From positions 1 through 40,155 of the IMG/VR virus record IMGVR_UViG_3300010371_000065: 40,155 nt of DNA; one strand, written 5' to 3'. This DNA comes from a virus. Below the pieces are notes generated by a model. It did not search any database, was not told the origin of the DNA, and saw nothing but the letters and a program-made list of their open reading frames with translations. The position numbers and the translations under genes were made by a program. Below are positions 1 to 40,155 of the stretch, one piece after another (position 1 is the stretch's first letter; the number at the start of each line of letters is the position of its first letter).

Positions 1-123
1 CTCGACTCCACCAGCGGCGGTATCGGCGGCACGCAGCTCCTCGATGTGCTCAAAATCAGCTACAAGGCCAGCGACTACTACGAGGGGTATTACCCCATCA
101 ACCGGGCCAACGCCAGCTTCACC
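1..123. repeat. Direct terminal repeat, left copy
   Basis: Bases 1-123 are identical to 40033-40155. The tail-tube reading frame continues without interruption when the two ends are joined at this repeat. This is the usual signature of a circular assembly or a circularly permuted, terminally redundant phage genome. It is too short to prove a physical terminal repeat. Unique length after collapsing is 40,032 bases. Confidence 0.95.
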
Positions 124-450
124 TCGCTGAAAGACAAGGCCAAGAAGCACGAACTGACGTTGACCCTCCAAGCAAATGCCGTCGGCGTGGGTTTCAAGAG
201 CACCTATCTCGACACCGGCGCGCTCTGCTATGTGCGCGTGGCGGCGGTTGGCCCCACCATCGACGCGGGCCATAGCATCACCGCCATGTTCACGCACGAT
301 ATGGCCTGTGTGTTTAGCAACATGGCTGAGTTCAGTGATGAGGAAGGCGTCTATGCCGTCCAATACACGTTGACTGTTGTCCAGGACGCGGCCTGGAATA
401 GTGGCCAGGCGCAGAAAATGACGCTAACCAATCTTGTGAGTGCGCTCTAA
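1..450 (+). CDS. Major tail tube protein, C-terminal part (continues from 39466 across the circular join)
   Basis: This is the 3' part of a gene that starts at 39466. Joined through the terminal repeat it encodes 338 residues, with residues 190-338 here. The protein would polymerise into the tube around the tape measure. Order and size support this: it follows the head-tail connector and tail terminator genes and precedes the tail assembly chaperone and tape measure. The sequence is beta-rich, without membrane segments or cysteine motifs. The frame is open from base 1 and ends in TAA at 448-450. The last 27 bases overlap the 3' end of a small leftward gene. The assignment rests on gene order and general character rather than a recognised catalytic motif. 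Confidence 0.8.
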   Translation, partial: LDSTSGGIGGTQLLDVLKISYKASDYYEGYYPINRANASFTSLKDKAKKHELTLTLQANAVGVGFKSTYLDTGALCYVRVAAVGPTIDAGHSITAMFTHDMACVFSNMAEFSDEEGVYAVQYTLTVVQDAAWNSGQAQKMTLTNLVSAL

Positions 451-645
451 TTGCGCGGCGCGCAAGGCGCTGGCCTTGGTCACGGGACAATCAGGCAGGT
501 GTGGCTGGTCACAAAATCCGCCGAGTGGCGTATGACACACCGGAAATGGGCAGCGTTCCAGCCACGTATCTGGATCGTCGCGTATGGCCGCCACGGCCTC
601 AATAATTGCCCAAAGCGCCTCTAGTGTTTCTTCATCCGTCGGCAT
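424..645 (-). CDS. Small cysteine-rich leftward protein (moron-like)
   Basis: A 73-residue protein encoded against the direction of the tail operon. The start at 645 is set by a perfect AGGAGG nine bases upstream of ATG. The N-terminal half is an acidic predicted helix. The C-terminal half has four cysteines spaced C-x4-C-x7-C-x7-C, with histidines nearby, suggesting metal binding. A TATACT -10 box lies on the same strand at 667-672, although the -35 is poor. The gene fills the gap between tail tube and tail chaperone and overlaps the tube gene by 27 bases. I do not recognise the family. Its isolated orientation and own signals suggest a moron expressed independently of late genes; this is inference. 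Confidence 0.7.
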   Translation of the reverse strand: MPTDEETLEALWAIIEAVAAIRDDPDTWLERCPFPVCHTPLGGFCDQPHLPDCPVTKASALRAAQLERTHKIG

Positions 646-666
646 TGTCGTAGACCTCCTGTAGAA

Positions 667-672
667 AGTATA
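667..672 (-). promoter_or_regulatory. Putative -10 box for the 424-645 gene
   Basis: Read leftward this is TATACT, with predicted transcription start near 660, just upstream of the AGGAGG that serves the leftward gene. A weak TTGGAG lies 18 bases further upstream as a possible -35. It sits across the start of the rightward chaperone gene. Confidence 0.4.
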
Positions 673-676
673 TCCC

Positions 677-1060
677 ATGCCTCTCACTCTCTCCAATCTG
701 GTCAGCAATAAGGCCAGCGCCGCTGTTGATTTCGGCAACGGCAATGTGCTGAACGTCGAATATCTCCCTGCCGCCATCTCCGGCGCGATGCTCTCCGGCC
801 TCACGGGCCTCTCACACCCCGACCAACTCTCCGAAGAGGCCGCCGCCGCTGCCCTCAGCAGCGTCACGGCCTCCCTCCTCGCGCTGCTCTACTCCTGGGA
901 TTTGGTGGATGATAGCGACGCGACACTCACCATCGATGAGCCGACCTTGAATAGCCTGGGTCTCATGAACGAGTGGACAATTTTCAATGGCATCATGGCG
1001 GCGCAGGGTAGCGCGGGAAAATCTTCTGCGCCGACGGCCAATGGCACACTGAGCAGGTAG
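677..1060 (+). CDS. Tail assembly chaperone, short form (lambda G-like)
   Basis: A 127-residue protein placed between the tail tube and tape measure genes, the invariant position of the tail assembly chaperone in siphophages. It would bind the tape measure and hold it for tube polymerisation. The N-terminal 60 residues are a mixed domain; the rest is helical. A slippery heptamer near codon 115 would yield a longer form by -1 frameshift. The Shine-Dalgarno sequence is weak (AGAAAG eight bases before ATG), and translation may be coupled to upstream genes. The function is assigned from position and the frameshift architecture known from lambda G/GT. Confidence 0.75.
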   Translation: MPLTLSNLVSNKASAAVDFGNGNVLNVEYLPAAISGAMLSGLTGLSHPDQLSEEAAAAALSSVTASLLALLYSWDLVDDSDATLTIDEPTLNSLGLMNEWTIFNGIMAAQGSAGKSSAPTANGTLSR

Positions 1061-1272
1061 CGCTCCAGCGCGAACTGCTCGACGGCCTCGGCGCTATGAC
1101 TGAGGAATATGCGCTCATCCGTGCCGCCAAATACCTCGGCGTCGCCCCCTGGGAACTCCTGGAACGCCCCCTCTTCTGGCAACAGAAAGCCCTGCTCTAC
1201 GAACGCGTAGACGACCACGTACAGCACGAACTGCAACGCCGCGCCAATGACGCCGCCAGCGTCACCTCGTAG
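677..1272 (+). CDS. Tail assembly chaperone, long form by programmed -1 frameshift (lambda GT-like)
   Basis: Reading in frame to 1021, slipping back one base at GGGAAAA, then reading 1021-1272 gives 198 residues (115 + 83). The -1 frame has a stop at 1009-1011, only a few bases before the slippery site, and stays open until TAG at 1270. The added C-terminal domain contains a YLGVAPWELLERPLFW-type stretch followed by a charged helix, typical of the T part of chaperone fusions. In phages with this layout the long form occurs at a small percentage of the short form and contacts the tube protein. Without frameshifting, 1061-1272 would be a conserved-looking but start-less frame. Confidence 0.8.
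1015..1021 (+). other. -1 frameshift slippery heptamer GGGAAAA
   Basis: The zero frame reads G GGA AAA here, fitting the X-XXY-YYZ rule. Both tRNAs can re-pair after a one-base slip. It lies in the only window where the two frames overlap (1012-1060). Confidence 0.85.
1051..1080 (+). other. Stem-loop downstream of the frameshift site
   Basis: GAGCAG (1051-1056) pairs with CTGCTC (1075-1080), and GCGCT (1060-1064) pairs with AGCGC (1067-1071), giving an 11-pair stem with a small internal loop. It covers the zero-frame stop codon. It starts 29 bases after the slippery site, farther than the usual 5-9, so a stimulatory role is uncertain. Confidence 0.4.
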
Positions 1273-1327
1273 CCCTTCCTAGCCCCGACTCTTAGCCTCC
1301 TCTCCTCATCCCCCATGAGGTGCCCCT

Positions 1328-3664
1328 ATGCCCATGAATGTTGCGACCATGATGGCCACCTTCGGCGTCAACACCGCGCCGCTGGCCGCTGGTCTCGCCG
1401 AATCCCGCACCATGATTGGCGCGAGTACCGCCGGATTGGCATTGGCCGCCGCCGGTGTTGGCGCGGTAGTCGCTGGCGTTGGTGTCATCGCCACCAAGAT
1501 GGCCGGTGATTTCCAGGCCGGACTCACGAGCCTCGTCACTGGCGCGGGTGAGGCGCAAAAGAATCTCGGTCTTGTCTCAGCAGGCATCTTGCAGATGTCG
1601 AAGGACACCGGCACCTCGACACAGCAACTCATCGCCGGTATGTACATGATTGAATCGGGCGGCTTCCACGGCGCGGCGGGTCTCAAAATCCTGCAGGCCG
1701 CTGCGGAAGGCGCGAAGGTTGGCTCGGCTGACCTGGGCACCGTCGCCGATACCGTCGATACCATCCTCAAAAACTTTGGTGAGCATGGCGCCATGACCGC
1801 CTCACAGGCGACCAACGCGCTGATTACGACCGTCGCCAACGGTAAGACGCACATGGAAGACCTGGCCAATAGCCTATCGGGTGTGTTGCCTGCGGGCGCG
1901 GCGGCTGGCCTGGGCTTAAAAGATGTGCTGGGCGCAATGTCCACCCTCACCGGCGTCGGCCTCGACGCGGCCAACTCGGCCACCTATCTGCGCCAGATGA
2001 TTATCTCCCTCGAAGCGCCGTCATCCGGCTCTAAGAAGGCGCTGGCGGGCATTGGCATCACGAGCGATGAACTGGCCGCTAAACTCAAACAGGGGCTACC
2101 CCAGGCGCTGCAATTCATCAAGACCCAACTGACCGATCATGGCATCCGCGAAGGGAGTGCTGCCTACGTCGCCGCCATCCGCGAAATCAGCGGTGGCACG
2201 CGCCAGATGCAGGGCATGCTCAACCTGATGCAGGGCAACATCGGCCAGACGGGCACCCACCTCGACACCTTCGCCGCCAACGTCGCCAAGATCGGGACAG
2301 CCTCGAAGACGACTGGCACGTCCGTGACGGGCTGGGCGCTGGTGCAAGGCACCTTCAACCAGAAAATGGCGGTCGCTGCGGAAAGCGTCAAGGCGCTCTT
2401 CATCGAGCTGGGCGAGAAGCTCCTTCCCGTCGCCACGAAATTCGCCGGTTGGCTCGGCTCGACCGCCGTGCCTGCCATTCAAAACTTCGCCACCTGGATC
2501 ACGGGGAGCAGCGACTCGGTGAAGAAATGGCGGCCCATCATCCTCATTGCCGCTATCGCTATTGGGGGCGCGCTCGTTGCCGCCTTTGTCGCGTGGGCAG
2601 CCTCTGCCGCCGCCGCCGCAGTCGCCACGATTGCCGCGACCTGGCCGATCCTCGCCATCGGCGCAGCTATCGCCCTCCTGGTCGCGGGGTTGATTTGGGC
2701 CTACAACAACATCGAGCCATTCCGCAACGCCGTACAGGCGGCGGCCAATGGCGCGCGCATCATGTGGCAGGATACCGTGCAACTCGTCAATCGCCTGGGT
2801 GGCCTTGGCAACATCCTCAAAGTCGTGGGCATCATCGCGCTCGTGGCGCTCACGGGGCCGCTGGTGCCACTGATCCTGCTCATCACGCACTGGAAACAAT
2901 TTACCGAACTCCTGGGTCATTTCAAGGATCGCCTGGGTGACCTCATGGGCGTCATTGGTGACTTTTTCGGCTCCGTGTTTGGGGCCATCGGCGGCTTCGC
3001 CGCGCACTGGATCGGCGTCTGGGTCTCGCTGGTCGCCAAGACCGTGCTCATGGTGCAGAATTTCGCCAGCGGTATTCTCACCAAAATCGGCCAATTCAAG
3101 GATGACGTGCTCGCGCACATCGCCTACTTGGTTATCACCACTATCGCCAAATTCCTCTATCTGCGTCAGCAGGCGATTCAGCACGCCAAAGATTTGGCCA
3201 CCGGGTTTATGTCCGCGCTGGCGGCGCTACCAGGCAAGCTGCTAACGCTGGGTGAGACCCTCATCAAGAATCTGGCCCAGGGCATCAAGAACGGCGCGAG
3301 CGCGTTGGGCAATGCGATCAAAAGCCTCCCAGGTATCGGCGGCATTGCTGGCGGTATCGGGAACATGCTGCCCCACTTCGCCTTAGGCGGCGTCATGGGC
3401 CAGTCTGGCCTCGCGCTCGTGGGTGAGCAGGGGCCAGAGATCGTGAATCTCACACGCGGCGATACTGTAACGCCCGTCTCAAAAACACAAAGCGGTCTCT
3501 CCCAACTCCCTGCCAGCCTCGCGGGCGCACTGGGCGGTGGCGCGAGTGGGCAGACACAGACGATCATTGTGCAACTCCACGCCGATGGCAAGAAGATCGC
3601 GCAGGTGGTCGTGCCGCATATCCATACCGTGATCCGCAACGCCACCGGCCAGAGGGGATTTTAG
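1328..3664 (+). CDS. Tail tape measure protein
   Basis: A 778-residue protein that sets tail length and is later ejected. At the common figure of about 0.15 nm per residue it predicts a tail near 115 nm, fitting a siphovirus. The N-terminal 330 residues resemble TP901-type tape measures: alternating Ala/Gly-rich helices and repeated sampling of the phage minor-tail domain. Hydrophobic segments at about 400-460 and 495-520 could span the host membrane. The C-terminus has the familiar tape-measure tail element around 682-714 (LALVGEQGPEIVNLTRGD). GAGG seven bases upstream supports the ATG at 1328. A second ATG two codons on is possible. The next gene follows after 12 bases. Confidence 0.93.
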   Translation: MPMNVATMMATFGVNTAPLAAGLAESRTMIGASTAGLALAAAGVGAVVAGVGVIATKMAGDFQAGLTSLVTGAGEAQKNLGLVSAGILQMSKDTGTSTQQLIAGMYMIESGGFHGAAGLKILQAAAEGAKVGSADLGTVADTVDTILKNFGEHGAMTASQATNALITTVANGKTHMEDLANSLSGVLPAGAAAGLGLKDVLGAMSTLTGVGLDAANSATYLRQMIISLEAPSSGSKKALAGIGITSDELAAKLKQGLPQALQFIKTQLTDHGIREGSAAYVAAIREISGGTRQMQGMLNLMQGNIGQTGTHLDTFAANVAKIGTASKTTGTSVTGWALVQGTFNQKMAVAAESVKALFIELGEKLLPVATKFAGWLGSTAVPAIQNFATWITGSSDSVKKWRPIILIAAIAIGGALVAAFVAWAASAAAAAVATIAATWPILAIGAAIALLVAGLIWAYNNIEPFRNAVQAAANGARIMWQDTVQLVNRLGGLGNILKVVGIIALVALTGPLVPLILLITHWKQFTELLGHFKDRLGDLMGVIGDFFGSVFGAIGGFAAHWIGVWVSLVAKTVLMVQNFASGILTKIGQFKDDVLAHIAYLVITTIAKFLYLRQQAIQHAKDLATGFMSALAALPGKLLTLGETLIKNLAQGIKNGASALGNAIKSLPGIGGIAGGIGNMLPHFALGGVMGQSGLALVGEQGPEIVNLTRGDTVTPVSKTQSGLSQLPASLAGALGGGASGQTQTIIVQLHADGKKIAQVVVPHIHTVIRNATGQRGF

Positions 3665-3676
3665 GGAGATGCGACC

Positions 3677-5146
3677 ATGACCGCTGGAGCCTACACCGCC
3701 AAGATCGCGGGCAGCCTTGTCAACGTCGTGGCGGGCAGCCTCAACATCGTCAACCAGATTGGCCAGCGCAGCCAGGGCGGCCTGACCGTCTGGTCGGCGC
3801 TCGGTGTCACCTGGCAATATGGCACGCAGATACAGGTCTACGACGACACCAACGCGTTGGCCTACGCGGGCTATATCACCAAAGACAAAGCCTATCGCGA
3901 CCCCGGCGCGCGTCAGGGGGATGGCGGGCTGCTGCTGCACGATCTGACGCTCATGGACAACTGCTATCGCGCCGATAAGCGGCGCGTGTTCAAGTCGTAT
4001 CTGAACGTGACGGCGGGCTTCATCGTCAACGATCTCTTGGGCGCCTATCTTGCGCCGGAGGGTGTGACGGCACTACCGACCAGCATTGCGACGGGTCTCA
4101 CCATCAACGAGGTCATCTGGAACGGCACGAAGAGCGTAAGCGATGCGCTCACCTGGCTGGCCGAACAGGCGGGCTACTGGTGGCAGATCGACCTCAATGC
4201 CGTGCTCTGGTTCCAGCCCTATGGCGGCGTGCCAGCCCCATTCACGCTGGATGGCACCAACGCCGATAGCATGCAAGACCTCTACGTCGAAAATGGGAAC
4301 GACCTGTACGTGAATCGCGAATACGCGAAAGGCAGCTTTGCCGAGACGAGCGTCTTGACCGAGAGCTTCCACGGCAATAGCCTGACGCGCAACTACACTC
4401 TTTCCTACGAGGTCTCCACGGTGGCGTCGGTGGCGCTCAACGGCGTGGATGTGACAGCTTTGAGCCTCACCAAAGGCTCGTCAGGCGGCCTATTTTACTA
4501 CGCCGTCGGTGACGCCGTAATCGCGCAAGACCCCAGCTTCCCGCTGTTGGCGGTGGGTGATACCCTCGTGATTACCTACAAGGGGCGCTACCCCGTGTTG
4601 GCTGTGGCGCAGAATACCGCGCTCATCGCCGCGCAGAAAGCGCGCGAGGGCGTCGGCACGGGCCTGGTGGAATCCATCTATAGCAGCACGAAGGTGAGAA
4701 CGCTCGCAGCCGCGTTTCAGATCGCCTCGGCTCTCCTATCCCATTATGGCTCGGACAGCACGCTGCTGACCTTCTCAACGCGTTCCAAGGGCCTTCAACC
4801 AGGGCAGATGCTCAATGTTAATCTCAGTGACTTCGGCCTCAGCAATAAACAGATGCTCATCAACTCCGTCGGCATCAGTGACCAGAACGATGGCATCAAC
4901 ATCTGGTACCCGGTGCAGGCGATTGGCTCCCCCGTCGAGAGCGCGCAATGGCAGACCTACTGGCAGAACCTGATGCAGCAATCGAGTGACCCCAGTGACT
5001 ACACCGACACGACCGATACGAGCCTCGCGCTGCTCTCCGTTTCATCGTTCACGGCGTCGCACAGCTTCGCCGTGACCCAGGCCAAGCACACCTGCCCGAT
5101 CTTCTCGAACGCCACCACCTTTGGTAACAGTACAGTTTTCTGCTAG
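3677..5146 (+). CDS. Tail hub / distal tail protein (baseplate, gp44/Tal-like)
   Basis: A 489-residue structural protein directly after the tape measure, where siphophages encode the tail hub. Residues 105-190 contain an N-D-L-L-G-A-Y-L element followed by a WLAEQAGYWWQIDLNAVLWF stretch, the pattern of hub proteins in which a bound-domain helix is followed by a beta hairpin. The remainder is beta-rich. It would form the ring capping the tube and carry the fibre proteins encoded next. GGGAG before ATG supports the start. The C-terminal 90 residues are Ser/Thr-rich. No enzymatic motif is seen. Confidence 0.7.
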   Translation: MTAGAYTAKIAGSLVNVVAGSLNIVNQIGQRSQGGLTVWSALGVTWQYGTQIQVYDDTNALAYAGYITKDKAYRDPGARQGDGGLLLHDLTLMDNCYRADKRRVFKSYLNVTAGFIVNDLLGAYLAPEGVTALPTSIATGLTINEVIWNGTKSVSDALTWLAEQAGYWWQIDLNAVLWFQPYGGVPAPFTLDGTNADSMQDLYVENGNDLYVNREYAKGSFAETSVLTESFHGNSLTRNYTLSYEVSTVASVALNGVDVTALSLTKGSSGGLFYYAVGDAVIAQDPSFPLLAVGDTLVITYKGRYPVLAVAQNTALIAAQKAREGVGTGLVESIYSSTKVRTLAAAFQIASALLSHYGSDSTLLTFSTRSKGLQPGQMLNVNLSDFGLSNKQMLINSVGISDQNDGINIWYPVQAIGSPVESAQWQTYWQNLMQQSSDPSDYTDTTDTSLALLSVSSFTASHSFAVTQAKHTCPIFSNATTFGNSTVFC

Positions 5147-5158
5147 GAGTACAATCCT

Positions 5159-5764
5159 ATGGGTCTCTGGACAAACGCCGGACTGACGCTGGTGGCGACG
5201 GCGGTGCAATCCAATAGCGCCAGCAACACGGCCATTAGCTATGTCAGCATTTCCCCTGGCTGCGGCACACTCAGCGCCGCCATCACGGCCAGCAACGTCT
5301 ATACCGCGCTGGCGCTGGACGCGCCACTGGTGGTGGCGCTCAGTAGCGGCCAGACACTGACCGTCACCGATGGCAGCAACAGCGAGACCGTCGTCACCAG
5401 TGGCATCGCTTCTATCGGCGCAACCTCGATCCCGATCAACTCCTGGACAGCCGCGCATAGCTATCTGGCGCACACCACGGGCGTCTGCCCTACCCCGCTC
5501 GCCACCGATCTGACGCTCTATAACGAGACGGTGCGCGTAGCGGCTAACGCGGGCGCGGCGGGCGCGTCGGCAGGCGAATCACTCAATGCGGCCTATTTCG
5601 ATGGCACACAGGCCACCGCCGTGTACATGCTCGTCGGCTACTGGGGGGGATCGAGCGCCACGTCCACGCTCGCCACCGGCACCCTCATGGGCGAGGATAT
5701 CCAATACTGGAACCACACCCTCAACAACGACTCGAATATGTATCAGGCCGATAGCCAAATCTAG
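5159..5764 (+). CDS. Tail tip or fibre-associated structural protein
   Basis: A 201-residue protein, very rich in Ala, Ser, Thr and Gly, with no long helices and no charged clusters, as in beta-structured fibre or tail-tip proteins. It lies between the tail hub and the LamG fibre with gaps of about 12-14 bases and a clear AGGAG upstream, so it is co-expressed with them. No named family is recognised. A role in fibre attachment or as a small tail-tip subunit follows from position only. Confidence 0.5.
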   Translation: MGLWTNAGLTLVATAVQSNSASNTAISYVSISPGCGTLSAAITASNVYTALALDAPLVVALSSGQTLTVTDGSNSETVVTSGIASIGATSIPINSWTAAHSYLAHTTGVCPTPLATDLTLYNETVRVAANAGAAGASAGESLNAAYFDGTQATAVYMLVGYWGGSSATSTLATGTLMGEDIQYWNHTLNNDSNMYQADSQI

Positions 5765-5778
5765 GAGAGGCGTCACCC

Positions 5779-7296
5779 ATGCCCAATACCGTTTCTGGCC
5801 CCTTCGCCGCCATCAACGTGGTCAATGGCTCAACAGCCGCCAACGCCACCTGGGGCAACAATGCGCAGACGCAGGCCGGGGTCGCGCTGGCCAGCTTCAA
5901 TCCCGATCTCGTCACCGGCGGCTTTGTGCTCAGTGGCGCGGTGGCGACGCGCCACAATAGCTATTACGCCGCCGTCCAGACCGATACACCACTGCGCTAT
6001 TATCGATTGGGTGATAGTGTGACATCTTTGGCGGTTGATTCGAGCGCCAACGCACTGCACGGGATCGACTCCGGCGTACCTACCGTTGGCGTCGCGGGCG
6101 CGCTCACGGGGGACGGCGACACGGCCATGACCTTCGCCGCCGCCAGCAGCCAGCGCATTACCCTCCCTGACAATGGACTCCCCGCCGCCAATACGACCTG
6201 GTCGGTCGAACTGTGGTTTAAGATCGCCAGCCTGCCCGGCGGCACGCAGGTGCTGGCGGGCTGGGGAACGGCGGCGACCAAACAAACCGTTTCGATCATC
6301 ATGACGACGACCGGTATCTCGACCTCGGTCTTTGGCTCAGCGACAGCGGCGCGTTCGCCCTCGCTCAATACCTGGCACCATTTTGTGGCGACCTGGGATG
6401 GCACGACGCTCAAAGACTATCTCGATGGCGTCGTGGGCACTGGTATCACCCCTGGCGCGCTCAGTGTGACGCTCACGGGCACCGCCGCCATCGGCGTCAG
6501 GACTGATCTAACGCTCTATTTCAGTGGCTCGCTGGATGAGGTCGCCTTCTATAGCGGCGCGCTCTCCAGCACGCGGGTCACGGCGCACTACACTGCCGGG
6601 ACGACCGCGACGACGCAGGTGGATATCGCCAGCGGCGTCGCCTACCTCATCCAGTCAGATGGCACATTGGCGCGTTGCGTCATCGCCGCCACCAATGAGA
6701 CCACGAGCACGCACAGTACGACGTACTTCCTTGATCTCAACCCCGACGGCTCATGGAGTTGGGCCACCTCGCATAGCGGGGTAGCGAACCATATCACCAT
6801 CTGTAGCGTGCTGACCGATGGCAGCGGCAACGCCATCACCGTCACCGACGCGCGCGTCATGTCCGCGCCGCTTCTAACCGCCGCGACCGCCGTCAGTATC
6901 CCTGGCGCGCCGACGATGTTGGCGCAAGCGCTCGATGTGCCAGTGCTGACGAACAACGATCAGGTGATCGTGCTCGCGCTTACGCCAGCGCGAGGCACCT
7001 ACCGATTTTCGCTGTATTTCAACTACCGGAACAGCACGCCTGGTAAAGTGACCGCCTACGCGCGCTGGTCTGACGGGGGCTTCGCCACCAGCAATTTTAT
7101 GCTCACCAACACCGGCGCGGCGGGCCAATTTCTCACGGGTTCCCAGGCGAACAACACCGGGAATAACCAGGTGTGTACCTGCGCCGTGATTGATGCCCGT
7201 GTCGATGCAGCGACATTGCTGGCCGTCCACTTCCAGGACGCGGGCACGGGCACGGTCAACGATGTTGTCAGTGTCACCGTTTCCCGGATCGCGTAG
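5779..7296 (+). CDS. Tail fibre / receptor-binding protein with LamG (concanavalin-like) domain
   Basis: A 505-residue protein. Residues about 70-275 form a laminin-G-type jellyroll: a start with P-L-R-Y-Y-R-L-G-D, then D-S-S-A-N-A-L-H-G, then V-E-L-W-F-K-I, then W-H-H-F-V-A-T-W-D-G and D-E-V-A-F-Y at the end, all hallmarks of LamG_3 domains that bind carbohydrate. The N-terminal 65 residues probably attach to the tail. The C-terminal 220 residues are beta-rich without a recognised domain. AGGAG precedes the start. As the last long gene before lysis, it is the best candidate for the host-receptor binding protein. Confidence 0.75.
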   Translation: MPNTVSGPFAAINVVNGSTAANATWGNNAQTQAGVALASFNPDLVTGGFVLSGAVATRHNSYYAAVQTDTPLRYYRLGDSVTSLAVDSSANALHGIDSGVPTVGVAGALTGDGDTAMTFAAASSQRITLPDNGLPAANTTWSVELWFKIASLPGGTQVLAGWGTAATKQTVSIIMTTTGISTSVFGSATAARSPSLNTWHHFVATWDGTTLKDYLDGVVGTGITPGALSVTLTGTAAIGVRTDLTLYFSGSLDEVAFYSGALSSTRVTAHYTAGTTATTQVDIASGVAYLIQSDGTLARCVIAATNETTSTHSTTYFLDLNPDGSWSWATSHSGVANHITICSVLTDGSGNAITVTDARVMSAPLLTAATAVSIPGAPTMLAQALDVPVLTNNDQVIVLALTPARGTYRFSLYFNYRNSTPGKVTAYARWSDGGFATSNFMLTNTGAAGQFLTGSQANNTGNNQVCTCAVIDARVDAATLLAVHFQDAGTGTVNDVVSVTVSRIA

Positions 7297-7316
7297 AATA
7301 GACTAGAATAGAGACC

Positions 7317-7538
7317 ATGAAGAAGCAAGGGCGGCAGAGGCAGCAGACAACTAAACGCGGGTGCTGGTATCTCGTGGAGCGGCTGGTGCTCGCGCTCGAA
7401 CTGCCCGCCGTCTTTGCCTTCACGACCGGCGGGGCCATCCTGGCGTTTCTCAATGACAAAGCCGCCGCTGGCCTCATCCTCTTGTGTCTGGCCGCGATCC
7501 CCGCCCTGGCCTGGGCACATCTCGCCCGCCGGGATTAG
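7317..7538 (+). CDS. Small two-helix membrane protein, candidate holin
   Basis: A 73-residue protein with a very basic N-terminus (residues 1-16) and two hydrophobic segments, about 24-45 and 50-68, separated by a short polar turn. This is the size and topology of class II holins. It precedes the other lysis-region genes. The Shine-Dalgarno is weak. Just upstream a ten-base near-repeat (TAGAATAGAC, TAGAATAGAG) occurs at about 7296-7313. Whether this or the gene at 8800 is the true holin cannot be settled here; the other may be an antiholin. Confidence 0.5.
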   Translation: MKKQGRQRQQTTKRGCWYLVERLVLALELPAVFAFTTGGAILAFLNDKAAAGLILLCLAAIPALAWAHLARRD

Positions 7539-7567
7539 CCGCCTCTCCTCATCCCAGGAGACACCTC

Positions 7568-8002
7568 ATGTCTAGCGTTGCCACGTATCCCAACCCCACA
7601 GGGAGCAGACAGCAACGCCGTGGTTCCACACAGCGTGATACTGCCCGCCCGCCGAGTATAGCACACGGTCTCGCGCAAGCACCCCTAGAACAGGAGTCGC
7701 CGCCGATGCGACGCAACCCCGACGCCGAAGACGCCCGCGATTTGCAGCGTGATTGGCGGCTGCGTATGGAGCGCCGCGCCGACGAGGGCGACGAGAACCA
7801 CGCGCAGACCGCCATCATCCTGGAGCGCTGCATCAATCGCCTGGACGAACACGACCGGCGCATCAAGGCACTGGAAGACCGCCCTGAGCGCCAGATACGC
7901 GAGCAACGTGCGGCGCTGGGTCTCACCAGCAACGTCGTCTATACCCTGCTCACCGGCGCCGCCTTCATCCTCGCGTTGCTCTCCCATGTCTCATTCCACT
8001 AG
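7568..8002 (+). CDS. Coiled-coil protein with C-terminal membrane anchor (XhlA-like, lysis region)
   Basis: A 144-residue protein. Residues 1-46 are polar and probably disordered. About 60-115 form a highly charged helical/coiled region, and 120-142 form one membrane segment. Charged coil plus C-terminal anchor resembles XhlA-type holin partners. There are two plausible in-frame starts, each with AGGAG: ATG 7568 and ATG 7706 (98 residues). The second gives a compact protein of the usual XhlA size; both may be used. It lies between a two-helix membrane protein and the peptidase, so a lysis role is likely. Confidence 0.55.
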   Translation: MSSVATYPNPTGSRQQRRGSTQRDTARPPSIAHGLAQAPLEQESPPMRRNPDAEDARDLQRDWRLRMERRADEGDENHAQTAIILERCINRLDEHDRRIKALEDRPERQIREQRAALGLTSNVVYTLLTGAAFILALLSHVSFH

Positions 8003-8010
8003 GAGCAACT

Positions 8011-8688
8011 ATGACCGCCATCACCTACAGCATCCCCGGCCTGGCATTGATGAATCAGTTGGTGGAGCAATCCAACCCGCGCGACGACTGCGTGTTCACG
8101 TGTAGCGCGGCGGTTGTCACCGCGCTCACGGGTACGCGCATCACCGGCGCGCAGATCAAGGCGCAGGACAACAACTATGGCCCGACGTACACCGGCTTCG
8201 CCAGCGAGGCCAATCTGGTGGACACGATGGATCGTCTCGGTGTCACCATGACGCGCCAGACCAACAGCACGCAGGCGGGTCTCGTGGCGTTGCTACGCGC
8301 CCAGGTGGCCGCTGGCCATCCCTGCCTCGTCACCATGCCGAGTCAGTGGAATAGCGCCACGACCGTCGCGGGCTACAATCCGCGCACCTATAACGGCTAC
8401 TCGCACGTCGGTGTGGCCTGTGGCCTGGGCGCGGGCGTCATTCGTGTCATGAATCCCTGGGGCGGGTTCTGGCAGGATGGCAGCGACGCCTATTGGGCGC
8501 TGCGTTTGCTGGGCGGCTCCATCTGGGTCGCTACCAAGAAACTCGTGGCCGTCGCGCCAGTAGCGGCGGCGCCGAAACCTGTGGCTACGCCTGCTACGGC
8601 ATCCGACACCGAGACCATCGCCACGCTCAATGCGCAGATCGTGGTGTTGCAGGAGAAGATCAGCGCCGCCAAAGTGGCGCTGGGGTAG
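8011..8688 (+). CDS. C39-like cysteine peptidase, candidate endolysin
   Basis: A 225-residue protein. The N-terminal 170 residues look like a papain-fold C39-type peptidase: a D-D-C27 element followed by a helix, then G-Y-S-H132-V-G, then M-N148-P-W-G-G, giving a Cys-His-Asn catalytic set. It would cleave peptide bonds, most likely in peptidoglycan cross-links. Residues 180-225 are an Ala/Pro linker and a short coiled coil, possibly for wall binding or oligomerisation. No signal peptide is seen, so export would depend on a holin. AGGAG with CAACT before ATG gives a good start. Its place among membrane proteins at the end of the late operon supports an endolysin. Confidence 0.65.
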   Translation: MTAITYSIPGLALMNQLVEQSNPRDDCVFTCSAAVVTALTGTRITGAQIKAQDNNYGPTYTGFASEANLVDTMDRLGVTMTRQTNSTQAGLVALLRAQVAAGHPCLVTMPSQWNSATTVAGYNPRTYNGYSHVGVACGLGAGVIRVMNPWGGFWQDGSDAYWALRLLGGSIWVATKKLVAVAPVAAAPKPVATPATASDTETIATLNAQIVVLQEKISAAKVALG

Positions 8689-8693
8689 CCGCC

Positions 8694-9041
8694 ATGCTCG
8701 CCCCATTCCTCACGTCACTCCTCGTCTGCCTCGCGCCCACCAGCCTCGCTGTATTGCCTCTGATCGTCGTCTTCTCAGCCCCCGAAAGGAATGCTGCAAA
8801 TGAACCTGTTTCAAAGGGCCTTCGCCGGATCGGCCCTGACTCCTGGCGAGCGCGCCCTCCTCAAATTGCTGCAAGGCTTCGCGCTGGCGGGCGTCCAGTC
8901 CGCGCTGCTGCTTGCGCCGTCACTGATCGCGCTCAACGGCGGACAGGTGACTATCGCCGCTGGCGGATTTGGGATGATGCTGGGCGCGTTTGTGCATGGA
9001 TTGATCGCCGCCTATCAGAAATACGCCAGCGCCAAAGGTGA
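8694..9041 (+). CDS. Possible overlapping hydrophobic ORF in the lysis region
   Basis: A 115-codon frame opens at ATG 8694, six bases after the peptidase gene, with GGGG upstream. Its first 28 residues are hydrophobic and fill the otherwise empty 8689-8799 gap. From about residue 36 it overlaps the holin gene in another frame and becomes arginine-rich, which is what an unselected overlap in GC-rich DNA looks like. It may be a short membrane peptide or only a leader that feeds ribosomes to the next gene. Low confidence. Confidence 0.25.
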   Translation: MLAPFLTSLLVCLAPTSLAVLPLIVVFSAPERNAANEPVSKGLRRIGPDSWRARPPQIAARLRAGGRPVRAAACAVTDRAQRRTGDYRRWRIWDDAGRVCAWIDRRLSEIRQRQR

Positions 9042-9162
9042 TGCGCCTCTGCCCATCGCTGCGCCGCAGCCCGCCGAGATTCCTGTTGGTGGCCCTGGCA
9101 TCCCGCCAACCGATAGCCCCGCCAGCGCCGCGCTTGATGTGCCACTCCAGCAGGCCGCCTAG
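8800..9162 (+). CDS. Candidate holin with two membrane segments and proline-rich tail
   Basis: A 120-residue protein. Hydrophobic segments span about 20-42 and 48-75, followed by a K/Y cap and a 45-residue Ala/Pro-rich tail. AAAGGA lies nine bases before the ATG at 8800, preferred over the in-frame ATG at 8791, which is too close to it. It is the last rightward late gene, next to the endolysin and before the terminator hairpins. The layout matches small phage holins that open the membrane for the endolysin. The family is not certain. Confidence 0.6.
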   Translation: MNLFQRAFAGSALTPGERALLKLLQGFALAGVQSALLLAPSLIALNGGQVTIAAGGFGMMLGAFVHGLIAAYQKYASAKGDAPLPIAAPQPAEIPVGGPGIPPTDSPASAALDVPLQQAA

Positions 9163-9190
9163 ACCATTTTGTTGGAGCCGACAAAATGGT
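9163..9190. terminator. Inverted repeat between convergent operons
   Basis: ACCATTTTGT (9163-9172) and ACAAAATGGT (9181-9190) are a perfect ten-base pair with an eight-base loop, right after the last late gene. It is AT-rich and lies where both converging transcripts end. No long U-run follows on either strand. Confidence 0.55.
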
Positions 9191-9204
9191 CGGTAAGACG
9201 AGAC

Positions 9205-9229
9205 GACGCCAGCCTTGAAGGCTGGCGTC
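9205..9229. terminator. GC-rich hairpin, likely bidirectional terminator
   Basis: GACGCCAGCC (9205-9214) pairs perfectly with GGCTGGCGTC (9220-9229) around TTGAA. Rightward it is followed by the mildly T-rich TCTTGCTGT. It sits between the rightward late operon and the 3' end of the leftward operon. Confidence 0.6.
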
Positions 9230-9246
9230 TCTTGCTGTGTACGAGA

Positions 9247-9516
9247 TCAAAATATCCGTGCGCGCATGGCGCGTGTAACTGGCCCGACGATGATCTCCGT
9301 GTCGGGATATTCGCGTTTGGCCTGCGCTACCGCAGCCTCTTGCGCAATGGCCGCGCTGGTTGCGCCGTTGACATAGTAGCCCCGGACGAAATGGCGGTCA
9401 GGGTAACAGACGGACATTTCAACGTGATACGTCCAGGTGCTCGCGTCACCCAGCGTGATCTCTGCCGCTAGGCTTTCCCATGTGCCCTCGACAGGCACGA
9501 GTGGAGTGCTTGCCAT
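9247..9516 (-). CDS. Small protein of unknown function, last gene of the leftward operon
   Basis: An 89-residue acidic protein, one cysteine, no membrane segment. Residues 20-50 suggest a beta sheet, 55-75 a helix rich in Ala and Gln, and a beta strand follows. GGAGG lies upstream of the ATG at 9516, preferred over an in-frame GTG three codons earlier. The upstream membrane-protein gene stops two bases before it, so the two are translationally coupled. I do not recognise it. It ends beside the 9205-9229 hairpin, which probably terminates the operon. Confidence 0.7.
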   Translation of the reverse strand: MASTPLVPVEGTWESLAAEITLGDASTWTYHVEMSVCYPDRHFVRGYYVNGATSAAIAQEAAVAQAKREYPDTEIIVGPVTRAMRARIF

Positions 9517-9518
9517 CG

Positions 9519-10922
9519 CTACCACACCTCCTGCAACTCGCGCAGTTCCTGCGGCTCCATTGGCGGCACATCGTCACGCGCCTCACGTGTACGTTTTTTC
9601 TGCCACGTTGAGCGGTGCCGATTGACCGTATTGTCGTGCGGCATCAGCTTGAGTGAGCCGGGCATATCTTGATTGGCGCGCTTAAAGACTTCAACGGCCA
9701 GTTCATGCTGACCTACTTTGCGCTTCTGGCCACTAGCCCACCACTCATCAAGGAGTTTGTAGGTGGTAAGTTCGATAATGCGCGCGCGGCGATCAGCGCC
9801 CTCCTTCTTGCGTTCTTTGTACGACTTCTTCATACCCTCGGAGATCATCTCGGCACGAGTCTTAGATGGTCGGGCCGGGCCGGAATTGGCCGCGCGTCGC
9901 GTGCTGTGGCGCGTGCCGCTAGATGCCGCGCCCGCTGTCTCGGCCAACTCATCCTCTGAATAGACTGCTGTGATGCCGGGGTCTTCGTCCTCATAGCCGT
10001 CAGTCTCGTCGTAGATAGCCCACGGATCGGTCGGTGTCTCCGGGTCATGCATCGCCTTGTAGGCGCTTGCTGCGGCCACATGATGCTCCAATGTCTCAGT
10101 CAGTGGCAGCGTTGCTGCGGCGTGAATCTTCACCGATGGAACGCCGCCGTGCCCCGCTGGCAGCGCAGGCGGCATGCCTTTCTGCGCTACTGCAATCAGC
10201 CGATTGAGCTTATCTTCCTCGTGTTCGCCCATCACCGCTGACGCGCCGAAGAGTTCCATCTTGCGCGCGAGCGGCGCGCTGGGATCGTTGGCGATCTCCG
10301 ACACATCGCGGATGACTCCCTGCCCAGCGCCTAACTCCACCTGCGCCAGAATGTCGCGGGAAGTGACGGGCAGTGGACGCGCCATCGCCAGATAGACCGC
10401 GATGAGCGGAGCCGCCAGCGCGCGGGCGATAATCAACGCCCAGGCGACGCCGCCGACGGGACGCTCATAGACACCCGCCATGTAGCAATAGGTGCCCGCC
10501 TCGATGAGAGAGATACCGCCGATGACCAGCGCATGCAGCCACATATCGCCAAGCTCGGCGCGGCGCATGCGCAGGAGCCGATAGACGCTCGCCGCCTGCA
10601 AGACGGCGACATCCATCGCGGGCACCAGGAGCGCCGTCACGCCGAGCGCGATGGCGTTGGGGATATCGAGTACGCCGTGTTGCAGACTGGCGACCACCGC
10701 GCGGAAGGCGTCACCACCGAGAGAGACGAGTGACGCCAGCGAAAAGAGGATAATCAGCAGGCCTGCGAACCAGTGCGAGACACGCGCGCCTGCGCTGCCT
10801 TGGCGGGCAATGTCGCGCATCTGCTCCTCGACCTTATCGCGCTGGCCAAACATACGCGTTCGGACGCGACCGAACCAGCCGGTGATCTCACCGGACACAG
10901 GGATAGACGGGTGTTGCTGCAT
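9519..10922 (-). CDS. Four-helix membrane protein with basic, possibly DNA-binding C-terminal domain
   Basis: A 467-residue protein. Four hydrophobic segments lie at about 51-70, 88-112, 128-150 and 158-180, with buried acidic residues (D104, E141). Residues 185-345 are polar and acidic. Residues 355-450 are strongly basic, with a K-S-Y-K-E-R-K-K-E stretch, then a helical region and W-Q-K-K-R-T-R, suggesting a winged-helix or similar nucleic-acid-binding domain. This N-membrane/C-DNA-binding layout recalls DUF2637/Spd-type plasmid proteins, but I cannot claim membership. AGGAG precedes the ATG at 10922. Membrane tethering of phage DNA, plasmid-like maintenance or superinfection exclusion are possible roles. 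Confidence 0.65.
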   Translation of the reverse strand: MQQHPSIPVSGEITGWFGRVRTRMFGQRDKVEEQMRDIARQGSAGARVSHWFAGLLIILFSLASLVSLGGDAFRAVVASLQHGVLDIPNAIALGVTALLVPAMDVAVLQAASVYRLLRMRRAELGDMWLHALVIGGISLIEAGTYCYMAGVYERPVGGVAWALIIARALAAPLIAVYLAMARPLPVTSRDILAQVELGAGQGVIRDVSEIANDPSAPLARKMELFGASAVMGEHEEDKLNRLIAVAQKGMPPALPAGHGGVPSVKIHAAATLPLTETLEHHVAAASAYKAMHDPETPTDPWAIYDETDGYEDEDPGITAVYSEDELAETAGAASSGTRHSTRRAANSGPARPSKTRAEMISEGMKKSYKERKKEGADRRARIIELTTYKLLDEWWASGQKRKVGQHELAVEVFKRANQDMPGSLKLMPHDNTVNRHRSTWQKKRTREARDDVPPMEPQELRELQEVW

Positions 10923-11011
10923 ACAATTCTCCTGGTTGCTCAGGGACATACACACACGAAAACGCTGCCGCTATGCTACCATGCCCGCTCCGTATTGCCT
11001 ACAACAGCATA

Positions 11012-11031
11012 CGTTTGGTGTGAGACAAACG
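11012..11031. other. Short inverted repeat between leftward genes
   Basis: CGTTTG and CAAACG pair perfectly around an eight-base loop in the 123-base gap (10923-11045) between two leftward genes. There is no U-run. It may slow or process the leftward transcript. Nothing else is evident in the gap apart from a poor TAGCAT -10 candidate. Confidence 0.3.
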
Positions 11032-11045
11032 GGCTAGGCTGACGG

Positions 11046-11426
11046 CTACACCGCAATGAATAGTTGGTCAAGGGCGCGGAGGATATCAGTGTACCCCTTC
11101 GCCTCCCACCAGCTTACGGTGGTGTGCCTGAGTTCGCTATACAATTGCCAGACTACGTGCCAATGCTCCTGCATGTATCTTCTCCCTTCGGTATCATTGC
11201 CCTCAAATAAGCGAGTACAATCCTTTGAGCAGTAGTTGATAGTTCCCCACGCAGCAGCGTATTCGCCCTTATCGAACACATCACGGAGCGATTTCCAACT
11301 TGCGGTCTTTATTTGTCTAAACACTGCCAACGTCATCTGCTTGCCGTTGATGGTCAGGATGCGAATCTCAACTGAGGCCGTCTTGATAACGGCCTCATCT
11401 GTGGTGATGTGACGTTCTTCATCCAT
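11046..11426 (-). CDS. Hypothetical protein in the leftward operon
   Basis: A 126-residue soluble protein. The first 45 residues look beta-rich (V-E-I-R-I-L-T-I-N-G-K-Q). The rest is helical and rich in aromatic residues, with two tryptophans in V-S-W-W-E-A-K-G-Y. The ATG at 11426 has GGAGG eight bases upstream; a GTG five codons earlier is less likely because it overlaps that ribosome binding site. It follows the first copy of the 41-base repeat. No family is recognised, and base composition is less GC-rich than in the structural genes. Confidence 0.65.
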   Translation of the reverse strand: MDEERHITTDEAVIKTASVEIRILTINGKQMTLAVFRQIKTASWKSLRDVFDKGEYAAAWGTINYCSKDCTRLFEGNDTEGRRYMQEHWHVVWQLYSELRHTTVSWWEAKGYTDILRALDQLFIAV

Positions 11427-11440
11427 TACTAGAACCTCCA

Positions 11441-11481
11441 CTCGTCTCGCCCCGGTCGTTGCTGGCGCGTTACGCTACGCC
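11441..11481. repeat. 41-base direct repeat, copy 1
   Basis: Identical to 11830-11870. It lies in the gap between the zinc-ribbon gene (11482-11652) and the gene starting at 11426. Read leftward it contains GCGTAGCGTAACGC and AGCAACGACCGG. The two copies bracket two tiny genes. Confidence 0.85.
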
Positions 11482-11652
11482 TCAGTTGATATCAAACCAA
11501 CAGTTTTGACACAGGCGCTCGTCCTCGGCTACGTCGTCCTGATTGTTGGCGGTGATTTCCTCGTCTGTCAGCTCGCCGCCACACTCGCTACAAAACAGCG
11601 ACACATCAATGTCTGCCGCGCCGGGGTCAACCGGCTCAAGAAATCGTGTCAT
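11482..11652 (-). CDS. Small zinc-ribbon protein
   Basis: A 56-residue acidic protein with two CxxC pairs (F-C-S-E-C-G and L-C-Q-N-C-W) separated by about 30 residues, a classic zinc-ribbon arrangement. The start at 11652 lies after AGAGGAATGTA; its first 17 bases overlap the end of the upstream gene. It stops immediately before the 41-base repeat. Such small ribbons often bind RNA polymerase or another regulator in phages, but no target can be named. Confidence 0.65.
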   Translation of the reverse strand: MTRFLEPVDPGAADIDVSLFCSECGGELTDEEITANNQDDVAEDERLCQNCWFDIN

Positions 11653-11803
11653 TACATTCCTCTCTCCTGGTAATGATCTGCGCCCGCTCCTTTTGTTCCT
11701 CTAGCGCCTCATGGAGCAAGCCGGTCAGCGACTCAATAAAGCCTTTCAACTGCCGATCCGTCATCCAGTCGCATCGGTGACGAACCGACTTTTTCTTCTC
11801 CAT
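11636..11803 (-). CDS. Very small charged helical protein
   Basis: A 55-residue protein beginning M-E-K-K-K-S-V-R. It is basic at the N-terminus, then a predicted amphipathic helix with L-T-G-L-L-H-E-A-L-E-E-Q-K-E. It overlaps the following zinc-ribbon start by 17 bases, suggesting coupling. AGG six bases and GGGGGA eleven bases upstream serve as a modest ribosome binding site. Coding support comes from operon spacing, length and absence of another use of the space. Function is unknown. Confidence 0.5.
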   Translation of the reverse strand: MEKKKSVRHRCDWMTDRQLKGFIESLTGLLHEALEEQKERAQIITRREECNDTIS

Positions 11804-11829
11804 ACTTTGCCTAGTCCCCCATTAGGTTC

Positions 11830-11870
11830 CTCGTCTCGCCCCGGTCGTTGCTGGCGCGTTACGCTACGCC
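11830..11870. repeat. 41-base direct repeat, copy 2, with local hairpin
   Basis: Second copy of the repeat at 11441-11481. It includes the stop codon of the XRE gene. Here GCCCCGGT (11838-11845) can pair perfectly with ACCGGGGC (11871-11878), forming an eight-base stem whose large loop, read leftward, carries AGCAAC. The first copy lacks the pairing partner. Confidence 0.85.
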
Positions 11871-12112
11871 ACCGGGGCCAGTGTTTTTGCATCGCGTTCC
11901 CGTGCGCCCGCCTCCCAATCCACCGCGTAGACACTGACGCCAAGCGCATCCGCGATAGCCCGCATGGTGGCGCTACGCGGCGGGAAGTGCTTACCGCGCT
12001 CGATATCAGCGATGGTGTTGCGTGTCACCCCGGCAGCCTCGGCCAGCGCCGTCTTTGAGAGACGACGCAACACGCGCCACTGCCAGAGCGGCTTGCGATC
12101 ACTGGATGTCAT
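11864..12112 (-). CDS. XRE-family helix-turn-helix transcription regulator
   Basis: An 82-residue protein almost entirely made of one HTH domain. Helices cover about residues 9-65, with L-A-E-A-A-G-V-T-R-N-T-I-A-D-I-E-R-G-K as the canonical turn and recognition helix and A-I-A-D-A-L-G-V-S-V after it. There is no dimerisation or peptidase domain, as in small Cro/C proteins. AAGGG precedes the ATG at 12112. It is the third gene of the leftward operon whose promoter lies at 12629-12657, and could act on the divergent control region and on the ACGAGTTTT operators; that link is inference. Confidence 0.85.
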   Translation of the reverse strand: MTSSDRKPLWQWRVLRRLSKTALAEAAGVTRNTIADIERGKHFPPRSATMRAIADALGVSVYAVDWEAGARERDAKTLAPVA

Positions 12113-12290
12113 GGTCACGCCCTTCGGGACAGTAGGCCCAACCACCATCGGGATTACAGGAGGCGCATCCAGCGCCGTCACACGCTGCGCAGTCTTCCCA
12201 CTCCATTTCACACCCGCACGACGCGCAGTAGCTAGCGCCCTCGCCGGGATCATCATAGTCGTCATAATTCGGATCATACGGCGCCTGCAT
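12099..12290 (-). CDS. Small DnaJ-type cysteine-rich protein
   Basis: A 63-residue, strongly acidic protein. It has C-A-S-C-G-C, then C-A-A-C-D-G-A-G-C-A-S-C and a last cysteine near the end, a CxxC/CxxCxGxGC pattern like half of a DnaJ zinc finger. GGGAGGAG lies about seven bases before ATG, an excellent start. It overlaps its neighbours by 17 and 14 bases at each end, so it is tightly coupled within the operon. Probable metal-binding adaptor; no specific role can be given. Confidence 0.75.
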   Translation of the reverse strand: MQAPYDPNYDDYDDPGEGASYCASCGCEMEWEDCAACDGAGCASCNPDGGWAYCPEGRDHDIQ

Positions 12291-12591
12291 TGTCGTTCTC
12301 CTCCCTGGTTGTCGGATGCGCCAATAGGATGTCTACGGCCTGTTGCAGCTCGTATCCCTCGCCATCTTCGGTCGCGGGATCGTAGGCATGATAGTGCAGC
12401 CCACCATCAGGCCGCCGCGTCCAATATCCATACTCGTCTGGCTCAGGCACGCTCTCTGGCTGTGCTGGGAGTTGCGCGGGCGTGAAACTGACGAACTCAC
12501 CGCCGTTAATCCTGACCTCTCCAACGACATGCCCCGTCTGTCGATTGACCACATCAAATGTGCCGGTCGTGCGCTCGGTGATTTGCTCCAT
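12274..12591 (-). CDS. First gene of the leftward operon, unknown acidic protein
   Basis: A 105-residue acidic protein. It begins M-E-Q-I-T-E-R-T-T-G-T-F-D-V-V, followed by N-R-Q-T-G-H-V-V-G-E-V and a G-Y-W-T-R-R-P-D-G-G-L-H-Y stretch, which looks like a small beta domain, then a helix. GGAGG precedes two adjacent ATGs; the second (12591) has the better spacing, though 12594 is possible. With the -10 box at 12629-12634 the leader would be about 30 bases. No family is recognised. Its position next to the promoter suggests early or lysogenic expression. Confidence 0.7.
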   Translation of the reverse strand: MEQITERTTGTFDVVNRQTGHVVGEVRINGGEFVSFTPAQLPAQPESVPEPDEYGYWTRRPDGGLHYHAYDPATEDGEGYELQQAVDILLAHPTTREENDNAGAV

Positions 12592-12628
12592 CATTTCCTC
12601 CAATCGTGTCACGTCATCCACTGCCCTC

Positions 12629-12657
12629 AGTATACACACACCGCGCACCACTGTCAA
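12629..12657 (-). promoter_or_regulatory. Strong sigma-70-type promoter of the leftward operon
   Basis: Read leftward: TTGACA (12652-12657), 17 bases, TATACT (12629-12634). The start of transcription is predicted near 12622. It is back to back with the rightward promoter at 12689-12717, leaving 31 bases between the -35 boxes. Confidence 0.85.
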
Positions 12658-12669
12658 GCATATCGCCAA

Positions 12670-12678
12670 ACGAGTTTT
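12670..12678. promoter_or_regulatory. Candidate operator ACGAGTTTT between divergent promoters
   Basis: This 9-mer lies between the two -35 boxes. AAACGAGTTT (12668-12677) is itself a small palindrome. The same 9-mer occurs once directly and twice inverted at 30135-30163 beside the moron promoter. Confidence 0.5.
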
Positions 12679-12688
12679 CGCGTAACGC

Positions 12689-12717
12689 TTGACACCATTA
12701 TGCGCTTATGGTATGCT
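12689..12717 (+). promoter_or_regulatory. Sigma-70-type promoter of the rightward early region
   Basis: TTGACA (12689-12694), 17-base spacer, TATGCT (12712-12717). Predicted start near 12724. It drives the leader that carries three AGCAAC motifs before the first gene at 12793. Confidence 0.8.
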
Positions 12718-12740
12718 GCGTCCATCGGACACAGCAACAC

Positions 12741-12762
12741 GGCCCGGCAGCAACAATGGGCT
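12741..12762 (+). other. Early leader stem-loop with AGCAAC in the loop
   Basis: GGCCC pairs with GGGCT (one G-U) around a 12-base loop containing CAGCAAC. The flanking 14-mer GGCAGCAACAATGG (12746-12759) is repeated at 12783-12796, where its ATG is the start of the first early gene. Confidence 0.45.
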
Positions 12763-12792
12763 AGTCCAATTAGCAGGAATGGGGCAGCAACA

Positions 12793-13038
12793 ATGGCGCA
12801 GCAACAGCCGGTACTTGACACCTGGGTAGACGATGTAGCAGACGTAGTGCGTACCAGTTTAGCCGAGGCCGTCGCCGATATGACAGCGACACTGGTGCGG
12901 ATGGGTGAGTGTCTCGGGTGGGAGCATCCGCTGGTAGCGCTCAAAGAGCAGCAGTTGCTGCTGTGGGAAGGGGAGTTGAATCGCCAACGAGAGAACCGCC
13001 GCGCGCAGCGACAGCAACAGCAGCTCCGCGTCGGGTAG
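12793..13038 (+). CDS. First rightward early protein, unknown
   Basis: An 81-residue protein starting M-A-Q-Q-Q-P-V. Residues 10-35 are an acidic helix (T-W-V-D-D-V-A-D-V-V); the C-terminal half is a basic, Gln- and Arg-rich helix ending Q-R-Q-Q-Q-Q-L. It looks like a short coiled-coil protein. It is the first frame after the early promoter; the upstream GCAGGA lies 14 bases from ATG, longer than usual, so the AGCAACA immediately before the start may contribute to initiation. No family is recognised. Confidence 0.6.
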   Translation: MAQQQPVLDTWVDDVADVVRTSLAEAVADMTATLVRMGECLGWEHPLVALKEQQLLLWEGELNRQRENRRAQRQQQQLRVG

Positions 13039-13170
13039 CAGGCTAGTCGAGAGGATGACACAACGCGCACGGATCGCGCATACACGCATGAGAGAGAAAG
13101 TGAGCAACCGCTTTTGGACAGCAACACCCCACAGATACATGTGGCGCACGAGCCACAACAGCCACAACAG

Positions 13171-13335
13171 ATGACCGTCGGCGCTGGTCGGCTACTCTGC
13201 CGTTGCAGCCAGTGCGACTACTGGATCACCCTCGCCCGTGCCGCCTACGAGCCATTCGCGCAGATCACCGGCCTGCGCTGCTCCAGTTGTGGCAAGCCGA
13301 TGATGGTGATCGATCTCGTCAACGACCCGCAATAA
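13171..13335 (+). CDS. Small zinc-ribbon protein
   Basis: A 54-residue protein with C-R-C-S-Q-C near the start and C-S-S-C-G-K-P near the end, two metal-binding knuckles about 25 residues apart. The ATG at 13171 lacks a clear Shine-Dalgarno; it overlaps the TGA of a 39-codon frame in ATGA fashion. Non-ATG starts at 13114 (TTG) and 13141 (GTG) would extend it with a Gln/His-rich N-terminus. Probable early regulatory or adaptor protein; no family named. Confidence 0.55.
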   Translation: MTVGAGRLLCRCSQCDYWITLARAAYEPFAQITGLRCSSCGKPMMVIDLVNDPQ

Positions 13336-13371
13336 CCATCTACTAAGTTTGGAACGCAGAAAGGGAAGGTC

Positions 13372-13659
13372 ATGCCCATTTATCGCGTCCGCAGGGAGGA
13401 AACCGAGACTGAAACTACCACAACCGTATCCTATGCGACCTTCGCCGTTGATGCGCTTGATGACCCAAACAAGGCCTTCCACCGGCTCAAACGAGATGGT
13501 GATCTGAAATGGGAGCGCGCGTACCACGAGGATGATAACGACTACGACACTGATGAGGAGTTTGATGCCCCTGAGATGATCGCCGACGATGAGAGCGCAG
13601 AGCCACCAATACGTGGTAAGCCAGCCGATTTCGGATTGATGCAAGCAGCCCTCGTGTAA
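13372..13659 (+). CDS. Unknown acidic early protein
   Basis: A 95-residue protein. The N-terminal 30 residues alternate charges and threonines (R-R-E-E-T-E-T-E-T-T). The centre has a W-E-R-A-Y-H-E-D-D-N-D-Y-D-T-D-E-E cluster, giving a highly acidic surface of the DNA-mimic type, though that is only a resemblance. AAGGGAAGG precedes ATG. The next gene is separated by a hairpin-bearing 68-base gap. Confidence 0.6.
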   Translation: MPIYRVRREETETETTTTVSYATFAVDALDDPNKAFHRLKRDGDLKWERAYHEDDNDYDTDEEFDAPEMIADDESAEPPIRGKPADFGLMQAALV

Positions 13660-13672
13660 CAGCAACACATTC

Positions 13673-13698
13673 GGGCTATCTGTTTGACAAGATAGCCC
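13673..13698 (+). other. Perfect nine-pair hairpin in an intergenic gap
   Basis: GGGCTATCT (13673-13681) pairs with AGATAGCCC (13690-13698) around GTTTGACA. It lies between two early genes, just after an AGCAAC at 13661. No U-run follows, so it may be a processing or stability element rather than a terminator. Confidence 0.55.
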
Positions 13699-13727
13699 AC
13701 TGCATCGTATGAGATGAGGAGAGCAAC

Positions 13728-14519
13728 ATGCCTCAGCATCAGCAACAACGCACCGCCGCCAATAGCGGCTTCCTTGATGATCTTGACCCCAATGAAGGTG
13801 GGCGCTATCAGCCCTATCCCGAACATGATCCCCATGACACGCCGCCGCTCTACGGCCAGAACCAGGGGCAGATGCCGCCAGCGCCTCGCGTGACACCCCC
13901 CGTTGGCATGGGCACGCGCGCCAAGAACACGATGCCCGTTGGGCGACGGCCCATCACGGAGCATACACAGTTCCAGATACGCGACAAGTGCTGGACGTGT
14001 AATGGCACAGGCCGCGTCAAGGTGGGGCAGGCGGCCTGTAACCATCACCGCTGCAATGGGCGGACGTTTAGCCCTGAGGTGTGGGCTGACCATGCCGCGC
14101 ATGATTGGCACGGCAACACGCTCCCCTGTGGCCACGACCGCCGCAAATGCGCCATTACCGTCTATGCTGAGGTGAACTGCGCCGCCTGCGCCCCGCGCAC
14201 GGATGCTGATCGTATCGGCTATGTTGATCGCTGGTTCACCTTCGAGCAGCACATCCTCTATCTGCTGAACTCGCCCATGTTCATGAATGCGCTTTTTGAT
14301 GTGCTCGAAGAGATTTACCCACACATCATCGATCCTGCGACCGCAGAGCATCGGGCGGCCTATACGCACCAGGCTGCGACCAACCCGCAATATCAGCGCT
14401 CCGAGCCAACGGCGCCACCTGCCTATATCGGCGCAAACGCAAATCACAATGTGCCGCCGCTGATGCCTGACGAATGGGAGCAGGAGCAGATTCGTCAGGG
14501 GCGCAACAAGAGTTTTTAG
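13728..14519 (+). CDS. Zinc-finger protein of unknown function
   Basis: A 263-residue protein. Residues 1-80 are Gln/Pro-rich and probably disordered. A cysteine-rich core at about 85-155 has C-W-T-C-N-G-T-G, then C-N-H-H-R-C, C-G-H-D-R-R-K-C and C-A-A-C, resembling DnaJ-type and treble-clef fingers. About 160-205 contains a hydrophobic helix region (Q-H-I-L-Y-L-L-N-S-P-M-F). AGGAGAGCAAC precedes the ATG directly. It is the largest early unknown and may bind nucleic acid. No catalytic residues are identifiable. Confidence 0.65.
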   Translation: MPQHQQQRTAANSGFLDDLDPNEGGRYQPYPEHDPHDTPPLYGQNQGQMPPAPRVTPPVGMGTRAKNTMPVGRRPITEHTQFQIRDKCWTCNGTGRVKVGQAACNHHRCNGRTFSPEVWADHAAHDWHGNTLPCGHDRRKCAITVYAEVNCAACAPRTDADRIGYVDRWFTFEQHILYLLNSPMFMNALFDVLEEIYPHIIDPATAEHRAAYTHQAATNPQYQRSEPTAPPAYIGANANHNVPPLMPDEWEQEQIRQGRNKSF

Positions 14520-14740
14520 CCTACAGGGAAAATGGCGACCCCGCCAGCAAAGCAACTTACTGACGGGGCTGCTCATGCATCAGACAGCAACAGCGCCTCA
14601 TGCATGAGCGGGAATGGGTAGCCCGCACCAGGCAACAACTGGTGAGGCTTCACGAGTATAGCATAACGGACTGACCTCAGCTATACCCCACGTGACGCCT
14701 CTCCTAGCATCGATCAGCAACACGACAGGAGAGCAACCTC
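14520..14740 (+). other. 221-base leader with a series of stem-loops, several displaying AGCAAC
   Basis: No gene is seen. Successive stems: 14539-14547/14560-14568 (nine pairs, one mismatch); 14571-14580/14600-14609 (GCTCATGCAT with ATGCATGAGC, ten perfect pairs); 14608-14612/14622-14626; 14627-14631/14639-14643; 14656-14662/14680-14686; and 14699-14705/14727-14733. The second and third listed overlap by two bases and may alternate. AGCAAC (or GCAACA) lies in the loop of the first, second, fourth and last. The last stem covers the Shine-Dalgarno of the next gene. Confidence 0.6.
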
Positions 14741-15070
14741 ATGTCTACTACGCATACACCAGCTACGAGGCCGTCACAGCCTCAACAGCTAGCCTTTTCA
14801 ATGCCACCCGATAAAAGAGACATCCACAATCATCTAGGCGACTCTACGACCTCCTCAGCGCGTCTGGAGGCCATCCAGGAAGACGCCTATCTCTGCGCCT
14901 GGCTGCGCAGCCGGTTGGATGACGCGCTCGGCTACCGCCATCTGCGCGAGGATTCAGCGCTGGTCGTGACGGCGAGTGACCGCGCCCAGGTGACGCGTCT
15001 GCTGCGTGAGGCGCAGCGGCGTGGCCTCGATCTAGCCAGTGGCGTACGGACTGCCAGGAAGGTGGCGTGA
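14741..15070 (+). CDS. Unknown early protein
   Basis: A 109-residue protein. The first 40 residues are polar (Thr, Pro, Gln) and likely flexible; residues 45-105 are helical, with C-A-W-L-R-S-R-L-D-D-A-L and L-L-R-E-A-Q-R-R. AGGAGAG lies seven bases before ATG but can be sequestered in the stem at 14699-14733, so its translation may be regulated by RNA folding. The next gene begins one base after its stop. No family recognised. Confidence 0.6.
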   Translation: MSTTHTPATRPSQPQQLAFSMPPDKRDIHNHLGDSTTSSARLEAIQEDAYLCAWLRSRLDDALGYRHLREDSALVVTASDRAQVTRLLREAQRRGLDLASGVRTARKVA

Positions 15071-15071
15071 G

Positions 15072-15356
15072 ATGGTCTATTCGCAAGGCGAACTGGCGCG
15101 CAACAAATGGCGCTATATGGACAACCAACGCCGCGCCATCCAGGAGCATATCGCGGGGCTGTGGGAGCAGGCGGCCATCCTCAAGATGCTGCACAGCGAC
15201 GCCGAGGCCATGAGTCAGTTACAGGAGACACTTGATGATATCCAGGACTGGCAGAACGACCTCGCCGCGCTCCACGTCGAGATGGCGCGTCAGCAGCAGC
15301 AGATCAGGCCACGTGTCGCACGTAGCGCGCAGCAGACACAACAGAAGGCGGGGTAA
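15072..15356 (+). CDS. Coiled-coil early protein
   Basis: A 94-residue protein, nearly all helix, with heptad-like spacing of Leu and Ile (L-W-E-Q-A-A-I-L-K-M-L, then L-Q-E-T-L-D-D-I-Q-D-W) and a basic Gln-rich tail. The ATG at 15072 follows the preceding stop by one base, with AGGAAGG upstream. Lying within the recombination gene run, it may be an accessory factor, but nothing specific can be assigned. Confidence 0.6.
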   Translation: MVYSQGELARNKWRYMDNQRRAIQEHIAGLWEQAAILKMLHSDAEAMSQLQETLDDIQDWQNDLAALHVEMARQQQQIRPRVARSAQQTQQKAG

Positions 15357-15360
15357 GCGA

Positions 15361-15684
15361 ATGCCCACACAGAGTTGGATACCGCCCTTTCTCGCCTTCT
15401 GGTCAATGGCCTTTTGCCTCGTCGCGGGTTGGGCGATCCAGGGCTATGTGACTAGCCGTCGTGAACGCAAAGCGCAGGAACCACTCCCGCCGGTGCTGCC
15501 CGCCTGGCTGTTTGATCACAGCGATGCGACCTCCGATGGCGTCACCTACTGCCCGCAGTGCTGCGCGGGCGCGCTCAATGGCTGGCATGTCGAGCCACGT
15601 GGCCATCCGATGTTTTGCAGCGAGCATCACGATTCGATCTTGGCGCGGGCGATAGCCGCCCGTTTGGAAGAGGCAAAGCGATGA
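15361..15684 (+). CDS. Membrane-anchored protein with cysteine cluster
   Basis: A 107-residue protein. Residues 6-28 form one hydrophobic segment followed by positive charges (S-R-R-E-R-K), suggesting N-out, C-in insertion. The cytosolic part has Y-C-P-Q-C-C and later F-C-S-E-H-H, a possible metal site. GGGG lies seven bases before ATG. It overlaps the annealing-protein gene by four bases. Function unknown; membrane location is an inference from the hydrophobic segment. Confidence 0.6.
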   Translation: MPTQSWIPPFLAFWSMAFCLVAGWAIQGYVTSRRERKAQEPLPPVLPAWLFDHSDATSDGVTYCPQCCAGALNGWHVEPRGHPMFCSEHHDSILARAIAARLEEAKR

Positions 15685-16433
15685 ATGACGAGATAGATTG
15701 GGTAGAGATTGGCGCGGCGCTACGCGCGCCCTTCGCCCCTGAGGATGTCGATTTTCGGCCCCAGGGTAAACCGAGCGGCAACGGCAAAGTGCAGGCGGTC
15801 TGCTATATCGACGCGCGCACGGTGGCGGATCGACTGGATGAGGTGGTCGGGCCAGGCGCGTGGTCATTTCACTATGAGCCGCTGCTGGTCGAGCGCGGTG
15901 AGATTCAACTCGCCAAAGGCACACTGACCATCCACGGCGTGACCAAAGAGGATGTCGGCGACGGGTCAACCTTTGCCACCTCGAAGGGCTGTGTCTCCGA
16001 TGCGCTGAAGCGCGCGGCGGTGCTGTTCGGAGTTGGGCGCTATCTCTATGGCGTCGGCGGCGAATGGGTGACAGCCGATCAATATGGGCGTATCTCTGAG
16101 GCTGATGTCCAGCGCCTCCGCGCCAAACTGCCCGGCGGCAAAGCGGTTGTAGCGCCAGCGCCGCAGACCTTTGTCACAGCGCCTAAGTCGCTCGCGCCAG
16201 CGGTCAACCCCAGCGACGCCAAGGAGTTGCGACGCGAGCCGAAGCTGGAGACGCTCGCTGATGTCCAGCAAGCGCTCGCCAACTATCGCAACGTGCTCGG
16301 CATCACCGACAAAACGATCATCGCCACGGACATGAAGTTGGACTATCAAGCGTCACTGGCGCGGCGGAGTGACTATGTTGAGGCGTGGAAGCGCGCCAGC
16401 ATGGATCGGCAGAAGGCGGGCGTGACGCGATGA
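15681..16433 (+). CDS. Rad52/22-like single-strand annealing protein
   Basis: A 250-residue protein. Residues 1-150 match the Rad52-type annealing core: a F-R-P-Q-G-K-P start, a V-A-D-R-L-D-E-V-V-G-P-G-A-W-S-F motif, central beta hairpins, then T-S-K-G-C-V-S-D-A-L-K-R-A-A-V-L-F-G-V-G-R-Y-L-Y helix, which is the family signature. It anneals complementary single strands in phage recombination and replication. The C-terminal 100 residues are a linker and a helical part, probably for protein contacts. It begins within the stop of the upstream gene (ATGA) and ends within the start of the next, so the run from 15361 to 17154 is one coupled unit with RusA. Confidence 0.85.
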   Translation: MNDEIDWVEIGAALRAPFAPEDVDFRPQGKPSGNGKVQAVCYIDARTVADRLDEVVGPGAWSFHYEPLLVERGEIQLAKGTLTIHGVTKEDVGDGSTFATSKGCVSDALKRAAVLFGVGRYLYGVGGEWVTADQYGRISEADVQRLRAKLPGGKAVVAPAPQTFVTAPKSLAPAVNPSDAKELRREPKLETLADVQQALANYRNVLGITDKTIIATDMKLDYQASLARRSDYVEAWKRASMDRQKAGVTR

Positions 16434-16684
16434 CGAAAACCTGTGAGCACTGTGGCCAACCGATGATCCGTTTCATCTGCGACGACTGCGATGGGCGTGG
16501 CGGCTGGTGGCGCATGGCGGTGTATTTCGATGCGCGGGGCGATGACTACCACTGGCGCGAATGTCATCACTGTGACGGCTCCGGCAAGCTGCTGGCCTGT
16601 AGCAATTTCCACTGCCCCAACAAGACACGCTATGCGCCAGGCGCGCTGGATCGCGCCATCCTGAAAGCAGCGACTGACGAATGA
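16430..16684 (+). CDS. Small zinc-binding protein (DnaJ-like CxxC motifs)
   Basis: An 84-residue protein with C-E-H-C-G-Q-P, then C-D-D-C-D-G-R-G, then C-H-H-C-D-G-S-G and a final C-x5-C, four metal-binding knuckles of the DnaJ central-domain type. The overlap ATGA on both sides places it between the annealing protein and RusA. It may bind nucleic acid at recombination intermediates; this is context only. Confidence 0.7.
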   Translation: MTKTCEHCGQPMIRFICDDCDGRGGWWRMAVYFDARGDDYHWRECHHCDGSGKLLACSNFHCPNKTRYAPGALDRAILKAATDE

Positions 16685-17154
16685 GCACACCATCCCCAAC
16701 AGCACGACCACGCGGGGCTAAGCCCCGCGTGGTCACGGTCAACCGAGCGCCACCTGCGCCACTCTTGCGGGTGTGGGTGGCGGGCAATCCAGTGAGCGCT
16801 AATCACATGTATGGGGCGCGGGGCTATGGCGCATCACGACGCCTGACGCCTGAGGCGCGACAATGGCGCGATGATGTCGCCACCTCCACCCTCGCCTGGC
16901 GGTTCGCGGATGACGCGCCCCGACCCGCGCTCAGCATCAGTTGTCGCTTTCCTGGCGCACGGGCCGATGTCGATAACCTGCTGAAGCTGGTGCTGGATGG
17001 CGTCAAGATCGGCCTGGCGGTAGATGACCGCTACGTGATGCGTGTCTGCGCTGAGAAGACGCCACTCGTACGTGGGGAAGAACGCGGCGCGTGGATCGAG
17101 GTCACGTGTCTGCCACAGGCGCAACGACCACCGCGCAACAAAAGGACGGCATAA
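16681..17154 (+). CDS. rusA: RusA-like Holliday junction resolvase
   Basis: A 157-residue endonuclease. After a 30-residue extension the domain begins at R-V-W-V-A-G-N-P-V-S. The signature is A-D-V-D-N-L-L-K-L-V-L-D-G-V, then A-V-D-D-R-Y-V, giving the aspartates that bind metal and cut four-way junctions, and a following lysine in C-A-E-K. It resolves recombination intermediates before packaging. The N-terminal extension is largely encoded by a 29-base palindrome (16706-16734), absent in typical RusA proteins. Start ATG overlaps the upstream TGA. Confidence 0.88.
   Translation: MSTPSPTARPRGAKPRVVTVNRAPPAPLLRVWVAGNPVSANHMYGARGYGASRRLTPEARQWRDDVATSTLAWRFADDAPRPALSISCRFPGARADVDNLLKLVLDGVKIGLAVDDRYVMRVCAEKTPLVRGEERGAWIEVTCLPQAQRPPRNKRTA
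16706..16734. repeat. 29-base palindrome inside the RusA gene
   Basis: GACCACGCGGGGCT (16706-16719) and AGCCCCGCGTGGTC (16721-16734) are perfect 14-base arms with a single central A. It codes for residues 9-18 of the N-terminal extension. The same geometry recurs at 36890-36918. Confidence 0.8.
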
Positions 17155-17156
17155 CG

Positions 17157-17387
17157 ATGGATATACGCGCCAATTGGTATCGCTGGTATCGCGCATGGCG
17201 ACAGCAACGCCGCGACCGCCGTGACGCTTTGGCCGCGCAAAAGGCCGAATTGGCGCGCAAAGAGCGGATACAGCGAGAAGCAGACGCGTGCGCAGATCGA
17301 CTCATACGCCGCTACGTCGCAGAACACGAGCATCAAGAGATGATTCGCAGCGCCGTTGATGAGGCGCTGCGAAGGCGAGGTCGATAG
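17157..17387 (+). CDS. Small basic helical protein
   Basis: A 76-residue protein, strongly basic (W-R-Q-Q-R-R-D-R-R-D), mostly one long helix with Ala- and Lys-rich repeats, ending R-R-R-G-R. It could be a nucleic-acid-binding or coiled-coil accessory protein. AAGGA ten bases before ATG supports the start. It lies two bases upstream of the sigma factor gene, inviting coupling, but no family is recognised. Confidence 0.6.
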   Translation: MDIRANWYRWYRAWRQQRRDRRDALAAQKAELARKERIQREADACADRLIRRYVAEHEHQEMIRSAVDEALRRRGR

Positions 17388-17389
17388 TC

Positions 17390-18142
17390 ATGGAAGAAGC
17401 AGCGACAATTGAGGCGGCGGCTTTTCGCCGCCTACGGGCCACACACGACACGACGCTCCGCGAGCAGCTCATCGAGCAATGGCTCTGGCTACCGCGCTAT
17501 CTCGTCAGCACGCGGCGCTACCATGCGCCCGGCTGGGAGCGTGAGGACTTCGTGAGCGAAGGGATGGTGGGGCTTATCCAGGCCATTGACAGCTACGACC
17601 CAGACGGCAAACACGTGGGGCTGCGGTTTCATACCGTCGCCGAGTGGCTCATTCGGCGGCAGATCAATAGCGCCATCCAGGACGATATCGCCGAGCAGCC
17701 CACGGTGCCCCTGCGCGCCTTTGAGCCGGTGCTGACGCCCGCGTGGCTCCAGGATCGCATCACGCGTGAATTGGAGGCGCTCCCCGCCACTGGCCCCAGC
17801 GTCGAAGAGCAGGTGATAACCCTCATTGATGGCGCTGAGTTGTCCGCGCCGCTTGAGGCGGCGCTCCTCTTGCTGTCAGAACGCCAGCGGATGATCGTCA
17901 TGGCGCGCGCTGGCGCGCTGCCTGATGGCTCGGCATGGTCGTATGAGGAGATTGGCGCGCTGGTGGGAGTAGGTAAATCAACCGCCTGGCGCAGCATGCA
18001 AAAGGCGCGCGCCATCCTGCGCGCGAACCTCGTCACCACACACAGCGGTATTCTCGCGCTACGTGAACTCGACGAAGCGGAAAAGAGGCAACGCCAGCAG
18101 CGCTTACAGCGACAGCAGCGGCAAAAGACGAAGGCGGCGTGA
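17390..18142 (+). CDS. Phage-encoded sigma-70-family factor
   Basis: A 250-residue protein. About residues 45-105 resemble sigma region 2: E-D-F-V-S-E-G-M-V-G-L-I-Q-A-I-D, F-H-T-V-A-E-W-L-I-R-R-Q-I-N-S-A-I. Residues about 155-215 resemble region 4, with L-S-E-R-Q-R-M-I-V and an HTH in S-Y-E-E-I-G-A-L-V-G-V-G-K-S-T-A-W-R. Regions 1 and 3 are reduced, as in small alternative sigmas. It would direct host RNA polymerase to phage promoters, presumably middle or late. GCGAGG upstream of ATG supports the start. Which sites it recognises cannot be told; the promoters found here look like host sigma-70 sites. Confidence 0.85.
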   Translation: MEEAATIEAAAFRRLRATHDTTLREQLIEQWLWLPRYLVSTRRYHAPGWEREDFVSEGMVGLIQAIDSYDPDGKHVGLRFHTVAEWLIRRQINSAIQDDIAEQPTVPLRAFEPVLTPAWLQDRITRELEALPATGPSVEEQVITLIDGAELSAPLEAALLLLSERQRMIVMARAGALPDGSAWSYEEIGALVGVGKSTAWRSMQKARAILRANLVTTHSGILALRELDEAEKRQRQQRLQRQQRQKTKAA

Positions 18143-18146
18143 TGAG

Positions 18147-18728
18147 ATGGCGGGAGAGATTCGACGCGAGAACTTCGCGGATGAGGCGTCATGGTTAGCG
18201 TATCTAGCATTTGAACACGAGAACAATGAACGCAAACTTCGCGAGGATTTGGCACGATCCCAGATGCCACTCCATACACGCAAGAGGCTTGAACGATTAG
18301 ACAGGCGGCGCGAGCAAGAACTGACCCGCCGCCGGAAACAACGCGAGCGTGATCGCCGTGAGATAGCAGATCAATTGATCAATGACGAGCGGAAGAGAAT
18401 ATTAGAGACCACCTACAGTGTGGCAGAGGTGGCAGATATGCTTGGCGTAAGCATCATCACAATCCGCAAACGCATTGAGTCAGGAAGCATTGAAGTAGTT
18501 CGTCTTCCACACCGGCCACACCAAAAACACATACGAGGCGAGGGAATAAGGCGCATACCGTTATCCGCAATAAAGAAAGTGGAGATTAAGCCCGCTGTGG
18601 CACCATGCCCTGCTCCGCTCACATGTGTATATTGCGGATACTCGTATTCAGATGGTTCCCATAAACCATATTGCTCGTGGCAATGCGTGCAATCGCACCG
18701 ACTGAACGTATGGCAATATGGTTTTTAG
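18147..18728 (+). CDS. Regulator with long coil, excisionase-type HTH and zinc finger
   Basis: A 193-residue protein. Residues 1-85 form a long, highly charged helix (R-R-R-E-Q-E-L-T-R-R-R-K-Q-R-E-R-D). Residues about 92-150 hold a MerR/excisionase-like HTH: T-Y-S-V-A-E-V-A-D-M-L-G-V-S, then T-I-R-K-R-I-E-S-G-S-I. The C-terminus has C-V-Y-C-G-Y and C-S-W-Q-C, a zinc finger. The gene is visibly poorer in GC, with many AGA, ATA and TTA codons, unlike its neighbours, which suggests more recent acquisition. AAGG is somewhat far from the ATG. Its target is unknown. Confidence 0.7.
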   Translation: MAGEIRRENFADEASWLAYLAFEHENNERKLREDLARSQMPLHTRKRLERLDRRREQELTRRRKQRERDRREIADQLINDERKRILETTYSVAEVADMLGVSIITIRKRIESGSIEVVRLPHRPHQKHIRGEGIRRIPLSAIKKVEIKPAVAPCPAPLTCVYCGYSYSDGSHKPYCSWQCVQSHRLNVWQYGF

Positions 18729-18740
18729 GACGCGCGCTGC

Positions 18741-18938
18741 TTAGGACGCCTTTTGCTGGATGCCCTCAATCTTCAGGCGCTCAATATCCTCGCGCTTGAA
18801 GCGTAGCGGGCGCTGGCGCTCCAGCATCGGATTGACCGTCGCGGGCGTAATATAGCCCTGACGAATGCGCTTCCAGAATGTATTGCGGCTGATGCGCAGC
18901 TCAGCCATCGCCTCTTCGCTGGTTAGTAAGGCTGGCAT
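18741..18938 (-). CDS. Small excisionase-type HTH regulator
   Basis: A 65-residue protein that is essentially one winged HTH: L-L-T-S-E-E-A-M-A-E-L-R-I-S-R-N-T-F-W-K-R-I-R-Q-G-Y-I, then F-K-R-E-D-I-E-R-L-K. GGAGGAG nine bases before ATG 18938 decides the start; upstream methionines overlap that site. It is transcribed leftward from 18985-19013 and convergent with the 18147 gene. Its position next to the helicase promoter and an inverted repeat suggests it represses itself and the replication unit; that is inference. Confidence 0.75.
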   Translation of the reverse strand: MPALLTSEEAMAELRISRNTFWKRIRQGYITPATVNPMLERQRPLRFKREDIERLKIEGIQQKAS

Positions 18939-18984
18939 AGGATCAGTCTCCTCCATCAAATGAAATGGACTTCAAAACATCACC

Positions 18985-19013
18985 ATTATACCACAGGTAC
19001 TAATGGTATGCAA
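18985..19013 (-). promoter_or_regulatory. Leftward promoter with extended -10 and overlapping inverted repeat
   Basis: Read leftward: TTGCAT, 17 bases, TGG-TATAAT (a perfect -10 with extended TGn). ATACCA (18989-18994) and TGGTAT (19004-19009) form an inverted repeat inside the promoter, a natural operator for the regulator it drives. Confidence 0.7.
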
Positions 19014-19018
19014 CGCAC

Positions 19019-19047
19019 TAGACAAAACGTACGTGACGTAGTATACT
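19019..19047 (+). promoter_or_regulatory. Rightward promoter of the replication unit
   Basis: TAGACA (19019-19024), 17 bases, TATACT (19042-19047), predicted start near 19054. Its spacer includes ACGTACGT, and CGTACG recurs just after the -10. It is divergent from the promoter at 18985-19013. Confidence 0.75.
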
Positions 19048-19087
19048 TAGCGTACGGGATATGGGAATGGTTTTTAGGAGCGGATAC

Positions 19088-20884
19088 ATGGCAGCAACAC
19101 CACCGAACCCTCCGCAGCGCAACAGCAACATTCGCGCGTTACCTATCGAGGAGAACCGGGGCGAGTACACCGATAATCTCCCTGGTGATGAGAGTGCCGA
19201 GCAGGGTGTGCTCGGCTGTATCCTAGAAAACTCGCGTGAGATTCTCCCGCTTGTACGGCGCATCCTCTCACCGGGTGACTTCGGACGCAACAAGCACAAC
19301 ATCATCTATCAGACCGTCATTGACATGGCCGACCGGGGCGACCCGGTAGATGTCTCTACCGTGCCTATCGAGTTGCGTCGCCTCGGCAAGCTCGAAGATG
19401 TTGAGGGCATCGGCTATGTCACGAGTCTACCCAACCTCGTGCCGAACATCTATGACGCTGAATACTACGCCAATCAGGTGCGCGACGCCGCCGCTGGTGT
19501 TCACGCTGTTACCTTCGCGCAGAAGGTGGCGCTACTTGGCTATGGCAATATTGGCGCAGACAAGATCATCGCCGAAATTGATCGCCTCCACGGTGAGTTA
19601 CATGAGCATGCGGGCGCGCTCACCGTCAATCGATTCGGCATCATGTCAGACCTCGAACTCGAACAGATGCGCCCGGTGCGTGGCATCCTCGGCACGTGGA
19701 TACGTGACCGCGATATCGTCGCCATCTATGGCAAAACCGATAGCTACAAGACGTTTCTCGCGGTCGGTATCGGCATGTGTTTCGCCACCGGCGTGGATTG
19801 GTATGGCATGCCCGTCGAGCAGCGCGCCGTCTTCTACATCGCCGCCGAAGCCCCTGGAACAATTGGTGAACGTAAAAAGGCGTGGAAGATTCATCACGGC
19901 ATGGCAGGCCAGCAGACCGAGTTCTACACGTCTACGCTGCCGGTTGATCTTACCTCGCGCGAAGAGGTGACAGCGCTCATCGGCGATATTCGCGCCATGC
20001 TCCCTGACGCGCCCGGCGCGATCATCGTGGACACCTACGCCTGCGCCACCAGCGGTGATGAGAAGGATGCGAGCACCGTCAACGCGGCCTATCGCGGTAT
20101 GCGGATGCTCCGTGACGCCTTCGGCGCGACCGTGCTCTATGTCGATCATGAGGGCAAAGACCGCGAACGCGGGCAGACGGGTAGCCAGCGCAAGCAAGAT
20201 AACGTGGATGTGCAGATTCACGTCGAGAAAGTGGCTGACCAATCCGGCCTCATCACCGTCAAGGCGAGCAAGATCAAAACCGCCGATACCCCCTCGATGC
20301 TCACCCTCCAAACGAAATCCGTAGGTTGGTATGACCCGCGTGATGAGGCTGGATCGGGATCGCTGGTACTCATCAACGCCGATAGAGCGCAGGCGCAAGC
20401 CGCAACCAAAGAGGCGCAATCACTCCGACTCCCCCGCCGTCAACGGCAAGCGCTTGACATATTGTCGGATTTGCCTAGCCAAAAAGGGTCGTACGGTGAC
20501 TGGTGGAAAGCCTGTCGGACGGCTGATGAGACGTTTGCGAAGACTTCTTTCGACGACGCGCGGAAGAAGCTCGTCGAAAGCCGCTTAATTTCAGTCGTGG
20601 ACAACGAATACGTTAGCTTGGTACAATCACAAAACCGTACTAGTACAACCGTACCGAACCGTACTGGTACGGTTAGTACGGTCCCTTATATAAGGGACCG
20701 TACTTCCGTACCAACTATACGGTATTCGGTAGACGCGGCGGATGTCGTACCAGAGTCAGATGTGCAGACGGCGCCCTATCATCGGCATGACCCCAAGACG
20801 GCGGTGAGGCGTAGTGATGGTAGTGTGATTTGTGATGGCTGTCACCCCAAGCCGAGAACGCCGCAGCCACCTCGTAGCGCGTAG
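19088..20884 (+). CDS. Replicative helicase/initiator: DnaB-N plus RepA-like ATPase plus winged helix
   Basis: A 598-residue protein. Residues 25-170 are a DnaB N-terminal domain (P-G-D-E-S-A-E-Q-G-V-L-G-C-I-L-E). Residues 200-420 are a RecA-fold ATPase of the RepA/AAA_25 type, with Walker A Y-G-K-T-D-S-Y-K-T, Walker B G-A-I-I-V-D-T and a V-D-H-E-G-K sensor. Residues 440-515 look like a winged helix. The tail (515-541) is encoded by an iteron and palindrome array and reads as low-complexity Thr/Arg/Val, followed by a short C-x2-C. It probably loads or is the replicative helicase. TTAGGAG decides ATG 19088. Its fusion of a DnaB-N domain to a RepA-type core, with an origin-like array in its own gene, resembles lambda O-type design. 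Confidence 0.8.
   Translation: MAATPPNPPQRNSNIRALPIEENRGEYTDNLPGDESAEQGVLGCILENSREILPLVRRILSPGDFGRNKHNIIYQTVIDMADRGDPVDVSTVPIELRRLGKLEDVEGIGYVTSLPNLVPNIYDAEYYANQVRDAAAGVHAVTFAQKVALLGYGNIGADKIIAEIDRLHGELHEHAGALTVNRFGIMSDLELEQMRPVRGILGTWIRDRDIVAIYGKTDSYKTFLAVGIGMCFATGVDWYGMPVEQRAVFYIAAEAPGTIGERKKAWKIHHGMAGQQTEFYTSTLPVDLTSREEVTALIGDIRAMLPDAPGAIIVDTYACATSGDEKDASTVNAAYRGMRMLRDAFGATVLYVDHEGKDRERGQTGSQRKQDNVDVQIHVEKVADQSGLITVKASKIKTADTPSMLTLQTKSVGWYDPRDEAGSGSLVLINADRAQAQAATKEAQSLRLPRRQRQALDILSDLPSQKGSYGDWWKACRTADETFAKTSFDDARKKLVESRLISVVDNEYVSLVQSQNRTSTTVPNRTGTVSTVPYIRDRTSVPTIRYSVDAADVVPESDVQTAPYHRHDPKTAVRRSDGSVICDGCHPKPRTPQPPRSA
20633..20711. other. Iteron and palindrome cluster, candidate replication origin
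   Basis: The 8-mer RACCGTAC occurs directly at 20633, 20647, 20657 and 20696 and inverted (GTACGGTY) at 20667 and 20676. A perfect 28-base palindrome lies at 20676-20703 (arms GTACGGTCCCTTAT and its complement) with an AT-rich centre. AACCGTAC-TG-GTACGGTT at 20657-20674 is a second palindrome. A further TTCCGTAC ends at 20711. All lie inside the 3' coding part of the helicase gene. Confidence 0.65.
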
Positions 20885-20932
20885 TTTTAACAGCAACAGG
20901 ATCACCAGCAACGGAAAGGGTTGTAGAGCAAC

Positions 20933-21169
20933 ATGCAACAGCACGATGAATTACACGACCTCTTGACGCGACTCGCCGCACTTCTTGACCTACCGCTTGA
21001 GCGCGTCTGCCAGGCTTTCGTCAAAGGCTTTGGTGAACAGATCATGGATGAAGCATGGTATGCCTCACACGCCACGCCGCCGAGGGATCGCTGGTGGGGA
21101 GCGCCTGAGCTTCCTATAGCCACTCCCCCCGACACCCGCGCGGCAGGGAAATCCGGTGATGCGTCATGA
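20933..21169 (+). CDS. Small protein downstream of the helicase
   Basis: A 78-residue protein. A helical N-terminal half (D-L-L-T-R-L-A-A-L-L-D-L-P-L-E-R-V) is followed by a polar Pro-rich tail. The ATG at 20933 is directly preceded by AGAGCAAC, and the nearest purine-rich site (AAAGG) is 13 bases away. The leader (20885-20932) carries three AGCAAC motifs. The end overlaps the next gene (ATGA). Function unknown; co-transcribed with the helicase. Confidence 0.6.
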   Translation: MQQHDELHDLLTRLAALLDLPLERVCQAFVKGFGEQIMDEAWYASHATPPRDRWWGAPELPIATPPDTRAAGKSGDAS

Positions 21170-21330
21170 GGATACTGGATGAGGAGACGATTGCGCAGGT
21201 GCGCCGTGACCTGGAGGCGGGCATCGCCGAGATGCAGGCGGAGATACGGCGGCTCGAAGCGCAGTTGAAGGCGGCACGTGAAACGACAGATGCGGGCGAG
21301 ACAGAAGATGAGGCGGCGCGCGATGAGTGA
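21166..21330 (+). CDS. Short coiled-coil protein
   Basis: A 54-residue protein that is nearly one helix: V-R-R-D-L-E-A-G-I-A-E-M-Q-A-E-I-R-R-L-E-style heptads, then an acidic tail. Start overlaps the upstream stop (ATGA) and its end overlaps the next start by eight bases, a tight coupled series. Likely an oligomerisation or adaptor peptide; no family recognised. Confidence 0.55.
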   Translation: MRILDEETIAQVRRDLEAGIAEMQAEIRRLEAQLKAARETTDAGETEDEAARDE

Positions 21331-21622
21331 GCCAATGCCAATCCACAAGTGTGTCGTCTGCGACAAATGGCTCTGGCATACCGCCAGCGACCTGTGTTAC
21401 ACCCATGCGCGGCTGCGGCAGATGCACGTCGCGAATCCCGTGATGCAGCAGCTGCGCCATGATGTCGAGCGTGGGCGCTATAGTGATTTTTACATGGGCT
21501 GGAACCACCAGGACGCGCAGCTCCGCGTGATGGTCTACCGGCCAACACATTGGGTACTGGTGGTTGGCGATCTGATGGACAGGGCGCGCTACTGGCTCGG
21601 TGATGATAGTGAGGCAGCATGA
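21323..21622 (+). CDS. Small cysteine-containing protein
   Basis: A 99-residue protein. It begins with H-K-C-V-V-C-D-K-W-L-W, with a further cysteine in D-L-C-Y-T-H, a likely zinc site. The remainder is helical, then beta-like (M-V-Y-R-P-T-H-W-V-L-V-V). ATG 21323 sits in GCGATGAGTGA, overlapping the previous frame; there is a second start five codons on. It ends in overlap with the next gene. Unknown function. Confidence 0.6.
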   Translation: MSEPMPIHKCVVCDKWLWHTASDLCYTHARLRQMHVANPVMQQLRHDVERGRYSDFYMGWNHQDAQLRVMVYRPTHWVLVVGDLMDRARYWLGDDSEAA

Positions 21623-22032
21623 ATACCCGCGAAATGTGGAGCTATGATGTGACGCTCCAGCGTCACATCCGTCCTATCGTGACAGATCAAGTGGCTATTT
21701 TAGTTCACACGCGATGTGCGCTGAAACGCGGATATTCCGAATGCCGCCCTTATTGCGCACATGTGATTGTCGCTCATCCAGACGGCACGATGGACTGGCT
21801 CTGCCGTGGAAATGTCGTGTCCACCACACCCTCTACCGGATGGTGGATTAGAAATGCTGATGTTCTCGCTATCCTTCAGGAGTCGCTTCACACGAAGCCA
21901 TTAGGAAAACGCGGTTGGCGGGCAGTTGCCAAAGGCACATTTATCGCAGCAGGCCACAGGTTCTGTACGCGCTGCGAATTAATGCTCGACAACATGAATC
22001 GAGATATGCAAGAAAGCGCCCAGCCATCATAG
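21619..22032 (+). CDS. Unknown protein, end of the replication unit
   Basis: A 137-residue protein with seven scattered cysteines, including C-x2-C near the C-terminus (F-C-T-R-C-E-L), and mixed alpha/beta character. Start overlaps the upstream stop (ATGA). Codon use is less GC-biased than in the helicase. It converges on the leftward HTH gene, overlapping it by six bases. No family recognised. Confidence 0.55.
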   Translation: MNTREMWSYDVTLQRHIRPIVTDQVAILVHTRCALKRGYSECRPYCAHVIVAHPDGTMDWLCRGNVVSTTPSTGWWIRNADVLAILQESLHTKPLGKRGWRAVAKGTFIAAGHRFCTRCELMLDNMNRDMQESAQPS

Positions 22033-22554
22033 CATCCGGTGACAGACGCAGCCTGGCACATCACACTCATGCAGGCGCCAGGTCACGCGATGATTGGTCA
22101 CATCCTGCCGCTCGATGGCTAGCGCGAGTACGTTGGCTTTATCGAGCGGCGAGGGTGGCCAGCCGGGCCAATCCTTCGGTGTGCTTGCCGAATTGATACC
22201 ATGATCCATGAGCCAGCGCGCCGCCGCCGCAGGCGTCCAGGAGCCACCTGCTACGTAGCTGATAGGCGCCTGTGACCTACCGGGTAGGTGTGCCGTCGAT
22301 GAAATACTCGAAGTTCCACCATGCTGCAAACTCAACCAGTGGGCCAGCACCCGCAACCAGTCTGATTCGATCAGAGAAGCCGCTGACGCCGCCTCATAGA
22401 GCATATCTATATCGATCTCCCACTGCTCCGGTTGACCCACCCTGTTGACCTTCTCAGCGCCTTGTATGACCCCATCCCGAAACCAGCCCCGTACCGTGCG
22501 TTCCCCCCGGCCCAACAGGCACGCAGCCTGCGCCGCGTTGACGCGGATCGCCAT
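22027..22554 (-). CDS. HTH regulator with unrecognised C-terminal domain
   Basis: A 175-residue protein. Residues 4-55 look like a helix-turn-helix of the excisionase/MerR type: V-N-A-A-Q-A-A-C-L-L-G-R-G-E-R-T-V-R-G-W-F-R-D-G-V-I. Residues 60-120 may form a dimer domain, and the C-terminus ends C-D-V-P-G-C-V-C-H, with a repeated HTH-like pattern around 106-120. GGTGAT lies five bases before ATG. A TACCGGGTA palindrome occurs within its own coding region and again upstream (22664), suggesting autoregulation. It borders the stem-rich noncoding tract. Confidence 0.65.
   Translation of the reverse strand: MAIRVNAAQAACLLGRGERTVRGWFRDGVIQGAEKVNRVGQPEQWEIDIDMLYEAASAASLIESDWLRVLAHWLSLQHGGTSSISSTAHLPGRSQAPISYVAGGSWTPAAAARWLMDHGINSASTPKDWPGWPPSPLDKANVLALAIERQDVTNHRVTWRLHECDVPGCVCHRML
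22276..22288. promoter_or_regulatory. Palindrome containing TACCGGGTA inside the HTH gene
   Basis: CCTACC-G-GGTAGG, six perfect pairs with one central base. The nine-base core is repeated at 22664-22672 upstream of the same gene. Confidence 0.4.
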
Positions 22555-22740
22555 AGCTCATCACCACACTTCCGCCCGTCGATAGCTCAACAGTTACCAA
22601 TCCTGGCAGCATCATAAATGGTCGCTCGATTGCGCGCGCAAACGCTGGTACTATACGGAAATCTACCGGGTATATACACGCGAGGTCACGGGGAGATAGC
22701 GTAGAGGTACCAGGCACCTAGCAGGTATATAGCGGGGAGG
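22555..22740. other. Control region between the HTH gene and the noncoding tract
   Basis: No convincing gene. It holds the leftward promoter and operator at 22650-22672 and several GGTAC-type partial palindromes (for example AGGT-ACCAGGC-ACCT near 22706-22720). Confidence 0.4.
22650..22672 (-). promoter_or_regulatory. Weak leftward promoter with TACCGGGTA operator
   Basis: Read leftward, a TATAGT -10 occurs at 22650-22655; no good -35 is seen. The TACCGGGTA core at 22664-22672 lies between the -10 and -35 positions. It would serve the HTH gene starting at 22554. Confidence 0.4.
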
Positions 22741-22749
22741 TGGTATACT
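22741..22749 (+). promoter_or_regulatory. Rightward extended -10 promoter
   Basis: TGG-TATACT is a good extended -10, without a recognisable -35. Predicted start near 22756, at the left edge of the stem-rich noncoding tract. Confidence 0.45.
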
Positions 22750-22755
22750 TGTCGG

Positions 22756-23360
22756 GAGAAACCCCGTCGGCGTGTCCAGTAGCACCACACATACCGCCCG
22801 CGTCGGCGAGGCGTTCTCGTTCTCACGCATCGGTCAATATGCGTCGGTAATATTGCGTAAGAAACCTACGCGATGTTACCCTATGAGCGCTAATCCGATG
22901 TATACATTACCAACATCCTATAGTGTCGTAACGCGATAGACCTGACGAGGTTGTAGCAGCGCGACGAGACAGCGGCAGTTGGGGTGACGGAATGGGAAGC
23001 GCGATCCAGGCGATGCGATCAGCAACATCGATCACAGCGCTCGCATGCACAGCAACACGTGCGAGTCTGAGGGGCGAGTTGGTACATTGGTACTAATTTT
23101 AGTGACACATTGCGCAGGACGCGCAACAGTGCGCTCATGCGCTCGGTATTGTGTAGAGATGTAACCTCGTGGAGCGTGCTGTTAGGCCTTTCCGGCGCGC
23201 TCCATGTGGCTACACCTTCTCCCTCCCCCCGCGCGTAGTCGCTGCTCCAGGATGGCAGACACACCCACATGACGCACACTTCTTTTTGTGCCTCTCCCCA
23301 TCCGACGCCAGGACGCCCCACGACCTAGCAGCGGACATTTGTATCGTCCGCTGCTCCCCT
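22756..23360 (+). ncRNA. Candidate structured noncoding RNA or very long leader
   Basis: About 600 bases with no gene that has a ribosome binding site. Visible stems: GTTAC/GTAAC (22875/22928), GATGT/ACATC (22897/22913), AGCGC-GAT with ATC-ACA-GCGCT (22998/23031), CGAT/ATCG (23016/23027), CTCGCATG/CGTGCGAG with one G-U (23040/23058), TTGCGC/GCGCAA (23110/23121), a 14-pair stem with wobbles (23168-23181/23193-23206) and AGCAGCGGAC/GTCCGCTGCT (23327/23346). Two loops carry CAGCAAC(A). Upstream are two near-repeats, GCATCGGTCAATAT and GCGTCGGTAATATT, around 22830-22855. No fold was computed. Confidence 0.45.
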
Positions 23361-23394
23361 GAATGGTAGAATGCGATGAGGGAGGAACAAGATC

Positions 23395-23634
23395 ATGACT
23401 CACAATGAACCGCACTTTGTGTATCCCAATGGCTCACGCCTCACTGTTAGTAGTGCGGATGAGCCGAGCAAACTCACATCTCCAGATCACGAGATTCTGG
23501 AGATGCATCTCTCGATGCTGAAACAATCGCGTTGGCGTAATCTTCGCGCGTTGATGCTGGGTTGCATTGTCGGCGCCGTCGCGACGATACTCTTGATTGC
23601 CCTTATCCAATTCATAATAATGTTCGCCTCTTGA
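23395..23634 (+). CDS. Small protein with C-terminal membrane anchor
   Basis: A 79-residue protein. Residues 1-50 are polar and charged; residues 53-77 form one hydrophobic segment (L-G-C-I-V-G-A-V-A-T-I-L-L-I-A-L), a tail anchor. GGGAGGA ten bases before ATG supports the start. It ends in the first copy of the CGCCTCTTGAC repeat, which supplies its last codons and stop. Function unknown. Confidence 0.6.
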   Translation: MTHNEPHFVYPNGSRLTVSSADEPSKLTSPDHEILEMHLSMLKQSRWRNLRALMLGCIVGAVATILLIALIQFIIMFAS

Positions 23635-23656
23635 CGGAGATTGACAATGACCGAAG
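23625..23656 (+). repeat. Module-boundary repeat, copy 1
   Basis: CGCCTCTTGACGGAGAT, then TGACA, then ATGACCGAAG. It matches 23876-23907 except at two positions. It carries the stop of one gene and the ribosome binding site and start of the next. Confidence 0.75.
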
Positions 23657-23868
23657 CCGAAGCTAAAGCGCTGGCGTGTGAGTTGGAGCGTCACAAAGAC
23701 TGGCAGGTCATTGGAATTATTCCAATCCTTCCCACATTTTGGTCAGTCTGGCTCGCCCATCGTCGTAAAGCGGCATGGGTAGGTATTAGTGACCCTCATC
23801 CCGAGAGCGTCAAAAAGCAACTGACTCTCGGTCGCTCAGATGTCACCTACACCATTGATCTTAAATAA
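23647..23868 (+). CDS. Small protein, paralogue of the next gene
   Basis: A 73-residue protein starting M-T-E-A-E-A-K-A-L-A-C-E-L-E. It has two hydrophobic/aromatic beta stretches (V-I-G-I-I-P-I-L-P, then F-W-S-V-W-L-A-H) and a lysine-rich end. The N-terminus and ribosome binding site are nearly identical to those of the 23898 gene, showing local duplication with later divergence. CGGAG lies seven bases before ATG. No family recognised. Confidence 0.55.
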   Translation: MTEAEAKALACELERHKDWQVIGIIPILPTFWSVWLAHRRKAAWVGISDPHPESVKKQLTLGRSDVTYTIDLK

Positions 23869-23875
23869 CACTGCC

Positions 23876-23907
23876 CGCCTCTTGACGGAGATAGACCATG
23901 ACCGAAG
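23876..23907 (+). repeat. Module-boundary repeat, copy 2
   Basis: Second copy of the repeat at 23625-23656. The first eleven bases (CGCCTCTTGAC) appear a third time at 24137-24147, where they end the next gene. Confidence 0.75.
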
Positions 23908-24146
23908 ACGAGACCAAAGCGTTGGCGAGCGAGTTTGAGCATAACGCGACCTGGCGTGTCACCGATGTCTTCTATCTCGATGGTGGCAATGGCTTCGAGG
24001 GTGGATGGAATGTTCACCTCGAACTGTGTGATGGTAGCGCCCCTGGATATGGCATTGTGATCGATGATCTGCGACAGATGGCTAATCTCCGCAAGATGGT
24101 TGGTTGGCTCCGTAAACAGCAACGACTAACACCGCACGCCTCTTGA
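23898..24146 (+). CDS. Small protein, paralogue of the preceding gene
   Basis: An 82-residue protein starting M-T-E-D-E-T-K-A-L-A-S-E-F-E. The middle has W-R-V-T-D-V-F-Y-L-D-G-G-N-G-F-E-G-G-W-N-V-H, and the C-terminus is a basic helix. Similar start, length and aromatic spacing to the 23647 product point to a common origin. CGGAG precedes ATG. It ends H-A-S and stop within the third copy of the short repeat, as the 23395 gene also ends in A-S. Confidence 0.55.
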   Translation: MTEDETKALASEFEHNATWRVTDVFYLDGGNGFEGGWNVHLELCDGSAPGYGIVIDDLRQMANLRKMVGWLRKQQRLTPHAS

Positions 24147-24302
24147 CAAACGCCTGTAAATGTGCATCCTCGCCAATTTTCGATTTAACTTCATCTAACG
24201 GGCATTAGCTGAAATACTCCTAATTATTTGTTGGAAGTATCGCAGATTATCCCCACTCGACGCGATTAACCGAAAGTACCCCACCAGTTTTGAGAGATTG
24301 AG
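24147..24302 (+). other. AT-rich gap before the late operon
   Basis: 156 bases, clearly poorer in GC than the surroundings and with no gene. It may hold the late promoter, perhaps for the phage sigma factor, but no convincing -35/-10 pair is visible. Confidence 0.3.
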
Positions 24303-24527
24303 ATGACAGACAAGCCCCCGTTCTGTTGGTGCCACGATGACACAATCCCCGATGAGGTGTTCGAGAGCGCAGAGCCTGACGCGGCCTCAAAGCCGCAGGA
24401 AGGCGACACCTCGGTCATGAGTTGGGATGAGCTGCTCTACGAAATGACTAACGGCGCGATGGGCACACCGCCGCCCGCGACACCACGACGCTACGAACCG
24501 CCGCCGCAGCAACGCAAGAAACGCTAG
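24303..24527 (+). CDS. Unknown small acidic protein before the terminase
   Basis: A 74-residue protein. It begins with F-C-W-C-H-D-D, is acidic through the middle, and ends with a Pro/Arg-rich basic tail. GAGAG upstream is a weak ribosome binding site. It lies two bases before the small terminase gene. No family recognised; likely part of the late unit. Confidence 0.55.
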   Translation: MTDKPPFCWCHDDTIPDEVFESAEPDAASKPQEGDTSVMSWDELLYEMTNGAMGTPPPATPRRYEPPPQQRKKR

Positions 24528-24529
24528 CC

Positions 24530-24997
24530 ATGCCCTCCTTGAAGCGCAACGACAACAAACGACAGAATTACGAACGCCTGTCAGACAGCCAGAAGTCAGA
24601 CACTCGCGCACGCCTTGCTGAACGGGATGTCTCCGCCCGGCAACGCGAGGCGCAGGTGATGCGGCTGCGCGTACAGGGCTGGTCGTTTGCGGCCATCGCC
24701 GAGGAGGTCGGCTATAGCGACCAGGGCGGCGCGCACAAAGCCTGGAAGCGCGCCTTAGCGCGCATTCCCAAAGACGCCGCCGACGATGCACGCGAGCACC
24801 TGCGCCTCCAGCTCGAAGATATGAGCGCACTCTTATACGCGCAGCTCCGCAAAGGCAACACCCGCGCCGGCGAGGCGCTCATCAAGCTCCAGGAACGCTA
24901 TTGCCGCATGCTCAACCTCGACATTCAGCCCGATGTGAATAACGGCGCGCAGATGATGCTGGTGGCCGTTGCCGCTGATGTGCTGGAGGCGGTGTAA
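24530..24997 (+). CDS. terS: Small terminase subunit
   Basis: A 155-residue DNA-recognition protein. Residues 40-85 contain an HTH with M-R-L-R-V-Q-G-W-S-F-A-A-I-A-E-E-V-G-Y-S, followed by an oligomerisation helix (L-R-L-Q-L-E-D-M-S-A-L-L) and a K-L-Q-E-R-Y-C-R-M-L-N-L-D element, as in many TerS proteins. It would bind the packaging site and recruit the large subunit, which is two genes away, separated by a methyltransferase. No clear Shine-Dalgarno; coupling to the upstream stop is likely. Confidence 0.75.
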   Translation: MPSLKRNDNKRQNYERLSDSQKSDTRARLAERDVSARQREAQVMRLRVQGWSFAAIAEEVGYSDQGGAHKAWKRALARIPKDAADDAREHLRLQLEDMSALLYAQLRKGNTRAGEALIKLQERYCRMLNLDIQPDVNNGAQMMLVAVAADVLEAV

Positions 24998-26425
24998 ATG
25001 GCGGCACAGATGCAAACGCAGCAGCAGCCGACGCCACAACTGCCGATTGACACCATCCTGCACGGTGACAGCCTGGAGGTATTGCGGTCGCTGCCCGATG
25101 CGTGTGTGGACGCTATTGTCACCGATCCGCCTGCGGGCATTAGCTTCATGGGCAAGCGATGGGATAGCGACCACGGCGGGCGCGATGCCTGGATAGCTTG
25201 GCTGGCTGAGGTGATGCGCGAGACGTTGCGCGTCGTCAAGCCTGGCGGGCATGCGCTCGTCTGGGCGCTGCCACGCACCAGCCACTGGACGGCGATGGCG
25301 CTGGAAGATGCAGGCTTCGAGGTGCGCGACTGTGTGACGCATCTGTTCGGCTCAGGGTTTCCAAAGTCGCTGGATGTGTCGAAAGCGATAGATAAGCAGG
25401 CTGGAGCCAAGCGGGAACGATTGCGCGGTGTGCGTTCTGGTGTGGTTGCCTCGACATACGCCCATGACGCTTGGAGCCTAGAATACAAAGACTCCGTACT
25501 CTCGCCTGAGCCAATAACTGACGCTGCTCAGCAATGGGATGGCTGGGGTACCGCGCTGAAGCCCGCCGTCGAAGATTGGTGGCTGTGCCGCAAACCGCTG
25601 GCCGAGGGCACCGTTGCCGCCAATGTGCTGACGTGGGGCACGGGCGCGCTCAATATTGGGGCGTCGCGAGTGGGCAGTGAGGCGGCGTTACGCACAGCGG
25701 GGAGTCTTGCGGTACATCGCGCGACCTACGGCGGCTTCTCTAGCGACCACACACCGCGCGTCAACGGCTCTACCGCTGGACGCTGGCCCGCCAATCTCCT
25801 GCTCTCGCACGCGCCGGATTGTGAGCCAACCCGCTGCTCCCTGTGGTGCCCCGTGCGGGAGTTGGATGCGCAGAGCGGGATACGCACATCGGGCTTGATG
25901 AAGGCAGGCACGAAGCGCCAAACATCGCACTTCGCCGCTACAGATGGCAATAGACTATCCAGCGATACCTACGGCGACACAGGCGGCGCATCGCGCTACT
26001 TCAGCACCTTCCGCTACGTGCCCAAGGCTAGCCGCAGCGAGCGCAACCGGGGCTGCTCATCGCTTCCTGAGAAGTCGCCTTGGACATCCTTTGACGGCCA
26101 ATATGCGCAGAGTCGGAATCCCGTCACAGGCGAGCGCCTCGGCGAATACAAGCGTGAGCAAAGCAATCATCATCCAACGGTAAAGCCCCTCGCGCTCATG
26201 TCTTGGCTCATCGGCCTCATCACTCCGCCCGGTGGCCTCGTGCTCGATCCATTCGCCGGGTCAGGTAGCACGCTGGTGGCGGCGCACGAGGGCGGCTGGC
26301 GCTATCTGGGCATCGAGCGGGAAGCCGAATACGTGGCCATCGCCCAGGCGCGTCTAGCGCCGCCTGCATTCGCCGTGACGGCCAAGAAGACGCGTACGAC
26401 ACGGCGTAAGAAGGTGAGCGCATGA
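24998..26425 (+). CDS. DNA methyltransferase (N4-cytosine/N6-adenine type)
   Basis: A 475-residue protein. The catalytic motif IV occurs early: V-T-D-P-P-A-G-I-S-F-M-G-K, residues 41-53, with Ala in place of the usual Tyr/Trp. AdoMet-binding motif I is near the C-terminus: L-D-P-F-A-G-S-G-S-T, about 415-425, preceded by H-H-P-T-V-K-P. Catalytic motif before AdoMet motif means beta-class order. GGAGG precedes ATG. It probably modifies phage DNA to evade host restriction or to mark packaging DNA; lying between the two terminase genes fits either. No cognate nuclease is nearby. Its recognition sequence cannot be inferred. Confidence 0.85.
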   Translation: MAAQMQTQQQPTPQLPIDTILHGDSLEVLRSLPDACVDAIVTDPPAGISFMGKRWDSDHGGRDAWIAWLAEVMRETLRVVKPGGHALVWALPRTSHWTAMALEDAGFEVRDCVTHLFGSGFPKSLDVSKAIDKQAGAKRERLRGVRSGVVASTYAHDAWSLEYKDSVLSPEPITDAAQQWDGWGTALKPAVEDWWLCRKPLAEGTVAANVLTWGTGALNIGASRVGSEAALRTAGSLAVHRATYGGFSSDHTPRVNGSTAGRWPANLLLSHAPDCEPTRCSLWCPVRELDAQSGIRTSGLMKAGTKRQTSHFAATDGNRLSSDTYGDTGGASRYFSTFRYVPKASRSERNRGCSSLPEKSPWTSFDGQYAQSRNPVTGERLGEYKREQSNHHPTVKPLALMSWLIGLITPPGGLVLDPFAGSGSTLVAAHEGGWRYLGIEREAEYVAIAQARLAPPAFAVTAKKTRTTRRKKVSA

Positions 26426-27750
26426 GCGTTCCCGCCACGTTATCCACACCCCATCCACCGCAACAGGCGAGTTATACCCCGCTGGGGGGCGCACGGGCGC
26501 TGCTGTTCTGCCGGGAACGCGAGTGCTTGCTTGAAGGCCCGGCGAACACGGGCAAATCGTATAGCGGCCTGTGGAAGATGCACCTGGCGGCGCTGAAGTA
26601 TCCTGGCATGCATGGCCTACTGCTCAGGAAGACGCTGGTGTCGCTTAAGGCCAGCACCCTGGTGACGTTTCGTGAGCGCGTCTTAGGCCCCAATAGCCCG
26701 GTGAAGTTCTGGACAGCACGTGGCGATGAGTCGGCGCATTACGCCTACCCCAACGGCTCGAAGATTTACGTTGGTGGCATGGATAAAGCGGCGAAGATCA
26801 TGAGCACCGAGTACGATCTGGTGCTCTGGGATGAGGCGACCGATGGCGCGGTGGAAGAGTGGGAAGCGTTGCAGACGCGGTTGCGCTACGGCGTGATGCC
26901 CTATCAGCAGGCGATTGCGGCGTGCAACCCCAATGCGCCGACGCACTGGATCAACCAGCGTGCCAACCAGGGCCTCATGACGCGCATCCTCTCACGCCAC
27001 GAAGATAACCCGACCGTCACCGCCGACTACCTCGCGATGCTGCAACGCCTGACGGGTGTACGACGCGCGCGGCTCTATGAGGGCAAATGGCAGGCGGCGG
27101 AAGGCGCAGTGTATGAGGATAGCTGGGACGCCAACCGCAACGTCATTGATCGCTTCACGATCCCCAACGACTGGCCGCGCTTCCTGAGCGTAGACTTTGG
27201 CTATAATCACCCGTTTGTGTGTCTCTGGTGGGCGATGGATCACGACGGGCGGCTCTACTGCTACCGCGAGATTTACCGCACCAACCGCATCGTCGAAGAC
27301 CATGCGCGCATCATCAAAGAGGTGAGCCGGTGGGGGAAACAGGGCGGCGACCCGTACCCGCGCGCGATTATCTGCGACCATGATGCGGAAGATAGGGCGA
27401 CGCTGGAGCGGCATCTGCAACTGATGACGCTGCCCGCCAAGAAGAGTGTGAGCGACGGCCTCCAAGCCGTCGCGGCCCGTCTACGACCCGCAGGCGATGG
27501 CAAAGCGCGGCTGTTCTACTTCCGCGATACCTTGCCACCCGGCGAGGTTGACCCGATCTTGCGTGATAGGCGACTCCCAGCCTGCACCATCGAGGAATAC
27601 GATAGCTACGTCTGGCGCAAGAAGTCAGATGGCAGCTACGACGAAGAGCCGAATAAAGACCTCGATCACGGCATGGACGCATCAAGGTATATGGTATCAG
27701 ACCGCGATTTGATAGCTGGCTTCCCCACACGCGGACCCCGATTGTTCTAA
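26422..27750 (+). CDS. terL: Large terminase subunit
   Basis: A 442-residue packaging motor. The ATPase part has Walker A G-P-A-N-T-G-K-S (39-46), Walker B Y-D-L-V-L-W-D-E-A (131-139) and a coupling stretch C-N-P-N-A-P-T-H-W. The nuclease part has L-S-V-D-F-G-Y-N-H, then I-I-C-D-H-D-A-E and D-H-G-M-D-A, giving three metal-binding aspartates of the RNase H fold. ATG overlaps the methyltransferase stop. Length is near the usual 420-560 residues. It cuts and translocates DNA through the portal, which follows after 18 bases. Confidence 0.93.
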   Translation: MSVPATLSTPHPPQQASYTPLGGARALLFCRERECLLEGPANTGKSYSGLWKMHLAALKYPGMHGLLLRKTLVSLKASTLVTFRERVLGPNSPVKFWTARGDESAHYAYPNGSKIYVGGMDKAAKIMSTEYDLVLWDEATDGAVEEWEALQTRLRYGVMPYQQAIAACNPNAPTHWINQRANQGLMTRILSRHEDNPTVTADYLAMLQRLTGVRRARLYEGKWQAAEGAVYEDSWDANRNVIDRFTIPNDWPRFLSVDFGYNHPFVCLWWAMDHDGRLYCYREIYRTNRIVEDHARIIKEVSRWGKQGGDPYPRAIICDHDAEDRATLERHLQLMTLPAKKSVSDGLQAVAARLRPAGDGKARLFYFRDTLPPGEVDPILRDRRLPACTIEEYDSYVWRKKSDGSYDEEPNKDLDHGMDASRYMVSDRDLIAGFPTRGPRLF

Positions 27751-27768
27751 CTCCGATAGGAGCACACT

Positions 27769-29472
27769 ATGAGCGCAGCAGCCGCCAAGGCCGCATCGAG
27801 CAGCACCGCATCCAATGCGCAGCCTGACGCCACGCCGTCTTCGCTCGCTGCGCAGCCCATCAACCCTGACCCCACAGAGGCCGATTTACAGCGCCGCAAG
27901 GAGATTGACCGCGCCTGGTGCGCCTATCGTGGCGAGTTCCCGGACGTGTTCAAGACGCCCAACGGCCAGGCGAGCGATAATGTGCGGCCCAATCGCTGCG
28001 CCGCCATCGTGGATAAGGGCGTCTCCTGGCTCTTTGGCAAAGAGTTCACGTTCAACGTGCGCCCCGCCGACGCCACACCGGGTGACACGCACCAGGGCAA
28101 CGAGAAGCAGGCGCAGGCGCTGGCCAAAGTCTGGGGTAGCGCCGACGATATGCTGACGACGTTGACCATGCTGGCCATGAATGGTGGCATCTCTGGGCAC
28201 GCCTTCCTCAAGATTGTCTGGGATAGCCAGAAGATGCAGCAGCCGCGCCTCAGTGTGCTGGACTCCCACAACGTCTACGTCCTTTCTGACCCGGACGACA
28301 TCAACCGCGCCGTCTGCTATGTCATCGAGTACAGCACCAAGCTGGGATTGATGACCAACGGCCAGCAGCGCACCGTCACCAAGCGCCAGGTGATCGCGCT
28401 GGTGGATAAAGACGGCAACGCGCGCTACGGCGTCGGTGGCGAAGATGATGACGACTACTGGACGATCACCAACTGGCTGCGCTACGACCTGACCAGCCCA
28501 GGAGCGGCGTCCTCGGCGCTCAGTGGCCAGCAGCAGCCGTGGACACAATCGGGTGATCCCGTCACCTGGCCGTATCCCTTCCCGCCGATTGTGGACGCGA
28601 TGAATCTGCCCAACCCCAACGAGTTTTGGGGCTTGCCTGATCTGCCCCCGGCGCTGATGGATTTGAACGAGCGCATCCACTTCGTCGAGAGCAACATCAG
28701 CAAGATCATCAAGTCCAACGCGCACCCCTGGATATTCGCCAGCGGCTGCGACCCGAACGCCATTCGCAATGAGCCGGGCGTGGTGCAAGGCTTGCCCTCG
28801 CCCGAGAGCAAAGTCTGGGCGGTCTCGGCGACGGGCGACCTGGCGAGCAGTATGGCCTTCGCCAATGATCTGCGCGCCGATATGGACGAACAGAGCCGGG
28901 TGCCCGCCGTGGCGCTCGGACGCCAGGAGAGTATGCCCAAAGGCAACCTGAGCGGGATTGCGCTCGCGCTGTTGTTTCAGCCACTGATCGAGAAGACCGA
29001 ACTCAAACGCCGCCTCTACGGCCAATTGGTGCGCCGCGCCAGCGCCTATTGCCTCGTGCTCATGGGCCTCGTCACCGATTGGCGCAGCGTCGAAGTTGAT
29101 CTGGCGTGGCCGAATCTCCTGCCCAACGATGATCTGGCGATGGCGCAAACGGCGGTGGCCAAGCAGGGCCTCGGCTTCAGCCAGCGCACGCTCATCAAAG
29201 ACCTGGGCGGCGACCCCGATGAAGAGGCCGAGAATCGCCAGGACGAGCAGCAGGCGCAGGTCACGGCATTCGCGCAGGGTAAGGGCATGCCGCCGATGCC
29301 TAACGCCAACCCCAGCGCCAACATGCCCCCAGACGCGTCAGGAGGCGATTCTGACGGCGCAGGAGGGCAGGATGCTACATCACAAGGGGCCAGTGGCCAA
29401 ACGCCACCCATCAACCATCCCAAGGCCATCGAGGCGCGACAGCGAGTCAAAGCCGCATTTGGGAAGAGTTAG
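27769..29472 (+). CDS. Portal protein
   Basis: A 567-residue protein of the SPP1 gp6-like type. It has the long mixed N-terminal part, a helical stem region (A-L-M-D-L-N-E-R-I-H-F-V-E-S-N-I-S-K-I) and a Q-E-S-M-P-K-G-N-L-S-G-I-A-L motif common in portals. The N-terminal 45 residues and C-terminal 70 residues are disordered, the latter Gln/Pro/Gly-rich. It forms the dodecameric ring at the capsid vertex. AGGAG precedes the start; its last four bases overlap a leftward gene. Confidence 0.85.
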   Translation: MSAAAAKAASSSTASNAQPDATPSSLAAQPINPDPTEADLQRRKEIDRAWCAYRGEFPDVFKTPNGQASDNVRPNRCAAIVDKGVSWLFGKEFTFNVRPADATPGDTHQGNEKQAQALAKVWGSADDMLTTLTMLAMNGGISGHAFLKIVWDSQKMQQPRLSVLDSHNVYVLSDPDDINRAVCYVIEYSTKLGLMTNGQQRTVTKRQVIALVDKDGNARYGVGGEDDDDYWTITNWLRYDLTSPGAASSALSGQQQPWTQSGDPVTWPYPFPPIVDAMNLPNPNEFWGLPDLPPALMDLNERIHFVESNISKIIKSNAHPWIFASGCDPNAIRNEPGVVQGLPSPESKVWAVSATGDLASSMAFANDLRADMDEQSRVPAVALGRQESMPKGNLSGIALALLFQPLIEKTELKRRLYGQLVRRASAYCLVLMGLVTDWRSVEVDLAWPNLLPNDDLAMAQTAVAKQGLGFSQRTLIKDLGGDPDEEAENRQDEQQAQVTAFAQGKGMPPMPNANPSANMPPDASGGDSDGAGGQDATSQGASGQTPPINHPKAIEARQRVKAAFGKS

Positions 29473-29759
29473 TGATCATGTGCTTCAGGTTGCGGCAGGC
29501 CGAGACGCTCATCAAGGTCATGCCAGATTTCATCACCTGCCATGCGATGCTGCCGCACGTCACGTTCAGCTTCACGCCGTAGACGCTCCATCGCCGAGCC
29601 ACGCTGCTTGTACGGCCCGCCGACATCCTGCCAACCGTTCTCGCTAGCGTCGCTGAGGCGCTGCAAGAAGTAGCGCAGCGCCTCCTGTCCATTGATCGTT
29701 ACCGTGCGCTGTGCGATCTGGTAGCCTTCTGGCGGCCAGCGCACATGGTAGCGTGGCAT
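29469..29759 (-). CDS. Leftward protein within the head region (moron)
   Basis: A 96-residue basic protein. A beta-like N-terminus (Y-H-V-R-W-P-P-E-G-Y) is followed by a helix and a second charged helix (M-E-R-L-R-R-E-A-E-R-D), ending in a His-rich tail. GGGAG eight bases before ATG gives a good start. Second gene of a two-gene unit driven from 30095-30123. Unrecognised. Opposed orientation and its own promoter argue for expression independent of late transcription, for example in lysogens. Confidence 0.7.
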   Translation of the reverse strand: MPRYHVRWPPEGYQIAQRTVTINGQEALRYFLQRLSDASENGWQDVGGPYKQRGSAMERLRREAERDVRQHRMAGDEIWHDLDERLGLPQPEAHDH

Positions 29760-29764
29760 GATAG

Positions 29765-30043
29765 CTACTCCCAGCCTACGGCGTCAGGATCGCCAGCAGC
29801 ATGGAACGCGTCGAATGCAGCCATATACGCCGCTGTGGCTTCACTGGCGCGCTGATTCGCAGTCTTCCATGTCTCGTTGTACTGGTTCCAGATGGCGCGC
29901 TCCTCATCATTGGACGGAATGCCAAAGTAGCCACGACCCGTGAGGCATGCATGGAGCGCGTTACTTGCCGCGTTCGCCTCAGCGATAGCCTCATCAGAAG
30001 CCGTCTTCAGCGCATTGAGTTCGTCCTGTGTCGGTTTGTTCAT
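29765..30043 (-). CDS. Leftward helical protein within the head region (moron)
   Basis: A 92-residue acidic, Ala-rich protein, two long helices (E-L-N-A-L-K-T-A-S-D-E-A-I-A-E-A and Q-R-A-S-E-A-T-A-A-Y) around a G-R-G-Y-F-G-I-P turn. AAGGAGAA precedes ATG 30043. It is the first gene after the strong leftward promoter; the next starts five bases after its stop. I do not recognise a family. A coiled-coil effector or an antitoxin-like partner are both open. Confidence 0.7.
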   Translation of the reverse strand: MNKPTQDELNALKTASDEAIAEANAASNALHACLTGRGYFGIPSNDEERAIWNQYNETWKTANQRASEATAAYMAAFDAFHAAGDPDAVGWE

Positions 30044-30094
30044 CTCGGTTCTCCTTTTGGTGCTGTTCAGTGGTCACTCGCCGCCGATGAATTA

Positions 30095-30123
30095 ACTATA
30101 ACGCATTATCATTAACGTGTCAA
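30095..30123 (-). promoter_or_regulatory. Strong leftward promoter of the moron unit
   Basis: Read leftward: TTGACA (30118-30123), 17 bases, TATAGT (30095-30100). Predicted start near 30088, about 45 bases before the first gene. It matches the consensus better than most sites here. Confidence 0.85.
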
Positions 30124-30133
30124 GGGTTTTCTT

Positions 30134-30163
30134 GACGAGTTTTGAAAACTCGTCAAAACTCGT
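30134..30163. promoter_or_regulatory. Operator-like palindrome cluster (ACGAGTTTT)
   Basis: GACGAGTTTT (30134-30143) and AAAACTCGTC (30145-30154) are perfect arms around one G, and a further AAAACTCGT follows at 30155-30163. It lies just upstream of the moron -35 and before the MuF gene. The same 9-mer lies at 12670-12678. Confidence 0.65.
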
Positions 30164-30179
30164 AGAAAGTCGCTGATCG

Positions 30180-33100
30180 ATGTCTTCTAACCCGCTCAAT
30201 GTGGACGCCTACCGCGCCAGCCTGCTGCAACTTCAGCAACAGCAGCAGGCGCGTCTGGCCGCGTTGACCGAGCAGGTGGAGGGCAGTCTGGGGGCTAACT
30301 GGCAGCGCGGCGTCGCAGCAACACCGGCGCTCTATGGCCCCATCCTCGATCAGTATGCGCAAGACCTGGCCGCGCTTCGAGCCGCCAACGACGATCCCGC
30401 AGCAACACTCTCGTTGGATTGGCTCACCTCGCGCAATCCGCAGATCGCCAGCATCGAGGCGAATGTCAAAGCCAGCCTGGACAAATATGCGGCGCAATCC
30501 GCGACGACGGTCACGACGGCACAGGCGTCCGCCGCTGGTCTTGGCCTCGATGACGCCTCGCACCTCACACAACAGGCGCTCTGGCCTGCGGTGGACGGCG
30601 CTGGTGTCCCACCTGCCATGCTGTTCAACCGGCCGAATCCTGACGCGTTGGCCGCCTGGGTGGGTCGGGCAGGGAATGGCCACCCACTCGGCGATCTGTT
30701 TGCCAATTTCGGGTCTGAGGCGACGACCGCCGCACGTCAGGCCATGATGCTGGGACTCGCCACCGGGGCCAACCCGAAGGCGATGGCCTCTGGCATCGCC
30801 GATGCGATGGGCATCAGCCGCTCGCGTGCGACCATCATTGCGCGCACTGAGGTACTGGGAAGCTACCGCAGCGCCGCGCATGAGACGTACCGCGCCAATA
30901 GCGACGTGCTGAACGGCTGGGTCTGGTCGGCTGGTGGAAATTCACCATGTGCCATGTGCGCCGGGATGGATGGCCTGCAATTCAGTCTCGATGAGGAGTT
31001 GGTAGATCACCCGTGCGGGAAGTGCAGTCCCATCCCGATCACGAAAACGTGGGATGACATCCTCTCACCGCTTGGCATCAGCGGCGATGATATCGGCGAG
31101 ACGAGCATGGGCGAAGACGGCGCGTATGAGAGCTTCTCAGACCGCTTCTCATCGCTGCCAGCGGCGCAGCAGCGCGACATTATCGGCACCAAGACGGGCT
31201 ATGAGGCGTACCAACGCGGCGAGGTGACGCTCAAAGACTTCATTGGCAAACGCCCGGCGGAGGATGGCTGGCCCGCGCAATATTACCAGAAATCCCTGCG
31301 CGAGATGCAGATTCCCACACGCCAGGGGCTGCACGTTACGCCATCTGACTACCTCACGGAGCGGCTCTATCGCCAGCCGGGTCTCAACACGGTGGACGCG
31401 AGTAGACTGCGCGCCGCGCGGATGCCGCCCTGGGCGCGGCAGACACCCGCCTCGCAGATGGTGTATCAGATTCTGCGCAATGGCCTCCCCACTGATCTCC
31501 CAGAGGTGCTCGACCGCCCGGTGTTGATCGAGGGGCTGCGGCAGATGCTCGAAAGCGATATCCCTGCGAATGTGCGCGCAGCGGTGGAGCGCCAACTGAC
31601 TGACCTGGGCGCGCCACTGGAGCGGGTTGCGCTCAACACCACGCCGGGCTGGCAGCGCGATATCAATGACCTCTACCGCGACATCATTGACCGCAACTAT
31701 AGCATCCGCGCCGAGGATTATTTCAACAATCAGGCGCTACGTGCGGTGTTCGACGCCATGCCCAACCGCGCGCCAAATGTCTGGAATGACATCCGCGCCT
31801 ATGCCCGCGCCCATCAATTCGACCGACCCCATTTCTACAAGCAGGCCATCGAGAATACGCTGAATGAGATCAAACGCCTCAATGGCGAGGAACTGGCGGC
31901 GCTGGCTAATCAGGGCATCTATCCGACGGCGGTGGGGCGTGACCTGGCCAATGAGATCGCGGATAAGGTCGCGGTGGACATGGCAGGTGTAACGGCTGAG
32001 AGTGTTGATGTTGCCGAGACAGCCGCAGCAGATACAGCCGCCCAAGACGCCGCGTCACTGGCCACGGAGGGCGCTACCGGTGATGTGGCGTTTGCGCCAC
32101 TGCGAACGCAGGGCGCGGATAATCTCGGCTGGAACCTGCTTTCTGATAAGCAGGCCGCGAAACAAGACGCGAAACTCATGAGCCAATTGCAAAAAGACGC
32201 GGCGCGGGTCGAGAAGGGTAAGGTCGATTCAGTCGCCTCAGCGCTCGATCAACGGCTTGCTGAGTCGCCTGCATGGCGCGCCTACGTGCAGAGCCGCTCC
32301 TATCTCAATGATGGTGAGCAGGTTGCGCAGAACATCCTGCGGCAGTGGCGTCTCAACGCTAGCGAAGATGCGGCGGCGGCTAATTGGCAGCTCGGCATGC
32401 AGAAGATCGCGGCGCAGGAGTTCAGCATCCCTAACGCGGCGCTATCGCATATTGACCCCGCCCTCCTCGCCGCCGCAGGCTCCTCGAACGAGGCCGATAT
32501 CGCGGCGCTGCGCGCGTTTGAGCGCGCGCAATATGACGCCACCCAGCAGTGGTTCAGGGATCAGGGTGTCTCGACGGTGCGGCTCTATCGCGGCGTCTCA
32601 TTTGGGAGCCCCGACCAGGCTGCTGGGATCGCCTTTGATGGCAGCGCGCAACACGCCGCCATGAATCTCGCGCCGCTGTCCAGCTTCACCCTCAGCCCAA
32701 ACACCGCGCTCGATTTCAGCCGGGGCTTTGAGTTGTCCGGCATGGGCGGGGGGCAATATCAGGCAGTGCTGGCGGTGGATGTGCCAGTCTCGCGTATTCT
32801 CTCACTGAACGCGACTGGCTTTGGCTCGTTGAACGAGTCAGAGGTGGTGTTGCTGGGTGGCGTCAATCAGCCCGTGGCTATCGTCGCCTGGGATGCCGGT
32901 CAACACGCGTTGCCGCAGGTTGCGGAATTGCAGGCCGCATTGAGTGATTTGCCCGCTGCGCCTGAGGTCGCCTTTGCCACCGCGCGCGCGCAAAGCGGCT
33001 TTATCACCGAGACAGCCAGCTACGACTTGACGCCAGACGACAAGATATTCGCCGCGCAGATCAAGAGCCAGGTGGATGCGCTCGATCAGAGCGCGCTCAC

Positions 33101-34019
33101 ACATGACCACGCTCTGAACATCGGTGCGCAGATTCACGACCGCATCATGAGCGATCCGGTGGTGGCAGACCTGCATGACTACGCCGCTGAGGCGCGTGCT
33201 ATCGCCACCACGCCTACCACCGACCTTACCGATGGCCAACTGGCGTGGCTCCATGCCGAGCCGGATGCGCTGGCGGCGCATGGTGGCGTGCGCGTCGGGC
33301 TGGCGCAGGCTGAGTATCAGGCTGAGTATCAGGCGCGGGTATTGACCTATCTGCAAGAGGTACGCGAGATGGGCGGCGCTGACATCAACCTCAATGAGGC
33401 CGCCGACGCTTTTGACGCGCGCGCCGCCACCGAGCTACGCAGCATGCAGGATGTGATGCCAAAAGATTGGATCGAGGCCAGCAACAATCTCGGCGATTTG
33501 AACGTGGTCAAAAATCGAGCCACCAATAGCGTCGGATTTTACGAACACACCTACGAGGGCAATGGCACAATCTCACTGAGTTACAACCGCAATACTCCAG
33601 AAGGCGATATGGGCGTACGCTCCACTGCGCTCCATGAGATGATGCACCGCATAGAGGACGCCATCCCGCAGATCGGGCAATTAGAGCAGCAGTTCTACGA
33701 CTACCGTACCGCCGGTGAGGACTTGGTAAAGCTCACCAATGGCATCGGGCAGAAGACCAAGCTCGATCAGTGGCTCGATCAGTACCTGGGCCGAGAGCCA
33801 CAGACGAGTCTGCATGCGGGCAGTTTTATCAAGCCAGACGGCACGATGGGCTTTGCGCCAAACACCCAAAGCTATGAACTACTCTCGATGGGCGCCGAGG
33901 CGCTGCTCGGTGGCGTCGCCGATATGGCATACTTACGTGAGGATGAGGAATTTATTCACTTTATTCTCGGCCTCTTATCCATCGTGCGCGGTGATGCCGC
34001 AGGAGCCGTCTTACCATGA
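30180..34019 (+). CDS. MuF-type minor head protein fused to ADP-ribosyltransferase-like and HExxH domains
   Basis: A 1279-residue protein, far longer than ordinary MuF proteins. Residues about 110-290 are the MuF domain: I-A-R-T-E-V-L-G-S-Y (about 219), W-V-W-S-A-G, C-A-M-C-A-G-M-D-G and H-P-C-G-K-C. Residues about 790-900 look like an R-S-E ADP-ribosyltransferase: R-L-Y-R-G (801), S-S-F-T-L-S (834), then E-S-E (about 884). About 1152-1156 is H-E-M-M-H, a metallopeptidase-type motif. The protein probably sits at the portal vertex and is injected. Its promoter and ribosome binding site are weak. Known MuF fusions to toxin domains in temperate phages support an effector role acting on the host. 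Confidence 0.75.
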   Translation: MSSNPLNVDAYRASLLQLQQQQQARLAALTEQVEGSLGANWQRGVAATPALYGPILDQYAQDLAALRAANDDPAATLSLDWLTSRNPQIASIEANVKASLDKYAAQSATTVTTAQASAAGLGLDDASHLTQQALWPAVDGAGVPPAMLFNRPNPDALAAWVGRAGNGHPLGDLFANFGSEATTAARQAMMLGLATGANPKAMASGIADAMGISRSRATIIARTEVLGSYRSAAHETYRANSDVLNGWVWSAGGNSPCAMCAGMDGLQFSLDEELVDHPCGKCSPIPITKTWDDILSPLGISGDDIGETSMGEDGAYESFSDRFSSLPAAQQRDIIGTKTGYEAYQRGEVTLKDFIGKRPAEDGWPAQYYQKSLREMQIPTRQGLHVTPSDYLTERLYRQPGLNTVDASRLRAARMPPWARQTPASQMVYQILRNGLPTDLPEVLDRPVLIEGLRQMLESDIPANVRAAVERQLTDLGAPLERVALNTTPGWQRDINDLYRDIIDRNYSIRAEDYFNNQALRAVFDAMPNRAPNVWNDIRAYARAHQFDRPHFYKQAIENTLNEIKRLNGEELAALANQGIYPTAVGRDLANEIADKVAVDMAGVTAESVDVAETAAADTAAQDAASLATEGATGDVAFAPLRTQGADNLGWNLLSDKQAAKQDAKLMSQLQKDAARVEKGKVDSVASALDQRLAESPAWRAYVQSRSYLNDGEQVAQNILRQWRLNASEDAAAANWQLGMQKIAAQEFSIPNAALSHIDPALLAAAGSSNEADIAALRAFERAQYDATQQWFRDQGVSTVRLYRGVSFGSPDQAAGIAFDGSAQHAAMNLAPLSSFTLSPNTALDFSRGFELSGMGGGQYQAVLAVDVPVSRILSLNATGFGSLNESEVVLLGGVNQPVAIVAWDAGQHALPQVAELQAALSDLPAAPEVAFATARAQSGFITETASYDLTPDDKIFAAQIKSQVDALDQSALTHDHALNIGAQIHDRIMSDPVVADLHDYAAEARAIATTPTTDLTDGQLAWLHAEPDALAAHGGVRVGLAQAEYQAEYQARVLTYLQEVREMGGADINLNEAADAFDARAATELRSMQDVMPKDWIEASNNLGDLNVVKNRATNSVGFYEHTYEGNGTISLSYNRNTPEGDMGVRSTALHEMMHRIEDAIPQIGQLEQQFYDYRTAGEDLVKLTNGIGQKTKLDQWLDQYLGREPQTSLHAGSFIKPDGTMGFAPNTQSYELLSMGAEALLGGVADMAYLREDEEFIHFILGLLSIVRGDAAGAVLP

Positions 34020-34303
34020 GCGCCTTTTCAATCACTGGCCTACGCGGTGGGAAGCGTCTCACGGTGGCATGGACAGATGGCGCAATCACCGGTGATGCGG
34101 AAGCCGTCGCCGCCCTCAAACAACTCGCAGACATCTTCGAGGGCGTCACCCGTGGCCAGCCAGGCGGCCCCTATACGACCACCGATCACCTCAGCAGCCC
34201 CTATACCGCCTGCGCGCTGATGAAAGACCTCTTTGAGCGCGGCACAACCACCCAGACGGGCCACCTGCCCCTCCTCGATATTCCGGATGGTGCTATCCAT
34301 TGA
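34016..34303 (+). CDS. Small protein downstream of the MuF fusion
   Basis: A 95-residue protein of mixed beta and helical character, starting F-S-I-T-G-L-R-G-G-K-R. Start overlaps the MuF stop (ATGA), end overlaps the next start (TTGA), so it is tightly coupled. It may be a head component or a partner of the MuF protein, such as an immunity factor. Neither can be shown from sequence. Confidence 0.6.
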   Translation: MSAFSITGLRGGKRLTVAWTDGAITGDAEAVAALKQLADIFEGVTRGQPGGPYTTTDHLSSPYTACALMKDLFERGTTTQTGHLPLLDIPDGAIH

Positions 34304-34458
34304 AGAATCCCCAAGAAGACGACGAAGAACAAGACGATCTCCCCGTCATCGACATAGACGCCGACCCTCAGAACGCCAACTGGCTGCGCATCCTCGCCAA
34401 AAGCCGCGAAGACGAAGCGGCCAAGAAACAGCGACAACCACAACCCCCTCAACAGTGA
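34300..34458 (+). CDS. Very small acidic protein with TTG start
   Basis: A 52-residue protein beginning (TTG) M-K-N-P-Q-E-D-D-E-E. The first 25 residues are very acidic, then a helix (W-L-R-I-L-A-K-S-R-E) and a Gln/Pro-rich tail. TTG overlaps the previous TGA as TTGA, a coupled arrangement, and the frame fills the remaining space. Small acidic genes between minor head and scaffold genes are common in phages. Function unknown. Confidence 0.5.
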   Translation: MKNPQEDDEEQDDLPVIDIDADPQNANWLRILAKSREDEAAKKQRQPQPPQQ

Positions 34459-34464
34459 TGTAAC

Positions 34465-34479
34465 GCGGCCAGGAGCCGC
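34465..34479 (+). other. Short hairpin after the MuF cluster
   Basis: GCGGC-CAGGA-GCCGC, five pairs. It lies between the small acidic gene and the scaffold promoter; no U-run follows. Confidence 0.3.
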
Positions 34480-34500
34480 CTACATAAACGCTGCGTTTCG

Positions 34501-34532
34501 GTGATTTGTCCACCAACCCCTTGACAAATCAC
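34501..34532. promoter_or_regulatory. Inverted repeat overlapping the -35 of the scaffold promoter
   Basis: GTGATTTGTC (34501-34510) and GACAAATCAC (34523-34532) are perfect ten-base arms 12 bases apart. The right arm covers most of the TTGACA. It is a candidate operator, or a hairpin that ends upstream transcription. Confidence 0.6.
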
Positions 34533-34548
34533 ACGCAGTATGTATACT
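34521..34548 (+). promoter_or_regulatory. Promoter of the scaffold-capsid unit
   Basis: TTGACA (34521-34526), 16 bases, TATACT (34543-34548). Predicted start near 34555, only about seven bases before the scaffold ATG at 34562, so this transcript would be nearly leaderless. Confidence 0.75.
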
Positions 34549-34561
34549 TGGAGATGTAGCT

Positions 34562-35287
34562 ATGCCCACGAACTCTACGACCGGGAACAGCCAGGAGCTG
34601 CCCGGATCGCAGTCCCCAGACGACAGAAACGGTCAGGAACCGGCTGCGTCGCCAGTGTCATCGACACGCGATAGCAGCGCCCCCAACGGCTCCGGTGACA
34701 GTCCCGACAGAGACGCCATCATCGAGTCTCTGCGCCGTGAGAACGCCAAGTATCGCAAGGATGACAAACGGCTCGCCGAACTGGAGAAACGCTTCCAGGA
34801 CGAGGAGGCCGCCAAACTCAGCGACAAAGAGCGGTACGAAAAGCAGCTTGCCGAGCAGAAAGCCACCATTGACGACCTCAGGGTGCGCGCTGACTTGAAG
34901 CTCGCCGCCGCCGATCTCGGCATCAGCCTGAAACTGGCGCAAATCATCCTCCCGAAAGCCGATCTCACGTTTGACGACGAGGGTAACGCCACCAATGTTG
35001 TGGCGTTACTCAAAGCGGCGGCTGAGGCGCATGAAATCCCGCTGAAATCAGCAACCAACGGGACACAGCAGCAATCCACTCAGCAGCCACAGCAGCGTGT
35101 GACCAGTGGCGGCGCCGTCAATCCAGGCCGAAGCACAACCAACGGCAGCAACAACGGACTCTTTGACGGCGACCCGCAGACGGTGATGGCGCGTATCTCC
35201 CACCTCTCGCCCGGCGAATATGCGGCGCGGCGGCAGGAGATCACAAGCTTCATCGCTGGGAACTGGAACAAGCTTTCCGGTCGTTAG
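34562..35287 (+). CDS. Capsid scaffold protein
   Basis: A 241-residue protein. Residues 1-58 are disordered and polar. About 60-115 form a charged coiled coil (L-R-R-E-N-A-K-Y-R-K-D-D-K-R-L-A-E-L-E-K); 118-165 are helical with hydrophobic spots, and the last 75 are Gln/Ser/Gly-rich. This is the typical plan of siphophage scaffolds, which direct capsid assembly and then leave. It directly precedes the major capsid gene. GGAG before ATG is present in a longer transcript but might be missing from the short promoter-derived one. Confidence 0.85.
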   Translation: MPTNSTTGNSQELPGSQSPDDRNGQEPAASPVSSTRDSSAPNGSGDSPDRDAIIESLRRENAKYRKDDKRLAELEKRFQDEEAAKLSDKERYEKQLAEQKATIDDLRVRADLKLAAADLGISLKLAQIILPKADLTFDDEGNATNVVALLKAAAEAHEIPLKSATNGTQQQSTQQPQQRVTSGGAVNPGRSTTNGSNNGLFDGDPQTVMARISHLSPGEYAARRQEITSFIAGNWNKLSGR

Positions 35288-35292
35288 GGGAC

Positions 35293-35314
35293 GCGCCACG
35301 GCTCACGTGGTCGC
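35293..35314 (+). other. Hairpin between scaffold and capsid genes
   Basis: GCG-CCACG pairs with CGTGG-(T)-CGC around GCTCA, eight pairs with one bulged T. A stable structure here could adjust the scaffold-to-capsid ratio. No U-run follows. Confidence 0.4.
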
Positions 35315-35348
35315 GTGCATCCCGTAGTTACCACAACGGAGTACACCC

Positions 35349-36263
35349 GTGAGTCTCGACGCCTTTATCCCTGAACTCTGGGCCGATACCCTGCTCGTCG
35401 CGCTGCGGAAAGAGTTGGTCTTCGCCAATCTCTGCAACCGCGACTACGAGGGCCAGCTGAAGCAGATGGGCGATACCGTCCGCATCAGCGGTATCGGCAG
35501 TATCACCGTCAACAACTATGTCAAGGACACCGACATCAACGCGCCGCAGGCATTGACCGACGCACAGACCATGCTCTCCATCACCCAGGCGAAATACTAC
35601 AATTTCGAGGTCGATGATGTCGATCAGGCGCAGCAGCACCCCAAGGTGATGAGGGAGGCCATGTCCTACGCCGCGTACCAGTTGGCGGAAGGCATTGATG
35701 AATACGTGGCGGGCTTCTACACCGACGCGCCCACCGGCAACACCATCGGCTCTAGCGGCTCACCAGTGGTGATTTCCGCGCCAACCGACGCCAACATTGC
35801 GGGCGGCACGACTGTTTACGACGAGTTGGTGACACTCAGCCAATACCTCACACAGAACAACGTGCCGATGACGGGCCGCTGGGCGGTCATCCCGCCGTGG
35901 TGCGCCACCTATCTCGCGCTCGATCTGCGCTTCACCAGTTTCAACACGGCGCAGGCGCAGGCGCGGCTGGCGAGTGGCTCTGTCGCGGGCAGCGGCGATT
36001 ATTTCCTTGGTCAGATCGCCGGGATGGATGTCTACCAGTCCAACAACGCGCACAATGTGGGTGGCACCAAGGGCGCGGCAGGGTCGCAAGATGTGGTCTT
36101 GGCGGGTCACGCGATGGCGCTCTCCTACGCCGATGGCCTCACCAAGACCGAGGCCTACCGGCCCCCGCTGCGCTTCGCCGATGCCGTCAAGGGCATCTGC
36201 CTCTACGGCGCGAAAACCGTGCGTCCGCAGGCGTTGGCGGTGGGCTTCTTCCAGCACCCATAA
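35349..36263 (+). CDS. Major capsid protein
   Basis: A 304-residue shell protein with GTG start and CGGAG seven bases upstream. It begins F-I-P-E-L-W-A-D-T-L-L-V-A-L-R-K and continues C-N-R-D-Y-E-G-Q-L and G-D-T-V-R-I-S-G-I, the N-arm and E-loop style of many siphophage capsid proteins with the HK97 fold. The C-terminus has the D-V-Y-Q-S-N-N and A-V-G-F-F-Q-H-P elements of the family. It follows scaffold and precedes connector genes, as expected. No protease gene is recognised nearby. Confidence 0.9.
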   Translation: MSLDAFIPELWADTLLVALRKELVFANLCNRDYEGQLKQMGDTVRISGIGSITVNNYVKDTDINAPQALTDAQTMLSITQAKYYNFEVDDVDQAQQHPKVMREAMSYAAYQLAEGIDEYVAGFYTDAPTGNTIGSSGSPVVISAPTDANIAGGTTVYDELVTLSQYLTQNNVPMTGRWAVIPPWCATYLALDLRFTSFNTAQAQARLASGSVAGSGDYFLGQIAGMDVYQSNNAHNVGGTKGAAGSQDVVLAGHAMALSYADGLTKTEAYRPPLRFADAVKGICLYGAKTVRPQALAVGFFQHP

Positions 36264-36300
36264 TTGTCGCGCTCACAGGAGCCTTCAGGAGTAGATAGCC

Positions 36301-36696
36301 ATGACTGCACGTACCAACCTGCCTGTGACCGCGCTGACGGTCAACGCCAAGACGGCGATCAGCACGACCGCCATCGACCAGACCAACGGGATGAATTGCG
36401 CGCTGGCCTCGACGGCCATCCCCGCCTCGCCTGAGTCGGAGAATCTGGTGCTGGTGGTGGATAACACCGCCGCTGGCGCGCACAACTTCATCCTGCGCGC
36501 GGGGGGCAGCAACCCACCCGCCTTTCGCAAGGACCTGGGCGACCTGACCATCTCCATCGGCGCGACGACCACGGTCTACATCGGGCCGTTTGACTGGTCA
36601 CGCTTCTGTCAGACCGATGGCAGCCTCAACATCGACTTTGACTCTGGCACGACCGGCACCATTCAGGCGCTGTTGCTGCCGCGCGCGACAGCCTAG
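36301..36696 (+). CDS. Head decoration or fibre-like head protein
   Basis: A 131-residue protein, beta-rich, Thr/Ala/Gly-rich, with N-F-I-L-R-A-G-G and V-Y-I-G-P-F-D-W-S-R, like small capsid-surface or decoration proteins encoded immediately after capsid genes. AGGAG lies upstream at a longer distance. Position is the main support. Confidence 0.6.
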   Translation: MTARTNLPVTALTVNAKTAISTTAIDQTNGMNCALASTAIPASPESENLVLVVDNTAAGAHNFILRAGGSNPPAFRKDLGDLTISIGATTTVYIGPFDWSRFCQTDGSLNIDFDSGTTGTIQALLLPRATA

Positions 36697-36709
36697 AAGA
36701 AGGTAGCGC

Positions 36710-36973
36710 ATGAAAGGCTTTGGTATGGAATCGGTCTGGCTCAGGACACCACCCACAGAAACTGATGTACGCATTGTCCACGTCAACCACGAGGACACGT
36801 ACAAACGGCTACTCGCCGATGGCTGGGTGGTGATCGAGCAGCCAGCGCCGGAACCACCCACGCCAGAGCCTGACATGCCCGCTAGCGAGGTTGGAGCGGT
36901 CTCTGAGACCGCTCCAACACCCCGCAAATCCGATGCGCAGTCAGTGGTGAGGAGGGCGCGACATGGCGGTTAG
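36710..36973 (+). CDS. Small head-region protein with palindrome-encoded linker
   Basis: An 87-residue protein. Residues 1-45 have a compact look (V-R-I-V-H-V-N-H-E-D-T-Y-K-R-L-L), typical of short head proteins that end in W-V-V-I. Residues 45-75 are Pro/Glu-rich, and the stretch around 60-70 is encoded by a 29-base palindrome. AAGG before ATG supports the start. The last 11 bases overlap the adaptor gene. Function unknown. Confidence 0.6.
   Translation: MKGFGMESVWLRTPPTETDVRIVHVNHEDTYKRLLADGWVVIEQPAPEPPTPEPDMPASEVGAVSETAPTPRKSDAQSVVRRARHGG
36890..36918. repeat. 29-base palindrome inside a head gene
   Basis: GTTGGAGCGGTCTC (36890-36903) and GAGACCGCTCCAAC (36905-36918) are perfect 14-base arms around one T. 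Same geometry as 16706-16734 but unrelated sequence. It is in the disordered tail of the encoded protein. Confidence 0.8.
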
Positions 36974-37631
36974 AGCGACGATGGCCAATCTCATTACCAA
37001 GGTGCGCAGCCTCATCAACGACCCCAGCGGCGGCGGTGAGGTCTGGGGCGATCAGGATATCCAGGATCAACTCGACCGCACCCGCTTCGATATCCGCTAT
37101 GAGCAACTGACCGCCGGGCCAACCATCCTGAACGCGGCCAGCACCAACAATCAGGCGGGGATCATCTGGGCGGATTACTACTCGCGTTACCAATGGTGGG
37201 AAGACGATGTGGTCCTGCAAGGGGTCAACACCAGCACCAGCGCCGCCTGGGTCGTGCTCACACCCGCCGCCTCAGAGAACTTCTATGGCCACTGGCAGTT
37301 TGAGACGAGCGTCTTTACGACGGGCACGGTGCCCGGCCAGTATCCGCCGGTCTTCGCCACTGGCAAGTCCTTTGATGTTTACATGGCGGCGGCGAATCTG
37401 CTGGAGATGTGGGCGGCGAAATATGCGCTGGCCTTCGATTTTACCGCCGATGGGCAGAGCTTCCACCGCTCGCAACTGATTCCCAATCTCACCAAGCTCG
37501 CCTGTACCTACCGGATGCAGGCGCGCGTCGTGACGGCGTTCCCGCTACGCATGGACTTGGCGACGCCGACGGGTGGACATGTGGAGCATGTGCCACTACT
37601 CGGCAACAACGACACCATCAATCAGGAGTAG
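36963..37631 (+). CDS. Head-tail connector (adaptor) protein
   Basis: A 222-residue protein in the connector position after the capsid genes. It begins with a helical segment of the type N-L-I-T-K-V-R-S-L-I-N-D-P and D-I-Q-D-Q-L-D-R-T-R, which matches gp6/gp15-type adaptors that attach to the portal. The rest is beta-rich, then helical (L-E-M-W-A-A-K-Y-A-L-A-F). GAGGAGG precedes ATG. Good by position and pattern. Confidence 0.75.
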   Translation: MAVRATMANLITKVRSLINDPSGGGEVWGDQDIQDQLDRTRFDIRYEQLTAGPTILNAASTNNQAGIIWADYYSRYQWWEDDVVLQGVNTSTSAAWVVLTPAASENFYGHWQFETSVFTTGTVPGQYPPVFATGKSFDVYMAAANLLEMWAAKYALAFDFTADGQSFHRSQLIPNLTKLACTYRMQARVVTAFPLRMDLATPTGGHVEHVPLLGNNDTINQE

Positions 37632-37635
37632 GCAA

Positions 37636-37917
37636 ATGCGGAGAAAGACACCTACGCTTGAGGAACTCATTGAGCAGAAGCTCGTCATGCATCAGTTGTA
37701 CGCTGGCGACCAGGTGATGCATATCACGACCTTCGAAGGTGTACCCGCGACGGTCATTCGTCAGGTGCGCCCGGAAAGCCCTGAGGCTATTGAGGCGTGT
37801 CGCTACTGGGGGGCGCCCGCTTACGAGATCGAATGGCCTGACGGCAGGAGGGAAGTCGTCGCGCGTCGCGCATTGGCGACGGAGTTCTCCTTTGGGCCAT
37901 CATCAGCACAGGAATAA
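37636..37917 (+). CDS. Unknown small protein in the connector region
   Basis: A 93-residue protein. It starts with a helix (L-E-E-L-I-E-Q-K-L-V), then has I-T-T-F-E-G-V-P-A-T-V-I and Y-E-I-E-W-P-D-G-R-R-E-V-V strands, like a small barrel. AGGAG eight bases before ATG. Between adaptor and head-closure genes, it is probably structural or an assembly aid; no family recognised. Confidence 0.6.
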   Translation: MRRKTPTLEELIEQKLVMHQLYAGDQVMHITTFEGVPATVIRQVRPESPEAIEACRYWGAPAYEIEWPDGRREVVARRALATEFSFGPSSAQE

Positions 37918-37922
37918 CCAAT

Positions 37923-38150
37923 ATGTCAAAGTTTTCGTGGACATTTTCACGCCTGGAGAATGGGCTGCACCATCTGGCGGGCCTCGCTGAGGATGGGCTG
38001 ACCACGATCCATGTGGATATGCACCCGCTGGCGCTGGGGCAGATGCTCGCCAGTGAGTTTCTGGCGATGCTGGATCGGCGCGCGGGTGAAGAGGCCGCGC
38101 CGACATCAGCAGCAGTTGAAGAGGTGGCCAGCGATGGTGCCAGCGAGTGA
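37923..38150 (+). CDS. Unknown small protein in the connector region
   Basis: A 75-residue protein, starting S-K-F-S-W-T-F-S-R-L. It has an M-H-P-L-A-L-G-Q-M-L-A-S-E-F-L helix and an acidic tail. AGGA nine bases before ATG. Its end overlaps the next gene by 17 bases. Function unknown. Confidence 0.55.
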   Translation: MSKFSWTFSRLENGLHHLAGLAEDGLTTIHVDMHPLALGQMLASEFLAMLDRRAGEEAAPTSAAVEEVASDGASE

Positions 38151-38502
38151 GCTAGCCGACATGCGCGCCACCGCAACGTCTGCGCTTGATATCAGTGGCG
38201 TCCAGATTCAGCGGTTGACACCGACGGAGTTGGGCAATGGTCTGCGCTCATCGGCCTGGAATACCATCGCCACGGTCGCGGCCAGCCAGGCCAAGCCAAC
38301 CGCCAGCGTCATGGCGCAATATTCAGCGCTCATTGGAAGCGCCACTAGCATGATGATGCGCCTACCCTACGGCACGGCGTATCACGCGGATGATCGTCTG
38401 CTGATGCCATCGGGCGACATCTGGCGCATCCAGGCCGATCTGTCTGACAGCAGTTACAGCACCTGCCAGTTGTTACTGGTAGCCAAAGTACAACCTAGCT
38501 AG
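38134..38502 (+). CDS. Head closure protein
   Basis: A 122-residue protein in the head-closure position, after the adaptor and before the HK97 gp10-like gene. It has a helical start followed by a small barrel: Y-H-A-D-D-R-L-L-M-P-S-G-D-I-W-R-I and L-L-L-V-A-K-V, as in gp16-type stoppers. ATG 38134 with GAGG upstream is preferred over the adjacent GTG. It would seal the portal and present the tail-binding surface. Confidence 0.65.
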   Translation: MVPASELADMRATATSALDISGVQIQRLTPTELGNGLRSSAWNTIATVAASQAKPTASVMAQYSALIGSATSMMMRLPYGTAYHADDRLLMPSGDIWRIQADLSDSSYSTCQLLLVAKVQPS

Positions 38503-38560
38503 TCCATCGGCCTTCTTGGCCTTCTCAGCGCGTTCTAGGGGCATTCAGCGAGGTGATGTC

Positions 38561-39040
38561 ATGGGTGAGTTTGGTTCGGTGGTCGTCATCTACGACATCA
38601 TCCCCGAAGTGGCGGCGCAGATGCAGCGGACGCTCGGCAAGATCGTGCGCAAAGCCGCCTACGACTGTCAGGCCGCCGCACAGGCGACGGTGGTGGTTGA
38701 TACCGGCTTCCTGAAGAACAGTATCTACACCATCTCGAAGGGCTATAGCACCTACCAAAGCGCGTCGGGCAAGGCGGGACGGAAGAACAGCGACGCGGAG
38801 ATGCTGCCTGAGGAGCCACACCCGACGAGTAGCACCGAGGCCAGTTGCGCGGTCGGCGCGAACTATGGCGTGTTCGTCGAGTTTGGCACCAGTCGGATGA
38901 GCGCGCAGCCCTATTTGACGCCCGCTGTGGCGAAGGTGCAACCGGAATTCCTGCATGCGCTCTCCGATCTGCTGACCAAGATGGAGACCGAGGGCGAAAT
39001 ACCCGCCGTGGGTGATGCGCCCGGCGCGACGGAGGCATAA
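38561..39040 (+). CDS. HK97 gp10-like neck/tail-completion protein
   Basis: A 159-residue protein. The diagnostic region has V-D-T-G-F-L-K-N-S-I-Y, then Y-G-V-F-V-E-F-G-T-S-R-M-S-A-Q-P-Y-L-T-P-A, which marks the gp10 family found at the head-tail interface. An acidic tail follows. AGGTGAT before ATG gives a strong start. Expected neighbours on both sides agree. Confidence 0.88.
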   Translation: MGEFGSVVVIYDIIPEVAAQMQRTLGKIVRKAAYDCQAAAQATVVVDTGFLKNSIYTISKGYSTYQSASGKAGRKNSDAEMLPEEPHPTSSTEASCAVGANYGVFVEFGTSRMSAQPYLTPAVAKVQPEFLHALSDLLTKMETEGEIPAVGDAPGATEA

Positions 39041-39043
39041 CCA

Positions 39044-39460
39044 ATGGCCGTCGAACCTGTCAATCTCGGCTATGCGCTGCTCTATAGCGTCCTACACGCC
39101 GACGGCACGTTTATGGGCTACGTCTCTGGCGTCTTTCAGGGTGTCGCGCCTGCTGGAACGACGGGGATCTTCTGCATCATCAACATGCAATCGAGTACCG
39201 ATGTCAATACGGCCAACGGCTACCGCATCTTCGCCCGGCAACTCTTTCAGGTGAAAATCTGCGGCCTCGCCGACGCCGATACCGCGATCCGTAGCGCCTA
39301 TGCGCGTGCGGATGCGCTCTTACAGCCGGGTGGCGTCCCACTCAGGAACGTTGACGGCACGTTATCCTGCTTCCGCGAGCAGGCGATCTCGTACACGGAG
39401 CTGCGTGCTGATGGCACCCTCTGGCTCCATTATGGCGGACTCTACCGCGTGGAGGTGTAG
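39044..39460 (+). CDS. Tail terminator protein
   Basis: A 138-residue protein, directly before the tail tube gene, the position of the terminator that caps tube growth. Mixed alpha/beta, with F-Q-V-K-I-C-G-L-A-D-A-D-T-A-I-R-S-A helical element and D-G-T-L-W-L-H-Y at the end. GGAGG eight bases before ATG. Family membership is by position and size; no motif is decisive. Confidence 0.65.
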   Translation: MAVEPVNLGYALLYSVLHADGTFMGYVSGVFQGVAPAGTTGIFCIINMQSSTDVNTANGYRIFARQLFQVKICGLADADTAIRSAYARADALLQPGGVPLRNVDGTLSCFREQAISYTELRADGTLWLHYGGLYRVEV

Positions 39461-39465
39461 ACAGC

Positions 39466-40155
39466 ATGGCAGTCCCACGAGTAGTCAGTAATCAATCGAT
39501 CCAGGTCGGGCCTGAAGTGACCAGCGGCACCCCGGTCGCTTGCACCAAGATTCTCGACGCCTGGATGTGGACATTTGGCCTCAAGGCCACCACCAAACAA
39601 TTCACCGGCCAGGGCCACCAGTATCCCAGCGCCAGCGCGATGCTCTGGGAAGAATCGTCTGCCAAAGCCAGCGGCCCCGGCGATTTCGCGCAGATGGTCT
39701 ACATCTTCTCGACGCTTTGGGGCAGTGGCGCGCCCGCGCTCCACAGCCCAAGCACCACGGCCTACGACTGGATATGGACGCCGCTCATCATCGGCAGCTA
39801 CGCCAATGTGGCGAAGACACTCACGGCGCAGATTGGCGATCCGACCACTGGCGACGCCGAGCAGTATGGCTATCTGGCCGCGACCGGCTTTGGCTACGAT
39901 ATCAACCGCAAGCAAGAGATGACCATCTCCGCTGATTTCATCGCGCAGACCTTCACCGACGGCATCACGATGACTTCATCTCCGACCACCGTCGCGCAAA
40001 ATCCGATGGTCGGCGCGCAGTTCAACTACTACCTCGACTCCACCAGCGGCGGTATCGGCGGCACGCAGCTCCTCGATGTGCTCAAAATCAGCTACAAGGC
40101 CAGCGACTACTACGAGGGGTATTACCCCATCAACCGGGCCAACGCCAGCTTCACC
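39466..40155 (+). CDS. Major tail tube protein, N-terminal part (continues at 1-450)
   Basis: Encodes residues 1-189 up to 40032; the remaining 41 codons here duplicate 1-123. The sequence is beta-rich (W-M-W-T-F-G-L-K-A, Y-D-W-I-W-T-P-L-I-I-G) as in tail tube subunits. GGAGG ten bases before ATG supports the start. The frame runs off the window end and joins bases 1-450 to give 338 residues. It follows the tail terminator gene by five bases. Confidence 0.8.
   Translation, partial: MAVPRVVSNQSIQVGPEVTSGTPVACTKILDAWMWTFGLKATTKQFTGQGHQYPSASAMLWEESSAKASGPGDFAQMVYIFSTLWGSGAPALHSPSTTAYDWIWTPLIIGSYANVAKTLTAQIGDPTTGDAEQYGYLAATGFGYDINRKQEMTISADFIAQTFTDGITMTSSPTTVAQNPMVGAQFNYYLDSTSGGIGGTQLLDVLKISYKASDYYEGYYPINRANASFT
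40033..40155. repeat. Direct terminal repeat, right copy
   Basis: Identical to bases 1-123; see that entry. The two copies keep the tail-tube frame. Confidence 0.95.

Follow-up and report, generated by a model that had tools for sequence, protein, structure and literature searches.

An iteron array inside the reading frame of a RepA-type helicase gene is a probable replication origin of a tailed phage

The window analysed here, which is the whole of the 40,155-base virus record IMGVR_UViG_3300010371_000065, carries a compact array of iterons within the 3′ coding part of a replicative helicase gene. We consider it very likely that phage replication starts at this array, as the only or the main origin, and that the initiator is the gene's own product, a self-loading helicase of the RepA type. 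The case, which is built from sequence comparison, draws on the array itself, its independence from the peptide it encodes, the tie between such arrays and the 3′ ends of RepA-type helicase genes, and the co-variation of helicase C-terminus and iteron word within one family.

All six copies of the word RACCGTAC/GTACGGTY in the window fall within 71 bp, at positions 20633–20703, as the initial annotation had reported, with zero copies elsewhere. The whole-window expectation for RACCGTAC is 1.17 copies, and six were reached in 0 of 100 shuffles. Three direct copies of AACCGTAC on the plus strand (iterons 1 to 3, at 20633–20640, 20647–20654 and 20657–20664) are followed by an inverted one on the minus strand (iteron 4, 20667–20674). 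The remaining two copies, both GACCGTAC, sit in the arms of a palindrome, inverted in the left arm (iteron 5, 20676–20683, minus strand) and direct in the right (iteron 6, 20696–20703, plus strand). Two degenerate copies with two mismatches each lie further right, TTCCGTAC on the plus strand (20704–20711) and an inverted TACCGTAT on the minus strand (20717–20724). An earlier delimitation of the feature to 20633–20711 thus holds for the core but stops short of the second degenerate copy, which reaches 20724, and of an imperfect inverted repeat that continues to about 20735. Just left of the array is a promoter-like site with an extended −10 element (TGGACA-18-TACAAT, 20598–20627, plus strand, 10 of 12 matches), although such sites are near the chance level in this region, with four found against 1.8 expected.

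The palindrome, AGTACGGTCCCTTAT/ATAAGGGACCGTACT at 20675–20704, had been described as a perfect one of 28 bases. It is in fact perfect over 30 bp and is the longest in the window, where shuffled sequences gave 14–18 bp. Its centre, TTATATAA, is AT-rich, and a second, nested inverted repeat (AACCGTACTGGTACGGTT, 20657–20674) adjoins it, both as first annotated. The AT-rich centre is flanked by iterons, with five copies on the left and one perfect and two degenerate copies on the right, so that the right-hand set is weak. Fold prediction places the palindrome in a long and imperfect inverted repeat (about 20650–20735) with the potential for single-strand folding, at a DNA fold energy of −32.4 kcal/mol (z −6.8, equalled in 0 of 200 shuffles; neighbouring stretches gave z −1.3 and +1.3). 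The 30-bp palindrome with TTATATAA is a candidate melting or helicase-loading site between two iteron sets.

The open reading frame of the helicase gene (19061–20884) runs through the array without a stop codon, bearing out its placement in the 3′ coding part of that gene. In order to separate the demands of the DNA from those of the protein, the 27 residues encoded by the array (NRTSTTVPNRTGTVSTVPYIRDRTSVP) were held fixed while codons were drawn from the gene's own usage. Six copies of the word were reached in none of 200,000 synonymous recodings, and the 30-bp palindrome was reproduced in none of 5,000; therefore it is the DNA, and not the peptide, that carries the repeat pattern. The array is far above both chance and what the peptide needs. 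Together with an AlphaFold confidence below 50 over residues 514–579, which include the iteron-encoded residues, this agrees with the initial proposal of selection on DNA rather than protein. The encoded tail is of low complexity.

The gene, an intact reading frame on the plus strand, encodes 607 amino acids, arranged as a DnaB-like N-terminal domain, an RSF1010 RepA-type AAA_25 ATPase, a predicted C-terminal winged helix and a disordered tail. The DnaB N-terminal domain (residues 41–142, 19181–19486; Pfam PF00772, 3e-21) may recruit the host DnaG primase. The RepA-type core (residues 200–368, 19658–20164; Pfam PF13481, 1.4e-24) has the RecA fold and is modelled mostly with pLDDT above 90. RSF1010 RepA (1g8y, E 7e-16) is its sole sequence-profile relative among solved structures, while a Foldseek search with the model returned DnaB and RepA matches (1nlf/1olo/1g8y, target TM 0.70–0.74). 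The RecA-fold ATPase core places the window protein among the RSF1010 RepA-type (AAA_25) replicative helicases. Residues 459–512 (20435–20596) follow a helix-helix-helix-strand order in the AlphaFold model, at low to moderate confidence, and probably form a small winged helix, which we propose as the reader of the iterons. Beyond the array lies a Cys-X2-Cys motif (C591-D-G-C594, 20831–20842), which is possibly part of a small zinc module that forces the array to stay in frame. The location of the array within a disordered linker of the coding sequence would then probably be explained by the short Cys-motif tail after it, which is still translated.

Scans of the reading frames against Pfam and PHROG identified the phage's own terminase, portal, scaffold, coat and tail genes in the window, with the terminase gene 6 kb from the array. 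No primase or polymerase, no ParA/ParB-like gene and no helicase loader was recognised among the window reading frames scanned, and GC skew across the window was uninformative, with no clear inflection at the array site. A phage HTH protein is encoded near the helicase gene (18063–18728), and just upstream of the helicase region lies a phage-encoded sigma-70-like factor (17390–18142, plus strand; Sigma70_r2/r4, PHROG RNA polymerase sigma factor). Elsewhere in the window, a 478-residue reading frame on the strand opposite to most genes (9519–10955, minus strand) has neither a Pfam nor a PHROG match, and a 1279-residue protein (30180–34019, plus strand) is mostly unassigned apart from a Phage_Mu_F domain at residues 186–276.

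Close homologues of the window helicase were absent from the viral and genome contigs searched by peptide patterns, and a wide alignment of the helicase gave no usable stretch. Among 80 loci related through the terminase, a distant helicase was present in only two, so the array is not traceable within the phage's own family; distant helicase homologues were found in 3 of 396 actinobacterial genomes. It is partly because no close helicase relative was found that the origin assignment is held at very likely and no higher.

Relatives of the array were sought through the DNA word, by scanning viral contigs for three spaced copies and nothing else. Of the 25 loci retrieved, 22 have a gene for a homologous helicase, and the array sits at its 3′ end. 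Homology was recognised by direct tblastn with the window helicase at 20 loci, and with other homologues as queries at two (L017 and L023). In nearly all of these helicase loci, no more than a few bases separate the start of the array from the helicase stop codon. The association of word and helicase is strong but the independent events are few, as these helicases fall into just two lineages when clustered at 45% identity (the L012/L028 clade and L017). Two pattern matches without the helicase (L014 and L020) lack any recognisable initiator in their vicinity. At a further locus (L029, 9741–9871), an ACCGTAC-type array lies inside a reading frame that by eye resembles a DnaD/O-type phage replication protein, with a possible helicase loader following it; the word would here be in a different kind of initiator gene. 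When the same pattern was applied to bacterial genomes, only one of 104 loci was beside this helicase; 103 were away from it and the word alone is therefore not diagnostic. Among bacterial matches away from the helicase, the pattern is strikingly frequent in Candidatus Poribacteria (L033, L035, L040 and about 30 other loci) and in Phocaeicola (L037, L038 and others); these arrays may be a dispersed repeat family.

The second set of relatives was retrieved through the protein and tested without reference to the word. It comprised 80 viral loci together with phage and plasmid records, whose helicases formed 27 lineages at 45% identity, reduced to 24 by leaving out the window and the two pattern-found lineages. 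An array was scored where at least five copies of one 7-mer fell within 150 nt, no more than 300 nt from the helicase stop codon, with the count reached in 0 of 100 shuffles. With the large L004/L006 cluster counted via its array-bearing members, an array was present at the helicase 3′ end in 10 of the 24 lineages, versus 3 of approximately 237 control stop codons from other reading frames of the same loci. About half of the helicase lineages were without an array by the 7-mer test, as was L004, a Vibrio phage with the same DnaB-N and AAA_25 layout. The words differ by lineage (TGGGACA, TGCGGAA, CGCAACA, GCGTGAC, CGTTCAC, GCTGGAA, GCCGCAC, AAGTGGG and others) while their place is constant, and a spacing of about 10 bp between direct copies is common. 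The retention of this position across differing words lends support to the candidate origin that had been proposed from the window alone.

In most lineages the array lies just after the stop codon, in three it straddles it (L152, L303 and L251), and it lies in frame within the gene in the window and, less clearly, in L302. The L302 count was reached by 14 of 3,000 recodings and this locus is accordingly only supporting, although a Cys motif of a different form likewise follows its in-frame array. The in-frame array of L300 was not used, its count being reached by 142 of 3,000 recodings. Homologues that keep the peptide and lose the DNA repeats were not found; instead, the relatives keep the array, mostly just outside the coding sequence, and the peptide is gone. 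The N-terminal modules of the relatives also vary (DnaB-N, Toprim or Prim-Pol), leaving the ATPase, the C-terminal domain and the array as the common unit.

AT-rich palindromes of unrelated sequence lie between the iterons of several relatives (CCAGTATCTATAGATACTGG in L012, ACAACCCTATAGGGTTGT in L313, ATGGGAAACCCTAAGGGTTCCCAT in L303 and GGGTTCTTTAGAACCC in L028), and are absent from L305 and L162. The palindromes of L003, L006 and L017 are no better than those of shuffled sequence, and that of L028 was matched by 4 of 60 shuffles. A palindrome kept by structure rather than by sequence is thus a lead that is not proven. The single-strand folds predicted for the relatives' arrays are mostly strong, which is weak evidence because arrays with inverted copies fold anyway.

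The relationship between the C-terminal domain and the iteron word was followed in the 67-member, PICI-like family around L006, using pairs with an ATPase-region identity of 90% or more. C-terminal identity averages 93% in pairs that share a word versus 47% in pairs with different words. In same-word pairs, identity-weighted coverage of the DNA is 86% over the C-terminus and 80% over the array, and falls to 25% beyond +230 nt. This co-variation would be expected if the C-terminal domain reads the array and the two travel together as a cassette, although it could partly reflect linkage, since they adjoin.

A mechanism can be proposed from these features. The C-terminal winged helix would bind the ACCGTAC iterons to the left and right of the palindrome, and the ATPase domains could assemble as one or two rings over its AT-rich sequence. 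TTATATAA would then melt or be extruded as hairpins, and the helicase could be loaded onto the exposed strands. The DnaB-type N-terminal domain would presumably call in the host DnaG primase and, with it, the host replisome.

Other roles for the array have to be weighed against an origin. Iteron proteins often autoregulate, and the phage HTH gene nearby and the promoter-like site beside the array would suit a cluster of operators, through which the helicase or another phage HTH protein regulates the downstream genes or its own operon while replication starts elsewhere. Such a cluster is unlikely, given that all six copies are in the array with none repeated upstream of the helicase or at other promoters, and that arrays keep to the 3′ end of the genes of one helicase family in lineages that differ in their words and in their downstream DNA. 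Repeat arrays with inverted copies also act as centromere-like, incompatibility or packaging sites, and this is a phage record with a terminase gene 6 kb away. A maintenance site of this kind is nevertheless quite improbable: no partition gene of the ParA/ParB type was recognised in the scanned reading frames, and the phages, PICI-like satellites and plasmids whose homologous helicases have 3′ arrays differ in their packaging genes.

The strong predicted hairpin could instead act in RNA, as a terminator, attenuator or stability hairpin in the 3′ end of the helicase message. We give this very little credence, as no intrinsic terminator was found in the region and there is no Rfam match, the hairpin lies in sequence that is open for translation, and hairpin formation would not by itself call for six copies of one word. 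Finally, the low complexity of the tail might suggest that a repetitive Thr/Val/Arg peptide gave rise to the words incidentally, or that they arose by chance. The synonymous recodings refute this, none of which gave the six copies or the palindrome, and the relatives keep the array without the peptide; its probability is negligible.

As an origin, the array combines features of the PICI/SaPI type and of in-gene origins. The SaPI Rep and the SCCmec helicase Cch2 recognise repeats directly downstream of their own genes via a C-terminal domain (PMC7581432), and PICI origins 3′ of rep, in which two iteron sets flank an AT-rich region, support plasmid replication (PMC6092414). EcCICFT073 and SaPIbov1 share with the window two iteron sets around an AT-rich stretch, and also an initiator helicase, its C-terminal DNA-binding domain and an origin at the 3′ end of its gene (all three proposed in the window). 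However, the best-studied examples differ in helicase family (SaPI5 Rep and Cch2 are of the Primase_Cterm/D5 type), and their origin follows the stop codon where the window array is in frame. Nor is the window a PICI element, which is a helper-dependent satellite without most structural genes, but a tailed phage genome. The rep of EcCICFT073 lies in a neighbourhood (DUF4222, rep, SSB, PerC, capsid) that in other E. coli islands contains a RepA-family helicase. EcCICFT073 was not accepted as a homologue with experimental proof, because the annotation of its rep, DNA primase family protein, puts it in another protein family.

Origins within genes are known from lambda gene O and SPP1 gene 38 (PMC3985674, PMC6316719), in which, as is proposed for the window, the origin repeats lie within the coding sequence of the initiator. 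The comparison with lambda made in the initial annotation is apt as to this position, but lambda is not the closest precedent. Neither O nor SPP1 gp38 is a helicase, and each depends on a loader (P or gp39) and a DnaB-family helicase, whereas the proposed initiator in the window is the helicase itself, with no separate loader recognised among the reading frames scanned. The self-loading helicases of PICIs and SaPIs, with their adjacent origins, are closer.

The IncQ plasmid RSF1010 shares the RepA-family helicase core and has iterons and inverted repeats at its origin, along with ssi hairpins. Its iteron binder RepC and primase RepB′ are separate proteins (PMC4234260). In the window, by contrast, we propose that a C-terminus with DNA-binding function forms part of the helicase polypeptide, and the scanned reading frames gave no recognisable primase. 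P4 alpha and pRN1 ORF904 are primase-helicases, and pRN1 has a stem-loop origin 3′ of the gene (PMC4234260). Both resemble the window protein in joining a helicase and a C-terminal winged helix (predicted in the window) in one polypeptide, but they have an SF3-type helicase and a primase domain where the window protein has AAA_25 and DnaB-N only, and pRN1 is without iterons.

The proposed origin resembles those known 3′ of the genes for self-loading PICI/SaPI helicases, but it belongs to a RepA-type helicase of a tailed phage and lies within the reading frame. We tentatively suggest, at somewhat less than even likelihood, that helicases of the RepA type, whether from phages, satellites or plasmids, make up a broad class of self-loading initiators. 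In this class the C-terminal domain and 3′ array would evolve as a swappable cassette, an AT-rich palindrome between opposed iterons would be kept structurally, and the array could move past the stop codon into frame, as in this phage, to be translated as a disordered linker to a Cys module. The layout is seen in ordinary tailed phages and in plasmids with a different helicase type, and the solution is therefore wider than satellites. It offers a rule for finding origins in uncultured phages, which is to look where the gene for the RepA-type helicase ends, and the array provides a ready binding assay. It is also a naturally occurring overlap between a probable origin and a reading frame, which allows the constraints on DNA and on protein to be separated.
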